Assembly: GCF_900168115.1 (NCBI RefSeq)
Contig: NZ_FUZC01000015.1
Location: forward strand, 1-64,000
Direction of reading: 5' to 3'
DNA from: Salegentibacter salinarum
GTDB taxonomy: Bacteria > Bacteroidota > Bacteroidia > Flavobacteriales > Flavobacteriaceae
DNA: 64,000 nt
How positions within the stretch are numbered: the stretch's first letter is position 1; each line of letters starts with the position of its first letter. Below, piece by piece: positions 1 through 64,000 of the stretch. Under the pieces are notes generated by a model that made no database searches, had not been told where the DNA came from, and was given only the letters and a program-made list of their open reading frames with translations. A program made the translations under genes and the position numbers.

Positions 1-335
1 TTCTCACAATAAATCTTGTTTCAACCATAGGCTCATACACTGTTTCACCTATGTCTGTGAGATCTCCCGCGGTAAGACATATCACTTTCATTCCATATAT
101 CCGCATCATCTACACCCTGATCTCCGTATAGCTTTAGGACTTCGCTTTGTATGGCAAGCTCATCCAGATCAGCTATGCCTTATATGATGTTCGTGTTCCT
201 CGGACCGGAACTTTGCCGCAGGCTTCCTTCAGATTCCACCTCACGATGGACACCCTTGCCTTTGGCTAATGATAGGTAGCTATAAACCCCCATAACGGAC
301 TTGCACCGTCAAGTGATATGCCATGCACGGCACAC
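1..335 (-). mobile_element. Group II intron, 5' portion (domain I), runs off the left edge
   Basis: Read on the minus strand the segment begins with GTGTGCC at 335, matching the GUGYG 5' end of group II introns, and continues with domain I stretches I recognise from bacterial group II introns (GTGCAAGTCCGTTATGGGGG near 300; GAATCTGAAGGAAGC near 240; GGTCCGAGGAACACGAAC near 210). A short hairpin loop at 144-159 carries CATA, which could pair with TATG at the end of the 5' exon (EBS1/IBS1-like), but this is tentative. No reading frame is expected here; the intron-encoded reverse transcriptase/maturase, if present, would lie beyond the window. The element sits immediately after the terminator of the tail-specific protease gene. 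The domain I looks too elaborate for a class C intron, so the class is left open. Confidence 0.8.
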
Positions 336-338
336 CAT

Positions 339-369
339 AAAAAAAGCGCCTCATTACTGAAGCGCTTTT
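339..369 (-). terminator. Intrinsic terminator of the tail-specific protease gene
   Basis: Arms 342-353 and 358-369 form a 12-bp stem with a single G-U pair and a 4-nt loop. On the minus strand it is followed by seven T. It ends the gene at 389-2524, and the intron begins 4 nt after the T run. Confidence 0.85.
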
Positions 370-388
370 ACTCTTTCTATAAGAAAAA

Positions 389-2524
389 TTAGTCTCTTAC
401 TTTCGCTAATTTATCTTCTCTAATGTTATTTTTTCGCATATCAGATAGCACGTGAATGGCTTCTTCAACGTAAACATCCCTGCTTAAATTACTATGCCAA
501 CGATCTCTTTTTTCTTTCAAGATAGTATCGTTCTCAAACATTTCTTCTTCATAAGGCAAGGAAGTAAAAGTCAGGTTCGTTTTATAATCGTTTATGGAGT
601 CAAAGCTTTTTGCCATTTCCTGATTTCTTTCTGCAGTGGCCGCATATTCTTCAAAGTTAAGAGAATGTGCACTGTTTTCACTCTGGTCTTTAATCCATTT
701 GGCGTGCTGCTCAATGCGCTTTAACTGCTCATTAGAGTTCATTCGCTCTTTACTTTCAGAAATGGTTTTTTCAAAATCTACATAACCATCCCAAACTTCA
801 TATTTAGCCGGATCAATCTTATCCCACGGCAACGGATTGTCCTGGTCTTTTTCCCCAATATCTACAAAGCTGTAACGGTCTGGAACCACTACATCACTTT
901 TCACACCTTCTAATTGGGTAGAACCACCATTTACCCTATAAAATTTCTGGGTGGTTAGTTTTAAGGCTCCTACATCTCCAAATTCATTACTTCTCAACCA
1001 ACGGTTAAGATCTATAACATTTTGAACGGTTCCTTTACCATAGGTTTGTTTACTTCCTATAATAATTGCACGCTTATAATCCTGCATTGCAGCCGCCAGA
1101 ATTTCTGAGGCTGAAGCTGAAAGTTCGTTCACAAGAATTACCAGTGGACCATCCCAAAGCACCGATGGATCTTCATCTGAAAGTACATCTTTTCTTTGTC
1201 CGTTAGATTTAACCTGAACAATTGGGCCTTCTTCAATAAATAGTCCGGCAATATCTACTACGGTTTTTAAAGAACCTCCACCATTATTTCTAAGGTCAAG
1301 GACAAGACCGTCCATATCTTTTTCTTTTAATCGAATAATATCTTTCTTGATATCTGAAGCAGCATTTCGCTCTTCATAATCTTCCATATTAAAGTAGAAC
1401 TTAGGCAAATTAATTACACCAAAATTCTTCCCTTCCTGCTCAACCATAGCCGTTTTAGCATAGGTTTCTTCAATTTCAACAATATCACGGGTTAAAGTGA
1501 TTTCTTCAATATTACCCATTAACTTTTTGCGAACTGTGAGGGTGACTTTAGAATCTTTCGGGCCTTTAATTAAGTCTACCGCATCTTCCAGGCGCATCCC
1601 TACAATACTCACAGGATCTTCTTCATCTTCCTGCTGTACTTTTAAAATTTCATCACCTTCAGAAAGTTCTTCACTTCTCCAGGCAGGACCACCAGATATA
1701 ACTTCGGTTACTGTAATATTGTCGCTTTTCTTTTGAAGACGGGCACCAATTCCTTCCAGCTTCCCAGACATGGCTATATCAAACCTATCTTTATCCTGAG
1801 GAGCGAGATATAGGGTATGCGGATCAAAAGATTCGACAATTGCATTTAGATAGACTGAGAAATAATCTTTACGGTCCAAATCATCTGTAAAATCATAGTA
1901 TTCATCCAAAGAACTTAAAGTTACCTCGCGGGCGTCTTTTTCAAGTTCTTCTTTAGATTTCATCTCATAATCCGGGTCTTCTTCTTTTTTCATTTCTTCA
2001 TCTTCCACTTTGTCGTGATAAGTGATAAGGGTAGAAAATTTAAGCTGCTTTCTCCAACGCTCTTTTAGCTCTTTTTTGGATGACACATATTCAGCTTCAG
2101 AAAAGTCTGTATTTATATCTTCAGCTTCAGAAAAATCAAAAGGTTCTTTCAGGATTTCTTTGTAGATTTTTCGCGCTTCTTCAGATCGTTTTTGAAGTCG
2201 GTTATAAGTAAGATCAAAAAAACCGATTTCCTTTTCATTAATCTGGTCGTCTATTTTATCTCTATACTCATTAAATTCTTCAATATCACTGGCATAAAAG
2301 AATCGTTTAGACCCATCTAAGCCTCCAAGATACTTATCGTAAACTCCTTCAGAAAATTCATCATTAATCTCCCTTGCATCATAGTGACCTTCATTTAAAA
2401 CATAGGTAATAAGATCTATAAGAAGTTTATCTTTGTTAGGATCGTCAAATTTTTTAGTAGTAAAACTACAGGAAGTAGCCGCCATTAAAAGCACCACCAC
2501 CAAGATTTTAAAATTCCTTTTCAT
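389..2524 (-). CDS. prc: Carboxy-terminal (tail-specific) processing protease, S41 family, lipoprotein
   Basis: Periplasmic C-terminal processing serine protease of the Prc/Tsp type, which trims or degrades proteins by their C-termini. The chosen start gives a signal peptide ending in the lipobox A-A-T-S-C (Cys 19); longer in-frame starts up to 2581 would put extra residues ahead of this signal. An N-terminal helical segment (about 30-220) is followed by a PDZ domain (about 245-330) and the S41 catalytic domain with S-A-S-A-S-E (catalytic Ser about 471) and Y-G-K-G-T-V-Q (Lys about 497), then a C-terminal Prc-type tail. Length of 711 residues is normal for the Prc group. It is divergent from surE and ends in its own terminator. 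The family call is firm; substrates are unknown. Confidence 0.93.
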   Translation of the reverse strand: MKRNFKILVVVLLMAATSCSFTTKKFDDPNKDKLLIDLITYVLNEGHYDAREINDEFSEGVYDKYLGGLDGSKRFFYASDIEEFNEYRDKIDDQINEKEIGFFDLTYNRLQKRSEEARKIYKEILKEPFDFSEAEDINTDFSEAEYVSSKKELKERWRKQLKFSTLITYHDKVEDEEMKKEEDPDYEMKSKEELEKDAREVTLSSLDEYYDFTDDLDRKDYFSVYLNAIVESFDPHTLYLAPQDKDRFDIAMSGKLEGIGARLQKKSDNITVTEVISGGPAWRSEELSEGDEILKVQQEDEEDPVSIVGMRLEDAVDLIKGPKDSKVTLTVRKKLMGNIEEITLTRDIVEIEETYAKTAMVEQEGKNFGVINLPKFYFNMEDYEERNAASDIKKDIIRLKEKDMDGLVLDLRNNGGGSLKTVVDIAGLFIEEGPIVQVKSNGQRKDVLSDEDPSVLWDGPLVILVNELSASASEILAAAMQDYKRAIIIGSKQTYGKGTVQNVIDLNRWLRSNEFGDVGALKLTTQKFYRVNGGSTQLEGVKSDVVVPDRYSFVDIGEKDQDNPLPWDKIDPAKYEVWDGYVDFEKTISESKERMNSNEQLKRIEQHAKWIKDQSENSAHSLNFEEYAATAERNQEMAKSFDSINDYKTNLTFTSLPYEEEMFENDTILKEKRDRWHSNLSRDVYVEEAIHVLSDMRKNNIREDKLAKVRD

Positions 2525-2670
2525 AAATAGCATAAATTTCATCATTAACAGCTGCCCAAAATACATTAAAAATTGTGCCAATAAAGCTAATAGGTAATAA
2601 TAATTTGTTAAACTACTAAGATAAGGTTTCTTGTTGAAATTACTATTTTAGCTCCTATAAAAAATAGGCT

Positions 2671-3453
2671 ATGACAAAGAAAAAACCATTAATACTGGTT
2701 ACTAATGACGATGGTATTACCGCTCCCGGAATACGAACTCTAATTGAGGTGATGAAAGAACTGGGTGATGTAGTAGTAGTGGCACCGGATAGCCCACAAA
2801 GCGGAATGGGACACGCCATAACCATTAGTGATACTTTATTTTGTGAACAGGTGACAATTAAAGAAAATTACAAGCATAAGGAATACAGCTGCTCCGGGAC
2901 CCCGGCCGACTGTGTTAAAATCGCCACCCAGGAAATTTTACACCGTAAACCCGATCTTTGTGTGAGCGGAATTAACCACGGTTCAAATTCTTCTATAAAC
3001 GTTATTTATTCGGGAACTATGAGCGCAGCGGTAGAAGCCGGTGTAGAAGGAATCCCCGCAATTGGATTTTCATTATTAGATTATTCTTTGAATGCCGATT
3101 TTGAACCTGCCAGAAAATATGTAAAAGCCATAACAAAAAACGTAATTAAAAACGGACTACCAAAAGGGGTGGTTCTGAACGTCAATATTCCGAAACTTAA
3201 GGCCTCAGAAATTAAAGGAATGAAGGTGTGCCGGCAGGCCAACGCCCAATGGGAAGAAGAATTTGATAAAAGAACAAATCCGCAGGGACGGGAATATTAC
3301 TGGCTTACCGGGAAATTTGTGAATAAAGATAAAGGTGAAGACACTGACGAATGGGCGCTTGAAAAAGGCTATGTCTCGGTGGTGCCCGTACAATTTGATC
3401 TAACAGCACATCACTTTCTAGACGATTTAAATAACTGGGAGCTTAATGATTAA
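2671..3453 (+). CDS. surE: 5'/3'-nucleotidase SurE
   Basis: Metal-dependent nucleoside-monophosphate phosphatase involved in survival and nucleotide salvage. The N-terminal L-V-T-N-D-D-G-I motif carries the metal-binding Asp pair (residues 13-14), followed by A-P-D-S-P-Q-S-G and S-G-I-N-H-G-S-N, all typical of SurE. At 260 residues it is full length. It is the first gene of a plus-strand cluster with a small membrane protein (8-nt overlap) and lpxB, a common arrangement in Flavobacteriia. Confidence 0.95.
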   Translation: MTKKKPLILVTNDDGITAPGIRTLIEVMKELGDVVVVAPDSPQSGMGHAITISDTLFCEQVTIKENYKHKEYSCSGTPADCVKIATQEILHRKPDLCVSGINHGSNSSINVIYSGTMSAAVEAGVEGIPAIGFSLLDYSLNADFEPARKYVKAITKNVIKNGLPKGVVLNVNIPKLKASEIKGMKVCRQANAQWEEEFDKRTNPQGREYYWLTGKFVNKDKGEDTDEWALEKGYVSVVPVQFDLTAHHFLDDLNNWELND

Positions 3454-3727
3454 GCAAAATATTTTTATAGGGTTTTTAACCGGAATTTCCGCCAATATTG
3501 GCGGCATTCTCCTCTATATCCTACTTTTTTCTGAAATGGGAATAGACGAAACTTTAGACAACGCTATTGCTGAAGGTTATTTTGGCAAACTCATTGCCCT
3601 GGGAGCTATTTTAAACTTTTTACCTTTTTTCGTATTCCTCAGGAAAAAACAAATTTATCATGCAAGAGGTGTACTTATGGCCAGTATTATTGCTGCAATT
3701 AGCATTTTTATTTCAAAAATTATCTAA
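3446..3727 (+). CDS. Small three-helix membrane protein, function unknown
   Basis: A 93-residue protein with three predicted hydrophobic helices (about 5-28, 47-65, 73-92) separated by short charged loops. I do not recognise a characterised family. It overlaps the end of surE by 8 nt and is followed by lpxB after 56 nt, so it is probably translationally coupled to surE and co-transcribed. Its place between surE and lpxB suggests an envelope role, but this is inference only. Confidence 0.75.
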   Translation: MIKQNIFIGFLTGISANIGGILLYILLFSEMGIDETLDNAIAEGYFGKLIALGAILNFLPFFVFLRKKQIYHARGVLMASIIAAISIFISKII

Positions 3728-3783
3728 ATGAAACCAGCAGGCTGCTGAACCCTAATTCTAATATTGGGGTAAAAATTATAAAT

Positions 3784-4899
3784 ATGAAATATTACATAAT
3801 CGCAGGAGAAGCTTCAGGAGACCTTCACGCATCTAACCTAATGCGCGCTTTGAAACAAACCGATCCAGAAGCTGAATTCAGGTTTTGGGGTGGTGATCTT
3901 ATGCAGGCGCAGGGCGGAGAACTTGTTAAACATTACCGCGAACTTGCTTTTATGGGATTTGCCGAAGTACTTTTTAACCTAAAAACAATTCTGAAGAATA
4001 TTTCGTTTTGTAAAGAGGATATAAGTTCTTTCAATCCAGACGCTATCATTTTTATAGATTATCCCGGCTTCAATTTAAGGATTGCCAAATGGGCCAAAAA
4101 GGAAGGTTACCAGACGCATTTTTATATTTCTCCACAAATCTGGGCCTGGAAAGAAAACCGAATTCAGGCGATAAAGCGGGACATAGATCATATGTACGTG
4201 ATCCTACCGTTTGAAAAAGAATTTTATGAAGAAAAACATAATTTCCCGGTTCATTTTGTTGGTCACCCGCTCATAGACGCCATAGGCCAAAAAGATCTTC
4301 CCGATGTACCGGCAGTGAAAAATGAATATCAGTTAGACGAAAGGCCAATAATTGCAGTTTTACCCGGAAGTCGAAAACAGGAAATATCAAAAATGCTGGA
4401 AGTAATGCTAAGTATTACGCCAGATTTCCCTGAATACCAGTTTGTAATTGGTGGTGCTCCCAGCCAAGATGCTGAATTTTATGCTCCTTTTATTAAGCAG
4501 AAGAATATAAAACTGATTATGAACAGGACTTACGATTTGCTAAGTCTTTCTCACGCCGCATTGGTCACGTCAGGAACTGCTACCTTAGAAACCGCATTAT
4601 TTAAAATACCAGAAGTGGTTTGCTATAAAGGCAACTATATTTCCTACCAAATCGCTCGTCGAATAGTAAACCTGGATTATATTTCTTTGGTCAATCTAAT
4701 TATGAAACGAGAAGTTGTAAAAGAGTTAATTCAGGACGATTTTAATACGAAAATGCTCAAAAAAGAGTTTAAGAAGATACTGGAGAAAGAAAATCGTACG
4801 AGAATCTTTAAAGATTACTTTGAACTGGAAAGAAAACTGGGCGGAAAAGGCGCCAGCGAGAAAACAGCTCAATTAATTGTAGAAGCGATTAAAAATTGA
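3784..4899 (+). CDS. lpxB: Lipid-A-disaccharide synthase
   Basis: GT19 glycosyltransferase that condenses UDP-diacylglucosamine with lipid X to make the lipid A disaccharide on the inner face of the cytoplasmic membrane. The N-terminus has A-G-E-A-S-G-D-L-H, the hallmark LpxB motif (residues 6-14), followed by F-I-D-Y-P-G-F-N and I-S-P-Q-I-W-A-W, then L-P-G-S-R-K-Q-E and S-G-T-A-T-L-E-T in the C-terminal half. At 371 residues it is full length. Two short hairpin-forming palindromes occupy the 56-nt gap before the start. Presence implies LPS synthesis and agrees with lptC elsewhere in the window. Confidence 0.96.
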   Translation: MKYYIIAGEASGDLHASNLMRALKQTDPEAEFRFWGGDLMQAQGGELVKHYRELAFMGFAEVLFNLKTILKNISFCKEDISSFNPDAIIFIDYPGFNLRIAKWAKKEGYQTHFYISPQIWAWKENRIQAIKRDIDHMYVILPFEKEFYEEKHNFPVHFVGHPLIDAIGQKDLPDVPAVKNEYQLDERPIIAVLPGSRKQEISKMLEVMLSITPDFPEYQFVIGGAPSQDAEFYAPFIKQKNIKLIMNRTYDLLSLSHAALVTSGTATLETALFKIPEVVCYKGNYISYQIARRIVNLDYISLVNLIMKREVVKELIQDDFNTKMLKKEFKKILEKENRTRIFKDYFELERKLGGKGASEKTAQLIVEAIKN

Positions 4900-4902
4900 T
4901 CT

Positions 4903-5442
4903 ATGAAGAAAGCTTTTAAGTTACTTTTTTTAAGTTTTTTTGCCCTAAGCATTATTTCCTGCGGAAGTTCGCGCTCTAAGGTAATTACCACTAAAAGCGA
5001 AGATAATCGCTCCGAAAGAGTTTCTCATTCAAGAAATACTGAAATTGAACCCGTAGATAACAAAGTTTATAACATCATTTCTAAAGCCAAAAGTTTTGAA
5101 GGCACGCGATACAAATATGGTGGCACTACCAAAAGGGGTATGGACTGCTCCGGACTTATATACACGGCCTTTTTAGAAGAAGAAATCGCTGTTCCGAGAA
5201 CTTCCCGCGCAATGTCTTTAGAAGGCGAACGTCTTTATATGAAACAGGTAACTCCCGGCGATTTATTATTTTTTGAAACCGACAAAAACCGAAAAGTAAT
5301 TAACCATGTTGGTTTGGTGGTAGAAAGAGAACGGGAAAATATTTATTTTATTCATTCTTCTACCTCTCGCGGGGTTATTATTTCTTCACTTTCTGAACCT
5401 TATTGGAATGGAGCTTTTGTAATGGCTCGCCGAATTTTATAA
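4903..5442 (+). CDS. NlpC/P60-family cell-wall hydrolase, lipoprotein
   Basis: Probable peptidoglycan stem-peptide endopeptidase of the outer membrane or periplasm. Signal peptide with lipobox ending at Cys 20. The NlpC/P60 domain covers about residues 55-178: catalytic Cys 82 in M-D-C-S-G-L, His 135 in N-H-V-G-L-V and a third polar residue near H-S-S-T-S-R-G (151-157). It follows lpxB by 3 nt, so the two are very likely co-transcribed. Downstream lies the decayed comEC, which in related genomes commonly follows. Confidence 0.92.
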   Translation: MKKAFKLLFLSFFALSIISCGSSRSKVITTKSEDNRSERVSHSRNTEIEPVDNKVYNIISKAKSFEGTRYKYGGTTKRGMDCSGLIYTAFLEEEIAVPRTSRAMSLEGERLYMKQVTPGDLLFFETDKNRKVINHVGLVVERERENIYFIHSSTSRGVIISSLSEPYWNGAFVMARRIL

Positions 5443-5540
5443 TTTTTAGTAATCACCGGATTTTTATTTGAAATTCCCGGCACGGCTCTTTTCATTTTTT
5501 TCGGTTTTCACTTTCTTATTTTCACAGCAGGTTTTCTAAG

Positions 5541-6552
5541 GGCACGAAATTATTTAAGCCCTGGCAACCACGGTTAAAAGTCACAAAATATTTTTGAGGA
5601 TTATTAAGCGTAAGCATCGCAGCTCAAATTGGATTTTGCCAATAGGTCTATTCTATTTTCATCAATTCCCGGGTTTATTCTTTCTTTCTAACCTGGTTGT
5701 TTTACCGGTACTGGGAATTATTTTAGGATTTGTTATTTTGGTAATTCTACTTTCCCTGCTTGATTTACTCCCAAACTTTATAGCTGAAACTTATGGAACG
5801 TTAATCAGTATATTGAATCCATTCATCTCCTGGGTGGTGGGAAAAGAAGAATTTGTTTTCACCGATATCCACTTCAATATTTAGCAAAAGCTAAGTGCGT
5901 ATTTATTAATTTTCTTTTTCATTCTTTTACTTTATCAGAAAAGCTTCAGAAAACCTATTTTCTTTCTCTGCGGAATTTTGTTATTCCGGGGAAGTATGTT
6001 TTAAAGTAAATGGCAAAATTCAGCTTCAGAAAGCATCGTTTTTCATAAACTAAGAAAGACAGGGATAGGAATTTAAAAAGAGGAAAAGCTAATTTTATAT
6101 CATAATTTAGATGATGAGATTCAGAAAGAAATTCGGCTAAAGATTATAAAACCGGCCGGAATATTGATCAAATTGAAGAAAAACGAATTCCAGATATTTT
6201 AGCGTTTTCTGAAACTTCAGTTTTAATTATAGACAGCAGTGCAATCTACAGGCTCAAAGATTTTAAACTCGCACTAATCTTACTCCGGTCTTCACCAAAA
6301 GTGAACTTAGAACGGCTTATACAGCATTTAAATCCTGAAATAATTATTGTTGACGGAAGCAAATACCATAGTTATGTAGCTCGCTGGGCAAATACAGCAA
6401 AAGAACAAAAAACCCGTTTTCACCATACGGGTAAAACGGGGCTTTTCGCATCTCAACTGAACCATAGGGTCCACTCTCAACTAACACTTAAATTTTGCTC
6501 GATAATCGAGACGATATTTCAATCAAAAGAACCTTTAAATTTCTCCTGGTAA
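5541..6552 (+). pseudogene. comEC: Remnant of comEC (DNA uptake channel/MBL-fold protein)
   Basis: Pieces of a flavobacterial ComEC can be read in several frames. From 5541 the frame reads K-P-W-Q-P-R-L-K-V-T-K-Y-F, then a TGA at 5595-5597 where TGG (Trp) is expected, then G-L-L-S-V-S-I-A-A-Q-I-G-F. A missing T in the run at 5634-5637 shifts the frame, and the next frame reads L-P-I-G-L-F-Y-F-H-Q-F-P-G-L-F-F through membrane helices to a stop at 5884. After several more stops, the C-terminal MBL-like part is open from 6118 to 6552 (I-I-V-D-G-S-K-Y-H-S-Y-V and H-H-T-G-K-T-G-L-F). The family-like part ends near 6450. The N-terminal OB-fold and first membrane half are not visible. Not functional as read. 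Confidence 0.8.
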
Positions 6553-7067
6553 TCTGCAAAAGCTTCTTTTGAAGTCATTTTTTTATATTCATCTTTCGCA
6601 AAAAGCTTCAAATATAATTCCAGTTGCTGTGGTGTCCTATACCCCGGAATAGGAGCGATTAAATTTGCTTCTTCATCAAAGAAAACAAGACTTGGGTATC
6701 CTGTAATTTTTAGCGCTCTAGCTAATTGATGCGAGGAATTTCTTCTTTTTTTCTTTTCAGGATCGTATTGTGGGTTTTCAAAAATCTGACCTTTAAAATC
6801 TATTTCTTCTTCACCTTCAGCATTAAATTTTACCGGATAATAATGTTCATTTACATATTCAATTACATCAGCGTTGGTAAAGGTATTTTTATCCAGCATT
6901 TTGCAGGGACCACACCAAACGGTATAGGCATCCATAAAGATCTTTTTAGGTTCCTCTTTTTGAGCTTCCAAAGCCTCATTCATACTCATCCATTTAATTT
7001 CCTGCGCCTGTGCATTTATTCCAACTAACAGAAAAATTATGGTAATTATTCTAATCATAAATCGCAT
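6519..7067 (-). CDS. Thioredoxin-fold protein, exported
   Basis: A 182-residue periplasmic thioredoxin-like protein. The signal peptide ends near Q-A-Q (about residue 21). The active site is W-C-G-P-C (about 51-55) with the downstream cis-Pro region T-G-Y-P-S-L-V-F-F; a charged insert of about 25 residues (P-E-K-K-K-R-R-N) lies between. It may reduce or isomerise disulfides in the cell envelope. Its 3' end overlaps the open frame of the comEC remnant on the opposite strand. A second Met three residues in would also serve as start. Confidence 0.88.
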   Translation of the reverse strand: MRFMIRIITIIFLLVGINAQAQEIKWMSMNEALEAQKEEPKKIFMDAYTVWCGPCKMLDKNTFTNADVIEYVNEHYYPVKFNAEGEEEIDFKGQIFENPQYDPEKKKRRNSSHQLARALKITGYPSLVFFDEEANLIAPIPGYRTPQQLELYLKLFAKDEYKKMTSKEAFADYQEKFKGSFD

Positions 7068-7091
7068 TTTTTTTACTTTTTTACTTTAAAC

Positions 7092-7123
7092 AAAAAACGT
7101 TCCTAAAATTAAGAACGTTTTTT
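7092..7123 (-). terminator. Intrinsic terminator, downstream of the POT transporter gene
   Basis: Perfect 11-bp inverted repeat (7092-7102 and 7113-7123) with a 10-nt loop and A/T runs on both sides. It closes the DPP4-POT operon on the minus strand. Confidence 0.8.
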
Positions 7124-7145
7124 GGTTTTAAATGCCATTTTTAAT

Positions 7146-9056
7146 TTATTTCCTGTCTCTTTCGGTATCGGCAATTTCATATTGTTCCTGTTCCAGCATT
7201 TCCCTCTCGTTATCTTCAGCACCGTGAGTAAGACGCTTTAAAGGTTTTAGCATAAATATCACTATTAAACCGAAGACCGTGGTAAATATGGTAATGCCAA
7301 TAAAGGTTCTAAACTCTAATTTAGTTTGAACTTCTTCGATCACAAAATCACCATAATATCCAACTTTATCTTCTTCCTGCCTGAAATTAAGCATCACGTG
7401 ATAAGGATCCTGGGCGGTTGCCCCTTCCTTTTTCAGGTTTGCTATAATTTCTGATTTCCGATCATCATTTTCAAAGTTCATGAGTTCCATTACAGGCTCA
7501 CCAGATTCCATATTTGTTACTGCAATCTCATTATTCTCGAGATAAACAAAACCATTAAAGGTAAAATCATTTTTATTCTGAATTATGGTGTCATTTAATT
7601 GCAATCTATTAGCCACATCATCGGCTTCTGTGCTTAATTGAACAGTAGCTGGTTCCCCCTGGGAGAATTCACCAATAAGTCCCGCCATTTTATTTCCAAG
7701 TCCTGTAGCAGCAAAATAAACACCCATCATAAGAGAGGCATACTTAACCGGTGCCAATTTGGTAATAAATGAAAGCGCCACCGGGGAAGAACAAAGTTCT
7801 CCAATAGTATGTAGTAAGTAAGCCAAGACTAACCAATACATAGCTGATTTACTTTCAAAAGCTGAATATTCCTGAGAAGCTATAGCCATAAATACGAAAC
7901 CAAGACCCATAATAATTACCCCGGTAGCCATTTTAAAAATTGAAGAAGCTTCTTTATTCTTCAGCTTTCTTTTTGCCCAGAAATTCGCCACAATTACTCC
8001 AAAAATAATAATGAACATAGCATTTAAGGACTGAAACCAGGTTGCAGGTACTTCATTACCAATAAGCGGTAAGGTTACCGAAAGTGTTCTGTCAGTTTTA
8101 TCTGCTGCGTAAATGTTCATTAGTCCTCCAGCCTGCTCAAAAGCACCCCAAAAAACAACAACAAGCAGGAATGATAAGATCATTACTACATACCTGTCTT
8201 TCATTACCTGCGTAGTAAGATCCTTATACACCATAAGCATCAAAGCGATTACCAGGGTTAAGAAAATAAACAGTAAACCAAACGGAATAGATTCTGCAAT
8301 TAGAAAATATATAGAACCTACCATTAGAATTGAAGTAATAGTAAGTTGTATAGGAGATTTTAAAAGTTCACTAAACATCTTACTAAGAGACGCTCCTTCA
8401 TTACGTTCTACCTTAGATAAAAGGTTACCAACATTTACTAAGTACTTTTGACCCCATAGGTAAACGATAAGTCCAAAAGCCATTGCAATACCTGCAAGTC
8501 CAAAGCCATAGTGCCAACCAATATTTTCACCAACATAACCAACTATCAAACTGGAAAGAAAAGCACCAAGATTAATCCCTATATAAAATATGGTAAAACC
8601 TTTGTCTCGTCTAATATCACCGGCCTTATAAAGACCTCCTACCATTGTAGAAATATTAGGTTTAAGCATCCCAACACCAACAATAATTAATCCCAGACCA
8701 CTATAAAACGCCCACATCTCTTCCACGGCTAAAATACCATGACCAGCTACAAGGATAATTCCACCCCATAACACCGTCTTCTTTTGACCTAATAATTTAT
8801 CTGCTATAATCCCTCCCGGAATCGATGCCACATAAACTAACATGGTATACCAACCGTAAAGGGCGATGGCTTCACCACCTGTCCAACCAAGACCTGCGTT
8901 TCCACCGGTTGTTGCACTTACTAAATATAAAACGAGAATAGCACGCATTCCATAATAGGAAAAGCGTTCCCACATTTCGGTAAAAAATAAAATATACAGG
9001 CCTATTGGGTGCCCGAATAATTCTTTTTGCGGAACTCTGTTTGTAACTGTTGCCAT
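7146..9056 (-). CDS. POT/PTR-family proton-dependent oligopeptide transporter
   Basis: Major-facilitator peptide importer of the inner membrane. The N-terminus has the POT signature region F-F-T-E-M-W-E-R-F-S-Y-Y-G-M-R (about 25-39, E-x-x-E-R type) and later helices include F-Y-I-G-I-N-L-G-A-F (PTR2 signature). At 636 residues it is longer than the usual 480-520 because of a hydrophilic insert of about 100 residues (about 475-585) before the last helix, and an acidic tail. It starts 5 nt after the dipeptidyl peptidase gene, so DPP4 would release dipeptides in the periplasm and this protein would import them. Confidence 0.93.
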   Translation of the reverse strand: MATVTNRVPQKELFGHPIGLYILFFTEMWERFSYYGMRAILVLYLVSATTGGNAGLGWTGGEAIALYGWYTMLVYVASIPGGIIADKLLGQKKTVLWGGIILVAGHGILAVEEMWAFYSGLGLIIVGVGMLKPNISTMVGGLYKAGDIRRDKGFTIFYIGINLGAFLSSLIVGYVGENIGWHYGFGLAGIAMAFGLIVYLWGQKYLVNVGNLLSKVERNEGASLSKMFSELLKSPIQLTITSILMVGSIYFLIAESIPFGLLFIFLTLVIALMLMVYKDLTTQVMKDRYVVMILSFLLVVVFWGAFEQAGGLMNIYAADKTDRTLSVTLPLIGNEVPATWFQSLNAMFIIIFGVIVANFWAKRKLKNKEASSIFKMATGVIIMGLGFVFMAIASQEYSAFESKSAMYWLVLAYLLHTIGELCSSPVALSFITKLAPVKYASLMMGVYFAATGLGNKMAGLIGEFSQGEPATVQLSTEADDVANRLQLNDTIIQNKNDFTFNGFVYLENNEIAVTNMESGEPVMELMNFENDDRKSEIIANLKKEGATAQDPYHVMLNFRQEEDKVGYYGDFVIEEVQTKLEFRTFIGITIFTTVFGLIVIFMLKPLKRLTHGAEDNEREMLEQEQYEIADTERDRK

Positions 9057-9061
9057 TTAGC

Positions 9062-11233
9062 TTATAGTTTTTCTTTAATAAAATCGGTCATCATTGTGTA
9101 GAGGTGTAACCTTGTATTTCCACCGTAAATTCCGTGATTTCTATCCGGATAAATTGCCCAGTCAAATTGTTTGTTGGCCTGTACTAAAGCTTCTACCATT
9201 CTCATCGTATTCTGAAGGTGTACATTATCATCTCCCCCACCGTGAATTAAAAGATAATCTCCTTTTAATTTCTCTACGTGATTAATTGGGGAATTTTCAT
9301 CGTAACCTGAAGGATTTTCCTGTGGGGTAGTCATATATCTTTCGGTATAGATAGTATCGTAGAATCTCCAGCTAATTACTGGCGCTACAGCTATGGCCAT
9401 AGAGAAAGTATCATTTCCTTTTAAGATTGCGTTAGATGACATAAATCCACCATAACTCCAGCCCCAAATTCCAATTCGGTTTTCATCTATATAATCTCTG
9501 GCGCCAAGTTTTTGTGCAGCAGCAATTTGATCTTCTACTTCGTATTTACCAAGTTCATTTTGAGTCACCTTTTTAAAATCGGCTCCTTTAAACCCGGTTC
9601 CTCTACCATCTACGGTAACGATGATATAACCTTCATTGGCAAGTAGTTGATACCAGTAATCATTGGTCCCGAAATAAGAGTTGGAAACCGACTGTGAACC
9701 TGGACCTGAATATTGAAACATCAACAACGGATATTCTTTATTTTTATCAAAATCGGTTGGCTTAATCATAGACATATTAAGCTCATTGCCGTTTATTTCT
9801 ATGGTGGTCAAATCTTTAGGAGCGAAATTATAAGCTGCTTCCTTTTCAAGTAGAGCAGAATTATCTTTAATCTTTCTTACCAGCTTTCCGTTTTTAGCAT
9901 TGTGAAGCGTGAATTCATACGGATTCTCAATACTGGTGTAAGAGTTGATAAAATAAGTATAATCTGCACTAAAATCGGCGCTATTGGTTCCTTCTTTTTC
10001 GGTTAAACGTTTTTTACTCTTCCCGTTTATTTTAATGGAATATACATCGCGGTTTACGCTTCCGTTTTCGGTGCTTTGGTAAAAGATTCTCTTAGAATCT
10101 TCATCATACCCATAATAATTGGTCACTTCCCATGCTCCTTCGGTAACCTGGTTTTCTAAGTCCCCGTCTTCATCATAGAGGTAAATATGGTTCCAACCGT
10201 CTTTTTCGCTGGTCCAGATAAAGCTGTTATCTTCAAGGAAAGTTAAGTTGTTAGTGATATCTATATAAGCCTCGTCGGTTTCGTTCATTACCACTTCGGC
10301 TTCATTGTCTTCAGCATCAACAAAAATAAGATCTAAATTATTTTGATGTCTATTTAAAACCTGAACACTTAAAATTTCAGCATCCTGCGTCCATTTTATT
10401 CTCGGAATATAAAAATCTTCGTAATCGCCTAAATCTACTTTTTCGCTTTCTTCAGTAGCTAACTCATAAGTATAAAGGGAAACTTCAGAATTAACCTCTC
10501 CGGCTTTAGGGTATTTAAAAACCTGCTGACTCGGGTATAAATCCTGCCCAAAAATATCCATTGAAAATTCCGGAACTTCGGTTTCATCAAATTTCAGATA
10601 AGCTAAATGAGTTCCACTTTTATTCCAGTCGAACGCTCTAACAAAAGCAAATTCTTCCTCATACACCCAGTCGGTCACCCCGTTGATTATAGTGTTTTTC
10701 TCACCATCTGTAGTTACCTGTGTTTCTTCACCCGAAGCAATATCGTAGGTATAGATATTATTTTCAAAAACATACGCCACTTTAGAAGCATCGGGAGAAA
10801 AAGTAGGCTCCTGCACTTTATTGTCACTTAATTTGGTAAGGCTTTTATCCTCCACATCATAGAAATAATAAATTCCACGAGACGAGCGTCTGTAAATTTG
10901 CTCCAGTTCTGTAGAAAGCAAAATTTTATCTTCGTCTTCACTTAGTTCAAATCCCTGAAATCCGGAAATTTCACTAAGATCTTCACTGTTTAATAAGCTT
11001 CTAACTTTTTCCCCGCTCTTATAAGAATAAACATCTATGCTGGTGGTATTGGCGTTGCGGTCGCGATTTAAAACCAGGTATTCCTTACCATTATCTAAAG
11101 ATTGTAGGGATTGTAAACGTTCCTGCCTAAAGGTACCGTCGTAGATTTCTTCGAGGCTAATTTCCTTATCCTGCGCGTAAATTGTTGAGGTTGCCGCTAT
11201 TAACAACCCAACCAGTATTTTAGAGAACTTCAT
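9062..11233 (-). CDS. Dipeptidyl peptidase IV, S9B family
   Basis: Secreted serine peptidase removing N-terminal X-Pro or X-Ala dipeptides. The chosen start gives a signal peptide ending near I-Y-A-Q (residue 21); an ORF start 30 nt upstream is less likely. N-terminal beta-propeller (about 30-470) contains the double-Glu motif in D-W-V-Y-E-E-E-F (about 188-195), typical of DPP4. The alpha/beta hydrolase domain has G-W-S-Y-G-G (Ser about 593), G-G-D-D-N-V-H (Asp about 669) and R-N-H-G-I-Y (His about 700). 723 residues is normal length. It forms an operon with the POT transporter. Confidence 0.94.
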   Translation of the reverse strand: MKFSKILVGLLIAATSTIYAQDKEISLEEIYDGTFRQERLQSLQSLDNGKEYLVLNRDRNANTTSIDVYSYKSGEKVRSLLNSEDLSEISGFQGFELSEDEDKILLSTELEQIYRRSSRGIYYFYDVEDKSLTKLSDNKVQEPTFSPDASKVAYVFENNIYTYDIASGEETQVTTDGEKNTIINGVTDWVYEEEFAFVRAFDWNKSGTHLAYLKFDETEVPEFSMDIFGQDLYPSQQVFKYPKAGEVNSEVSLYTYELATEESEKVDLGDYEDFYIPRIKWTQDAEILSVQVLNRHQNNLDLIFVDAEDNEAEVVMNETDEAYIDITNNLTFLEDNSFIWTSEKDGWNHIYLYDEDGDLENQVTEGAWEVTNYYGYDEDSKRIFYQSTENGSVNRDVYSIKINGKSKKRLTEKEGTNSADFSADYTYFINSYTSIENPYEFTLHNAKNGKLVRKIKDNSALLEKEAAYNFAPKDLTTIEINGNELNMSMIKPTDFDKNKEYPLLMFQYSGPGSQSVSNSYFGTNDYWYQLLANEGYIIVTVDGRGTGFKGADFKKVTQNELGKYEVEDQIAAAQKLGARDYIDENRIGIWGWSYGGFMSSNAILKGNDTFSMAIAVAPVISWRFYDTIYTERYMTTPQENPSGYDENSPINHVEKLKGDYLLIHGGGDDNVHLQNTMRMVEALVQANKQFDWAIYPDRNHGIYGGNTRLHLYTMMTDFIKEKL

Positions 11234-11383
11234 AAAATTTATAGAATGAATTTTGATTGCCAAGTTTACTAAATTTTCAGCAAAAAAAGTAGGATTTGAG
11301 TGTTAAATACTAAGGATTTGTTAAAGAAATATTCACTCCGACTTTCTAAAATAGGAATAACCGCTTCCCTTAAATAACAATTG

Positions 11384-11391
11384 TATCTTTG
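11384..11391 (+). promoter_or_regulatory. -7 promoter element before the HMG-CoA reductase gene
   Basis: TATCTTTG matches the Bacteroidota -7 consensus TAnnTTTG and lies 22 nt before the start codon. No clear TTTG is seen about 20 nt upstream. Confidence 0.5.
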
Positions 11392-11413
11392 CGCTCTATA
11401 AATTAGCTTAAAA

Positions 11414-12733
11414 ATGATAAAACCTATCAGCGGCTTTTCCAAACTTACCAAGAAGGAAAAAATAGACTGGTTGGCTGAAACCTACCTGAAAGACCGCCCC
11501 GAAGATGTTGCCATTCTTAGACAATACTGGAACGAAGATTCCGGGTTACAACAACTTCACGACGAATTTACCGAAAACACCTTATCTAATTTCTATTTGC
11601 CTTTTGGCCTGGCCCCAAATTTCCTGGTTAACGGAGATTTACTCGCAATTCCTATGGCGATTGAAGAAAGTTCAGTAATTGCAGCGGCGAGTAAAGCGGC
11701 TAAATTCTGGAGAACCCGCGGCGGATTTAAAGCTACAGTGATAGATACTAAAAAGATAGGCCAGGTGCATTTTAATTTCTTTGGAAATAAAGAGAAACTA
11801 AAACAGTTTTTTGAAGCCACCAAACCAAAACTTCTTGAAGCGGTAAAACCAATTACTCACAATATGGAAAAACGCGGCGGTGGAGTTTTGGATATAAAAC
11901 TGCGAGATAAAACAGCTGAAATCACTAATTATTATCAGTTGCATTGCGAGTTTGAAACCAAAGATTCTATGGGTGCTAATTTTATAAATTCCTGCCTGGA
12001 AAAATTTGCCGAAGTATTTGAAAATGAAGCCCAGCAGTATGCCGATTTTTCTTCCGAAGAAAAGAATATCGAAATAATAATGAGTATTCTTTCCAATTAT
12101 GTACCGGAATGTTTAGTACGAGCTGAAGTTTCCTGCCCGGTAGAAGAACTCAATGAAAATAAAGATTTAAATGGAGAGGATTTCGCTAACAAATTTATCC
12201 AGGCAGTAAATATTGCAGAAGTTGAACCTTACCGAGCCGTGACCCACAACAAAGGAATTATGAATGGAATTGATGCGGTAGTTTTGGCTACAGGCAACGA
12301 TTTTAGAGCGGTAGAAGCTGGAATCCATGCTTACGCCGCCAGAAACGGAAAATATACAAGCTTAACCCACGCCAGTCTTGAAAACGGTATTTTTAAATTC
12401 TGGATTGAAATTCCTTTAGCGCTTGGAACTGTCGGCGGATTAACTAGTTTACATCCTTTAGTAAAACTGGCTTTAGATATTTTACAGCAGCCTACTGCCA
12501 GGGAATTGATGAAAGTTGTGGCCGTTGCCGGACTTGCACAGAATTTTGCAGCGATTAATTCATTAACAACGACAGGTATTCAGCAAGGGCATATGAAAAT
12601 GCATTTAATGAATATTTTAAATCAACATAAAGCCACAGAAGCCGAAAAGACAATACTTATTCAATACTTCACAAATAACACTGTAACCCACAGCAGCGCG
12701 GTAGAAGAATTGCAAAAATTAAGAAATTCATGA
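11414..12733 (+). CDS. Hydroxymethylglutaryl-CoA reductase (class II type)
   Basis: Converts HMG-CoA and mevalonate. Class II (bacterial) HMGR features: E-E-S-S-V-I-A-A-A-S near residue 78, D-S-M-G-A-N near 185 (dinucleotide and substrate region), catalytic Lys in T-H-N-K-G-I and Asp in A-T-G-N-D-F. 439 residues is full length. Class II enzymes are often called degradative, but Flavobacteriia use the mevalonate route to isoprenoids, and the next gene (4-nt overlap) is a GHMP kinase, so a biosynthetic role is more likely. Preceded by a good -7 box. Confidence 0.93.
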   Translation: MIKPISGFSKLTKKEKIDWLAETYLKDRPEDVAILRQYWNEDSGLQQLHDEFTENTLSNFYLPFGLAPNFLVNGDLLAIPMAIEESSVIAAASKAAKFWRTRGGFKATVIDTKKIGQVHFNFFGNKEKLKQFFEATKPKLLEAVKPITHNMEKRGGGVLDIKLRDKTAEITNYYQLHCEFETKDSMGANFINSCLEKFAEVFENEAQQYADFSSEEKNIEIIMSILSNYVPECLVRAEVSCPVEELNENKDLNGEDFANKFIQAVNIAEVEPYRAVTHNKGIMNGIDAVVLATGNDFRAVEAGIHAYAARNGKYTSLTHASLENGIFKFWIEIPLALGTVGGLTSLHPLVKLALDILQQPTARELMKVVAVAGLAQNFAAINSLTTTGIQQGHMKMHLMNILNQHKATEAEKTILIQYFTNNTVTHSSAVEELQKLRNS

Positions 12734-13647
12734 AAGAGTTTTACAGCAACGGAAAACTTTTAATTACCGGGGAATACGCGGTTTTAGACGGCGCAAAAGC
12801 ATTGGCCGTACCTACAAAATTTGGTCAGTCGCTGGAAAACAAAGCCTCTGATGCAAAAAACATTCAATGGAATAGTTTTGATGAAAACGAGAAACTTTGG
12901 TTCCAGGGTGAGTTTGAATTTAAAAATGGAAAAATTGAGTTAATTTCAGGAGAAGAAAGTACCGGAAGAAAACTTCAGCAAATATTAAATGAAGCCCACC
13001 GCTTAAACCCCGAATTATTTTCTGAAGAAAAAGGAGGAATCGAAGTAAATACCCAATTGAATTTCAATAAAAATTGGGGCTTAGGGACTTCTTCAACTTT
13101 AATAAACAATATTGCCGGCTGGTTTGAAATTGATGCCTACAAGCTGCTTAAAAACACTTTTGGAGGCAGTGGTTATGATATCGCCGCAGCACAAAATAAT
13201 CAGCCGATAACTTATCAGGTTACCGAGAATGGTCCTTCGGTTTTAAAAGCTAATTTTTATCCCGAATTTTCAGGTAATATCTTTTTTGTTTATCTAAACG
13301 AGAAAAAGAACAGCCGTGAGGCTATCGCACATTACAAAGCACTACCAGCGGCCAATAAAAAAGGACTTACAGAAAAAATATCTTCCCTGACCGAGCAATT
13401 TAATAACTGCAACAGCCTAAAAGAATTTGAGCTTTTAATCAATATTCACGAGACTTTACTTTCAAAAGCTTTGCAAACACCTAAAGTAAAACACGAACGA
13501 TTTTCCGACTTTCCGGGAGCAGTAAAAAGCCTTGGTGGCTGGGGTGGTGACTTTGTTATGGTAACAGGGGAAAAAGATGAGGTTTTTAAATATTTCGGCA
13601 AAAAGGGTTTCTCTACTATTTTTGCCTTCGAGGATATCGTTCTTTAA
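12730..13647 (+). CDS. GYDIA-type GHMP kinase (mevalonate-pathway kinase candidate)
   Basis: GHMP-superfamily small-molecule kinase of 305 residues. N-terminal Y-S-N-G-K-L-L-I-T-G-E-Y-A-V-L-D is the usual GHMP substrate strand; the ATP loop appears as W-G-L-G-T-S-S-T near residues 117-124; then S-G-Y-D-I-A, the motif that names the GYDIA family; and a C-terminal G-G-W-G-G-D region. Coupled by ATGA overlap to HMG-CoA reductase, so it probably phosphorylates mevalonate or phosphomevalonate. Which of the two cannot be decided from sequence alone. Confidence 0.88.
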   Translation: MKEFYSNGKLLITGEYAVLDGAKALAVPTKFGQSLENKASDAKNIQWNSFDENEKLWFQGEFEFKNGKIELISGEESTGRKLQQILNEAHRLNPELFSEEKGGIEVNTQLNFNKNWGLGTSSTLINNIAGWFEIDAYKLLKNTFGGSGYDIAAAQNNQPITYQVTENGPSVLKANFYPEFSGNIFFVYLNEKKNSREAIAHYKALPAANKKGLTEKISSLTEQFNNCNSLKEFELLINIHETLLSKALQTPKVKHERFSDFPGAVKSLGGWGGDFVMVTGEKDEVFKYFGKKGFSTIFAFEDIVL

Positions 13648-13654
13648 AAAAAAC

Positions 13655-13800
13655 GGTTTTCAAGAGCTTAGACGCTGATACGATTCCGAATCATCGGGAT
13701 GGGTGACGCAGGATCATAATTGTAATACACGAGATAATCTGCGAATTACTGGCAATTGAGTTTGAGATTACTTCACTCCGTTCGTAATGACGTTTTTTTT
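13655..13800. repeat. Extragenic repeat debris (REP-like)
   Basis: A non-coding stretch with the look of dispersed flavobacterial intergenic repeats: a GACGCTGATACGATTCCG-type part at the left and GATTACTTCACTCCGTTCG followed by TAATGACG at the right (about 13767-13793). The latter resembles widely dispersed CGTCATTnCGAA-type repeats. Identification is by recollection of the pattern; only a genome-wide search would show copy number. Confidence 0.45.
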
Positions 13801-13828
13801 CACTTTTTGCTCAACAAATCTTAGCAAA

Positions 13829-13858
13829 AAAAGCCCCGGTAAAATTCACCGGGGCTTT
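13829..13858 (-). terminator. Intrinsic terminator of the PpiD-type gene
   Basis: Perfect 11-bp stem (13830-13840 with 13848-13858), GC-rich, 7-nt loop, followed by seven T on the minus strand. Confidence 0.9.
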
Positions 13859-13880
13859 CTGTATCTAAAGGCTTATTCTG

Positions 13881-16001
13881 TTAGTAGAATCTCGCACGAT
13901 TATCTTCTATATCAGCTTTTTCGCGAAGTGCTTCAAAAAGTCTTTCAGAAGCGTTTTGTCTTCTTTTAGTAGTTTCCTGTTCTGCAATTCCACTGTAAGA
14001 ATTCATTTCCGGTGCTTCATTTTTACTTTCAAGCTCCACAACATAAACTCCTTTTTCCCCGGCAATAGGATTACTTACCGTTCCTGGTTCTAAAGCGAAA
14101 ACAGATCCTACAACCTCCGGCTCTCTCCCTGCACCCGGTAAAGTTGGGCTTGAAAGGTTAACCGAATTGGCCGTTTGTACCATAGTATTATTAGCAGAAG
14201 CGATTTCCTGAAGGTCTTTACTATTAATTTTCCCTTTAAGAATCTCAGCTTTCTTTTCTTTAGTAAGAATAGGAATTACTTTAGACGAAGCATTTTCAGC
14301 CGTCATAAGTCCATCTTTGTTTTTAGCAGTTAATTGTGCTACAACATATCCTGAAGGAATATCAAAACGTCTAATATCACCAACGCTAGCATCATCTTCA
14401 AAAGCCCACTGTACAATTCTTCTTTGGTTTCCTACTCCAGGAATGTTTTCATCTAAAGCTTTTACATTATTAACGGTTCTAACGTTATAATCGCCTTCTT
14501 TTGCAACTTCGTCGAAATCTCCTTCTCCTGCTGCTATTTCAAACTTGGTAGTTTCGTTAAATAAATTATTTCTTGAACGTTCTGAAGCTTCCAATTCTCT
14601 TGCGATAGTCGCAATTTTTACCGCTTTTTCTCTTTCAGTTTGCTCTTCAATATGAATAACGTGGTAACCAAAATCGGTTTCTACAACCCCAACATCTCCA
14701 GGATTATTATCAAATACATAGCTATCAAATTCAGGTACCATAGTTCCAGGACCAAAATATCCAAGATCTCCCCCATCTTCGCTATTAGAACGGTCTGAGG
14801 AGAATTCAGCAGCCAGTTCATCAAACTTATCTTTATCTCCTCTTACAACATTTACAAGACTATCGGCCAAAGCTTCTGCTTCCTCCTTACTCCTGGTTAC
14901 ATCTGGAGCAAATTGTTGCCCCTGATAAGCCACAAGAATATGGCTTGCTTTGGTTGAATCTGGAATTTGTTTGGTTTCTACTAATTTTGAAAGTTTAAAA
15001 TACCCATTGTGCTGGTATGGCCCAAAAGTTTCTCCTTCTTCTAAATTAAAAAGCTCATCGGCAAATTCTGAAGGCAATTCGTTTTTGAACATAAACCTGT
15101 CTTCGTAAGGAAGATCTGAATTTGCTTCTACAAAATCTTCATAATCATTTGTAGTATTGAAGCCCGCAAGCGTATCGTTACTACTGGTTACCGCGTTATA
15201 TTCAACACGGCTTTCTAATAAACCAGTTAAAGCTTCTTCAGCTTCCTGCACATCTTCCTCTGATGCTTCTTCTTCAAAATAAACATATCTAATGTTTCTT
15301 GAAGCTTCGGTTTCAAATTGTGACGGATTTTCTTTTATATAATCTCTAATTTCATCTTTACTCACATCAACCTCATCATCTGGAATAGAAGAATAAGGCA
15401 ACTGTACAAAACGTAGATCTACGCTGTTGTTCTCAAATTGATGCGCTTGTTTAGCTTCGGTTAAAGTAGCACCTATCCCCGCGGTCACCATAGAAAAATA
15501 CATATTCTGGCGTGCCATATCCCCCATATTGCTTTCCATTTGCAACCATTGCTGATAAGCTTCGGGCTGGGTAGATCTGATGCTGGCAATATATTCACGA
15601 ACACGGTTTTCGTCAAACATTCCGGCTTCGTTTCTAAAAGCAGGATTATTCCCCATTTGGGTACGCATCACCTCTCTAATTTGAGCTTTACCGGCCCTTA
15701 TTCCAAGCTTTTCCATTTCTTCCTTAAGAATGGTTTCGCGAAGGGTTTGTTCCCAAACCTGGTTTACTGCCTGGGCAGTGCTCGCGTTGGAGCCCATGTT
15801 TCGCTGGTAAGCTTCTACCTGCCGGGCAAAATCTTCCCTACTCACCTCTTCATCATTAATAGTTGCGATGGTATTCTGGTCTTTTTGCGAAGAAAAACCG
15901 CCGTTACGAATCACATCTGCAAGCACAAAAGAAAAAAGTGCCAGTGCAATGATGATGATCAAGAAAACAGAACGCTGTCTGATTTTATTTAATACTGCCA
16001 T
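13881..16001 (-). CDS. Membrane-anchored peptidyl-prolyl isomerase/foldase, PpiD/SurA type
   Basis: Periplasmic folding factor of 706 residues held by one N-terminal helix (about 11-30). The SurA_N-like region covers about 35-170, and a parvulin domain lies near 345-455, marked by K-A-S-H-I-L-V-A, then G-G-D-L-G-Y-F-G-P-G and T-D-F-G-Y-H-V-I-H-I. A second, degenerate parvulin-like part follows. It is the last gene of the minus-strand envelope cluster, 96 nt after the CorC-type gene, and ends in a strong terminator. Probably assists outer-membrane protein folding. Confidence 0.92.
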   Translation of the reverse strand: MAVLNKIRQRSVFLIIIIALALFSFVLADVIRNGGFSSQKDQNTIATINDEEVSREDFARQVEAYQRNMGSNASTAQAVNQVWEQTLRETILKEEMEKLGIRAGKAQIREVMRTQMGNNPAFRNEAGMFDENRVREYIASIRSTQPEAYQQWLQMESNMGDMARQNMYFSMVTAGIGATLTEAKQAHQFENNSVDLRFVQLPYSSIPDDEVDVSKDEIRDYIKENPSQFETEASRNIRYVYFEEEASEEDVQEAEEALTGLLESRVEYNAVTSSNDTLAGFNTTNDYEDFVEANSDLPYEDRFMFKNELPSEFADELFNLEEGETFGPYQHNGYFKLSKLVETKQIPDSTKASHILVAYQGQQFAPDVTRSKEEAEALADSLVNVVRGDKDKFDELAAEFSSDRSNSEDGGDLGYFGPGTMVPEFDSYVFDNNPGDVGVVETDFGYHVIHIEEQTEREKAVKIATIARELEASERSRNNLFNETTKFEIAAGEGDFDEVAKEGDYNVRTVNNVKALDENIPGVGNQRRIVQWAFEDDASVGDIRRFDIPSGYVVAQLTAKNKDGLMTAENASSKVIPILTKEKKAEILKGKINSKDLQEIASANNTMVQTANSVNLSSPTLPGAGREPEVVGSVFALEPGTVSNPIAGEKGVYVVELESKNEAPEMNSYSGIAEQETTKRRQNASERLFEALREKADIEDNRARFY

Positions 16002-16097
16002 TTGTAGTTGTTATTTTATCGAAATATAGTGGGCGAAAATAATGTTTTTAACCTAATTATAAAACTTATAATTAGCAAAATATTAACTAATCGCTAT

Positions 16098-17387
16098 TTA
16101 ATCTGCGGGTTTTATTTTTAACTCTACCAATTCTATTTTGGTATTAGAAACTTCCAGGATTTTAAATAAAAAATTATCTACCTCTAATTCTTCATTTTGC
16201 TGGGGAATTTCCTCGGTATGATTTACAATATATCCACCAAGGGTTTCATAATTTTCCCCCTCGGGAATATTGAATTTATAATTTTCATTCAGATAATCTA
16301 CTTCTAAACGGGCTGAAAATTTATAGTGATTTTCCCCTAATTCTTCTTCAGTAAGTACCACAGGATCGTGTTCGTCTTCAATCTCTCCAAAAAGCTCCTC
16401 TACAATATCTTCTACGGTTATCATTCCGCTGGTTCCACCGTACTCATCTATAACTACAGCTATACTTTTGCGTTTTTTAGTAAGGTTATTTAAAACATCT
16501 TTTACCCACATCGTTTCGGGCACAAAAACCACTGGTAATAAAATAGATTTTATAGACTCCGGCTTTTTAAAAAGTTCGAAGGAGTGTACATAGCCAATAA
16601 CATCGTCTATGGTTTCATTATAAATTAAAAGTTTTGAAAGCCCGGTTTCGGTAAAAGTATTTACGAGATCCTTTGGCGCCTGGTGTTGATCTACTGCAAT
16701 AATCTCGGTTCTTGGCACCATCACTTCCCTGGCTCTTATATCTGAAAACTGTAACGCATTTTGAAAGATCTGAATTTCAGAATCTACTTCATCATCATCT
16801 TCTACGGTTTCCATTTGCTCGTTGATAAAATTTCCCAGTTCAACTTTACTAAAAGCAAGTTGTACCTCGTCTCCTTCGGTTTTAAAAAATCTTTTCAGAA
16901 TAACATCGGAAATCCATATTACAAAAGAGGAAATAAAGCTAAAAACCAGGTAAAAAATATAGGCAGGCACCGCGAAAAATTTCAACATAGTGTTCGCGTA
17001 AATTTGAAAAAACACCTTTGGAAGAAATTCGGCCGTAAGCAAAATTACCAGGGTAGAAATCACGGTTTGAGTAAATAAGTTGAGATCTACGATCAGATAT
17101 TTTAAAAAAGCATTATTTACAGGCTGAAACCCCTCAAGCCAAACCATAAGCAAATCGCCCATAAAAAAACCATACACTACCAGGGCAATATTATTCCCCA
17201 CCAGCATAGTAGCAATGAATTTTGAAGGTTTTTTGGTTAACCTTTTAAGAACAGTGGCCAGAAAATCGTTTTGGCGCTTTTCTATTTCTATAAAGATTTT
17301 GTTTGAAGAAATATAAGCGATTTCCATCCCGGAAAAGAAAGCAGATAAAATTAAGGAAAGGACAATGATAATAATTTCAACCTCCAT
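16098..17387 (-). CDS. CorC/HlyC-type CNNM family membrane protein with CBS pair
   Basis: Four N-terminal hydrophobic helices (DUF21/CNNM, about 1-185), a CBS-domain pair (about 205-330, including R-E-V-M-V-P-R-T-E-I and D-E-Y-G-G-T-S-G-M-I-T), and a C-terminal CorC_HlyC domain (about 345-425). Proteins of this group are linked to magnesium or cobalt efflux, and relatives to gliding (GldE); this one lacks clear GldE-specific signs. 429 residues, normal length. It abuts the small membrane-protein gene with no gap. Confidence 0.9.
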   Translation of the reverse strand: MEVEIIIIVLSLILSAFFSGMEIAYISSNKIFIEIEKRQNDFLATVLKRLTKKPSKFIATMLVGNNIALVVYGFFMGDLLMVWLEGFQPVNNAFLKYLIVDLNLFTQTVISTLVILLTAEFLPKVFFQIYANTMLKFFAVPAYIFYLVFSFISSFVIWISDVILKRFFKTEGDEVQLAFSKVELGNFINEQMETVEDDDEVDSEIQIFQNALQFSDIRAREVMVPRTEIIAVDQHQAPKDLVNTFTETGLSKLLIYNETIDDVIGYVHSFELFKKPESIKSILLPVVFVPETMWVKDVLNNLTKKRKSIAVVIDEYGGTSGMITVEDIVEELFGEIEDEHDPVVLTEEELGENHYKFSARLEVDYLNENYKFNIPEGENYETLGGYIVNHTEEIPQQNEELEVDNFLFKILEVSNTKIELVELKIKPAD

Positions 17388-17584
17388 TATTCCTGCTTGT
17401 TACGCTCTTCTATTTTTCGCCTAAACCTTCTTTTGAAGAAGAACATGAAGATAGATATTACCACGAAAAAGATGAACAAATATGCCCTGCTACGCTCGGT
17501 ATTCCAAATTCGAATACTCTCATACATAAAGAATGCTGCTATAAACAAATAAGCGTATTCAAAATATTTAAAATATTTACTCAT
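17387..17584 (-). CDS. Small two-helix membrane protein, function unknown
   Basis: 65 residues with two hydrophobic helices (about 8-25 and 34-51) and a strongly basic C-terminal tail (F-K-R-R-F-R-R-K). It overlaps lptC by 8 nt and touches the CorC-type gene, so it is embedded in the operon and is likely real despite its size. Function unknown. Confidence 0.75.
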   Translation of the reverse strand: MSKYFKYFEYAYLFIAAFFMYESIRIWNTERSRAYLFIFFVVISIFMFFFKRRFRRKIEERNKQE

Positions 17585-18149
17585 CTGATTTATTGTCTTT
17601 TATAATTTGAATTCCCACATTGGTTCTGGAGCGAAAATTACCGAAATTTTGATTAGCATCAAAACCTTCACTTTCGTTAACCCCTCCGTTGGGATCTTTT
17701 ATAGTGTTTGGCTTATCGGTAAAAACCCAGCTTATATTCTGGTCCCAAAACAATTGCGAAGCTTCCAGTCGCATACTGTCGGCGGTATGAATTACCACGT
17801 TACCCTGTAAATCTATGAGGTTGGTGCCATCATAAATAATCCCGTAATCTGAAGTAACCGTACTTTTCTCGTTGTTTTCGTCAAAAATTTCCAATTCTAA
17901 ACCCTCGGGAAATTCGCGGTAGGGAAATTCTTTATTTGTGAAATCCATCATTTTGGGGCTTTTTAAATTAGCCACCATTCTGCCAGAATCGGTATATTTC
18001 AGGTTAATCCCCTGGGCTATGGCCTGGGGAGCATCGCCCTCAATTTCCAATGCCCGAATTTCATTAAGATTACCCTGGCATGAAAAAAGCATTGTCACGC
18101 CGGTTAGCGTGACAATGCCTGTTATTATTTCCTTATATGTTAATCTCAT
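17577..18149 (-). CDS. lptC: LPS export protein LptC, lipoprotein-like
   Basis: Periplasmic bridge component of the Lpt system carrying LPS from the inner membrane to LptA. The start at 18149 is chosen because it begins 1 nt after the upstream TPR gene and gives a signal ending in L-F-S-C (lipobox Cys about 24); longer frames overlap the TPR gene extensively. The LptC beta-jellyroll spans about 45-165. 190 residues. Some related proteins are anchored by a helix; here the Cys suggests a lipid anchor. Confidence 0.85.
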   Translation of the reverse strand: MRLTYKEIITGIVTLTGVTMLFSCQGNLNEIRALEIEGDAPQAIAQGINLKYTDSGRMVANLKSPKMMDFTNKEFPYREFPEGLELEIFDENNEKSTVTSDYGIIYDGTNLIDLQGNVVIHTADSMRLEASQLFWDQNISWVFTDKPNTIKDPNGGVNESEGFDANQNFGNFRSRTNVGIQIIKDNKSDE

Positions 18150-18150
18150 A

Positions 18151-19524
18151 TTACATTTGTGGGATACGCACGGTTTCCCCGATCCAACATCCAATTTGTA
18201 TTGCTTCACCGGCACTTCTACCTCCCTGGAACACATCAGATTTTTGAGGCGCTCTACCTTTGTAAGCAGTAGCAGTTTCATTTGCGTTAGATGCAATAGA
18301 AGGATCTACTCTCGCAGCTCTGGCAGCATAATCTGCAGCTAACCAATACACAGCTCTTTTATCAAAAGTAGTTTCACCACAGTCATTAGCACTTTGAGCA
18401 ATCATATTAGCGATTTGCAAATATGCATTACCTAAAGATGGCTTAGCCTCCAATGCTCTTCTATAGTAATTTCTAGCTTGAGAAAAACTGCCTCTTTCTT
18501 TATAGTTAGAAGCAATTCTATAGTAAATTCTAGCTTTATCGTTAGGATCTTCCTCTAACTCTGCAGCTTCGTTATAGTATTCTAAAGCCTTTGTTCTATC
18601 TCCATCGGCTTCAGCCAACTGTCCTAAAGAGTAAGCAGAATTTGCAGAAGGCTCTAACTGGTGTAATGCTTCAGAAACCTGGAAGAATAATGGATCTTCG
18701 GTACAATCTTTAGCAGATAATCTCGCGTTGGCATTCTGTAACCAATCTACATCAGATTTTTTCTCCTCGAAATCTTTCTTATAAAGAGGAATTAAATTAT
18801 CACAATCTGCTCTTGCACCTAATTTAGCATTTAATGCATTTTTTACGCTGTTATAATTCTTCAAATTAATTTCAGCATATTGAATTTGCTTTTTCTCTTT
18901 AGCGTTAAGCTCTTCTCCAGCCTCCTGCTTCTCAAGAAGTGGCGCTAAATTCTCGGCAGCATCATTTTCTTCTTCTTCAATTTTTGCCATTACTTTATCG
19001 TAATTATCAAAAACATCCTGAAGTTCTCTTTCGCCTGCATCCTGCATGTCTACCATTAACTGAAAATAAGCATAAAGACCTTTTGGACTTGTGAAATTAT
19101 CACGATCTTCAGTATAAGCTTTATCAAAAGCATTATAAAGCTCTTCGGTAGTCCCTGTTTTATTATCAAATCTCACCTGAGCGATATCAGCATATATTTT
19201 TCCTTTAGAAGTTTTATTTGGGAACAATTCCAAACGCTCTTCCCAAAGGCTGATAAGCTCTTCAATATATTGCTCTTTTTCGGCACCTTCAGCATTTTCT
19301 ATTTTATACTCAAGAGCCCGCTCTCCATACTGGAAAGTTGCTAAACTATATTTTGGACATTCTTCCCTAACCTTCATTAAAGGTTCGTAAGCGGCCTCAT
19401 AATCTTTAGCTTTTGCATCGTCATAAGCCAAGGCAGCCATTGTTGCACAATCATTAGACTGAGCGCTTAGAACACTTGAACCTAAAACGGCTCCCGTAAT
19501 TAATGCTATAAATCTCGCTTTCAT
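18151..19524 (-). CDS. Exported TPR-repeat protein
   Basis: Signal peptide (about 1-21, ending S-V-L-S-A-Q) followed by helical, Glu/Lys-rich sequence with clear TPR units near residues 290-390 (for example A-L-E-Y-Y-N-E-A-A-E and A-R-N-Y-Y-R-R-A-L-E-A-K-P). It lies between the beta-barrel protein and lptC in one orientation, so an envelope assembly role is plausible. No catalytic motif is seen. 457 residues. Confidence 0.87.
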   Translation of the reverse strand: MKARFIALITGAVLGSSVLSAQSNDCATMAALAYDDAKAKDYEAAYEPLMKVREECPKYSLATFQYGERALEYKIENAEGAEKEQYIEELISLWEERLELFPNKTSKGKIYADIAQVRFDNKTGTTEELYNAFDKAYTEDRDNFTSPKGLYAYFQLMVDMQDAGERELQDVFDNYDKVMAKIEEEENDAAENLAPLLEKQEAGEELNAKEKKQIQYAEINLKNYNSVKNALNAKLGARADCDNLIPLYKKDFEEKKSDVDWLQNANARLSAKDCTEDPLFFQVSEALHQLEPSANSAYSLGQLAEADGDRTKALEYYNEAAELEEDPNDKARIYYRIASNYKERGSFSQARNYYRRALEAKPSLGNAYLQIANMIAQSANDCGETTFDKRAVYWLAADYAARAARVDPSIASNANETATAYKGRAPQKSDVFQGGRSAGEAIQIGCWIGETVRIPQM

Positions 19525-19544
19525 TTTCTTGTTTATTATTGTGG

Positions 19545-20798
19545 TTAATTAAATTTTCTTCTTTCAAACCATCTTCTGGCTTCGGTAAGGGAAAGCCCTA
19601 CGGAAAGCCTGAAAAAATCTTCCTGAATTAAACCTGAATCTGTGGTACCGCGCTGTCCATACTCAAATCCAAGGTTTATATTAGAAAATCCCGGTCCTAC
19701 AGGTAGTCCAACTCCAAAAGTGATGCCAAACTCATTAATGTCCTGATTATTGATATTTAAACCTGTCTCTTCAAACCTGAATCCTGCCCGGTATACAATA
19801 CGATTAAAATAATTTGTAATTGAATTATATTGTGGAATAAAATAACCACCAAACTTATATTGTGAAGCATTTGCAAAGTTTGCATTTGCACCTCCAGCAC
19901 CGCTTACACTTAAAAATGAATTATCATCTGTACTTACATATTCCCCACCAAAAAACCATTTATTAGGTCTTCCCAGACCTAAACCAATAGTGTATTTAGC
20001 CGGTAATGTTAACTCAGAATCAGCAACACTAATATCGCGCTCCTCTACTACAGATTCCCCACCGTTGGGTGAAAATGCAATAGTGGCTAATTGCCTGGAA
20101 TTTTCAGCATCTATATTTGTGGTTGGTGAATAAGTAGCCGCCGCGTGAAGTTTAAGTCCGTTTTCTAACCTCTGCTGAAAATCGGCTCCAAAATTATAAC
20201 TAAAGCCCAGTAAATCTGACCTGCTTATATCACGAGAACCTAACTGAACCTCATCCCTTATAAGCGTTCTGTGATTTTGAAGGTTTCCGAAATTATAATT
20301 CACATCGATTCCAAGGCTTAAAGAAGGAATTACCTGATATCCGGCTGAAAGAAAAACTTTATTCATCCCGCCACGACCTTCAAGCCTGCTGGCCACATCT
20401 TCTCTAATATCCAGAATTTGATATCCTACCGAGGTATATGGTAATACTCCAAAAGCAAAACCAAGGTTTCCTCCAACCGGTACGCCAATAGCTAAATAAT
20501 CTAACGATGAAACTTTCGCATTATCTTCTGCAGCATCGGAATTTAAGGTTAATCTCTCGTGAGAACCTCCTAAAGCGTAAGTGGTTCTTCTTAATCTCCC
20601 GTACCCTGCAGGGTTTCTAAGGTTAAGGTGAATACTGTCTGAAAACATACTTAAGCCACCCATAGACCTGTTTTCTACAGTTCCTTTAAAAGTGTTAAGT
20701 CCAATTCCGTAATAAGAATAGGGTGAAGATACATTCTCCTGAGCTGTAGCAACAACTGTAAAAAAAACAGCTACGATTACTATAAATCGTTTAATCAT
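19545..20798 (-). CDS. Outer-membrane beta-barrel protein, FadL/PorV-like fold
   Basis: 417 residues; signal peptide ending V-A-T-A-Q (about 20), then alternating amphipathic strands with aromatic belts and a C-terminal Phe-rich strand. Start S-P-Y-S-Y-Y-G-I-G resembles the hypothetical barrel proteins commonly encoded next to coaX in Flavobacteriia. It overlaps coaX by 4 nt (ATGA), indicating coupling. Ligand unknown. Confidence 0.82.
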   Translation of the reverse strand: MIKRFIVIVAVFFTVVATAQENVSSPYSYYGIGLNTFKGTVENRSMGGLSMFSDSIHLNLRNPAGYGRLRRTTYALGGSHERLTLNSDAAEDNAKVSSLDYLAIGVPVGGNLGFAFGVLPYTSVGYQILDIREDVASRLEGRGGMNKVFLSAGYQVIPSLSLGIDVNYNFGNLQNHRTLIRDEVQLGSRDISRSDLLGFSYNFGADFQQRLENGLKLHAAATYSPTTNIDAENSRQLATIAFSPNGGESVVEERDISVADSELTLPAKYTIGLGLGRPNKWFFGGEYVSTDDNSFLSVSGAGGANANFANASQYKFGGYFIPQYNSITNYFNRIVYRAGFRFEETGLNINNQDINEFGITFGVGLPVGPGFSNINLGFEYGQRGTTDSGLIQEDFFRLSVGLSLTEARRWFERRKFN

Positions 20799-21526
20799 TG
20801 AGTCTTGTTAAATTCTAAAATGTAGTTTAATCCCTTTAAAAGAAAATTCGGGTTGGCAAATATGCCATTTTTTACCCGCTTTGACAAAATTTGCGTATCC
20901 CCTCCTGTTAAAATAATTGTTAAATATTTATAATCAGCCCTATAGCGATCAATTATTCCATCAAGCTCGGCTAATACGCCGTTTAATACGCCGGATAAGA
21001 TACTTTCTTGAGTAGAATTGCCAATTAAAGCAACATTTTCCTCTAATTCTACTAACGGAAGTTTGGCAGTAAAATTATGAAGCGCTTTTAAACGCATGTG
21101 TAAACCGGGGGATATAGCGCCGCCTAAATATTCATCTTTATCATTCTTAAAATCGAAAGTAATACAGGTCCCGGCATCTATAATTAGCAAGTTTTTATTC
21201 TTATACTCTTTTGCTCCCGCCGCCACTAATGCTAAGCGGTCTTTTCCTAAAGTTTGAGGAGAAGCATATTTATTTTTAAATGGAAGTTTGGTATTTTCTC
21301 CCAGGACAAAGAGTTCCGTCTCTTTTTTTAGCATTTTTTCTATTTCCGAAGTATCCTTTATTACCGAAGAAAGCATAGAAAAAGTTATTTTCGGATGTTC
21401 TTTTTTTATTTGCTGAAATTTTTCTGAAAATTTTTCAAATGAAAACACATAAGACCTCAAAAGTTTAGCATCCTGAAAAACAGCACTTTTTACGGCAGAA
21501 TTACCAACATCAATAATTAAATTCAT
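20795..21526 (-). CDS. coaX: Type III pantothenate kinase
   Basis: First enzyme of coenzyme A synthesis (pantothenate to 4'-phosphopantothenate), ASKHA fold. Phosphate 1 motif D-V-G-N-S at residues 6-10, Y-A-S-P-Q-T-L-G-K-D-R near 88-98, D-A-G-T-C-I-T-F-D near 117-125, G-G-A-I-S-P-G and G-G-D-T. 243 residues. First gene of the minus-strand envelope cluster; the tRNA-Phe gene lies upstream in the opposite direction. Confidence 0.95.
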   Translation of the reverse strand: MNLIIDVGNSAVKSAVFQDAKLLRSYVFSFEKFSEKFQQIKKEHPKITFSMLSSVIKDTSEIEKMLKKETELFVLGENTKLPFKNKYASPQTLGKDRLALVAAGAKEYKNKNLLIIDAGTCITFDFKNDKDEYLGGAISPGLHMRLKALHNFTAKLPLVELEENVALIGNSTQESILSGVLNGVLAELDGIIDRYRADYKYLTIILTGGDTQILSKRVKNGIFANPNFLLKGLNYILEFNKTQ

Positions 21527-21576
21527 AGCAATTAGTTGTTCCGGCTAAATTACAAAAGCATTTTTTTAAATTTTCC

Positions 21577-21608
21577 TTTGTGAGATTATAAAAATGGATA
21601 TATATTTG
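21577..21608 (+). promoter_or_regulatory. Bacteroidota-type promoter of tRNA-Phe
   Basis: TTTG (21577-21580), 20-nt spacer, TATATTTG (21601-21608). Exact match to the -33/-7 consensus and placed about 24 nt before the mature tRNA 5' end. Serves here as the local reference for other promoter calls. Confidence 0.85.
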
Positions 21609-21631
21609 CAACCGCTTATAACAAAGCAACT

Positions 21632-21704
21632 GGTGCCTTAGCTCAGTTGGTAGAGCAAAGGACTGAAAATCCTTGTGTCCCTGGTTCGATTCCTGGAGGC
21701 ACCA
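21632..21704 (+). tRNA. tRNA-Phe (GAA)
   Basis: Full cloverleaf of 73 nt: acceptor GGTGCCT pairs with AGGCACC, D arm with AGCTCAGTTGGTAGAGC, anticodon stem AAGGA/TCCTT around loop CTGAAAA (anticodon GAA), T arm with GGTTCGATTCC. Discriminator A at 21704. The 3' CCA is not fully encoded (ACC then T). Confidence 0.97.
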
Positions 21705-21708
21705 CCTT

Positions 21709-21742
21709 AAAAGCCCGATACACTTAGTGTTTTCGGGCTTTT
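21709..21742 (+). terminator. Intrinsic terminator of tRNA-Phe
   Basis: 10-bp stem (21709-21718 with 21733-21742) with a small inner stem, followed by T-rich sequence. It directly follows the tRNA. Confidence 0.85.
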
Positions 21743-21796
21743 TTAATTTTAACCTCAATAGGTTTCCAGGAAAGATTTTCAAACTTTCTTAAAAAC

Positions 21797-21832
21797 AAAA
21801 AAGCCTCTTTCCGAATACACGGAAAAAAGCTT
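21797..21832 (-). terminator. Intrinsic terminator of the ncRNA candidate
   Basis: 13-bp stem with two G-U pairs (21820-21832 with 21801-21813), 6-nt loop, followed on the minus strand by TTTTGTTTTT. There is no minus-strand CDS for it to serve. Confidence 0.75.
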
Positions 21833-22050
21833 CTCATTGGTTAGCCAAATCCACACAACATAGGATTAACTGGCTAACTACACGCCCTGAATTACCAGGG
21901 CAAACAACACAACTTAATTTTAATACTAAAAGTGAAATATCAACTTCTAGGGTTGGGGTATAAACCCAAATTTTTTATATACAACCAATGACTTAACCCG
22001 GTCTCTAATATTTAATTCTCCCTCCTATTCCCCGTGGGTTTAAAAGAGGG
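21797..22050 (-). ncRNA. Candidate structured non-coding RNA (about 250 nt)
   Basis: Between the tRNA terminator and the sensor kinase no gene fits, but the minus strand has a promoter, several hairpins and a terminator in the right order. From 5' to 3' on the minus strand: a hairpin of CCCTC/GAGGG type (about 22051-22021), a GGGTT/AACCC hairpin (about 21970-21950), GCCCTG/CAGGGC (21901-21896 with 21889-21884), a 13-bp stem GTTAGCCA plus GGATT (21878-21863 with 21852-21840), then the terminator. No ORF longer than a few codons is present. It could be a 6S-like or other regulatory RNA; I cannot assign a family. Confidence 0.5.
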
Positions 22051-22054
22051 CTGG

Positions 22055-22087
22055 CAAATATACAATTTCTTCTTTCTATTATACAAA
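22055..22087 (-). promoter_or_regulatory. Promoter of the ncRNA candidate
   Basis: On the minus strand TTTG (22087-22084), 21-nt spacer, TATATTTG (22062-22055): same boxes as the tRNA-Phe promoter. Expected transcription start about 22050. Confidence 0.65.
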
Positions 22088-22231
22088 TAAAAGTTTTCTA
22101 TGCTTATTTTATGAAAATCTCAATATTGCAATTTATGTAAATCCAGAATTTCAGAATTAGCTATTTTATCTTTTTAAATTAAATATTTGGTTTCAGCCTT
22201 TGGGCCGCGAGCTTTTTATATTTTTGAGCAT

Positions 22232-24154
22232 ATGAAGCACTATTACTGCTTGTTTTTTAGCCTGGGTATTTTGCTCTGGGGCTGTCAAAAAAAAGAAGTG
22301 AATACCGAGGAGGATAAAAAATCGATTGATTCGGTTTCATATTACTATGAAAAAGCCAAAGCAAACGATTCTATTCCGCATAAAATAAGTTTCTTGAATA
22401 AAGGGCTTGAGAAAATTCAACAAGAATCCGATACCTTATTACCGATATTGCTCGACTACAAAATCTACTATCACAACCGGTTAAAAGAATATGACAGCTC
22501 CCTGGTTTTTGCTGATAGCCTTAAGCGCGTAGCAAACTTTCAAAAAGATACAAACTGGATTGCACTGTCTTTTTACCGAAAAGCGGTTATTAATCGCTAT
22601 TTAGATAATCAGGAAACAGTTTTTAAAAATGCTTTTGAATCCCGGAAGCGATATCTTCAATTAAGAGATAGTACAAAAGCTGCCCGCCGTAGCCTAGAAA
22701 TGGCAATTGCTCAAAGTCGAATGCAGGATTATACTGGCAGCCAGGAATCGGCTACAGAAGCTTTACGCTATCTCAATGAAGAAAAAGATACTCAATATCT
22801 ATGCAGTGCTTACAATATTATTGCTATTGCATATCGCAATCAGGGTTTTTATAAGGATGCAATAAAAGAATACCAAAATGCACTTCACTATGCCCAAGAC
22901 CTGGAAGATAGTCTGACATACCATAATAATATAGGTCTGGTTTACCAGGCTCAGAAAAATTATAAAAAAGCGGATTCTGTTTTTAAGGAAATTCTGTCAA
23001 AAGTTTCAGAACAGGATTATAAAGCCCGGGCACGTTACCTGGATAACCTGGCTTTTAATAAATGGTTGCAGGATGCAGAAAAGAATATTTCCGTAGAATT
23101 ATTAAAGGCATTACAGTGGCGTAAAGAACACGGTGACAAGACCGGCATAAAAGCAAGCTATGCACATTTATCGCAATATTATGAAAATCGAGATAAAGAA
23201 AAAGCAATTGATTATGCCGAAAAATGGCTAAAAACCGGAGAAGCAACTAACACACTCTTAGCTCAAACAGCTGCACTGAAACGGCTTATTAAGCTGAATG
23301 CTGGAGAAACCGGTGAAACGAATTATGTCTCTGAATATATCCGATTAAGCGACAGTTTGAATAAAGTAAGTTTACAGGCAAAAAACACTTTTGCTAAAAT
23401 AAAATTTGATGAAGAGCGCAAACAGCAGCAGATTTCCGGTTTAGAGACTTCTTCAGCATTGCAAGCACTGGAAAACCAGGAAATAAAAACAAGAAATTAC
23501 ATTCTATTCTTTTTTGTCATTTTGATAATTGGTTTCACGGTTTTTATCACCTATTATAATCGGCAAAAGCATAAAAAAGAGAAAATAAAGGAAATCTATA
23601 ATACTGAAACCCGAATTTCTAAAGTAATTCACGACGAACTTGCAAACGATGTGTACAATGTTATGAGCAGCATAGAAGCAATTGCCCCTACTGAAACAAT
23701 GGATAAACTGGAGCAGATTTACAGCCGTACACGAAATATCTCCAGAGAGAACAGGGATATTACTACGGGCCCCGGTTATTCAAATCACCTAATGACATCG
23801 CTTTCAAGCATTTGTCCCGACAACACAAGGTTAATTGTCAGCGGAGAAAAGAATATTACCTGGACTAAGATTAAGGCTGAAAAAAAACTAGTAATCTATA
23901 GGGTATTACAAGAAATTATGGTGAATATGAAAAAGCACAGTAACGCCAGATTCGTTGCTTTGATTTTTAATGAAGAAGGAAAACACCTAAAAATTGATTA
24001 TTCTGATAATGGGGAAGGGAGTTCTATGCAAGCTATCAAAACCGGAAATGGACTGCAAAATGTGGAAAACCGTATTTTTTCTATAAATGGAAAACTTACT
24101 TTTGAAACTGAAAAGGGTAAAGGATTAAAAATCACGATCCTAGTTCCGTTATAA
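22232..24154 (+). CDS. TPR-containing sensor histidine kinase
   Basis: 640-residue two-component kinase. The chosen ATG gives a signal ending in L-W-G-C (Cys 18), so the sensor part may be lipid-anchored. TPR-like helices fill about 30-350, a coiled region follows, one membrane helix lies at 423-442, then a NarL-type dimerisation helix with the phospho-His in V-I-H-D-E-L-A-N-D-V (His 467), and an ATPase domain with N-box E-I-M-V-N-M-K-K-H (Asn 565) and S-D-N-G-E-G (about 591-596). The cognate regulator follows after 8 nt. The ligand is unknown; the position next to the xylan locus suggests, but does not show, a link. Confidence 0.88.
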   Translation: MKHYYCLFFSLGILLWGCQKKEVNTEEDKKSIDSVSYYYEKAKANDSIPHKISFLNKGLEKIQQESDTLLPILLDYKIYYHNRLKEYDSSLVFADSLKRVANFQKDTNWIALSFYRKAVINRYLDNQETVFKNAFESRKRYLQLRDSTKAARRSLEMAIAQSRMQDYTGSQESATEALRYLNEEKDTQYLCSAYNIIAIAYRNQGFYKDAIKEYQNALHYAQDLEDSLTYHNNIGLVYQAQKNYKKADSVFKEILSKVSEQDYKARARYLDNLAFNKWLQDAEKNISVELLKALQWRKEHGDKTGIKASYAHLSQYYENRDKEKAIDYAEKWLKTGEATNTLLAQTAALKRLIKLNAGETGETNYVSEYIRLSDSLNKVSLQAKNTFAKIKFDEERKQQQISGLETSSALQALENQEIKTRNYILFFFVILIIGFTVFITYYNRQKHKKEKIKEIYNTETRISKVIHDELANDVYNVMSSIEAIAPTETMDKLEQIYSRTRNISRENRDITTGPGYSNHLMTSLSSICPDNTRLIVSGEKNITWTKIKAEKKLVIYRVLQEIMVNMKKHSNARFVALIFNEEGKHLKIDYSDNGEGSSMQAIKTGNGLQNVENRIFSINGKLTFETEKGKGLKITILVPL

Positions 24155-24162
24155 ATATTATC

Positions 24163-24828
24163 ATGTTTAAAAGAGTCCTAGTTGCAGAAGATATGGACAG
24201 TATCAATCAGGCTGTTTCCATTATTTTAAAAGATCTCGGAATTACAGAAGTTTTTCATTCACAGTATTGCGACCAGGCCTGGTTAAGGGCTAAGAAAGCA
24301 ATTAAGGATAATCATCCTTTTGATTTACTCATTTGCGACCTTTCTTTTAAGCAGGATTATAGAGATGAAAAAATACCTTCGGGACAGGAACTTATTTCAA
24401 TCTTAAAAAATGAAGATCCAAACCTAAAGGTTATTGTAAATTCTATTGAAGATCATCCGCAAACCGTTCGTGATCTATGGAATTCCGGCAATATTGACGC
24501 TTATGTTTGTAAAGATCGCACCGGACTTAAAGATTTGAAGGAGGCGATTAAAACAGTAAGTAATAACAAGCAATACAATTCTCCTTCCATTCAAAAAGCG
24601 CTCAAACAGAAAAACCTGCTTAGCCTTAACGAATTTGAGATAAATATTGTGAAATATCTCTCCAATGGTTACACCCAGGATGAAATTGAAAGAGAGTTGA
24701 AGAAGAAAAACATAAAGCCTAGCAGCAGAAGCGCTATAGAGAAGCGTTTAAAGGAGCTACGCGAAGAATTTAAGGCAAATACCAATCCACACCTTATTGG
24801 GATTATGAAAGACCTAAAATTGATTTAA
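24163..24828 (+). CDS. Response regulator with C-terminal helix-turn-helix
   Basis: 221 residues. Receiver domain (about 1-140) with acidic D11 region, phospho-acceptor Asp 59 in L-L-I-C-D-L-S and the conserved Lys near 119 (V-C-K-D-R). The C-terminal part (about 150-215) has a LuxR-like helix-turn-helix (L-S-N-G-Y-T-Q-D-E-I), longer than usual in the following loop. Paired with the TPR sensor kinase. Confidence 0.88.
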   Translation: MFKRVLVAEDMDSINQAVSIILKDLGITEVFHSQYCDQAWLRAKKAIKDNHPFDLLICDLSFKQDYRDEKIPSGQELISILKNEDPNLKVIVNSIEDHPQTVRDLWNSGNIDAYVCKDRTGLKDLKEAIKTVSNNKQYNSPSIQKALKQKNLLSLNEFEINIVKYLSNGYTQDEIERELKKKNIKPSSRSAIEKRLKELREEFKANTNPHLIGIMKDLKLI

Positions 24829-25015
24829 AAGCGATTATTTTTTTGCAGACTACATCATCAAACACCTAATAACTCTTAGCCCCTCTTTAAATTTTCCTGA
24901 CGATAAAATTTATTTTTAATAAAAAAAACATTCGGTGCAGATTGGCTACCGGATGGTTCATTCACACACTTACTAAACTTATGCAAGATTAAGAGACTGC
25001 TGTAATTAAATTACA

Positions 25016-25025
25016 CAACCGTTTG
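25016..25025. promoter_or_regulatory. Putative LacI-type operator CAACCGTTTG
   Basis: Fits the palindromic pattern CAAYCGWTTG found upstream of the other xylan genes. It lies 132 bp before the first GH43 start in a 329-bp gap that holds no gene. A half site (TACGATTG) sits near 25107-25114 and a weak -7 (TATTTTTA) at 25124-25131. Confidence 0.5.
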
Positions 25026-25157
25026 CGTAATAAGACGATTTTTTAAAGCTAAATTTTCACTTAAAAAACTATTTTACAGGGGATATTATCTATATTAACT
25101 TACGAATACGATTGATTTTTTCATATTTTTACCCGAAACATTAAAACCAATTTTAAA

Positions 25158-26261
25158 ATGAAACTAAAACAAAGCCTTCCAATTTTATTACCGGCGCTTA
25201 TTGCCTTTGGTTGCAAGGATAACAACAAACAGGAGGAAAAAGACGAGGTAGCTGAAGATTCTCTAGCCCAACAAGATACTATCAGATATCACTCAGAGCC
25301 TTTAATCACCGATCATTATACCGCAGATCCTTCAGCTCATGTTTTTGAAGATAAAATATTTATTTATCCCTCGCATGACTGGGATTCTGGAAAACCTGAA
25401 GATGATACTGGAAACCATTTTAATATGAAGGATTACCACGTTTATTCTATGGAAGATCCTAACGGTGAAGTAACCGATCATGGGGAAGTTCTCACAGTTG
25501 AAGACGTGGCCTGGGCGGAACGCCAAATGTGGGCCCCCGATGCCGCTGAAAAAGACGGTAAATACTACCTTTTCTTCCCTGCAAAAGATAAAGACGATAT
25601 TTTCAGAATTGGAGTAGCCACATCTAATAACCCCGAAGGTCCTTTTACCCCGGAAGAAGAACCAATTGAAGGTAGCTACAGTATAGATCCTGCGGTTTAT
25701 AAAGACACCGATGGTGAATATTATATGTATTTCGGCGGAATTTGGGGAGGCCAGTTACAACGTTGGCAAACCGGCGAATTTGCTGAAGAGGACGAATATC
25801 CTGCTGATGATGAACCAGCACTAAGACCAAAAATCGCTAAGATGAGCGATGATTTATTGAGTTTTGCTGAAGAACCAAAAGATGTTGAAATCTTAGATGA
25901 AAACGGAGAGCCTATCACCACAGGTGATAACGACCGTAGATTCTTTGAAGCAGCCTGGGTTCACCAGTATAATGATAAATATTATTTCTCTTATTCTACC
26001 GGGGATACCCATAATATTGCTTACGCCATAGGCGACAGCCCTTATGGTCCCTTCACTTATCAGGGAGTAATTTTAGAGCCGGTTGTAGGTTGGACCAACC
26101 ACCACTCTATAGTTGAATACGAAGGGAAATGGTATTTATTCTATCACGATAGTTCACTTTCAGAAGGAAAAACATACTTAAGAAGTATGAAAATGATGGA
26201 AATTGAATATGATGAAGATGGAAAAATAAAAACAATGCAGTCTTATACTGAATTGGACTAA
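25158..26261 (+). CDS. Glycoside hydrolase family 43 lipoprotein (beta-xylosidase/arabinofuranosidase group)
   Basis: Five-bladed propeller glycosidase acting on xylosyl or arabinosyl ends. Signal with lipobox Cys 19 (A-F-G-C) followed by acidic residues, compatible with surface export of flavobacterial lipoproteins. The GH43 catalytic triad is visible: base Asp 57 (T-A-D-P-S-A), pKa Asp 177 (S-I-D-P-A-V) and acid Glu 264 (F-E-A-A-W-V). 367 residues. Monocistronic, with its own terminator. Exact substrate (xylose or arabinose) is not decidable by eye. Confidence 0.9.
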   Translation: MKLKQSLPILLPALIAFGCKDNNKQEEKDEVAEDSLAQQDTIRYHSEPLITDHYTADPSAHVFEDKIFIYPSHDWDSGKPEDDTGNHFNMKDYHVYSMEDPNGEVTDHGEVLTVEDVAWAERQMWAPDAAEKDGKYYLFFPAKDKDDIFRIGVATSNNPEGPFTPEEEPIEGSYSIDPAVYKDTDGEYYMYFGGIWGGQLQRWQTGEFAEEDEYPADDEPALRPKIAKMSDDLLSFAEEPKDVEILDENGEPITTGDNDRRFFEAAWVHQYNDKYYFSYSTGDTHNIAYAIGDSPYGPFTYQGVILEPVVGWTNHHSIVEYEGKWYLFYHDSSLSEGKTYLRSMKMMEIEYDEDGKIKTMQSYTELD

Positions 26262-26280
26262 AAAAGCAATCTGTTATTAT

Positions 26281-26319
26281 AAAAAAGCTGCTGATAATCA
26301 AATATCAGCAGCTTTTTTT
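26281..26319 (+). terminator. Intrinsic terminator of the first GH43 gene
   Basis: Long stem AAAAAGCTGCTGAT (26282-26295) with ATCAGCAGCTTTTT (26304-26317), followed by further T. Confidence 0.9.
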
Positions 26320-26366
26320 GCCTTATATTAATATTGATTATTATCTAACTGAAGCATTCTAAACTT

Positions 26367-26395
26367 AAAAACCGATGCAAGGCTGCACCGGTTTT
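26367..26395 (-). terminator. Intrinsic terminator of the second GH43 gene
   Basis: 12-bp stem (26384-26395 with 26368-26379, one G-U pair), loop of 4 nt, T run on the minus strand. Convergent with the preceding terminator. Confidence 0.85.
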
Positions 26396-26424
26396 CTCTG
26401 TATCTAAAAGGCTATAAACAACTA

Positions 26425-28080
26425 TTAGTCCCTATAGACTTCATCATTTCCCGAATAGCGGAACCAGTTAAATAAAGCTTTATTATTACTTGGTTTTCCA
26501 TTAGAAGTAGTGTAAAGTCCTAAATTTACACCTACAAATCCACCGGCTACCTGCGTGCTAAGAAATTTACCATCCTGAGTTTCTCCCAGTTGCTGCCAGT
26601 CGTTTCCTGTTTTGTAGAAGAAAGTATATTCGTCTTCTTCAAACTCCAGTTTAAATTCAACTTCAGATACTGAATTATCTAATGAAACGCTTTTTATTAA
26701 TTCATCCGACTTATATAATTGCACAACAGGTTTTTCATTTTCTTTTGAAAGGGCTGCGTAATAATAATGGGTCTCTTTCTGAAAAGCAAGTAAGCCGGCC
26801 TTCTCATTTTCCGTTTCTGCATCAAATTCCACGGAAATGGATACTTCACCAATTATATGCTGCTGCCTATGACCAAGATAACTAGGATTGGCTTTACCTT
26901 CCACAGTTTCAGGACGGGTTTTAAAACTAATACCCTCAGCTCCGTCTTTTAAATCGTACCATGTAGTTTTGGGATTTCTAAGCATCATCCAGCTTAGCGG
27001 CAGCTCATTCTTTGCAAATTTTTCTTCAAAAGAAAAATTACCGTTAAGTGGAAATAAATCTTCCTTGAGATCAACGCCCTCAGGCAAGGGATAAGAATAT
27101 TTAATCTCCTCTCCATCTAAATCAAAAATAGGCCAATCATTTTCCCATTTTACAGGAGTTAAAAAAGTTTCCCTTCCGGTATTATAAAGATCGCCTTCGT
27201 AAGGTCTTACGGCAAGGAAAACTCCGTACCAATCTCCGTTAGGATGCTGAACAATATCAGCGTGCCCGGCCGAGGTAATAGGGTTCTCACGATTAGGATC
27301 TAGATGGCGCTGGGTTAAGATCGGATTTTCTTCAAAAGGAATAAATTCATCATCAATACTGGTGTTCCGGTAAATCATTTCAGAGTGGTTCACCGCGGTT
27401 CCTCCTTCGGCTGTCATTAAATAATAATAGCCGTTTAATTTATAAATTCGCGGTCCTTCCGCCCAAACGGGTTCAGTAGAAATATCTACACCACCATCTA
27501 CTAAAATTCGGTTATCATCAATAGTTTTGAGGTTTTCTTTATCAAATTCAATTATTCTAATAGTTCGGTGGCCGTCATATTTAGCTTCGTTATTTGGTGG
27601 CTCACTGTTATAAACCATGTAAGATTTCCCGTTGTCATCAAAGAATAACCCCGGATCAATTCCACTAACCTCTGGAAGCCAAACCGGGTCGGACCACGGA
27701 CCGGCAGGATCTTCTGCAGTCATTACAAAATTTCCTTTTCCATCAACAATGGTACAGGTTAAATAGTAAGTGCCGTCATCAAAACTAATATCGGGTGCAA
27801 ATACTGCGCGTGAAGTTCCAAACCCATGCAGGTCAACCTGCTCTGGCCTATGGATTACATTTCCTACCTGTTTCCAATTCACCAAATCGGTACTATGAAA
27901 AATCGGTATGCCGGGATAAAAGGCAAAGGTAGAATGTACCATATAAAAATTCCCCTCGCCATCATCGGTAATAGCGGGGTCTGGATACCATCCGGCTAAA
28001 ATAGGATTTAAATAATTTTCCTGCGCAGCACTGCCGAATGCAATAAATAAAAACAATGAACTAAATAATAATTTTCTCAT
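26425..28080 (-). CDS. Glycoside hydrolase family 43 with C-terminal beta-sandwich (xylan 1,4-beta-xylosidase group)
   Basis: 551 residues: signal peptide (about 1-20), GH43 propeller (about 22-325) with Asp 34 (Y-P-D-P-A-I), Asp 142 (G-I-D-P-G-L) and Glu 207 (W-A-E-G-P-R), and a concanavalin A-like beta-xylosidase C-terminal domain (about 335-545). This architecture is typical of beta-xylosidases and xylan-debranching arabinofuranosidases. The gene stands alone; a -7 box and a putative LacI operator lie directly upstream. Confidence 0.92.
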   Translation of the reverse strand: MRKLLFSSLFLFIAFGSAAQENYLNPILAGWYPDPAITDDGEGNFYMVHSTFAFYPGIPIFHSTDLVNWKQVGNVIHRPEQVDLHGFGTSRAVFAPDISFDDGTYYLTCTIVDGKGNFVMTAEDPAGPWSDPVWLPEVSGIDPGLFFDDNGKSYMVYNSEPPNNEAKYDGHRTIRIIEFDKENLKTIDDNRILVDGGVDISTEPVWAEGPRIYKLNGYYYLMTAEGGTAVNHSEMIYRNTSIDDEFIPFEENPILTQRHLDPNRENPITSAGHADIVQHPNGDWYGVFLAVRPYEGDLYNTGRETFLTPVKWENDWPIFDLDGEEIKYSYPLPEGVDLKEDLFPLNGNFSFEEKFAKNELPLSWMMLRNPKTTWYDLKDGAEGISFKTRPETVEGKANPSYLGHRQQHIIGEVSISVEFDAETENEKAGLLAFQKETHYYYAALSKENEKPVVQLYKSDELIKSVSLDNSVSEVEFKLEFEEDEYTFFYKTGNDWQQLGETQDGKFLSTQVAGGFVGVNLGLYTTSNGKPSNNKALFNWFRYSGNDEVYRD

Positions 28081-28088
28081 AATAAACG

Positions 28089-28112
28089 CAATCGATTGTT
28101 AGCTCAAATATA
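28089..28112 (-). promoter_or_regulatory. Promoter -7 box and putative LacI operator of the GH43 gene at 26425
   Basis: Minus strand TATATTTG (28112-28105), 6-nt gap, then the perfect palindrome CAATCGATTG (28098-28089) ending 9 bp before the start codon. The operator would cover the transcription start. No TTTG is seen at -33, so the promoter may need help or be weak. Confidence 0.65.
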
Positions 28113-28244
28113 TGGTTATTTTATATTAAATTAATTTAATATGATTAAAAAAGAGAAATTTGATTGTAAATGTGTCAATTTTTATGCAACCATAAAAAAA
28201 TGTTTCGTAATATTGTTGCACAACCTTATTTTAGTGTTTATTTG

Positions 28245-29270
28245 ATGAAAAAGAAAGAAGTTACTATTTATGATCTAGCAAAAGAGCTAAACTATTCTCC
28301 TTCCACTATTTCAAGAGCTTTAAACAACCATAAAAGTATTGGAAAGAAAACCATTAAAAAGATTCAAAAAACTGCAGAAGAATTTAATTATCGCCCCAAT
28401 GCCTTAGCTGCTAGTTTAAGAAATAATACTTCCAGAAGCATCGGAATAACGATTCCGAAGATAAATCATCCCTTTCAAGCCTCTTTGATTACAGGAATTG
28501 AAAAAGCCGCTAGAAAAGCGGGTTATAACGTGATCATCACACAATCTGATGATAAATACAAAAATGAAGTTGATAACGTAAAAGCTTTATACGACGCTAG
28601 AGTTGGAGGCTTAATTGTTTCTTTAGGAATTGAAACTAGAGACACCAGCCATTTTGATCAATATGTCAAACAAAATATACCTATTGTATTTGTAGACCGG
28701 GTACCTGAGAATTTTAATTCCTACCGTGTTATTATTGATAATCACGCTGCTGGATACCGTGCTACGAAACACTTAATAGAACAAGGATGTAAAAGAATTG
28801 CACATTTCGCTGGAGCTCAACACGTTAATGTTTATAACTTGAGAAAGAAAGGATACGTGGATGCACTTAGAGAATCTGGACTTCAAGTTGACGAAGAACT
28901 CATATTGGATATGAAAACCCTTAGTTTTGAAGAAGGAAAGAAGGCAACCGAAATGTTATTAAAACTTGATAATCCTCCAGACGGTATCTTTTCTGCTAAC
29001 GATACTGCAGCAGTTAGTGCTATTTTATACGCTAAGGGAAAGGGAATTAAAATTCCTGAAGAACTTGCTGTTATAGGTTTTAACAACGATCCAATTTCTC
29101 AAATAGTAGAACCTACACTCTCTACCGTTTCGCATCCCGCACAAAAAATGGGAGAAATATCTACAAAAAGAATTTTAGAACACTCTACGCGTAAGCTGGA
29201 CACTGCTGTTTCAGAAATAACGATGTTAGATACTGAAATTATTATAAGGGATTCCAGTAAAAGAAAGTAA
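28245..29270 (+). CDS. LacI-family transcriptional regulator
   Basis: 341-residue repressor-type regulator. The start is placed so that the LacI helix-turn-helix begins at once: V-T-I-Y-D-L-A-K-E-L-N-Y-S-P-S-T-I-S-R-A (about 5-24), hinge helix to Y-R-P-N-A-L-A-A-S-L, then a periplasmic-binding-like sugar domain (about 62-335) with T-G-I-E-K-A and F-V-D-R-V-P. It lies inside the glucuronoxylan locus and ends 10 nt from the convergent TRAP permease gene. Likely binds CAAYCGWTTG sites and responds to a uronate or xylo-oligosaccharide; both are inference. Confidence 0.92.
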   Translation: MKKKEVTIYDLAKELNYSPSTISRALNNHKSIGKKTIKKIQKTAEEFNYRPNALAASLRNNTSRSIGITIPKINHPFQASLITGIEKAARKAGYNVIITQSDDKYKNEVDNVKALYDARVGGLIVSLGIETRDTSHFDQYVKQNIPIVFVDRVPENFNSYRVIIDNHAAGYRATKHLIEQGCKRIAHFAGAQHVNVYNLRKKGYVDALRESGLQVDEELILDMKTLSFEEGKKATEMLLKLDNPPDGIFSANDTAAVSAILYAKGKGIKIPEELAVIGFNNDPISQIVEPTLSTVSHPAQKMGEISTKRILEHSTRKLDTAVSEITMLDTEIIIRDSSKRK

Positions 29271-29280
29271 ATAAGGTTTA

Positions 29281-30567
29281 TTAAAACCCGAATAACTCCG
29301 GAAGCCAAAGGCTCAAAAACGGAAAAATTATCACCAGAATTAAGGAAACCAACATTCCCACAAAAAGTGGCAGTAAAGGTTTTACCACTTTTTGAATAGT
29401 GGTATTTGCAACTCCTACCCCAATAAATAAAACCGCACCTACGGGTGGTGTACAGAGGCCTATACATAAATTAAGGATCATTATTACTCCAAAATGTACC
29501 GGGTCCATACCCATAGCTACTGCAACGGGAAGAAATATTGGAGTAAAAATTAATACCGCTGGGGTCATATCCATAAAAATTCCGACAAACAATAAAATCA
29601 GGTTTATTAAAATAATCACTACGAAAGGATTATCACTAAAACCTAATAAAGCTGAAGTTACTTCCTGCGGAATATTCTCGTAAGACATAACCCAGGACAT
29701 TGCAATAGACATTGCGATAAGTAGCATTACCAAAGAAATTGTTCCTACTGATTCTACCAGGACGGTTTTAAGTTTAGAGAAATTCAATTCTTTATAAAGA
29801 AAAGCCAGAATCAGGCAATAGACAACTGCTACAGATGAAGCTTCAGTCGCAGTAAATATGCCCCCAACAATTCCGCCAATAATAATTATCAATAACAGCA
29901 AACTGGGAAGGGCATCAAAAAAAGACTTCATAATATGCTTAAAAGAGCTTCTTTTTCCGGTAGGAAAACCTTTTTTCTTGGCCCAGACTAATGCTATAGC
30001 CATTAGGATTAAACCGGTAAGAATTCCCGGAATATATCCGGCTAAGAACAAAGCACCAATACTCACCCCGCCACTGGCAAGGGAATAAATAATGAAAATA
30101 TTACTCGGTGGAATTAAAAGTCCGGTGGTGGCCGAAGTTACATTTACAGCAACACCATATTCTTTGGTATAGCCTTCCTTTTCCATCCTTTCAGACATAA
30201 AACTTCCAATAGCGGCAGCGGCAGCACCGGCAGAACCTGCAATAGCTCCAAACATCATAGCAGCTACAATATTTACGTGCGCCAAACCACCGGGTAAAGC
30301 TCCAACCAGGGACTTTGCGAATTCAATTAATCTTTTAGCAATTCCGCCACTATTCATAATATGTCCGGCAAGTATAAAAAACGGAATAGCGAGTAAAGAA
30401 AAACTATCTAAACCGGTAGCCACTCTCTGGGAAATAGTAGTAAAAGCCGGAATAGTATCTACACTAAATAACAACGTTAGCACTGAAGCTATCCCAATAC
30501 TCCAGGCAATTGGAACACGAATTCCCACCAAAACTATAAAGCTAAAAATTAAAACAAATATTTCCAT
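29281..30567 (-). CDS. dctM: TRAP transporter large permease (DctM)
   Basis: 428-residue membrane subunit with 11-12 helices, part of a tripartite ATP-independent periplasmic transporter driven by sodium or proton gradient. Family marks: S-F-S-L-L-A-I-P-F-F-I-L-A-G-H-I-M, G-A-I-A-G-S-A-G-A-A-A-A, and C-T-P-P-V-G-A-V-L-F. Immediately follows dctQ. It ends 10 nt from the convergent LacI gene with no obvious terminator between. Last gene of the GH3-uronate operon. Confidence 0.95.
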   Translation of the reverse strand: MEIFVLIFSFIVLVGIRVPIAWSIGIASVLTLLFSVDTIPAFTTISQRVATGLDSFSLLAIPFFILAGHIMNSGGIAKRLIEFAKSLVGALPGGLAHVNIVAAMMFGAIAGSAGAAAAAIGSFMSERMEKEGYTKEYGVAVNVTSATTGLLIPPSNIFIIYSLASGGVSIGALFLAGYIPGILTGLILMAIALVWAKKKGFPTGKRSSFKHIMKSFFDALPSLLLLIIIIGGIVGGIFTATEASSVAVVYCLILAFLYKELNFSKLKTVLVESVGTISLVMLLIAMSIAMSWVMSYENIPQEVTSALLGFSDNPFVVIILINLILLFVGIFMDMTPAVLIFTPIFLPVAVAMGMDPVHFGVIMILNLCIGLCTPPVGAVLFIGVGVANTTIQKVVKPLLPLFVGMLVSLILVIIFPFLSLWLPELFGF

Positions 30568-31044
30568 TCACCGATTTGCTTTTAATTCCTGTAAAGTTCG
30601 CTGCATTTGCATCCATTTAAAATAAATGATCATTAGGCCTGAAATGGGCAAAACCAGATACACAAAACCCATAGGCAAACCTAATGCTGCAGATGTTTGT
30701 TCCAGCTTAAAGGAAACATAAACATACCTCCCTCCACCAATTACAAAAATTGAAGCGGTAAAAAGCATAATTATGAATTGAACCAGGAGATCAAGTTTTA
30801 ATTTTGTCTTGACACTAAAGGATTTTGGAAGTAAATCTATAGTGATATGCGTATTTCTACCGGAAATATAAACAGCTCCAAAAAGACTAACCCAAATGAG
30901 CATAAAACGCGCCAGTTCATCTGTCCAGGAGCTTTGGTCTGCCAGAAGATAACGACTGCATACCCCCCATAAAACGCTAAATAACATTACCGTAACCAGG
31001 CAAACTACCAACCATTCTAAAAACCAGTTAAGCTTTCTACTCAT
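30568..31044 (-). CDS. dctQ: TRAP transporter small permease (DctQ)
   Basis: 158 residues, four helices, with the DctQ motif W-T-D-E-L-A-R-F-M-L-I-W-V (about 39-51). Overlaps dctP by 8 nt and touches dctM. Pairs with DctM in the inner membrane. Confidence 0.93.
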   Translation of the reverse strand: MSRKLNWFLEWLVVCLVTVMLFSVLWGVCSRYLLADQSSWTDELARFMLIWVSLFGAVYISGRNTHITIDLLPKSFSVKTKLKLDLLVQFIIMLFTASIFVIGGGRYVYVSFKLEQTSAALGLPMGFVYLVLPISGLMIIYFKWMQMQRTLQELKANR

Positions 31045-32017
31045 TTGCTAAGTTTTTAATTTCCTGAATGGTATTATATAATTCAGGTTCTGTTTTTTCT
31101 AGAACTTTAATTATATGATTACTTTTTTCCTTGAATAATTCTTTATCAGGATAAGTGACTTTCACCCCTTCTTTCTTGATCGCTTCCAAAGCTTCTTTTT
31201 CGGCAATTTCCCATAATTCCCGCTGTTTCACCGAAGCTTCCTGAGCAGCTTCCTGTATCCATTTTTTCTCTTCGGAAGAAAGCTTGTTATAAATCTGCGT
31301 GCTTATTACCAAAATATCAGGTATAGCCGAATGCTCATCTAATGAAAAGTTTTTACAAATTTCGTAATGTCTTGAAGTGTAGAAGCTGGGTAAATTATTC
31401 TCTGCTCCTTCTACCACACCTTGCTGAAGAGAGGTATAAAGCTCTCCCCAGGAAACCGGTGTAGGTGAACCCCCGAGGGCTTTTATAAGATTAATTGCCG
31501 TAGGACTTTGCATTACCCTAATTTTTAAACCTTTTAAATCTGCCGGCGTTTCAATGGGAGTATCTTTGGTATAAAATGAACGGCTACCTGCATCAAAATA
31601 GGTTAAGCCCCTTAACCAATACTGTTCTCCGTCTAAAAGAAGTTCATTCCCAAGTTCGCTATCATAAAGTTTATACCGATGCTCGCGGTCTTTAAAAATA
31701 TAAGGATAGCCGAAAACGCGGAGTTTAGGCGAAAAATTTTCCATCACCGCGGATGATACTTTGGTCATCGCCAAACCGCCCAGCTGTAAAAGTTCCAAAC
31801 TTTGCCTTTCAGAACCTAACTGCCCGCCGGGATAAACTTCTATGATTAGTTTTTCTTTAGATTTTTCTTCCACACGCTCTGCAAAAAAGGCTAAAGCCTG
31901 ATGCACCGGATGGTCCAGGCTTAAACTATGTGCAAGTTTTAAAGACTTAGCCTCTTCTTTCTCACCACAGGAAATGAAAAAAATTGACGAAATAAAAAGT
32001 ATGAAAACTGACCTCAT
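31037..32017 (-). CDS. dctP: TRAP transporter solute-binding protein (DctP), lipoprotein
   Basis: 326 residues. Lipobox F-I-S-C (Cys about 17), then the DctP fold with E-V-Y-P-G-G-Q-L-G-S-E, the conserved substrate-carboxylate Arg in G-L-K-I-R-V-M-Q-S-P, and Q-Q-G-V-V-E-G-A-E-N. Co-transcribed with uronate catabolic genes, so the ligand is probably glucuronate, galacturonate or an aldobiouronate. Lipid anchoring is unusual for Proteobacterial DctP but makes sense in Bacteroidota. Overlaps eda by 4 nt. Confidence 0.93.
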   Translation of the reverse strand: MRSVFILFISSIFFISCGEKEEAKSLKLAHSLSLDHPVHQALAFFAERVEEKSKEKLIIEVYPGGQLGSERQSLELLQLGGLAMTKVSSAVMENFSPKLRVFGYPYIFKDREHRYKLYDSELGNELLLDGEQYWLRGLTYFDAGSRSFYTKDTPIETPADLKGLKIRVMQSPTAINLIKALGGSPTPVSWGELYTSLQQGVVEGAENNLPSFYTSRHYEICKNFSLDEHSAIPDILVISTQIYNKLSSEEKKWIQEAAQEASVKQRELWEIAEKEALEAIKKEGVKVTYPDKELFKEKSNHIIKVLEKTEPELYNTIQEIKNLANE

Positions 32018-32685
32018 TCAGATCTTATTTCAGAAATTATTTTCAGCACTTTGGCTACGTTGTTTTTTATAGATTCAAAGTCAGAATTTTCAACCAAATC
32101 CTTTGGAATAAGTGCTGAACCCATTCCAACACAAGTAACCCCGGTATTAAACCATTCCTTTATATTCTCTTTTTCAAGACTAACTCCTCCACTGGGCATA
32201 ATTGAAGTCCAGGGTTGCGGACCTTTTATAGCTTTTACAAAACCGGGACCTAAAACAGCTGCCGGAAACAATTTTACTATTTCGCAGCCCAATTCTTCGG
32301 CCTGGCTTATTTCGGTTAAACTACCACAGCCGGGCAGGTATAACACTTTTCTACGATTACAAATTTTTACAACGTCTTCCCTAATTACCGGGCTTACTAC
32401 GAATTCTGCTCCTAAATTCATATAAAGACTGGCAGTACCGGCATCAACAACCGAACCTACGCCAAGAATCATTTCGGGACATTCTTTTCGTGAAAATTTC
32501 ACAAGATCCGAAAAGACTTCGTGAGCAAATTCTCCCCGATGAGTAAATTCAAAAAACCTTGCGCCCCCTTTATATACTGCAGTAAGTATTTCTTTAACCA
32601 CTTCCCGATTCTGGTGATAGAATAAAGGCACAAGCCCTGATTCTTTCATTTTTATCGTTATTTCCGGTCTGGATAATTTTTTCAT
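32014..32685 (-). CDS. eda: 2-keto-3-deoxy-6-phosphogluconate (KDPG) aldolase
   Basis: Class I aldolase splitting KDPG to pyruvate and glyceraldehyde-3-phosphate. Catalytic Glu in F-F-E-F-T-H-R-G and Schiff-base Lys in E-I-V-K-L-F-P-A. The start at 32685 (4 nt after the kdgK stop) is preferred; upstream in-frame Met codons at 32715 and 32724 would overlap kdgK. 223 residues. Last step of the glucuronate route encoded here. Confidence 0.92.
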   Translation of the reverse strand: MKKLSRPEITIKMKESGLVPLFYHQNREVVKEILTAVYKGGARFFEFTHRGEFAHEVFSDLVKFSRKECPEMILGVGSVVDAGTASLYMNLGAEFVVSPVIREDVVKICNRRKVLYLPGCGSLTEISQAEELGCEIVKLFPAAVLGPGFVKAIKGPQPWTSIMPSGGVSLEKENIKEWFNTGVTCVGMGSALIPKDLVENSDFESIKNNVAKVLKIISEIRSE

Positions 32686-32689
32686 AATT

Positions 32690-33688
32690 TTATCTTTTAA
32701 TTCTTCCTGATCCATCACCCTCAATCAACTCTAACACTTCTTCTTTGCTCACCTTATTAAAATCCCCAACAATAGAATGTTTTAAGCAAGAAGCAGCTGT
32801 CGCAAAATCCAGAGTTTTTTGATCTTCAAAATGCTGAAGTCCGTAGATTAGTGCTCCCATAAAACTATCTCCCGCTCCAACGCGGTCAACTATTGGATAA
32901 ATATCATATTCTTTAGATGATAATAGCCCTGACCCTGTAAAAAGATCTGCCGACCATTTGTGATGAGACGCGTTCAATTCTTCACGATTTGTAATAGCGA
33001 TTTTTTCTAAAGATGGGAACTTTTTAGTTAGAGCTTTAGAAAGTTCAGAATTACTCTGGATATCTTTTATATCGAAAAACTGGTTACAGGCATAAGAACC
33101 CGCAAGCAAAACATCGCTTTGCTCCACCAGTTTGGTCATCGTCTCTTTAGGATTTGCATCTTTGTATTGCCAAAGATTTCCGCGGAAATTAAGATCTCCG
33201 GAAATTTTAATTCCTTTACTTTTTGCCACCTTAACTGCGTGCAAACAAACTTTTGCTGCCTTTACTGAAATTGCCGGAGTAATCCCAGACCAGTGAAACC
33301 AGTTGCAATCTTTAAAAATCTCATCCCAGTCAAACCAATCCGGTTCTACTTTTGAAAAAGCTGAATTTTCCCGGTCATAAATTATTTTTCCGGCGCGGTT
33401 AATAGCACCCGTTTCCAAAAAATATAAACCTAATCGCTTCCCCTGAAATTTTATATGATTTAAACCAACGTTATTATTTCGTAAATCGTTTAATGCTGAT
33501 TTTCCTAAATCGTTTTCGGGTAAAACACTTAAAAACTCGGTTTTCAAGCCAAAGTTTGTTGCGGTAATAAGCACATTTGCCTCACTCCCGCCGTACACCA
33601 CTTTAAAATTATTTACCTGGGTAAACCTTAGCGCATCTTCGCAAGACAAGCGCATTAATAACTCTCCAAGGCTTACCAGCTTTTCCAT
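32690..33688 (-). CDS. kdgK: 2-keto-3-deoxygluconate kinase, PfkB family
   Basis: Phosphorylates KDG to KDPG. PfkB-family sugar kinase with N-terminal G-E-L-L-M-R-L and Y-G-G-S-E-A-N, and the C-terminal active-site signature D-R-V-G-A-G-D-S-F-M-G (catalytic Asp near residue 274). 332 residues. Between uxaC (14-nt gap) and eda. Confidence 0.94.
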   Translation of the reverse strand: MEKLVSLGELLMRLSCEDALRFTQVNNFKVVYGGSEANVLITATNFGLKTEFLSVLPENDLGKSALNDLRNNNVGLNHIKFQGKRLGLYFLETGAINRAGKIIYDRENSAFSKVEPDWFDWDEIFKDCNWFHWSGITPAISVKAAKVCLHAVKVAKSKGIKISGDLNFRGNLWQYKDANPKETMTKLVEQSDVLLAGSYACNQFFDIKDIQSNSELSKALTKKFPSLEKIAITNREELNASHHKWSADLFTGSGLLSSKEYDIYPIVDRVGAGDSFMGALIYGLQHFEDQKTLDFATAASCLKHSIVGDFNKVSKEEVLELIEGDGSGRIKR

Positions 33689-33702
33689 AAATTACTTTTT
33701 GG

Positions 33703-35106
33703 TTATTCAGGAAATTGAAAATACGATTCTGCATTGTAATAACAGATATCCTGAATTATTTTTCCAATCCATTCCATATCTTCAGGAAGTTCTTTGTTTT
33801 CAATATCCTTTCCGAATAAATTACATAAAACGCGTCTAAAATATTCGTGCCTTGGTACAGAAAGAAAACTTCTACTATCGGTTAACATACCGACAAAACA
33901 GCTTATTAAACCCATATTAGATAATGAATTTAACTGCTTCTCCATCCCATCTTTTTGATCTAAAAACCACCAGGCAGAACCGTGCTGAATTTTTCCTTTT
34001 GGAGAATCACTCACAAAATTTCCGGCCATAGTAGCCATCACTTCATTATCTGAAGGATTAACATTATAAAGAATAGTTTTAGGTAAATCTTCATTTTTAT
34101 TCAGCGTATCTAAAAATTTTGCCAGGGGTTTAGCCTGGTTTAAATCCCCAATACTGTCTACACCTGCATCTTTACCAATCTGGTTGAGTAATTTTGAATT
34201 AGTATCTCGCACCGGTCCCAGGTGTAATTGCATGGTCCAGTTCTTTTCAGCATACAAACTACCTAATTTAAGCAATAATGCCGACTGATATTTTTCTGAT
34301 TCTTCAGTTGTAAGATTATCACCTGATAATTTTTTCCCGAGTAAATTATCTATTTCTTCCTTAGAAAAATCTTCAGCAAGCATCCGTTCCAAACCGTGAT
34401 CTGAAAGTCTGCAACCGTGTTGATGGAAATATTCAATTCTGTCTGCTACAGCTTTCACCAGGGAATCAAAATCCTTAATATCTACTTGAGTTTGATTTCC
34501 AATTTTATCTAAATAAGCCGAAAAACCGTCGCTTTCAATATTCAGCAAAGCATCAGGTCTAAAGGTGGGAAGCACTTTTACTTCAAATCTATCTTCCGCA
34601 ATTTTTTTATGATGCCTTAGATCATCGGCTGGATCATCGGTAGTGCAAACCACTTTTACATTCATTTTCTTTAACAAATTCCTGGTAGAATAAGCCTGGG
34701 TAGCAAGTAAGGAATTACATTGATTATAGATCTTTTTGGCATTTTTCTCATTCAGTAAATCGGTAATTCCAAAATAGCGTTGCAATTCTAAATGGGTCCA
34801 GTGATAAAGCGGATTTCGCATTGTATAAGGAACAGTTTCTGCCCATTTCTGAAATTTCTCCTCATCGCTACTATTTCCCGTAATATATTTTTCCTCAATA
34901 CCAAGTGCCCTCATAGCACGCCATTTATAATGATCCCCGGCGATCCAAATCTCGGTCAGGTTCTTAAATTGTCTGTCTTCAGCGATATCTTTTACTGGCA
35001 AATGGCAGTGATAATCAATAATAGGCATATCTTTAGCATAGCGCTCATAAAGCTCTTTCGAATACCTATTTTTAAGAAGAAAATCTTCTTCAATAAAATT
35101 CGTCAT
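33703..35106 (-). CDS. uxaC: Uronate (glucuronate) isomerase
   Basis: Converts D-glucuronate to D-fructuronate (or galacturonate to tagaturonate); amidohydrolase fold. Metal-binding motif D-Y-H-C-H-L (about 31-36), then W-I-A-G-D-H-Y-K-W-R-A-M-R, and C-terminal F-V-G-M-L-T-D-S-R-S-F. 467 residues is full length. Second gene of the GH3 operon. Confidence 0.96.
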   Translation of the reverse strand: MTNFIEEDFLLKNRYSKELYERYAKDMPIIDYHCHLPVKDIAEDRQFKNLTEIWIAGDHYKWRAMRALGIEEKYITGNSSDEEKFQKWAETVPYTMRNPLYHWTHLELQRYFGITDLLNEKNAKKIYNQCNSLLATQAYSTRNLLKKMNVKVVCTTDDPADDLRHHKKIAEDRFEVKVLPTFRPDALLNIESDGFSAYLDKIGNQTQVDIKDFDSLVKAVADRIEYFHQHGCRLSDHGLERMLAEDFSKEEIDNLLGKKLSGDNLTTEESEKYQSALLLKLGSLYAEKNWTMQLHLGPVRDTNSKLLNQIGKDAGVDSIGDLNQAKPLAKFLDTLNKNEDLPKTILYNVNPSDNEVMATMAGNFVSDSPKGKIQHGSAWWFLDQKDGMEKQLNSLSNMGLISCFVGMLTDSRSFLSVPRHEYFRRVLCNLFGKDIENKELPEDMEWIGKIIQDICYYNAESYFQFPE

Positions 35107-35127
35107 TTAATTCAGTCTTTTCGGTTG

Positions 35128-37329
35128 TTATCTTAGTGTAAACACGGCTTCTTTAAATTGGACCGCACCTAATTCCAGACTTCTGGTTGAAGGGCTGGAA
35201 CTTCCTATATAAATTTTAAATTCTCCTTTTTCTATTACACTTTCACCCTCGTTATTCACCAGCTCCATCATCTCAGGGGTGATTTCAAACTTTATTTCTT
35301 CGGAATTTCCTGCTTCTAAATTTATTCTTTTAATTCCGTAAAGCTGATACTTAGGAGCATTTACAGAAGTTTCCATATCTGAAACATACAACTGCACCAC
35401 TTCTTCGGCTTCGCGATCTCCCACATTAGAAATTTCTATACTGGCCTCTAAATTTTGACCTTTTCTAATTTTTTCTTTCGATAATTTTATATCTGAAAAT
35501 TGAAATTCTGAATAACTTAACCCATAACCAAAAGGATACATCGGTTCTGCATCCATATATTTATAAGTCCTACCTTTCATTGTGTAATCTTCGTAAGGAG
35601 GAAGATCGTCTAAGGATTTTGGAAAAGTAATCGGCAACCTGCCTGATGGAGAAACCCCTCCAAAAATAATATCTGCAACGGCGTTCCCACCTTCCTGGCC
35701 GGGATACCATACCATTAATACGGCATCGGCAAGTTCATGAACTTCTTCCAGGTTCATTGGGCTTCCTCCGGTTATCACCGCAATTACCGGGTTATCGCCT
35801 GCGGCTTCATTCAGTTTTCGTAAATAATCCAGCTGATTTTCAGGAAGATTATAATCCAACCTGTCTCCAAAAGTTTCAGAAGCTATAGATTCTCCTTCTT
35901 CGCCTTCTAAAACCCCAGAAATTCCTAACACCGCAATGGTAGCGTCGCTATTTTCAGCATTCGGCGAAGCCCAGTCCTGCGGGTTCGCATTGGGACGATC
36001 TAACAAAGTCCCCTGGCGATATTGCAACTGACTTTGAGGTTCTATTGCGCCAGCTATTCCTTCAATAATGGTAACCAAATTGGGATTTACACCGTGATAG
36101 TTTCCAAGTAAAATTTCAACACTCGTAGCATTTGGGCCCGTAATAAAATATTTTGCTAAATCATTTTTTAAAGGAAGTACGTTGTCATTCTTAAGCATCA
36201 CTATAGACTTCTGCGCAGTCTCCCTGGCCAATGCGCGGTGCTCACTGGTATTTATAGCTTTTGCTGAAAGTTTTGAATAAGGATTATTTGCTGGCGAATC
36301 AAAAAGGCCAAGTTTAAACTTGGTTTTCATCAGTACAGCAAGTTGTTCGTCTATATCTTCTTCGGTCACCAAACCTTGATTTACGGCTTCCACCAAAGAA
36401 GGGTATACACTACCACAATTTAGGTTAACACCGCTTTTTATTCCCAGAGCTGCAGCTTCTTCAGGAGTTTCTACAACATCGTGACCGCCGTAAAAATCTT
36501 CCAAAGCCCAGCAATCGCTCACAATATGACCTTTAAAACCCCATTTTCCCCTAAGTACGTCGGTAAGCAAATATTCATTTGCACAACAAGGCTCGCCATT
36601 TGTGGCGTTATAAGCACACATAATAGTTTCTACCCCCGCATCTACAAGGGCTTCAAAAGCCGGTAAATAAGTTTCCCACAAATCCTTTTGAGAGGCTACC
36701 GCATTAAATTCGTGCCTTAATTTCTCAGGGCCGCTATGTACCGCGTAATGTTTTGCGGCAGCGGCTGTTTTAAGATATATATCATCGTCTCCCTGCAGGC
36801 CCTTTACAAAAGCTACTCCTAATTTGGCAGTAAGGAAAGGATCTTCCCCGTAAGTTTCCTGTCCTCTTCCCCACCGCGGATCACGGAAAATATTAATATT
36901 CGGTGTCCAAAATGTAAGTCCGCTGTATTGTCTTCTATACCCGTTTTCAACAGCTGTATTATGATTTCCCCGCGCCTCATCTGAAATTGCAGAAGAAACT
37001 TCAAAGATTAAATTTTCATCAAAAGTAGCCCCCATCCCAATAGCCTGTGGGAAGACTGTGGCAACCCCGGAGCGACCTATACCGTGTAATGCTTCATTCC
37101 ACCAGTTATATTCCGGTATACCCAAACGCTCTATCCCAGGACTATCGTGCATCATCTGCATAGCCTTTTCTTCTAAAGTCAACCGATTGATTAAATCGGT
37201 AACTCTTCCATCTATACTTAATGACTCATTCCTAAAACCATAATCTTCAGCTTTCTCCTGGGCATTAATTGAACCGCAGTTCACTAATATTAAAACCAAC
37301 AAAAAGGTACCCAATACTTTATAATTCAT
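35128..37329 (-). CDS. Glycoside hydrolase family 3 (probable beta-xylosidase)
   Basis: 733 residues with an N-terminal signal (lipobox-like V-N-C, Cys about 18), GH3 barrel (about 35-360) with nucleophile Asp in V-S-D-C-W-A-L (near residue 275), the alpha/beta sandwich (about 380-590), and a C-terminal fibronectin III-like domain (about 640-725). The order INRLTLEEKA at about residue 47 is typical of the family. Close to bacterial and fungal xylosidases by V-S-D-C-W; glucosidase cannot be excluded. First gene of the uronate/TRAP operon. Confidence 0.92.
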   Translation of the reverse strand: MNYKVLGTFLLVLILVNCGSINAQEKAEDYGFRNESLSIDGRVTDLINRLTLEEKAMQMMHDSPGIERLGIPEYNWWNEALHGIGRSGVATVFPQAIGMGATFDENLIFEVSSAISDEARGNHNTAVENGYRRQYSGLTFWTPNINIFRDPRWGRGQETYGEDPFLTAKLGVAFVKGLQGDDDIYLKTAAAAKHYAVHSGPEKLRHEFNAVASQKDLWETYLPAFEALVDAGVETIMCAYNATNGEPCCANEYLLTDVLRGKWGFKGHIVSDCWALEDFYGGHDVVETPEEAAALGIKSGVNLNCGSVYPSLVEAVNQGLVTEEDIDEQLAVLMKTKFKLGLFDSPANNPYSKLSAKAINTSEHRALARETAQKSIVMLKNDNVLPLKNDLAKYFITGPNATSVEILLGNYHGVNPNLVTIIEGIAGAIEPQSQLQYRQGTLLDRPNANPQDWASPNAENSDATIAVLGISGVLEGEEGESIASETFGDRLDYNLPENQLDYLRKLNEAAGDNPVIAVITGGSPMNLEEVHELADAVLMVWYPGQEGGNAVADIIFGGVSPSGRLPITFPKSLDDLPPYEDYTMKGRTYKYMDAEPMYPFGYGLSYSEFQFSDIKLSKEKIRKGQNLEASIEISNVGDREAEEVVQLYVSDMETSVNAPKYQLYGIKRINLEAGNSEEIKFEITPEMMELVNNEGESVIEKGEFKIYIGSSSPSTRSLELGAVQFKEAVFTLR

Positions 37330-37420
37330 AATTCTACAGGATTAAAGTTCATAAGTCCTTAAATAAGAGCTTTTTTCTTAAAAATGTCTTAACAAATAAA
37401 ACATAAATTTATTATAAACA

Positions 37421-37430
37421 CAACCGATTG
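37421..37430. promoter_or_regulatory. Putative LacI-type operator CAACCGATTG (divergent region)
   Basis: Lies in the shared control region of the GH3 (minus) and GH67 (plus) operons, 11 bp before the -33 box of the GH67 promoter. A weak minus-strand -7 (AAATTTTG, 37442-37435) lies beside it. Confidence 0.6.
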
Positions 37431-37440
37431 CATTCAAAAT

Positions 37441-37487
37441 TTTGTCGGAAAGCTTTTTTTATCTAATTTTCAGCTCGCAATCGTTTG
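37441..37487 (+). promoter_or_regulatory. Promoter and operator of the GH67 operon
   Basis: TTTG (37441-37444), 19-nt spacer, TAATTTTC (37464-37471), 6-nt gap, then CAATCGTTTG (37478-37487), which would cover the transcription start. The ATG at 37499 follows 11 nt later. The -7 to operator distance is the same as at 28089-28112. Confidence 0.65.
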
Positions 37488-37498
37488 ATAAAATTATA

Positions 37499-39643
37499 AT
37501 GAATTTAAAGAAATTTATTTCCCTGGCCCTTTTTAGCCTTTTCGCTGTTAACATTCAAGCTCAGGAAGGATATGAACTCTGGTTAGATTATAAAGAAGTA
37601 CAGGATCGTACAATTGAAAAAAATTATGCTGCCTTTTTAAATAATGTGGATATAATTGGAAATTCCTCTACAATTCAGGCTATTAAAGAGGAATTACAAC
37701 TAGCTCGAGAAGGCTTTGGTTTTGACGATTCAGAAACCGGCGGTGATTCAAAATTGATTATTGGAGTGCAAAGTAAATTGCCATCCTCGCTTAGAAATCA
37801 GGCTAAAACTGAAAATCTGGAGGAGGAAGGTTATAACATCACTTCTCTTAAAAATGGGAAGACGATTTTAATTAGCGCAAATTCTGAGGTAGCGCTCCTT
37901 TACGGAACCTTTGGTTTGCTTCGTGAAATGCAGCAACAAAATGATATTTCAAATTTAAAAATTGAAGAAAAACCTAAAATACAGAAGCGTGTCCTCAACC
38001 ACTGGGATAATTTAGACCGCACAGTGGAACGCGGTTATGCCGGTTTTTCTATTTGGGACTGGCATCTTTTACCCGAACTTATTAAACCCGAATATAAAGA
38101 TTACGCCCGCGCAAATGCTGCGATAGGTATTAACGGTACGGTGCTCACCAATGTTAATTCCAATGCCTTAATATTAACTCCGCATTATATTGAAAAAGTA
38201 AAAGCCCTTGCTGAAGTTTTTCGACCTTACGGTATTCAGGTTTATCTTACAGCAAGATTTTCTGCCCCAATTGAATTAGGCGATCTTGATACTGCCGATC
38301 CTTTAAATGAAGATGTAAAGCAATGGTGGAAAAATATTGCTGACGAAATTTATGCTGAAATTCCCGATTTTGGTGGTTTTTTAGTAAAAGCTGATTCTGA
38401 AGGCCAACCTGGACCTTTTCAATACGACAGAACACACGTAGACGGCGCAAATATGCTGGCCGAAGCAGTTGCTCCCCATGACGGAATTATCATGTGGCGC
38501 GCCTTTGTATATTCAGAAGAAGATCCAGATGATCGTGCAAAACAAGCGTACGACCAGTTTATTCCCTATGACGGTAATTTTGCCGACAACGTATTGGTTC
38601 AGGTTAAAAACGGAGCGATAGATTTTCAGCCACGCGAACCTTTTCACCCTATGTTTGGTGCAATGCCAGATACTCCTTTGATGATGGAATTCCAAATAAC
38701 CCAAGAATATTTGGGCTTCAGTTCTCACCTGGTTTTTCTTCCAAAATTGTTTGAAGAAGTTTTAGACGAAGATACTTATGCCGATGGTAAAAATTCTACG
38801 GTAGCCAAGGTTATTGACGGCACAAATTCGAATAAAAAGTTAACCGGAATCGCCGGGGTTGCCAATATTGGCACCGAAAAGAACTGGACAGGGAACCCAT
38901 TTGGCCAGGCAAACTGGTACGGCTTTGGGAGATTGGCCTGGGATCCCTATATGGATTCTGAAGAGATCGCCCAGGAATGGTTAAGGATAAATTTTTCTAA
39001 TGAGGAAGATTTTGTAAAAACTATGACCGATCTATTAATAGAATCCCGCGAAGCTGTGGTAAATTATATGACGCCTCTGGGCTTGCATCATATTATGGCC
39101 ACCAGTCACCATTACGGTCCCGGGCCGTGGGTAGATGATCTGGGCCGGCCTGAATGGAATCCTGTTTATTACCATAAAGCTGATAAAAATGGAATAGGAT
39201 TCGATAGAACCAGCTCTGGTAGTAATGCTTTAGCGCAATATGCGAAGCCTCTTGAGGAAAAGTATAGCAATCCTGAAACAACGCCTGAAAAATACTTACT
39301 GTGGTTTCATCACCTTTCCTGGGACTATGAAATGGATAACGGTAAAAAGCTATGGGATAATATAGCTCTACATTATCAAAAAGGAGTTGAACAGGTTGAA
39401 GAAATGCAGGCTACCTGGAACAAAATGGAACAGTATGTAAACGAACGGGAATTTAAAAAAACCTCGATGTTACTGGAAATACAGTTGAAAGAAGCAAAAT
39501 GGTGGCGGGACGCCTGCCTGAGTTATTTTCAGCAATTTTCTGAGATGGAACTACCGGCAGGAGTACCTGAACCAGAACATAATTTAGAACACTATAAATC
39601 AATAGACCGTCCTTATGCGCCAGGCATCAATCCTTCCTGGTAA
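37499..39643 (+). CDS. Alpha-glucuronidase, GH67
   Basis: Removes (4-O-methyl-)D-glucuronic acid from the non-reducing terminal xylose of short aldouronic acids. Signal peptide ends near N-I-Q-A-Q (about 22). The central barrel has R-G-Y-A-G-F-S-I-W-D-W, V-K-A-D-S-E-G-Q-P-G-P (acid Glu near 295), and V-K-N-G-A-I-D-F-Q-P-R-E-P (Asp and Glu pair near 375-385), all typical of GH67. 714 residues from the chosen start; upstream frame from 37442 runs through the promoter. First gene of the plus-strand operon. Confidence 0.95.
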   Translation: MNLKKFISLALFSLFAVNIQAQEGYELWLDYKEVQDRTIEKNYAAFLNNVDIIGNSSTIQAIKEELQLAREGFGFDDSETGGDSKLIIGVQSKLPSSLRNQAKTENLEEEGYNITSLKNGKTILISANSEVALLYGTFGLLREMQQQNDISNLKIEEKPKIQKRVLNHWDNLDRTVERGYAGFSIWDWHLLPELIKPEYKDYARANAAIGINGTVLTNVNSNALILTPHYIEKVKALAEVFRPYGIQVYLTARFSAPIELGDLDTADPLNEDVKQWWKNIADEIYAEIPDFGGFLVKADSEGQPGPFQYDRTHVDGANMLAEAVAPHDGIIMWRAFVYSEEDPDDRAKQAYDQFIPYDGNFADNVLVQVKNGAIDFQPREPFHPMFGAMPDTPLMMEFQITQEYLGFSSHLVFLPKLFEEVLDEDTYADGKNSTVAKVIDGTNSNKKLTGIAGVANIGTEKNWTGNPFGQANWYGFGRLAWDPYMDSEEIAQEWLRINFSNEEDFVKTMTDLLIESREAVVNYMTPLGLHHIMATSHHYGPGPWVDDLGRPEWNPVYYHKADKNGIGFDRTSSGSNALAQYAKPLEEKYSNPETTPEKYLLWFHHLSWDYEMDNGKKLWDNIALHYQKGVEQVEEMQATWNKMEQYVNEREFKKTSMLLEIQLKEAKWWRDACLSYFQQFSEMELPAGVPEPEHNLEHYKSIDRPYAPGINPSW

Positions 39644-39659
39644 CACAAAAATTAACAAA

Positions 39660-40403
39660 ATGACCAAACCATTAACAGCAATCGTAACCGGTGCAAACGC
39701 CGGACTCGGTTTTGCCACGGCCAAAAAGTTCTGTGAAAAAGGAATTAAAACTTACGTAAACGGAAGAAATAAAGAAAAGACCGAACAAGCCTGTAAAGAT
39801 TTAGGCGAAAACGCAATTCCCTTTATTCTGGATCTTAACGATTTAGATAAAATTCCCGCAGCGGTAGAAAAGATTGGGCAGGAAGCTGAAAGTATCGACA
39901 TACTGGTAAATAATGCCGGGATCAATATGAAAAAGGAATTCCTGGAAGTTACCAACGAAGAATTTCAGAATATTTTACACACTAATGTCCTGGGACTTTT
40001 TGCTATTAGCCGCGAGGTGGCCAAAATAATGAAGAAACAAAATTCTGGAAGCATAATTAATATCAGCTCTATGGCTGCACAGTATGGTATTCCTAAAGTT
40101 ATCGCTTATTCTGCAAGTAAAACCGCTGTAGACGGAATGACGCGTGCTATGGCGGTTGATTTGGCTGAATTTGGTATTCGCGTAAATGCCGTGGCGCCAG
40201 GATTTATTGAAACCAATATGTCCAGAAAAGCTTTAGATAATGATCCTGAAAGAAAAAATAGGGTTTTATCCAGAACACCAATGGGTAAATTAGGTCAACC
40301 TTCAGATATCGCCGATGCCGTTTACTATTTTGCCACTACCGAATCCTCCTTCGTTACAGGAACAATTTTACCGGTTGATGGTGGAAATTCAATAGGATTT
40401 TAG
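39660..40403 (+). CDS. uxuB: SDR-family oxidoreductase, probable D-mannonate oxidoreductase (fructuronate reductase)
   Basis: 247-residue short-chain dehydrogenase: N-terminal T-G-A-N-A-G-L-G-F (G-x-x-x-G-x-G), N-N-A-G near 87, catalytic Tyr-x-x-x-Lys in Y-S-A-S-K-T. Position between GH67 and uxuA points to the fructuronate to D-mannonate step; B. subtilis uses an SDR-type UxuB for it, so this is a reasonable substitute for the missing long-chain UxuB. The start at 39660 lies after the GH67 stop; an ORF start at 39615 overlaps GH67. Confidence 0.85.
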   Translation: MTKPLTAIVTGANAGLGFATAKKFCEKGIKTYVNGRNKEKTEQACKDLGENAIPFILDLNDLDKIPAAVEKIGQEAESIDILVNNAGINMKKEFLEVTNEEFQNILHTNVLGLFAISREVAKIMKKQNSGSIINISSMAAQYGIPKVIAYSASKTAVDGMTRAMAVDLAEFGIRVNAVAPGFIETNMSRKALDNDPERKNRVLSRTPMGKLGQPSDIADAVYYFATTESSFVTGTILPVDGGNSIGF

Positions 40404-40404
40404 G

Positions 40405-41574
40405 ATGATTAAAATGACTCAAACAATGCGATGGTACGGTCCTAACGACGTGTTATTGCTCAAGGATTTAAAACAAGCCGGAATAACCGGGATAGTTACC
40501 GCCCTGCACGAAATTCCCGTGGGAGATATTTGGACTGAAGAAGCCATTCTGGAACGAAAAAATCTTATAGAAAGCTACGGCCTGGAATGGAGCGTAATAG
40601 AAAGTCTGCCGGTTCACGAAGACATAAAAAAAGCCTCGGGCAACTATAAGCAATACATAGAAAATTATAAAATAAGCCTTCAAAATATTGGCAAATGCGG
40701 TATTCGTGTTGTTGCCTATAATTTTATGCCAATCCTGGATTGGGTGCGTACAGATCATTATCACGAAAATGAAGAAGGCGCTTTAGTTCTAAAATACGAT
40801 CCTTTAAAGTTTGCTTATTTCGACCTGTTTCTATTGAAAAGAAAAAATGTAGAAAAAGATTATACCGAAGAGCAGATTACTGCAGCAAAAAAAGTAGGTG
40901 ATAATCTTTCCTCCGAGGAAAAAGAAGAACTGTTTAAAAATATTCTTTTAGGATTACCGGGAAGTACCGAAAATTTTACTGCAGAAATCATTAAAGACCT
41001 ACTGGATTCTTATTCTCATATTAACGACGAAAAATTACGGGAAAACCTCGTTAATTTTTTATCTGAAGTTACCCCTACGGCCGAAGAAAGCAATGTAAAT
41101 CTCGCTATTCATCCGGATGATCCACCGTTTTCGGTATTAGGCTTACCCCGCGTAGTGAGTAATCACGAAGACCTGAAATTTATCTTTGAAAATGTAAAAA
41201 GCAAAGCCAACGGACTTTGTTATTGCACCGGTTCTTTAGGTGCCAATCCTGCGCACGATCTTCTTGAGATTTATGATGAATTTGAAGAAAGAATTCATTT
41301 TTTACACCTTAGAAATGTAAATAAGAAAATAACCGGAGTCTTTATGGAATCTGACCACCTGGATGGCGATGTTCCAATGGTAGAGGTGGTGAAACGCATT
41401 TTAAAAACAATGCGAAAAAGAAATCAAAGTATCCCAATGCGCCCGGACCATGGCTACCTGCATACTTTAGAAGCCGATAAAAATTATTATGCAGGCTATT
41501 CTTTTATAGGCAGGTTAAAAGGGCTCGCTGAATTGCGCGGACTAGAATTAGGACTACAGGAATCATTAAATTAA
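40405..41574 (+). CDS. uxuA: Mannonate dehydratase
   Basis: Dehydrates D-mannonate to 2-keto-3-deoxygluconate, iron/manganese enzyme. TIM-barrel marks: T-M-R-W-Y-G-P-N-D-V near the start, A-I-H-P-D-D-P-P near 232, C-Y-C-T-G-S-L-G near 272, F-L-H-L-R-N-V and M-R-P-D-H-G-Y near the end. 389 residues. Starts 1 nt after the SDR stop; an internal Met at codon 4 is possible. Confidence 0.96.
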   Translation: MIKMTQTMRWYGPNDVLLLKDLKQAGITGIVTALHEIPVGDIWTEEAILERKNLIESYGLEWSVIESLPVHEDIKKASGNYKQYIENYKISLQNIGKCGIRVVAYNFMPILDWVRTDHYHENEEGALVLKYDPLKFAYFDLFLLKRKNVEKDYTEEQITAAKKVGDNLSSEEKEELFKNILLGLPGSTENFTAEIIKDLLDSYSHINDEKLRENLVNFLSEVTPTAEESNVNLAIHPDDPPFSVLGLPRVVSNHEDLKFIFENVKSKANGLCYCTGSLGANPAHDLLEIYDEFEERIHFLHLRNVNKKITGVFMESDHLDGDVPMVEVVKRILKTMRKRNQSIPMRPDHGYLHTLEADKNYYAGYSFIGRLKGLAELRGLELGLQESLN

Positions 41575-41578
41575 AACT

Positions 41579-42733
41579 ATGAAATCAATAAAAATACTTC
41601 AAAAATCGGTTTTTATTCTGGCAATTGCTGCTGCGTTTACCGCCTGCAAATCCAGTACCGATTCGGAAGAAAAAGAAGCTAAGTCTCAAACGGAAGATTC
41701 TTCAGAAATGGGGCTGAAAGATTACTACGAGGATTATTTCCCAATGGGCGTGGCGGTTGCGCCAAATTCTGTCAAAGGGAAATCAGCTGAATTGATCAAG
41801 AAAGAATACAACAGTATCACGCCAGAAAATGTGATGAAAATGGGACCCATACATCCCGAAAAAGATAAATTCTATTGGGAAGACGCCGATCTGCTCGCCG
41901 AATTTGCTAAAGAAAATAACTTAAAAATGCGAGGCCACGCCCTGGTTTGGCACCAACAAACAGGCGGTTGGATTTTTAAAAATGAAAATGGCGGCAAAGT
42001 AAGTAAAGAAGAATTACTGAAAAGAATGAAGAATCATATAGATTCGGTTGTTCCTCGTTATTCAGATATTATTTATGCCTGGGATGTTGTTAACGAAGCC
42101 GTAGCCGATGATTCTACCAAAGTTTATCGAGAATCAGAATGGTTGGAAATTGCGGGAAAAGATTTCTTGGTAAAAGCTTTTGAATATGCCCGCGAAGCAG
42201 ATCCAAATGTAAAGTTATTTTACAACGATTATAACGCCATTATTCCTGAGAAAAGAGACAGGATTATTGAATTATTAAAATATCTCCAGCAGAATAATGC
42301 TCCAATTGATGGGGTGGGAATCCAGGCACACTGGTCAATTCACAGTCCTTCAGAAGAAGAATTAAGAGAAGCCCTGGATTTGTATTCAGAATTAGGCCTG
42401 GAAATTCAAATTACCGAGCTTGATGTTTCACTTTATCCGTGGGAAAAAGAACGACGCGAACTTAAAGAAGGCGAATCAGATGAGTTTACTCCAGAACTTG
42501 AGCAAAAACAAATTGAGGCCTACGATATGTTTTTTAGGGTTTTCAGGGATTATAAAGATGTAATTACCGGGGTGACTTTCTGGAATATTTCAGACAGATA
42601 TTCCTGGTTAGACACCTACCCGGTTGCAGGTAGAAAAAACTATCCGCTATTATTCGATGAGAATTTTGAACGGAAAAAAGCTTACGAAAAAGTGGTTGAA
42701 TTTGAAACTCAACCAGAAACCAAAACTCCTTAA
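41579..42733 (+). CDS. Endo-1,4-beta-xylanase, GH10, lipoprotein
   Basis: Cuts internal beta-1,4 links of xylan. Lipobox Cys 23 followed by K-S-S-T-D-S-E-E, compatible with export to the cell surface. GH10 barrel (about 45-375): R-G-H-A-L-V-W-H-Q, acid/base Glu 173 in D-V-V-N-E-A, nucleophile Glu 280 in I-T-E-L-D-V. 384 residues, single domain, no carbohydrate-binding module. The only endo-xylanase in the window. Confidence 0.96.
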   Translation: MKSIKILQKSVFILAIAAAFTACKSSTDSEEKEAKSQTEDSSEMGLKDYYEDYFPMGVAVAPNSVKGKSAELIKKEYNSITPENVMKMGPIHPEKDKFYWEDADLLAEFAKENNLKMRGHALVWHQQTGGWIFKNENGGKVSKEELLKRMKNHIDSVVPRYSDIIYAWDVVNEAVADDSTKVYRESEWLEIAGKDFLVKAFEYAREADPNVKLFYNDYNAIIPEKRDRIIELLKYLQQNNAPIDGVGIQAHWSIHSPSEEELREALDLYSELGLEIQITELDVSLYPWEKERRELKEGESDEFTPELEQKQIEAYDMFFRVFRDYKDVITGVTFWNISDRYSWLDTYPVAGRKNYPLLFDENFERKKAYEKVVEFETQPETKTP

Positions 42734-42735
42734 GA

Positions 42736-45588
42736 ATGCCACAACCATCAATTACCAATTTCCAAAAAGTTTGTTCTCTTTTTCTCTGTTTAGGCTTCTT
42801 CCAAATTGCTTCAGCGCAGGATTCTTATGTAAGCCAGCAGAAGTCTGAAAATACTTTTCCCTTGAATTCTGTCACCCTATTTTTAGATTTAGAAGATCAC
42901 GAGGGAGTTCATTTAGTTGCAGAAGATCTACAAACAGATTTCAAAAAAGTAACCGGCAATGAGCCTGAAATTTCTTCCGAAGAAATCAGTGGCGATTACC
43001 CGGTAATTATTGGAACTATTGGAAAAAGTAAATTGATTGACGAGTTGATTTCCAGGGCTAAATTGGATGTTTCACAAATAGAAGGAAAATGGGAAAATTT
43101 CCTGATTGACGTGGTTGAAAGTCCATCGCCGGGAGTAGAAAAAGCATTAGTAATTGCCGGAAGCGATAAACGAGGAACTATTTTCGGAATGTATGATCTT
43201 TCAGAAAAAATGGGAGTTTCTCCCTGGCACTGGTGGGCCGATGTTCCGGTTGAAAAAGCAGAAGAATTGTATATAAATCCGGGTAGTTATACTTCGGGAA
43301 CGCCAAAGGTTAAATACCGAGGAATTTTTATAAACGATGAAGAACCCGGGCTTGGTAACTGGGCACGGGAAAAATTTGGTGGAATAAACAGCCAAATGTA
43401 TGAACAGGTTTTTAAACTTATTCTGCGTTTAAAAGGAAATTACTTATGGCCTGCAATGTGGGGAAAAGCTTTTAACGAAGATGATCCTAAAAATCCGGTA
43501 TTGGCCGATAAATATGGTATTGTAATGGGTACTTCCCATCATGAACCTATGGTTAGAGCTCAGAAAGAATGGGGCACGCATCGCGAAGACTACGGAAACG
43601 GCGAGTGGGATTACCAAACCAATGCCGAAGGTTTACGAGATTTTTGGAGAGATGGTTTTGAAAGAAATCAGGATTATGAAAACCTGGTTACCATAGGGAT
43701 GCGCGGCGATGGCGACGAACCAATGACCGAAGGTACGGCCATAGAATTGCTGGAAACTATTGTCGCAGATCAACGCCAAATTATTGAAGAAGTTACCGGG
43801 AAACCGGCCAGAGAAACCCCACAGGTTTGGGCTTTGTATAAAGAAGTTCAGGATTATTACGACCAGGGAATGCGCGTTCCCGATGATGTTACTTTACTTT
43901 TAGCCGACGATAACTGGGGAAATATACGAAAATTACCAAACCCGGAAGATGAGCCCCGGGAAGGCGGTTACGGAATTTACTATCATTTTGATTATGTAGG
44001 TGGACCTAGGAATTACAAATGGCTGAATACCACTCAAATTGAGCGGGTCTGGGAACAGATGAACCTCGCTTACCAATACGACGCAACTGAATTATGGGTA
44101 GTAAATGTGGGCGATCTAAAACCTATGGAATTTCCGATTAGTTTCTTTTTAGATTTCGCCTGGGATCCTGAATCTATAGATGCGGGAGGATTGGAAGAAT
44201 ACGCTACTGATTGGGTTGAAAAGCAATTCGGGAGTGAATATGCTTCGAAAATATCCGAAATACTCAATAAATACACCAAATATAACAGTCGGCGGAAACC
44301 CGAAATGTTGAGTCCGGAAACTTATAGTCTAATCAATTATAACGAAGCCGAAAATGTGGTGAAAGACTATAACCAATTAGTAGAAAAAGCAGAGGGAATT
44401 AATAAAAAACTTCCGGACGAATATAAAGACGCATATTTTCAGTTGGTGCTATTCCCGGTAAAAGCATCTGCCAATTTGAATGAATTGTATGTCGCTACCG
44501 CTAAAAACCGATTATATGCAGAACAAGGCCGTGCTATTGCCAATTCTTATACTGAAAAAGTAAAAGAATTATATAAAAAAGATTCAGAATTAACCGAAGA
44601 ATACCACAATATCGCAGATAGAAAATGGAACCATATGATGTCGCAAACCCACATTGGTTATACCTACTGGCAACAGCCGGAAGAACAGGTTATGCCGGAA
44701 GTTTCAACCATAGAAGTTGCTGAAAAACCTGAAATGGGCATCGCGATGGAAGGCTCTAAAGAGTCCTGGCCTGCTTCCAATAAAGAAGCTCGACTTCCTG
44801 AATTCAATTCATTAGCTGATCAAAAATATTATGTTGAAGTCTTTAATAAAGGTAAAGGTGATTTCAATTTTAAAGTGAAGAAAAAGGATAAGTGGATCAA
44901 AGTTTCAGAAGAAAAAGGAAGTGTTAGTGATCAAAAAAAGCTACATGTGTCTATTGACTGGGACAAAGCCTCAAAAGGTAAAAAAACAGGATCTTTTAGC
45001 ATCAAACAAGGTAGAAATTCGGTAGAAATTGAAGTTCCTATCCACAATATTAGCTCAGAAAATATAAAAGGTTTTGTAGAGAGCAATAATTATATTTCTA
45101 TGGAAGCTGCCAATTATAGCAAAAAAGGAAATGATGAACAAGGATGGACTCTGGTACCAAATTTAGGAAAAACCGGTTCCACAATGACCTCATTTACCGA
45201 AACTCCAACCCACGGAGTATTCTCAGAGGACAATCCATATTTGAAATACGATTTTCATAATTTCAGCACCGGAGAAATGAAAATAGAATTCCTGCTTTCG
45301 CCTACACTAGATTTTCATAATACGGGTGGTTTGCGATTTGCTTTTTCCATTGATGATGCTGAACCAAAAATCATTAATGTGCATCAGGATACACACGATG
45401 ATTGGGAGACTTCTGTAGGAAATAATATTACGAGGGTAATTTCAGAAATAAACCTCGAGGAAAAAGGAAACCATACTTTAAAGGTTTGGGCTCTAGACTC
45501 AGGAATAGCGCTTCAGAAAATTATTATCAGAAAAGGAGATGTTAGAGAATCGTATTTAGGCCCGCCGGAAAGCAAAGCTGCAGAATAA
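42736..45588 (+). CDS. Xylan alpha-1,2-glucuronidase, GH115
   Basis: Removes (methyl)glucuronic acid from internal as well as terminal xylose of glucuronoxylan. 950 residues with signal peptide (ending near A-S-A-Q, about 27). Family landmarks: Y-R-G-I-F-I-N-D-E-E-P-G-L, W-P-A-M-W-G-K-A-F, T-S-H-H-E-P-M, M-R-G-D-G-D-E-P-M, D-D-N-W-G-N-I-R. C-terminal all-beta parts (about 680-940) end in a carbohydrate-binding-like sandwich. Starts 2 nt after GH10. Complements GH67, which needs short ends. Confidence 0.95.
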   Translation: MPQPSITNFQKVCSLFLCLGFFQIASAQDSYVSQQKSENTFPLNSVTLFLDLEDHEGVHLVAEDLQTDFKKVTGNEPEISSEEISGDYPVIIGTIGKSKLIDELISRAKLDVSQIEGKWENFLIDVVESPSPGVEKALVIAGSDKRGTIFGMYDLSEKMGVSPWHWWADVPVEKAEELYINPGSYTSGTPKVKYRGIFINDEEPGLGNWAREKFGGINSQMYEQVFKLILRLKGNYLWPAMWGKAFNEDDPKNPVLADKYGIVMGTSHHEPMVRAQKEWGTHREDYGNGEWDYQTNAEGLRDFWRDGFERNQDYENLVTIGMRGDGDEPMTEGTAIELLETIVADQRQIIEEVTGKPARETPQVWALYKEVQDYYDQGMRVPDDVTLLLADDNWGNIRKLPNPEDEPREGGYGIYYHFDYVGGPRNYKWLNTTQIERVWEQMNLAYQYDATELWVVNVGDLKPMEFPISFFLDFAWDPESIDAGGLEEYATDWVEKQFGSEYASKISEILNKYTKYNSRRKPEMLSPETYSLINYNEAENVVKDYNQLVEKAEGINKKLPDEYKDAYFQLVLFPVKASANLNELYVATAKNRLYAEQGRAIANSYTEKVKELYKKDSELTEEYHNIADRKWNHMMSQTHIGYTYWQQPEEQVMPEVSTIEVAEKPEMGIAMEGSKESWPASNKEARLPEFNSLADQKYYVEVFNKGKGDFNFKVKKKDKWIKVSEEKGSVSDQKKLHVSIDWDKASKGKKTGSFSIKQGRNSVEIEVPIHNISSENIKGFVESNNYISMEAANYSKKGNDEQGWTLVPNLGKTGSTMTSFTETPTHGVFSEDNPYLKYDFHNFSTGEMKIEFLLSPTLDFHNTGGLRFAFSIDDAEPKIINVHQDTHDDWETSVGNNITRVISEINLEEKGNHTLKVWALDSGIALQKIIIRKGDVRESYLGPPESKAAE

Positions 45589-45683
45589 ACAGACTTAAAG
45601 AAAGGTTTTCAGCCTTAAAACCTGATCTTATAGAGATTAAAAGTATTATATTAATCGGTGTAAAACCCATTCACTACAACAAG

Positions 45684-47018
45684 ATGAGCAAGCTCCCAAG
45701 ACGAAAATTTTTACAACAAACAACTTTAGCTGCTGCCGGCTTAAGTTTATCAGGATCACTATTGGCGAATCCGATATCTATTTTTTCAGCAAATGACAGG
45801 GTTAATTTTGGGGTAATTGGTTGTAAAGGTATGGGATGGGCCAATATGCAAGCACATTTAAAATTACCAAATATAAATTGTGTAGCACTGGCCGATATTG
45901 ATCAGCGTGTTTTAGATGAAAGGTCTGCCCAGGTAAAAGAGATTAGCGGTAAGGCACCAAAACAGTATAAAGATTATCGCAAAATGTTGGAGAACAAAGA
46001 TATTGACGCGGTAATTATAGGCACGCCAGACCATTGGCATTGTTTGAACATGGTAGATGCCTTGCAAGCCGATAAGCACGTTTATGTAGAAAAACCCCTG
46101 GCTAACAGTATTGAAGAATGCAATGTGATGCTTAAGGCTGGTAAAAGATATGATAAATTAGTTCAGGTTGGCCAATGGCAACGTAGCGGAAAACATTATG
46201 ATGATGCTATCAACTATGTGCAATCTGGTGAACTTGGGCAAATTCGTTTGGTTAAATGCTGGGCATACCAGGGCTGGATGAATCCGGTGCTGGTTAAACC
46301 CAATTCTACTCCACCGGAAGGTGTAGACTACCAAATGTGGTTAGGCCCTGCGCCAGATAGGCCGTTTAATGAAAATAGATTCCATTTTAATTTTCGTTGG
46401 TTTTGGGATTATGCCGGCGGCTTGATGACCGATTGGGGCGTGCACGAAATAGACATCGCACTTTATGCTATGGGTGCAAAAGCACCTAAATCCATTTTAG
46501 CTTCTGGAGGAAAATTTGCTTATCCCAACGATGCTTCTGAAACTCCAGACACTTTGCAAACTGTCTATGAATTTGAGGATTTTAACCTCCTTTGGGAGCA
46601 TGCTACCGGTATAGACGGCGGAAACTATGGAAGAAACGAAGGCATAGCTTTTATTGGTAATAATGGAACTTTAGTAGTAAATCGTGATGGATGGGAAGTT
46701 ATTCCTGAAGGAGAAAATAAAAATGATGATTGGGTACCTAAAACGAAGAGAATAGATTTAACTACTCCCCAAGGAAACGCACTGGAAAATCATGCCGAAA
46801 ACTTTGTTTCTGCTATTCGGGCAAACGATAGTTCAAAACTCACTTGCGGAGTAGAAACCGGAAGCATTGCCGCTATTACTGCGCATATGGGGAATATCGC
46901 CTATAAAACCGGAAAAAAATTGTACTGGAATGCTGAATCAGGCTCATTTGAAGATGCTGAAGCTGATGAATTGGTAAAAGCTAATTATCATAACGGCTGG
47001 AAATTGCCACAAGTCTAA
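45684..47018 (+). CDS. Gfo/Idh/MocA-family oxidoreductase, Tat-exported
   Basis: NAD(P)-dependent sugar oxidoreductase family. N-terminal R-R-K-F-L-Q and A-A-A-G-L-S-L-S-G-S form a Tat-type signal, so the folded holoenzyme is exported. Rossmann domain with G-V-I-G-C-K-G-M-G, E-K-P-L-A-N-S (Lys catalytic), and G-V-H-E-I-D (His near 255). 444 residues. It follows GH115 by 95 nt, which holds a small hairpin (45603-45622) but no clear terminator; it may be last in the operon or separate. Confidence 0.9.
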   Translation: MSKLPRRKFLQQTTLAAAGLSLSGSLLANPISIFSANDRVNFGVIGCKGMGWANMQAHLKLPNINCVALADIDQRVLDERSAQVKEISGKAPKQYKDYRKMLENKDIDAVIIGTPDHWHCLNMVDALQADKHVYVEKPLANSIEECNVMLKAGKRYDKLVQVGQWQRSGKHYDDAINYVQSGELGQIRLVKCWAYQGWMNPVLVKPNSTPPEGVDYQMWLGPAPDRPFNENRFHFNFRWFWDYAGGLMTDWGVHEIDIALYAMGAKAPKSILASGGKFAYPNDASETPDTLQTVYEFEDFNLLWEHATGIDGGNYGRNEGIAFIGNNGTLVVNRDGWEVIPEGENKNDDWVPKTKRIDLTTPQGNALENHAENFVSAIRANDSSKLTCGVETGSIAAITAHMGNIAYKTGKKLYWNAESGSFEDAEADELVKANYHNGWKLPQV

Positions 47019-47041
47019 ATAAAGGTTTTAGAATTTAAAAT

Positions 47042-47932
47042 TTACCAGCGAACCCCTTTTACATTCATCTCCAGGGTATAAGCAGCCTGTTGAGCCGTTA
47101 TAAAAAGGGTTTGGTTATCTTTACCTCCAAAAGTTACATTTGCCGTCCAATCTTTATCTATTGGAATATGCTGAATTTTCTTCCCGGATTTATCGAAAAC
47201 CGTTACTCCATTACCGGTAAGATAAAGATTGCCCTGGTTATCTATCGTCATCCCGTCTGATCCTAATTCAGTAAAAAGTTTTTTATCCGAAAGGCTTCCA
47301 TCGGGATTAATTTTATACGAATAAGTTTTATTGTCACCGATATCGGCTATATATAGGGTTTTACCATCAGGAGTTCCAATAATTCCGTTAGGTTGTACCA
47401 GGTCATCCACTACGATACTTATTTCGCCCTGCGGATTCACATAATAAACACGCTCCTCTTCAATTTCCTTTTTGGTGCGTTCCCAGTAATCACGCTGATA
47501 ATAAGGATCGGTAAAGTAAAAACCACCATCTGATGCAATCCATAAATCATTGGGACCGTTTAAGCGATTTCCTTGGTAAGATTCAACTAAAACTTCAACC
47601 TCTTTTTCAGGATTAATTTTCCAGATTTCCGAATTTTCATCGGCAGCAGTGAGAAGATTTCCATCATCATCAAAATAAAGTCCGTTTGCCCTGCCTGCTT
47701 CTTCCATAAATACCGAAACAGAACCATCTCCTACAGACCATTTATGGATTCTGTTATTCGGCTGATCGGTAAAATATACATTCCCCTCAGCATCTGAAGC
47801 GGGACCTTCGGTAAACTCAAACTCGTTTGAAATACGCTTAAGTTCCTGCCCTTCTTTAATCAATTCCTTTTGAGAATTACAGGAATTTAATATAAAAACT
47901 AGGAGCAAAAACGGTGAAAAATTTAGTTTCAT
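47042..47932 (-). CDS. SMP-30/gluconolactonase-like protein, lipoprotein
   Basis: Six-bladed propeller of the SMP-30/Gluconolactonase/LRE group. The chosen start gives a signal with lipobox L-N-S-C (Cys about 18). Metal-site motifs: E-G-P-A near residue 40, N-G-L-Y-F-D, N-D-L-W-I-A and D-G-M-T-I-D. 296 residues. Likely hydrolyses a sugar lactone in the periplasm, for example one made by the convergent Gfo/Idh/MocA protein. The longer frame to 47983 runs into the repeat at 47977-48080. Confidence 0.87.
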   Translation of the reverse strand: MKLNFSPFLLLVFILNSCNSQKELIKEGQELKRISNEFEFTEGPASDAEGNVYFTDQPNNRIHKWSVGDGSVSVFMEEAGRANGLYFDDDGNLLTAADENSEIWKINPEKEVEVLVESYQGNRLNGPNDLWIASDGGFYFTDPYYQRDYWERTKKEIEEERVYYVNPQGEISIVVDDLVQPNGIIGTPDGKTLYIADIGDNKTYSYKINPDGSLSDKKLFTELGSDGMTIDNQGNLYLTGNGVTVFDKSGKKIQHIPIDKDWTANVTFGGKDNQTLFITAQQAAYTLEMNVKGVRW

Positions 47933-47976
47933 AGTATTCACTTTTAAAGTATAAATCCTTCCTGCAATGTCATTTA

Positions 47977-48080
47977 TCGTCATTCTGAATTTTAATTCAG
48001 AAACTAAGATTTATAGAATTCTTTCAAGTTAGAAGCTGGAACAAGCCCGCCTGAACGGACAGGCTGGTTCAGCTTGACGA
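47977..48080. repeat. Extragenic palindromic/MITE-like repeat with imperfect terminal inverted repeats
   Basis: Ends TCGTCATTCTGAA (47977-47989) and TTCAGCTTGACGA (48068-48080) are inverted copies matching at 10 of 13 positions. The interior has further palindromes (for example GCCTGAACGGACAGGC). It resembles dispersed flavobacterial intergenic repeats. Confidence 0.55.
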
Positions 48081-48108
48081 ACCCTCAGCCATAGCTTTTC
48101 ATCAAATA

Positions 48109-48138
48109 AACCTACAATGTTTTAGAAACCTTGCAGGA
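48109..48138. repeat. Short palindromic extragenic element
   Basis: CCTACAATGTTT, 3-6 nt, then AAACCTTGCAGG: an imperfect palindrome of the type CCTGCAAGGTTT that recurs in Bacteroidota genomes. It lies just before the 3' end of the aldo/keto reductase gene and may act in its 3' end formation. Confidence 0.4.
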
Positions 48139-48144
48139 ATAAAA

Positions 48145-49131
48145 TTACCATCTGTGATGAATATCGTGCTTTAAATATTCATCATAGATTTTATTCATTT
48201 CTTTAATTTTTTCTTTGCTAAGCTCCCGTCTATCGTAGATTGATAGGTTTGAAAGTAATTGTTCTTCCTTTGAAGCCCCGGGAATAGTACAACTAACTTC
48301 CGGGAATTTGAGAATCCATTGTAAAGCAATTGGAGCCAAATTTTGAACCTCCGGGAACAACTTTTTAAGCTCTTCTACCGCCTTTAAACCTCGTTCGAAG
48401 TCTATTCCAGAAAAGGTTTCGCCTTTATCGAAAGCTTCTCCATTTCGGTTGAAATTTCGGTGATCTTCCTTATCAAAACTGGCATTTTTATCGAATTTTC
48501 CGGTTAGCAATCCGCTGGCTAAAGGAACACGGGCAATAATCCCGATATCTTTCTTTTTTGCCTGTTCAAAGAAAAGCTCTGAAGGGCGTTGCCTGAACAA
48601 ATTGAAAATAATTTGAACGGTTTCCACATTATCATACTCAATTGCTTTGAGGGCCTCCTCAACTTTCTCTACACTTACACCAAAATGTAATATTTTGCCC
48701 TGATCTTTTAATTTCTGAAAGGTTTCAAAGATCTCAGGACGATAATATACATTTGTAGGCGGGCAATGCAATTGAATTAGATCCAGCGCTTCAAAACCGG
48801 TTCTTTTAAGGCTTTCTTCTACATAGCCGGTAAGGGCTTCAGGTGTATAATTTTCTGCAGTATGCGGATTAATTTGTCTTCCGCATTTGGTGGCCACAAA
48901 AACACGCTCAGATCTGGATCTAACCACCCGGCCTACGGCTGCTTCGCTTAAACCGGCTTCATAAACATCTGCCGTATCAATAAAATTAATTCCTTTATCA
49001 ATGGCGGTATTGATGGTTTCTTCAGCGGTTTTATCGCTAAAATCTGATCCCCATTTTCCTCCTATTTGCCAGGTGCCGAGAGAAATTTCTGAAATTTCAA
49101 AACCTGTTTTTCCTAATTTTCTATAATTCAT
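48145..49131 (-). CDS. Aldo/keto reductase
   Basis: 328-residue NADPH-dependent aldehyde reductase family, (beta/alpha)8 barrel. Y-R-K-L-G-K-T-G near the start, catalytic D-T-A-D-V-Y (Asp near 52, Tyr near 57), K in A-T-K-C-G, and Q-L-H-C-P-P (His near 122), then I-P-G-A-S-K near 285. May reduce pentoses, uronates or glyceraldehyde; the substrate cannot be told. Lies 31 nt after the aldehyde dehydrogenase gene. Confidence 0.92.
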   Translation of the reverse strand: MNYRKLGKTGFEISEISLGTWQIGGKWGSDFSDKTAEETINTAIDKGINFIDTADVYEAGLSEAAVGRVVRSRSERVFVATKCGRQINPHTAENYTPEALTGYVEESLKRTGFEALDLIQLHCPPTNVYYRPEIFETFQKLKDQGKILHFGVSVEKVEEALKAIEYDNVETVQIIFNLFRQRPSELFFEQAKKKDIGIIARVPLASGLLTGKFDKNASFDKEDHRNFNRNGEAFDKGETFSGIDFERGLKAVEELKKLFPEVQNLAPIALQWILKFPEVSCTIPGASKEEQLLSNLSIYDRRELSKEKIKEMNKIYDEYLKHDIHHRW

Positions 49132-49162
49132 ATAATTTTTCCTTCAATTTACAAAAACCTTA

Positions 49163-50740
49163 CTACAGGATATAATCCGTACTTACAAAATTGGAGGTTT
49201 TTGAGTTTAACAGTTCCTGTAAGATCTCATTATTGTAATCATTATCTTTTGAAGCTACAAAAGTCCTGATTGAGAAAGATCGCAAGGCATCGTGAACACT
49301 TAAGGTACTTACCGCTGAATCTTTTCTCCCCGTAAAAGGGAATACATCTGGCCCACGCTGGCAGGAACTATTAAGGTTTACGCGGCACACCAAATTTACC
49401 AGTGTATCAATAAGCGGGGCGATTTCCTGAATATCTTTACCAAATAAACTTACCTGCTGGCCATAGCTGGACTCAGCCATTTCATCTAAAATTTCCTGAA
49501 TATCAGTAAAAGGTTTAATAGGAACCACAGGGCCAAATTGCTCTTCCTGGTAAACCCGCATTTTTTTGTTAACCGGAAAGAGAACTGCCGGATAAATATA
49601 ATTTTCAGAAATTTCACCGCCTTTTTCGTTTAAGATTTCAGCACCTTTTTCCCTGGCATCATCAATTAATTCTTTAATATAATCGGGTTTATCGGTTTCA
49701 GGCAAAGGAGTAAGTTTAACACCATCTTCCCAAGGGTTTCCGAATTTTAAAGCATCTACTTTTTTAGCAAAACGCTTATTAAATTCCTCCCTTACATCTT
49801 CGTGAACATAAATTATTTTTAAAGCTGTACATCGCTGCCCGTTAAATGATAAAGAACCCGAAATACACTCTTCAATGGCAAGATCTAAATCGGCATCTGG
49901 TAAAATAATGGCCGGATTTTTTGCTTCTAAACCTAAAACCAGACGTAAGCGGTTTTTATATGGATGCTGATCCTGCAGAGCGATAGCCGACTTACTATTT
50001 CCAATAAGTGCTAACACATCAATTTTTCCTGCCGCCATTATAGGTGCTGCCACTTCCCTGCCGCGACCATAAATCACATTTACCACTCCGCGTGGAAAGC
50101 TATTTTTAAATGCCTCCAAAAGTGGGGAAATCAATAAAACACCATTTTTGGCGGGTTTAAAAATCACCGTGTTACCCATAATAAGAGCAGGAATTAACAA
50201 GGCAAAAGTTTCATTTAAAGGATAATTATACGGTCCCAAACATAAAACCACGCCAAGCGGACCGCGGCGAATATGGGCGTGAATCCCATCGCGCTTAAAA
50301 AACTTAGCACTGTCACGGTCTAATTGTTTATAATCTTCAATAGTATCATTAATATATTCTACCGTCCTGTCAAATTCTTTACGGGAATCTGGGAGTGATT
50401 TACCAATTTCCCACATTAAATATTTTACAACCTCTTCCCGGTTAATTTGCATTTCGGCTACAAAATTCTGCATACAGGAAATCCGTTCCGAAACTTTCAT
50501 AGTAGGCCAGTCACCCTGCCCTTTCGCATAAGCTTTACACGCAGAATCTAAAACTTCCAGAGCAGCATCTTTATCCATATGCGGAATAGTCCCCAATAAA
50601 GTTGGTTTATAATTTTCTGTGGAAGAAATAGTGGAATAAACCTCATCAGTCTGTCCAGTCCATTTAATTAATTCTCCGTTACTAAGGTAGTTCTCCTGAT
50701 GGAGCAGGTTTGTAATCTGAAATTCCTGTGGTATTTTCAT
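49163..50740 (-). CDS. Aldehyde dehydrogenase, GapN-like (NADP-dependent glyceraldehyde-3-phosphate dehydrogenase type)
   Basis: 525 residues of the ALDH superfamily. Active-site Cys in F-N-G-Q-R-C-T-A (near 300), Glu in L-G-L-E-A-K-N-P (near 265), G-P-Y-N-Y-P-L-N near 167 as in non-phosphorylating GAPDH. If GapN-like, it would make NADPH and 3-phosphoglycerate from the glyceraldehyde-3-phosphate produced by Eda and the pentose route. A ketoglutarate-semialdehyde type is an alternative. Forms a pair with the aldo/keto reductase. Confidence 0.85.
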
Positions 50741-50806
50741 AATTTAAATTTTAAAAGCTGGTTCAATAAGAGTTTTAGTTAAAATATTTTCTGATTATCA
50801 CAAAAG

Positions 50807-50850
50807 CAACTACCGGGACGAAAACTAAAGTTTCACCCCGGTAATAGTTG
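50807..50850 (-). terminator. Terminator-like hairpin between the esterase and ALDH genes
   Basis: Arms CAACTACCGGG (50807-50817) and CCCGGT plus AGTTG (50837-50850). T-rich sequence lies on both sides, stronger on the plus side. It would end the esterase transcript on the minus strand. Confidence 0.5.
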
Positions 50851-50930
50851 ACTTTTTTGATTCTTTTCTTCTCCAGAATTGGTTAAGAAAAGGTATTCTG
50901 TTATTTAAAAATACGCAAAAAATCTATCTA

Positions 50931-51878
50931 TCACTCCTCAGAATTGGATACTAGAAATTTATTAACCTCCAACCAGTGAATAAAAGCATCAAACCAGCGG
51001 TTACTGGTGCGGTCTGGATTCCCAAGTCCGAAACCATGACCTCCGTTTTGATAAAGGTGAAACTCAACCGGCTTACCGGCTTTGTGCCAAGCTTCGATTA
51101 AACCGAATTCCCCGAAGAATAAAAAATCATCGGCAGCAATAACATTAAACATGGCAGGAGCATCTTCTGGGACTTCTACTTCATTTAAACCCCCATAAAT
51201 AGGAGCGATGAAAGCCAGATCCATGGTCTTAGAATTTAAAGTTGAATGCATCGTGAGCCCTGCACCGGCAGAAAAGCCCATCATACCTATATTGGTAGTA
51301 TCAACACCCCATTCTTCAGCACGCTCTACGATCATAGCATAAGCAGCCTCGGCATCTTCAAGCTGATTAGACAGATTAGACCGCGGGCGTTCCGGGCGGG
51401 TTTCCGGCGTATCATCTGAAGATTCGGCTGGAGGAGTGGCAGGTCTTTCCATCGAAGTTTTAAAATCGTCGAGCGATTCAGGAGTTGGATGCAAACGATA
51501 TTTTAATACGAATGCGGTAATTCCCTTGTCTGCAAGAGCCTCCGCAACTTCCCAGCCTTCATTGCCCAAAGAAAGCCATCTAAAGCCTCCGCCGGGAGCT
51601 ACAATCACGGTTGTACCGTTTGCTTTGTCAGGATTAGGCAGGAATGGAGTGAGGGTTGCTGTTGATATATTCCGCGCCATGGGATCACCCCACTGGCGAA
51701 ACCAGGTTTCGGGGGCAGGCTGATCTTCAACCCCTCCTGTTTCTAAGGGGATAGCCTCAGGTTCATCAGGTGTTTCAAGGGGATAAATTGTTCCGTCTTG
51801 CGCCATTCCCGAGGCAGTAAAGAAGAATAAAATCGACCAAATGGCAGACTTAACTAAGGTAATTGGTGAGTTAGACAT
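50931..51878 (-). CDS. Carbohydrate esterase-like alpha/beta hydrolase (acetylxylan esterase candidate)
   Basis: 315 residues with signal peptide (about 1-26). Serine-hydrolase motif M-G-F-S-A-G-A-G, Asp in A-A-D-D-F-L, His in N-G-G-H-G-F-G-L, and oxyanion region V-A-P-G-G-G-F. Related proteins de-acetylate xylan or act on xylo-oligosaccharides. It carries an unusual low-complexity insert rich in Pro, Glu, Thr and Arg (about residues 138-166) in front of the Ser motif. Stand-alone, downstream of the arabinose operon. Confidence 0.85.
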   Translation of the reverse strand: MSNSPITLVKSAIWSILFFFTASGMAQDGTIYPLETPDEPEAIPLETGGVEDQPAPETWFRQWGDPMARNISTATLTPFLPNPDKANGTTVIVAPGGGFRWLSLGNEGWEVAEALADKGITAFVLKYRLHPTPESLDDFKTSMERPATPPAESSDDTPETRPERPRSNLSNQLEDAEAAYAMIVERAEEWGVDTTNIGMMGFSAGAGLTMHSTLNSKTMDLAFIAPIYGGLNEVEVPEDAPAMFNVIAADDFLFFGEFGLIEAWHKAGKPVEFHLYQNGGHGFGLGNPDRTSNRWFDAFIHWLEVNKFLVSNSEE

Positions 51879-52041
51879 AATAAAGTGGTTTTAAAGTTAG
51901 TTATTCAAAAAAATCATTATTTATAGTTTAAAATTTCATTTATTACTATCTGTAATCACCAATATTTCCTGCTCAATCTGGTCGAGATTACTTTTCTATA
52001 AGTTTCATTTTCAAATCAATCAATATTAATCATATAAGCAA

Positions 52042-53661
52042 TTATCTTCCGTTAAAGAAAATCATTACACCTGCTACCAAAATCACCACCAAAATTGAAA
52101 CTGCAATATCAACCCAGTTATAGCTGTTTTTGTTATTTTGTTTCTCTTCTTCAGAAATTGTCTGGAAAGTAAGATTATCAGTTTTGATTTTTGAAGGAAT
52201 ACTGGTTAAGAAACTTACCACGGTAATTAGCACTACACAGAAAAGGAAGAACCAGGCCGCGAAAGTTAAAAAGTTAATATCTCCAACCAGGAATAAGAAT
52301 CCTCCGGGATCTAAAGAATCTTTGAATAATTCCAGGATAATCCTGAGTGCTCCTACAATAAATCCAACCACTAAAGTAACAAAAGCACCGTGCGCGTTTA
52401 TACGTTTATAGAAAATACCCAGTAAGAATACTGCCGTAATTGGAGGCGCGATATACGATTGCACTTTCTGTAAATATTCATACAAAACTCCCGAAATATT
52501 CGCCATAATTGGGATCCAGATAATACCGATTATCACGATAATTACAGTTGCAATTTGCCCTGTTCTTACCAGCTTTTTTTCTGGAGTATTCGGTCTCAGT
52601 TTTTTGTAAATATCTACCGTGAATAATGTAGAACAGGAATTAAATACAGAAGCCAAAGAGCTCATTAATGCTGCGAGTAAACCGGCGGCCACAAGCCCAC
52701 GTAATCCTGAAGGCAATAAATTACTCATTAACACAGGAAAAGCTTCATCTGGGCTATCCCAATGCAATTCTCCACGCATCTTAAGGGTAAGCGCGATAAT
52801 ACCGGGAATTAAGAATAAAAATACCGGAAGTAATTTAAGCAAAGCGCCAAAGATGGTTCCTCGTCTTCCTTCTTTAATATTCTTTGCGGTAAGGGCACGT
52901 TGCACAATATACTGGTCAGTACACCAATACCAGATACCAACAATTGTACTTGTAATTAAAAGAGAAGGCCATGGGAAATCTGGATCTGAAGCAGATCGCC
53001 ACATATTAAGATATTCAGGCGTTACGGTTTCTTTCATACTGGCCCAGCCTCCTACTTCTCCTAAACCTATAAAAGTAAGTGCGGCTGCACCAATAACAAG
53101 AATAATTGCCTGCAGGGTTTCCGTATAAACAACGGCCCGCATTCCACCTAATACCGTATAAATACCGGTTAAGATTACTGTAGAAAGTGCACCGGTCCAA
53201 AAATTAATGCCGAGTAAAGCAGAAACTACAATACCTCCCGCATAAATAGTTACCGAAATTTTTGTGAGTACATAAGCGATTATAGAAAAAACAGATAATA
53301 CCCATCTTGACCTGGCGTCGAATCGTTTTTCCAGGAATTCGGGCATCGTAAAAACACCACTACGGGCGTAGAATGGTAAAAACACCCATCCTAAAATAAG
53401 TACCACCCAGGCCTGAATTTCATAAATAAGCATAGGTAGTTTATCTCCGGCACCGGCGCCAGCCAAACCAACTACGTGTTCTGATCCAATATTGGAAGCA
53501 AAAATGGACGCTCCAACCACAAACCAGCCTACATTTCTACCGGCCAGAAAATAATCTTCGGTATTGGATTGTTTTTTTCTAATTACCCAAACAACAATTC
53601 CTGCTAAAATGAGAAAGTAACCGGCAATGGCAAACCAGTCATAAATATCTAATGCTTTCAT
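52042..53661 (-). CDS. Sodium/solute symporter (SSS family), probable L-arabinose or pentose transporter
   Basis: 539 residues with 13-14 helices of the SGLT/SLC5 type. Start D-W-F-A-I-A-G-Y-F, then F-L-A-G-R-N-V-G-W-F, S-N-I-G-S-E-H-V-V-G-L-A-G, and R-A-L-T-A-K-N-I near 230. Last gene of the araB-araD-araA-epimerase cluster (3-nt gap), which points to arabinose or another pentose as the substrate; galactose and xylose are alternatives. Confidence 0.9.
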   Translation of the reverse strand: MKALDIYDWFAIAGYFLILAGIVVWVIRKKQSNTEDYFLAGRNVGWFVVGASIFASNIGSEHVVGLAGAGAGDKLPMLIYEIQAWVVLILGWVFLPFYARSGVFTMPEFLEKRFDARSRWVLSVFSIIAYVLTKISVTIYAGGIVVSALLGINFWTGALSTVILTGIYTVLGGMRAVVYTETLQAIILVIGAAALTFIGLGEVGGWASMKETVTPEYLNMWRSASDPDFPWPSLLITSTIVGIWYWCTDQYIVQRALTAKNIKEGRRGTIFGALLKLLPVFLFLIPGIIALTLKMRGELHWDSPDEAFPVLMSNLLPSGLRGLVAAGLLAALMSSLASVFNSCSTLFTVDIYKKLRPNTPEKKLVRTGQIATVIIVIIGIIWIPIMANISGVLYEYLQKVQSYIAPPITAVFLLGIFYKRINAHGAFVTLVVGFIVGALRIILELFKDSLDPGGFLFLVGDINFLTFAAWFFLFCVVLITVVSFLTSIPSKIKTDNLTFQTISEEEKQNNKNSYNWVDIAVSILVVILVAGVMIFFNGR

Positions 53662-53664
53662 AAC

Positions 53665-54849
53665 TTATTTTACTGAAAATTTAAAACTGGTTTTTGAGGA
53701 ATAGGTTTTTCCCGGTTCCAATACTACAGAAGGAAAGTCTTCCTGGTTTGGAGAATCTGGGTAATGCTGCGTTTCAAGGCAAAATCCACTTCTGTGACCG
53801 TAATTGCCATCGCCATCTGCCTGAGGAAGCGTTCCATCAAGGAAATTTCCTGAATAAAATTGAATTCCCGGTTCGTTGGTATGTACTTCCAGCATTCTAC
53901 CGCTTTCTTCGTGATAAGCTGAAGCAGCGAATCTCATCCCGCTATCCTGCTCGTTTAACACCCAGCAATGATCGTAACCCTGCCCGCGTTCCAGTTGTTC
54001 ATTTTTTTCTTCGATATGCTGCTCCACAGTTTTTGCTTCGCGGAAATCAAAAGGAGTACCGGCCACATCTTTTAGTTCGCCGGTAGGAATAAGCGTTTCG
54101 TTTACCGGTAGAAACTCATCAGCATTGATTTCAAATTTATGATCTAAAATAGTTTCAGAAAAATCTGCTGAAAGGTTAAAATAAGCATGCTGGGTTAAAT
54201 TTACCACCGTAGTTTTATCGGTTGTCGCTTTATAATCTACTTCCAGGGCGTTATCATCGGTAAGGGTGTAAACAACCGTTGTTTCCAGGGTGCCGGGATA
54301 ACCTTCTTCCATATCCTCACTGATGTAGATTAGCTTTAAGCTATTTTCTCCTGCTTCTTCTGCATCCCAAACTACTTTATCAAAGCCCTTTTCGCCACCG
54401 TGCAAATGATTTTCACCATCGTTTTGAGCTAAGGTATATTCTTCACCATCTAAAGTGAATTTTCCATTCGCGATACGGTTTCCAAAACGACCAATCAAGG
54501 CTCCAAAAAACGGATTATCCTTGGTGTATTGCTCTAAAGAATCAAACCCCAGTACCACATTTTCAAATTCATCGTTTTTATCGGGAGCTTTTAAAGAAGT
54601 AATTCTACCGCCATAGGTGATGATTTTTACTTCCATTCCATTTTCATTGATGAGGGTATATTGCGCTACTTTCTCCCCATCTGACGTGGTACCGTATTCT
54701 TCTTTTTTTATTTTTGTTTTTGGGCTTTGTTCAATATTCATTTCCTTTTCTTTAGTTTCAGCTTTCTTGTCTCCATTTTTACACTGAATAAAAAACAAGG
54801 ACAGAAAAACTATCCCGAAGCCGAAAAGATTATTTGTTGAAATTTTCAT
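53665..54849 (-). CDS. galM: Aldose 1-epimerase (mutarotase), lipoprotein
   Basis: 394 residues. Lipobox F-I-Q-C (Cys about 23). Galactose mutarotase fold (about 55-390) with N-H-L-H-G-G (His near 150), N-L-T-Q-H-A-Y-F-N-L (His near 220) and G-I-Q-F-Y-S-G-N (Glu region, E-P-G). Interconverts sugar anomers before uptake by the adjacent symporter. Lies between araA and the symporter. Confidence 0.93.
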   Translation of the reverse strand: MKISTNNLFGFGIVFLSLFFIQCKNGDKKAETKEKEMNIEQSPKTKIKKEEYGTTSDGEKVAQYTLINENGMEVKIITYGGRITSLKAPDKNDEFENVVLGFDSLEQYTKDNPFFGALIGRFGNRIANGKFTLDGEEYTLAQNDGENHLHGGEKGFDKVVWDAEEAGENSLKLIYISEDMEEGYPGTLETTVVYTLTDDNALEVDYKATTDKTTVVNLTQHAYFNLSADFSETILDHKFEINADEFLPVNETLIPTGELKDVAGTPFDFREAKTVEQHIEEKNEQLERGQGYDHCWVLNEQDSGMRFAASAYHEESGRMLEVHTNEPGIQFYSGNFLDGTLPQADGDGNYGHRSGFCLETQHYPDSPNQEDFPSVVLEPGKTYSSKTSFKFSVK

Positions 54850-54872
54850 AATTAGATGCGTTAGATTAGAAA

Positions 54873-56381
54873 TTACATTCCGTGTTGAAACATATGGTAA
54901 TATGCTTCATTGGCATTTATTTTATCCTTGAATTCCCTGATACTGGTTTTTTCGTCTATAACCAATAACTCAATCCCGGCAATATCCGCAAAATCTTCCA
55001 AAAATTCAGTTGTTAAGGCTTGTGTATAAACCGTATGATGTGCGCCACCGGCTAAAATCCAGGAGGTAGCTGCAACTTCCAGGTTTGGTTTTGCATCCCA
55101 TAAAACACGTGCTACCGGTAAATTCGGTAAATCGGCTTCCGGGGCAACTGCTTCTACTTCGTTAACAATTAACCTGAACCTGTTGCCCATATCTATTAAA
55201 GAGGCATTTAAAGCATCTCCTTTTGGAGCATTAAAAACCAACCTCACAGGATCTTCTTTCCCACCAATTCCCAATGGATGAACTTCACAGGTTGGTTTAT
55301 CATCAGCAATAGAAGGACAAATTTCCAGCATATGCGAACCTAAAACATAAGATTTTTGTGGGGTGAAATGGTAAGTGTAATCTTCCATAAAAGAAGTTCC
55401 TTCTTCCAATCCTACAGCCATAACTTTCATAGCGCGTAGTAAAGCTGCGGTTTTCCAGTCACCTTCTGCACCAAAACCATAGCCATCAGCCATTAATCTT
55501 TGTACGGCAATACCCGGTAATTGCTTTAGTTTACCAAGGTTTTCAAAAGTATCGGTAAAAGCTTTAAAACCTCCTTCGTCTAAAAATGACCTTAATCCTA
55601 ATTCAATTTTAGCTGCATCAACCAAAGATTCTCTTTGTAAACCACCTTCTTTCAGTTCTTCGCTTAAGTTATAATCAGCGTCGTATTTCTTCAGTAAATC
55701 ATTTACTTTTTCCTTGGAAATCTTATCGATATGTGCTACAACCTCTGAAGAATCATAACCGTTTACGGCCATTCCAAATTTCATTTCGGCAGCAACCTTA
55801 TCGCCTTCAGTAACAGCTACATTACGCATATTATCCCCAATTCTAGCAACTTTAAGATGCTGAAGCTCGTCCCATCCCAAAACAACACGGGACCAAATTC
55901 CAAGTTTCTGCTGAACGCGATCGGTTTTCCAGTGACCTACAATTACCTTGCGTTTTTTACGCATACGGCTCATCATAAAACCAAATTCCCTATCGCCGTG
56001 TGCCGACTGGTGGAGATTCATATAATCCATATCAATTTTCCCCCATGGAATTTCGGCATTAAATTGCGTATGTAAATGGCAAAGTGGCTTTTTAAGTAAG
56101 CTTAGTCCTTTTATCCACATTTTGGCAGGTGAAAAAGTATGCATCCAGGCAACAATTCCAATACACTTTTTATTAGAGTTAGCTTCCTGACAGATATCTG
56201 TGATCTCATCGGCCGTTTTCACGGTATCTTTCCAAACTATTTTTAGCGGAAGATGCTTTGAATCGTTAAGTCCATTTACAATTGCTTTTGAATCTGCTGC
56301 AACCTGATTTAAGGTTTCATCTCCGTATAAATGCTGGCTACCGGTGACGAACCAGATTTCTTTTGCTTCTATATTTATCAT
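54873..56381 (-). CDS. araA: L-arabinose isomerase
   Basis: Converts L-arabinose to L-ribulose, manganese enzyme of 502 residues. Typical stretches: V-T-G-S-Q-H-L-Y-G near the start, [19 protein letters not shown], and [10 protein letters not shown]. Active-site Glu near 307 and 334, His near 351 and 450. Begins 76 nt after araD across a terminator-like hairpin. Confidence 0.97.
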
Positions 56382-56413
56382 TTGAATTCAGAATTATTTT
56401 GTTTTTTAAAAAA

Positions 56414-56439
56414 CCCCACAGGTTTTGAAGCCTGTGAGG
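56414..56439 (-). terminator. Terminator-like hairpin between araD and araA
   Basis: Minus strand CCTCACAGG pairs with CCTGTGGGG (9 bp, one G-U) followed by six T, within the operon and about 30 nt before the araA start. It could attenuate read-through or be a copy of a dispersed palindrome of the CCTGTGAGG type. Confidence 0.6.
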
Positions 56440-56457
56440 TAATTATTGGGATAGATA

Positions 56458-57162
56458 TTAATTTTGACCGTAATAGGCATTTTTGCCGTGTTTACGTTCG
56501 TAATGTTTTTTAATTAGGGAATCCTTCATTCTTGGTGCTTCGGGATTTATCTGTTTGGTAAGCAGCGCCATTTTTGCCACTTCTTCCAAAACCTTGCTAT
56601 TGTAAACCGCTTTCGCTGCATCTTTTCCCCAGGTAAAGGGCCCGTGGTTACCAATAAGTACCATAGGAACTTCCTCATAAGAAAGTTTTTTGTCTTTAAA
56701 ACAATCCAGGATCTGGATGCCGGTATTATGTTCGTAATTCCCTTCTATAAGCTCATCGCGCATTGGTGGCGCGCAGGGAATATCTGCAGTTAAATGGTCG
56801 GCGTGGGTGGTTCCAAAAATAGGAATATCTAATTGCGACTGTGCCCAGGCTACCGAATAAGTGGCGTGCGTATGTGCAATTCCACCGATATTTTCCCAAT
56901 TTTTATAAAGAAAAGCGTGGGTTTTAGTATCTGAAGATGGTCGCATTTCCCCTTCAATCACATTGTTTTCAAAATCCAGGATTACAATGTCTTCAGGTTT
57001 TAAATCCTCATAAGGCACACCGCTGGGTTTTATGGCAAAAACCTTTTTTTTACGATCTACAGCACTTACATTTCCGAAGGTGTAGATCACCAGGTTTAAG
57101 GCATCAAGTTCCATATTTGCCTCGTAGCATTCCTGCTTTAATGCTTTATATTTAGAGCTCAT
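56458..57162 (-). CDS. araD: L-ribulose-5-phosphate 4-epimerase
   Basis: Last step of arabinose entry to the pentose phosphate route, zinc class II aldolase/epimerase fold of 234 residues. S-G-V-P-Y near 48, S-S-D-T-K-T-H near 78, zinc site H-T-H-A-T-Y-S near 97, H-A-D-H-L, and N-H-G-P-F-T-W-G. Overlaps the araB end by 11 nt. Confidence 0.96.
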   Translation of the reverse strand: MSSKYKALKQECYEANMELDALNLVIYTFGNVSAVDRKKKVFAIKPSGVPYEDLKPEDIVILDFENNVIEGEMRPSSDTKTHAFLYKNWENIGGIAHTHATYSVAWAQSQLDIPIFGTTHADHLTADIPCAPPMRDELIEGNYEHNTGIQILDCFKDKKLSYEEVPMVLIGNHGPFTWGKDAAKAVYNSKVLEEVAKMALLTKQINPEAPRMKDSLIKKHYERKHGKNAYYGQN

Positions 57163-58843
57163 TTACGGTAGATTTTCGGTTAATATTATTTTCAACAAAG
57201 GCGCCCAATTCTTTATATTCTTCCATTAAGCCTGCGTAAGTTTCCAAAGCTTCAGCTTCAGGATGATATTCGGCTTCAAAATCGCTGCCCAGTTTTTTAC
57301 TGGCTTCGATTACATTTGGGTACAGTCCGGCGGCAACTGCGGCATAAACTGCAGCGCCAAGGGCAGGAGCTTCATCTGAAGAAGCAACTTTTATAGGCAT
57401 ATTTAAAACGTTGGCGAGGGTTTGCATAATAAAAGGTGATTTACGGGCTACTCCCCCAATACCAATTACACTATTTATTTTCACGCCTTCTTCTTCAAAA
57501 CGATCTACAATTTGTTTGGAACCAAAGCAAATGGCATTAATAAGTGCTTTAAAAATATGAGGTGCTTTTGACCCTAGTGAAAGTTTGGTAATCGCACTTT
57601 TTAATTCCTGGTTGGCATCCGGAGTTCTTCGACCGTTTATCCAGTCTAAGGCAATAGGAATACTTTCTGAAAGTGGAATTGCTTCAGCTGCCTCAGAAAG
57701 TTTTTTAATGAAATCTTTATCAATTTCATCTCTAAGCTCTGCTTTTTGTTCTTCGGAAATAATATCAGAATTGAAAACCAAATTCTCCAAAGGCCAGTTC
57801 AGCACATCTTTAAACCAGGCCAATACATCACCAAAAGCCGATTGCCCTGCTTCCAGACCAATCATTTTTGGAATTACCGATCCATTTACCTGTCCGCAAA
57901 TTCCGCGCACGGTTTTATCACCAACATTTTCCTGTTCTGAAACAATAATATCACAGGTGGAAGTTCCCATTACGCGAACCAAGGTATGCTTATCAATTTT
58001 TGCACCCACCGCGCCGGAGTGGGCATCGAAAGTCCCAACCGCAATTACACAATCTGTAGAAAGACCAAGCTTTTGAGCCCATTCAGCACTTAAATTTCCT
58101 GCAACCTCATCTGAAGTATAGGTTTCTGTGTATAATCTGTCCCGCAAATCGCCTAAATATGGATCCAGCTGATTTAAAAATTCTTTCGAAGGTAATCCTC
58201 CCCAGCTCTCGTGCCACATCGCTTTATGCCCGGCAGCGCAACGACTGCGTTTAAAAGTGGCCAAATCCTGATTTTCAATAAGCATAAACGTCATTAAATC
58301 GCAATGCTCTATCCAGGAATATGCGGCGTTTTTTACCGCTTCATCCTCACGAATAATATGGGCAATTTTTGCCCAAAACCATTCAGAAGAGTAAATTCCG
58401 CCTTCATATTTGGTATAATCTTCTCCGCCCCAATTTCTGGCTAATTCATTGATTTCGTTGGCTTCATCAATAGCGGTGTGGTCTTTCCAAAGAACCATCA
58501 TCGCGTTTGGATTATCTTTAAAACCTGCTTCAAAAGCCAACGGAGCACCTTCTTTGGTAACCGCAATTGGCGATGAGCCGGTGGTGTCTATACAAATTCC
58601 TTTTACCGCAGTACCGTCAATATTGGTTTTAGCTAAAACACCTTTTATAGTTTTTTCCAATCCTTCAATATGATCTGCAGGATGCTGGCGAAACTGGTTG
58701 GTTGCCGCATTACAATATTTTTTATCACGCCATTGCGGATAATAAAATGTATCGGTGGCCAGTTCCTCTCCACTCCCGGTATCCACAAGAACTGCTCTTA
58801 CCGAGTCGGTTCCGTAATCCAGGCCTATAACGTAATTCTTCAT
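57152..58843 (-). CDS. araB: Ribulokinase
   Basis: FGGY-family kinase phosphorylating L-ribulose; 563 residues. G-L-D-Y-G-T-D-S-V-R-A-V near the start (ATP loop), the C-terminal A-P-A-L-G-A-A-V-Y-A-A near 500, and Y-P-Q-W and F-D-A-H-S-G-A-V-G typical of AraB. First gene of the arabinose operon, with a clear -7 box 24 nt before the start. Confidence 0.96.
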   Translation of the reverse strand: MKNYVIGLDYGTDSVRAVLVDTGSGEELATDTFYYPQWRDKKYCNAATNQFRQHPADHIEGLEKTIKGVLAKTNIDGTAVKGICIDTTGSSPIAVTKEGAPLAFEAGFKDNPNAMMVLWKDHTAIDEANEINELARNWGGEDYTKYEGGIYSSEWFWAKIAHIIREDEAVKNAAYSWIEHCDLMTFMLIENQDLATFKRSRCAAGHKAMWHESWGGLPSKEFLNQLDPYLGDLRDRLYTETYTSDEVAGNLSAEWAQKLGLSTDCVIAVGTFDAHSGAVGAKIDKHTLVRVMGTSTCDIIVSEQENVGDKTVRGICGQVNGSVIPKMIGLEAGQSAFGDVLAWFKDVLNWPLENLVFNSDIISEEQKAELRDEIDKDFIKKLSEAAEAIPLSESIPIALDWINGRRTPDANQELKSAITKLSLGSKAPHIFKALINAICFGSKQIVDRFEEEGVKINSVIGIGGVARKSPFIMQTLANVLNMPIKVASSDEAPALGAAVYAAVAAGLYPNVIEASKKLGSDFEAEYHPEAEALETYAGLMEEYKELGAFVENNINRKSTVNEL

Positions 58844-58866
58844 TCTTTCAGTTTTTTCTACAGAAA

Positions 58867-58909
58867 CAAATATAATAATTTCTATATATTAAGTGTAATA
58901 AAAACACTT
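58867..58909 (-). promoter_or_regulatory. araB promoter -7 box with overlapping inverted repeat
   Basis: TATATTTG on the minus strand (58874-58867). Where the -33 element should be lies the inverted repeat AAGTGT-N7-ACACTT (58891-58909), a candidate operator or activator site. The LacI-type CAAYCGWTTG motif is not present here, so this operon probably has separate control. Confidence 0.55.
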
Positions 58910-58930
58910 GTAATTTTAAGATTTCATTAA

Positions 58931-58967
58931 TTGTAAAAAATGGTATCAATTAAAACCGTTTTTACAA
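58931..58967. repeat. Inverted repeat upstream of araB
   Basis: TTGTAAAAA (58931-58939) and TTTTTACAA (58959-58967), 19 nt apart, an exact 9-bp inverted repeat. It may be a weak terminator of the GH43 operon above or a regulator site. The rest of 58844-59053 shows nothing else. Confidence 0.4.
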
Positions 58968-59053
58968 AATCGGTCGCTTTGTTTAATACGATAATTTACT
59001 ATTTTCCAGATATTTTGCGTTTTTCTTTCCACTTAAATAGGACTTAACTTTTT

Positions 59054-60157
59054 TTAATAAAATTCAAAAACCGGTCTTCCGTCGTTATCAAATTTTACTT
59101 CCATCATCCTGGCGTGACGGTTAGGATCGTATAAAGGGTCTGCTTTAATTTCCTCTAACGGCCTTTTATCTGTTGCAGGTACCATTTTTGGATCTCCAAC
59201 TGCCTTTTCGTAATCTCTCGCATGATAAATCATTATTGGATCTCCGTTTTCATCGACGGTAAAGGAATTATGTCCCGGACCATAAATATCTTTTTCTTCA
59301 TTTGTTTCCAAAACAGGATATCTTGACTTTATCCATGAATTTCTATCCAATAAATCAGCATTTTCGTCCGCTTCCATCATTCCCATAGCATAAGAAGCTC
59401 CGGTGGCACTTGCTGAAAACGTGATGTAAATTTTGCCTTCGTTTTTAATTACTGCAGCCCCTTCATTCACCCAAAAATCAATACGTTCCCAATCGTAATC
59501 TGGCGTGGTTAGCATAAACTGGACTGTTTTTAGCTTAATAGGCGATTCCATTTCAGCTAAATATAAATTAGAAGCGGCGAATTGTCCACCAGTTTTTTCT
59601 GCCCAGCAGAAATAGCGTTTTCCATTGTGTTCAAAGACAGTTCCATCTAAAGAAAAATCGGTAAAACTTTTTGGATCATCATCTGCTGCTTGCATCATTC
59701 CAAGCTCAACCCACTCATCCTTTAATGGGTCCTGACCTTTAAGTTCCAACACATAAGGTCTCAACGCCCATATATCGTCTTCTTCACTCGCTGCAAAATA
59801 TACATACCATTTTCCATCCAAATAATGAATTTCGGGTGCCCAAATGTGGCGACTCATCGGTCCACTTTCATGTTTTTCCCACACTGTAAAAGGTTCTGCA
59901 TTTTGCAACCCCTCAATGGTTTTTGCTCGTCTTATTTCAATGGCATCGTATGTTGGAACCGAACCTGTAAAATAGTAGTAACCGTCTGTATGTTTGTAGA
60001 TAAACGGATCTGCTCGTTGTAGCACAATGGGATCGTTTGATTTTGTGGTATCCTTATCAGCAGCCGCATGATCTTGCGCATTTACTTGCGAAGAATTAGC
60101 GCATCCCATCAAAAAAAAAGCTATAAGTACCAGGTTTATTAATGATTTTGCCTTCAT
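59054..60157 (-). CDS. Glycoside hydrolase family 43, arabinofuranosidase type, lipoprotein
   Basis: 367 residues. Lipobox F-L-M-G-C (Cys 19) without an acidic stretch directly after, suggesting a periplasm-facing lipoprotein. GH43 residues: Asp in Q-R-A-D-P-F-I, Asp in F-S-L-D-G-T-V-F, Glu in V-N-E-G-A-A-V-I. Sequence resembles exo-acting alpha-L-arabinofuranosidases (GH43 subfamily 26-like), assigned by recollection. Last gene of the arabinan operon, 21 nt after the endo-arabinanase gene. Confidence 0.88.
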   Translation of the reverse strand: MKAKSLINLVLIAFFLMGCANSSQVNAQDHAAADKDTTKSNDPIVLQRADPFIYKHTDGYYYFTGSVPTYDAIEIRRAKTIEGLQNAEPFTVWEKHESGPMSRHIWAPEIHYLDGKWYVYFAASEEDDIWALRPYVLELKGQDPLKDEWVELGMMQAADDDPKSFTDFSLDGTVFEHNGKRYFCWAEKTGGQFAASNLYLAEMESPIKLKTVQFMLTTPDYDWERIDFWVNEGAAVIKNEGKIYITFSASATGASYAMGMMEADENADLLDRNSWIKSRYPVLETNEEKDIYGPGHNSFTVDENGDPIMIYHARDYEKAVGDPKMVPATDKRPLEEIKADPLYDPNRHARMMEVKFDNDGRPVFEFY

Positions 60158-60178
60158 ATTGAGTTTATTTTTTAATTT

Positions 60179-61156
60179 CTATTCTAAAGGAGCAATAGTT
60201 GGCCATCCCTTATCCCAGCTTAATTCTTTAATTTTGAGTTTTGGTTTAGCTCCATCCTGAGCATCATAAGCATGAAAAAACATATAGTCTTTCCCGTTAA
60301 ATGTATACACACTATTGTGTCCTGCACCATACCAATTTTCATTACCCTGAATAACTAAAGTACCGCCACCTTCGTTTAATGGCTTCCCTTTTTTATCTAA
60401 ATATGGGCCTGTCACCTCTTTAGACCTTCCTACAACTACTTTATAGGTACTTTCTTCACCACGGCAACAAAGGTCCCAGGAAAGGAATTGATAATAATAC
60501 CCATCTTTTTTGAAAATAAATGGTGCTTCCAATGCTGCATCGCCCGGATCTTCGCTAGGAATGTCAAACGATCGTTCTCTTCTCGCTATGGTATGCCATT
60601 CCTCAGGTTTGGCAATTGATTTTAGATCTTCATCCATCTTTACCAGCTTTAAACCGTTCCAGAAAGATCCAAAAGACATCCAAACGGTACCTTCTTCATC
60701 CTCAATCATATTAGGATCTATGGCATTCCACATATCGCGATTAGGAACAGATTGTACTACGATCCCGTGGTCTACCCACTCGAAATTATCATCTCCCGGA
60801 TTTAGTGTTTCGTTTGTAGCAACACCAATTGCTGAAGTATTTTTTGCAAAGGAAGAAACTGAATAATACAAATAATAGGTTCCGTTTTTATGAAAAATAT
60901 CGGGAGCCCAGATATGATTTTCAAAATCCTCAACTACATCATCTGTCCAGTCCGGTTTTTCTGAAAATACCGGTTCTTCTCTTTTCCAGTTCTCAAGGTC
61001 TGTAGAACTGTGTACCGAAATTCCTCTTCCGGTGTTAAACAAATAAAAGACTCCATCCTGCTCTGCAGCAACTGGATCGTGCACTATAATTTCCTGGGCT
61101 TCTACTAATGAAATTGCTAATAAAAACAGGAAAATAAATAAATTTGATTTTTTCAT
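60179..61156 (-). CDS. GH43 endo-1,5-alpha-L-arabinanase candidate
   Basis: 325 residues with signal peptide (about 1-20). V-H-D-P-V-A (base Asp 27), N-A-I-D-P-N-M (pKa Asp), and L-E-A-P-F-I (acid Glu). W-A-P-D-I-F-H and S-V-S-S-F-A-K-N-T-S-A-I-G are usual in endo-arabinanases. Cuts the alpha-1,5 backbone of arabinan. Between two other GH43 genes with gaps of 6 and 21 nt. Confidence 0.9.
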   Translation of the reverse strand: MKKSNLFIFLFLLAISLVEAQEIIVHDPVAAEQDGVFYLFNTGRGISVHSSTDLENWKREEPVFSEKPDWTDDVVEDFENHIWAPDIFHKNGTYYLYYSVSSFAKNTSAIGVATNETLNPGDDNFEWVDHGIVVQSVPNRDMWNAIDPNMIEDEEGTVWMSFGSFWNGLKLVKMDEDLKSIAKPEEWHTIARRERSFDIPSEDPGDAALEAPFIFKKDGYYYQFLSWDLCCRGEESTYKVVVGRSKEVTGPYLDKKGKPLNEGGGTLVIQGNENWYGAGHNSVYTFNGKDYMFFHAYDAQDGAKPKLKIKELSWDKGWPTIAPLE

Positions 61157-61162
61157 AAAGTT

Positions 61163-62134
61163 TTATTTAACCGGTTCCTGGATTCCTTCAGAAGTCATTT
61201 GAATTCTTTGAAGAGTTCCGTCATCATTATAGTAAAGCCTGTCTATACACACAGATCTTCTAAAACTACTGCCGTCTGGTTGAATACTTCCGTTATGATA
61301 TACAAAGTAATCTTTGCCTTTAAATTCTAAAATAGCCTGATGATTGGTATTGCTGTTCCCCGCAACTTCATTTAAAAGACCTTTGTACTCCCAGGGGCCG
61401 GTAACCGATTTACTCATGGCATAGGCTGTTTTTTCAGGAAAGCCGTAAGCATAAGTTAAGTAATACCAGTCTCCTTTTTTATGAATCCAGGGGGCTTCAA
61501 CGAAATTGGGTAAATCAACAGTTTGAATGTCACCATCCATCTCTAACATATTATCTTTTAATTTCACGTAATAGCAAACCGTATTTCCCCAATACATATA
61601 GGCCTGACCATCGTCGTCAATAAATACTGTAGGATCTATATCATCCCAGCTTATATCGGTATGTTCCGTAGTCATATCGTTAGTGATAAGCGCTTTTCCA
61701 ATAGCATCTTTAAAAGGTCCCACAGGGCTATCTGCAACCGCTACTCCTATAGCTTTTCCAGGATGAGAATCGTCGTGTTCTACTGTTACATACCAGTAAA
61801 ACTTACCATCTTTTTCTATAACTTCGGCTGCCCAGGCATCCCCTTTTGCCCATGTAAAATCTGTAGGCTTTAATGGCACGGGATGTTCCTGCCAGTTTAT
61901 CAAATCTGCAGAAGAATATACCAACCACTCATCCATCTTATAAAAATGAAAATCTTTTGGTGCTTCATCGTGACCGGCATACAGATAGACTGAATCCTTA
62001 TGAACTATGGTCGCAGGATCTGCAGTATATTTTTCAGTAATGATAGGATTATTAAACTTTTCTTCTGACTGGCCGAGCAATGTACCCAAGCTAAAAATCG
62101 AAAGACTAAATAATAATAGTGTGTTCTTTTTCAT
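61163..62134 (-). CDS. Glycoside hydrolase family 43 (beta-xylosidase/arabinofuranosidase group)
   Basis: 323 residues with signal peptide (about 1-21). Base Asp in Y-T-A-D-P-A-T, pKa Asp in D-D-I-D-P-T-V, acid Glu in F-V-E-A-P-W-I. Most similar in motifs to the GH43 at 25158, but shorter and not a lipoprotein. Starts 2 nt after the GH127 stop. Confidence 0.9.
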   Translation of the reverse strand: MKKNTLLLFSLSIFSLGTLLGQSEEKFNNPIITEKYTADPATIVHKDSVYLYAGHDEAPKDFHFYKMDEWLVYSSADLINWQEHPVPLKPTDFTWAKGDAWAAEVIEKDGKFYWYVTVEHDDSHPGKAIGVAVADSPVGPFKDAIGKALITNDMTTEHTDISWDDIDPTVFIDDDGQAYMYWGNTVCYYVKLKDNMLEMDGDIQTVDLPNFVEAPWIHKKGDWYYLTYAYGFPEKTAYAMSKSVTGPWEYKGLLNEVAGNSNTNHQAILEFKGKDYFVYHNGSIQPDGSSFRRSVCIDRLYYNDDGTLQRIQMTSEGIQEPVK

Positions 62135-62136
62135 TC

Positions 62137-64000
62137 TTATTTCATTAATTTAATATTATAAACACCCGCAGTTCGAGAGCCATTCACGGCCTCAATGCGG
62201 ATTGCTATATGCTTCAAATTTTGTTCTTTTATTTTCTTTGGCAGTTGGTAATCTTTAGTATAAAATTGCTTGTTTAATTCTGTCTCAAAATGTTCTTCTG
62301 CTATTTCAACGTTATTTACAAAGATTTTGAATTTTCGGTTAACGTCTTTTCCGAAATAAGTCAGCCGTATTTTCTTCGCTTCATTTTCCTTATCTTCTAA
62401 TTCGTAGCTAAACCACCCTGAAGCATCTCTCCAGTGTTCTCCTAAATTTACTCCGGCATTAGAGTTCTCACTTTTTATAAAATGATCTGACTCGGGCTGC
62501 TGTTCTCCGGTAGCAACCTGGTCTATCGTTAATTCGGCTAATTCTCTTTCTATCTTTTCCCGTTCTACTCTTGCTTTCTGAATATTCTCAAAGCTTTCCG
62601 GGGTTTCTATTGGTAAATAAATGGCATAGCGGCCTTCATGAATATCGTAGAAAGGAACAAACTTCAGATCTTTAAATTTCTCCGGAAAAATTATTTCTTT
62701 TGCTGAAAATTTCAAATTTTCACCGTCAACCCGTTTTATCTTTTTTACCCAATCCTCATCGTTTTCAGCTAAAAAAATCGGTAAATTTGAAAGCGCAATT
62801 TTTTCGCCTTCAGCAATATGACCACCTCTACTATCATCAGCAAATTGACCGTCAAGATTTTCATCTCCAAGCTTTGTTCCCAGAACAATTGGCCCATATT
62901 TTAAGGCGAAGAAACCTGAATCATCAGGCAATTTTTCAAAACCAATTTTCATAGGTAATTTGATATGAATTTCATCACCGTTTTCCCAAACCCGGTTAAT
63001 GCTTACATAGCTTCCGGGTTTATTAGAGTGTTCGTATAGCTCATCATTAATGAAAATTTCAAATTCTCCTTCAGTAATCCAATCAGGGTATCTTAAACGC
63101 AGTTCAAATTCCTGAGCTTTCTCCGTTTCAATAGAAAAATTTGCGGATTCAGCATTTGGAAAATCAGTTTTCTGAACAATTTTGAGGTTTTTTTCCTTCC
63201 AATTAAGTACAGAAGAAATAAACAGGTTCACGAACAGGGCATTACTGGAGTGCGCATAGATAAATTGATTGTATTTCCCATGGTTTTCCATTCCTGAGCC
63301 AACACAACACCAAAAACTGGTTTCCGGCTGAGAATATACCCTATAATGTCCAGGTCTCATTGGGGTGAAATAAACAAAACCACCTTTTTCTGGATGCTGG
63401 GAAGATAAAATATGGTTGTACAGCGCGGTTTCGTAGTAATCTATATATTTTTCATTGGGTTCAGCCACAAATAATTTCTCGCTTAACCTCAACATATTAT
63501 ATGTATTACAGGTTTCCGGACCTTGTACACTCGAAATCATTTCTGAAAAATCGTTCTTAGAATGAAAATGTTCCCTCACACTATTCCCTCCAATTGCAAC
63601 TGTTCTATGGTTCACTACATTTTCCCAAAAGTAAGTTGCAGAATTATGAAAATCATTATTATCATCTAAAGCGGCTATTGTTTGAAAACCAATTACTTTC
63701 GGAATCTGGGTATTGGCATGCATTCCATTTAGAACATCTATATTTTTAGCTAATGGATTAAGTAATTTTTTATGTGAGAACCTTTTTGCTAAGTCCAAAT
63801 ACTTTGTTTCACCGGTAATTCTAGCTAAATCTGCAAAAACTTCATTAAGACCACCGTGTTCCGAGATAAGAATTTCCTGCATTTGTTCATCTGAAAGTTG
63901 AGCCGTAGTATCCATCATCCAATCGGTAAAATCAACTAACATTTCTAAAGCAAGTTCATTTCCTGCAATAAGATAAGCATCTCTTAAACCGGCATAGGTT
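62137..64000 (-). CDS. GH127 beta-L-arabinofuranosidase (N-terminus beyond the right edge)
   Basis: Removes beta-L-arabinofuranose from arabinosides (DUF1680). Zinc/cysteine site is present: E-T-C in G-P-E-T-C-N-T-Y and Cys-Cys in F-W-C-C-V-G-S-G-M-E-N-H. The frame is open through 64000 (T-Y-A-G-L-R-D-A-Y ahead of the first Met at 63942), so the start lies outside the window and 63942 is an internal Met. The alpha/alpha barrel occupies the visible N-terminal half; beta-sandwich parts follow. First visible gene of the arabinan operon. Confidence 0.9.
   Translation of the reverse strand, partial: TYAGLRDAYLIAGNELALEMLVDFTDWMMDTTAQLSDEQMQEILISEHGGLNEVFADLARITGETKYLDLAKRFSHKKLLNPLAKNIDVLNGMHANTQIPKVIGFQTIAALDDNNDFHNSATYFWENVVNHRTVAIGGNSVREHFHSKNDFSEMISSVQGPETCNTYNMLRLSEKLFVAEPNEKYIDYYETALYNHILSSQHPEKGGFVYFTPMRPGHYRVYSQPETSFWCCVGSGMENHGKYNQFIYAHSSNALFVNLFISSVLNWKEKNLKIVQKTDFPNAESANFSIETEKAQEFELRLRYPDWITEGEFEIFINDELYEHSNKPGSYVSINRVWENGDEIHIKLPMKIGFEKLPDDSGFFALKYGPIVLGTKLGDENLDGQFADDSRGGHIAEGEKIALSNLPIFLAENDEDWVKKIKRVDGENLKFSAKEIIFPEKFKDLKFVPFYDIHEGRYAIYLPIETPESFENIQKARVEREKIERELAELTIDQVATGEQQPESDHFIKSENSNAGVNLGEHWRDASGWFSYELEDKENEAKKIRLTYFGKDVNRKFKIFVNNVEIAEEHFETELNKQFYTKDYQLPKKIKEQNLKHIAIRIEAVNGSRTAGVYNIKLMK

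Follow-up and report, generated by a model that had tools for sequence, protein, structure and literature searches.

A conserved small RNA gene predicted in Salegentibacter salinarum, with an exposed seed complementary to sites preceding nucleotide-synthesis genes

What is encoded between the tRNA-Phe gene and the TPR/HATPase sensor protein gene of Salegentibacter salinarum? In the window (the whole stretch of 64,000 nucleotides that was analysed), the first-pass annotation had placed an RNA gene candidate at this position, consisting of a minus-strand promoter, about 250 nt without an ORF, and a terminator, in an order and spacing compatible with one transcription unit. The promoter was confirmed at 22087-22055: read from the window sequence, TTTG (22087-22084, minus strand) is followed by a 21-nt spacer and TATATTTG (22062-22055, minus strand), a Bacteroidota sigma-A type arrangement that is kept in most genomes of the genus. 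In F. psychrophilum the sigma-A box TAnnTTTG lies at -12 to -5 (PMC9723704), which places the predicted start of the RNA near 22050. The terminator arm and its T run end at 21797 (minus strand), giving a predicted primary transcript of about 254 nt, and no ORF of 60 aa or more was found on the minus strand between promoter and terminator. The proposed order of promoter, ORF-free stretch and terminator was borne out in the sequence. For the terminator, the T run was as annotated, but the stem, described as 13 bp, folds as 16 pairs including G-U. The features of the locus are as follows.

22055-22087, minus strand: promoter, TTTG-N21-TATATTTG
21797-22050, minus strand: predicted non-coding primary transcript, about 254 nt
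21918-22050, minus strand: variable 5' extension
21797-21917, minus strand: conserved functional module
21904-21913, minus strand: seed GUUGUGUUGU, usually unpaired
21884-21901, minus strand: hairpin A
21840-21878, minus strand: hairpin B, GUUAGCC/GGCUAAC with an inner AUCC/GGAU stem
21797-21835, minus strand: intrinsic terminator GAAGCUUUUUUCCG..CGGAAAGAGGCUUUUUU, from sequence and fold

The RNA gene is convergent with tRNA-Phe (21632-21706, plus strand) and divergent from the sensor protein gene. Between tRNA-Phe and the RNA gene is a hairpin flanked on either side by T runs (window 21714-21748), probably a terminator common to these two convergent genes. A cis-regulatory leader or riboswitch was rejected, as the RNA ends in a terminator facing tRNA-Phe and has no downstream gene on the same strand. 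Folding of the 259-nt stretch gave -79.3 kcal/mol (z -4.2), and the 3' 124 nt alone gave z -7.2; in both cases, none of 200 shuffles was as stable.

The first-pass annotation could not match the RNA to a family, and the Rfam 15 search agreed, with no family matching this stretch at gathering scores. At a loose E-value threshold, the stretch gave chance matches alone, mostly to terminator hairpins, and among 16 diverse related loci only tRNAs were matched.

A blastn search recovered the RNA from each of the 14 other genus genomes, with conservation of the promoter, the start and the 3' ~130 nt, and none of the middle. A covariance model of the 3' module (A2/R1, 17 sequences) scored 136.2 bits on the window copy, and matched 15 of 15 genus genomes and 96 of 299 genomes of the family Flavobacteriaceae. 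A second model (R2, 43 sequences) scored 110.4 bits on the window copy, and matched 45 of the 50 family genomes in an order-wide sample. With looser filters, many family genomes missed earlier showed real copies on inspection, and nearly all the Flavobacteriaceae genomes searched appear to contain the module. Outside the family no convincing copy was found, and weak matches in three other genomes (G677, G704, G721) were, on inspection, ordinary terminators. Judged from its sequence and conservation, the stretch is a real, previously undescribed small RNA gene, whose transcription we infer.

The module contains, in order, the single-stranded seed GUUGUGUUGU, hairpin A, a linker, hairpin B, a CAAUG linker and the terminator. 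The first-pass annotation had proposed that stems failing to be conserved in close relatives would speak against the gene. The stems are conserved, and pairing is kept in related genomes while the sequences of hairpins A and B vary. Variants of hairpin A include GCCCUG/CAGGGC, UCCCG/CGGGA, UCCUG/CAGGA and UCCCA/UGGGA, and in hairpin B, C-G pairs are replaced by U-A. These compensatory changes favour a function at the RNA level. Exactly three outer helices were predicted in 74 of 78 distinct copies, which together have 52 different first stems. A hammerhead-like CUGAUGA string seen in one clade was set aside because it is not conserved.

The seed stands apart from these variable stems. GUUGUGUUG is invariant in 78 of 78 distinct copies, an apparent invariance that is inflated because the copies were found with models containing the seed; in a few weak copies the seed does differ (L120, L126). 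At least 8 of the 10 seed nucleotides are unpaired in 71 of the 78 folds, and seed accessibility is 0.85, compared with 0.45 when the remainder of the RNA is shuffled. For the window RNA at full length, the unpaired value of the seed is only about 0.6-0.8. A long-range helix between the seed and ACCAAU, predicted by RNAalifold and compatible with most of the sequences, was rejected as the main fold because single-sequence folds prefer an open seed; it is a possible alternative state.

The exact seed complement ACAACACAAC occurs five times in the S. salinarum genome, one occurrence being the RNA gene itself. Two of the other four lie directly before start codons: one abuts the ATG of prs, and the other is 12 nt from that of carA. 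A shorter 8-mer, CAACACAA, occurs within 22 nt of the genuine starts of prs, carA, purL, purM, tkt, GAPDH, dnaA, rluF and one unknown gene in the same genome. At dnaA (L313, C20:97995), a ACAACACAA site lies 3-4 nt before the start codon, and the RNA might therefore also touch replication initiation.

A pattern search blind to gene function (ACAACACAACN{0,25}ATG) was then applied to 60 family genomes, a genuine start being an ATG that opens a real gene and lies outside any covering ORF. The matches listed include at least 31 genuine gene starts from 8 genomes, and most of the target gene identities were checked with NCBIfam or Pfam. Among these listed starts, 18 belong to purine or pyrimidine synthesis (purH and purF three times each, purB, purD and carB twice each, and purC, purE, purK, purL, purM and pyrG once each), 11 to feeder pathways (rpe three times, serC twice, and rpiB, folD, gcvP, glutamine synthetase III, ribB and GAPDH), and two are unrelated. 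Nucleotide synthesis accounts for an estimated 1% or so of genes. The 18 of 31 among the matches listed are thus far beyond chance, with the caveat that the genomes share ancestry and that three of them (G069, G096, G066) contribute 27 of the 31. Raw site counts were not clearly above those of a backward-pattern control, but that control says little, since CAACACAAC is identical when reversed and is therefore shared.

Leaders of purF and purM, picked by their coding sequences and not by the site, gave an independent view. The exact 10-mer was present in 14 of 143 purF leaders and in 6 of 80 purM leaders, ranking first in each case among 210 words of equal composition (means of 0.47 and 0.23, respectively). 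Most purF and purM leaders have no exact site, which suggests that sites come and go within the family. They are not found at every gene in every genome, and purM of Salegentibacter holothuriorum, the closest named relative by PurM (93%), lacks an exact site. In seven genomes (G031, G033, G160, G199, G243, G282, G300), purF leaders without ACAACACAAC carry roughly AAAGCGAAAAYATTT before the ATG, perhaps a different control element. Predicted duplex energies for the eight named leaders of the S. salinarum genome were -12.5 to -18.2 kcal/mol, whereas the best of 45 window genes reached -10.2, and none of 1000 shuffled seeds reached the mean duplex energy of prs, carA, purL and purM, in a test that is partly circular.

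Because the invariant, exposed tip of a conserved, structured RNA gene is complementary to sites concentrated at nucleotide-gene starts, the pathway is probably controlled as a unit. Our main reading, with a probability of roughly 0.7, is that the RNA is a trans-acting antisense sRNA on nucleotide-synthesis mRNAs, most likely repressing them as one regulon. Its functional part would be the 3' ~120 nt, in which the seed GUUGUGUUGU is held open by the two hairpins and the terminator. The seed would pair with sites of the ACAACACAAC type, located 0-25 nt ahead of the start codon, in mRNAs that serve purine and pyrimidine synthesis, the supply of PRPP and the feeder pathways (pentose phosphate, serine/glycine, one-carbon). 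Such pairing would cover the ribosome landing site, leading most likely to joint repression as a nucleotide regulon. The median leader in F. psychrophilum is 24 nt (PMC9723704), so a duplex of 10-13 bp lying no more than 25 nt ahead of the ATG would occupy most of such a leader. In Bacteroides, FopS and GibS repress by blocking initiation (PMC11697453), and by analogy blocked initiation would be the simplest expectation here. Both the actual pairing of seed and site and the choice of repression over activation are predicted from these sequences.

The C/A-rich site could instead be a translation enhancer, or be bound by a protein at nucleotide-gene leaders, with the RNA a protein-binding or sponge RNA competing for that protein, or one that only looks like an antisense of the site. 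In some of the genomes CA-rich leaders are common, and words that shift the CA repeat score highly too. A general enhancer, however, would mark many pathways, whereas the genuine matches listed concentrate on one. The RNA also carries the complement of the motif and not the motif itself, and therefore cannot mimic the single-stranded site for the same protein. We regard this explanation as unlikely.

The genomic settings of the module raise another explanation. Of 85 copies, 53 are preceded by tRNA-Asp(GTC) and then by a first hairpin with its T run. No promoter intervenes, so these copies are probably transcribed by read-through from the tRNA gene. Other copies start directly at a TAnnTTTG promoter beside the seed (L088, L115, L118, L123, L125). 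The third setting, that of the window, has its own promoter and the variable 5' extension, with 68-187 nt from promoter box to module in relatives; this extension is confined to the type found in the window's genus, and elsewhere tRNA-Asp takes its place or it is absent. The occurrence of three different settings suggests that the module is the functional unit and that the upstream context is exchangeable.

In two genomes (G301 and G007), a tyrosine integrase gene lies 3' of the tRNA-Asp/module pair, and after another 25-31 kb comes a second module, either adjoining a 3' fragment of tRNA-Asp or about 0.5 kb past it (L133/L134 and L135/L136, respectively). Second or third copies 2-31 kb from the tRNA-Asp copy were also found in G195 (L132) and G001 (L138), and the extra copies of these four genomes often adjoin a tRNA-Asp 3' fragment. 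From this arrangement, islands integrating at tRNA-Asp seem to bring their own copy of the RNA. The element might accordingly be part of a tRNA-Asp attachment site, or a tRNA 3' trailer, serving integration or maturation and not regulation, as the 53 linked copies and the two integrase-associated duplications would allow. Against this, copies with their own promoter and no tRNA, including that of the window, keep the same module; no tRNA-Asp fragment was found in the window; and the compensatory hairpin changes speak for RNA function. We consider it improbable that the element is a mere attachment site or trailer.

Several other arrangements were observed at these loci. The module occurs twice within about 0.5 kb at L052 (G147), L107 (G028) and L071 (G308), and the duplication in G147 includes a second complete tRNA-Asp gene, making it a tandem duplication of the whole unit. 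In the S. salinarum genome, tRNA-Asp (L139, C30, after 155248) is followed by the hairpin and T run, then by the start of a group II intron-like sequence and the contig end. The intron-like sequence occupies the place of the module in other genera, and the tRNA-Asp-linked copy of this genome may have been lost or displaced. At the contig start, the window contains a match to the group II intron D1-D4 family (RF02001, 153 bits, window 77-250, minus strand), which probably belongs to an intron present in several copies and responsible for the assembly break.

Among described RNAs, Rfp18 of F. psychrophilum is likewise a structured sRNA, conserved in Flavobacterium and thus of the same family, with proposed mRNA targets (PMC9723704). 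Rfp18 affects metalloprotease mRNAs through its third stem-loop (PMC9723704), whereas the RNA studied here presents an unpaired 5' seed to nucleotide genes. Compared by these descriptions, homology with Rfp18 appears improbable, although the transcript may be one of the F. psychrophilum Rfp RNAs.

FopS and GibS of Bacteroides thetaiotaomicron share a conserved single-stranded seed and a terminator hairpin with the present RNA, and pair at translation initiation regions to repress, as we propose here (PMC11697453). Compared by description, they differ in having polysaccharide-utilisation targets and another seed; FopS has 14 copies per genome, whereas the present family usually has one, often behind tRNA-Asp, with two extra hairpins (PMC11697453). 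The pfl motif RNAs are likewise associated with purine and one-carbon genes, purH and folD among them, but pfl is a cis-regulatory leader of each operon, whereas one separate RNA is proposed here for many mRNAs (PMC2864571).

The suggestion in the first-pass annotation of a 6S-like RNA, binding RNA polymerase, can be dismissed: its length and promoter/terminator layout fit, as does the similar size of 6S-Flavo (RF01685), likewise a non-coding RNA of Bacteroidota, but 6S-Flavo is a separate gene elsewhere in this genome (contig C23, 94.6 bits, above its cut-off), the RF01685 covariance model gave no match at the window RNA, and the conserved fold has three separate hairpins and a single-stranded 5' tip in place of a long hairpin with a central bubble.

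The RNA would thus be a new family of a known kind, the base-pairing sRNA, with a candidate target set that is unusual in spanning a pathway, and its tie to tRNA-Asp is also unusual. Aspartate is a nucleotide precursor, which makes the linkage suggestive, as speculation, of a signal. A regulator acting on the whole of de novo nucleotide synthesis in Flavobacteriaceae is, to our knowledge, undescribed, and our literature search found none for this family; it likewise found no sRNA linked to tRNA-Asp in flavobacteria and none that acts on purine synthesis. That one seed matches, in some genomes, the leaders of the majority of purine genes offers a directly testable answer. The RNA family is absent from Rfam 15, even though nearly every sampled member of Flavobacteriaceae, a large environmental family, carries it, and control of the whole nucleotide-synthesis pathway by one small RNA would be unusual. 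More tentatively, and at somewhat less than even odds, this family-wide sRNA, usually co-transcribed with tRNA-Asp, could be the shared control of both purine and pyrimidine de novo synthesis in Flavobacteriaceae, with the copy carried by tRNA-Asp mobile elements keeping the circuit intact. If so, one antisense seed would do the job performed elsewhere by PurR-type repressors, and nucleotide supply would be tied to tRNA expression.
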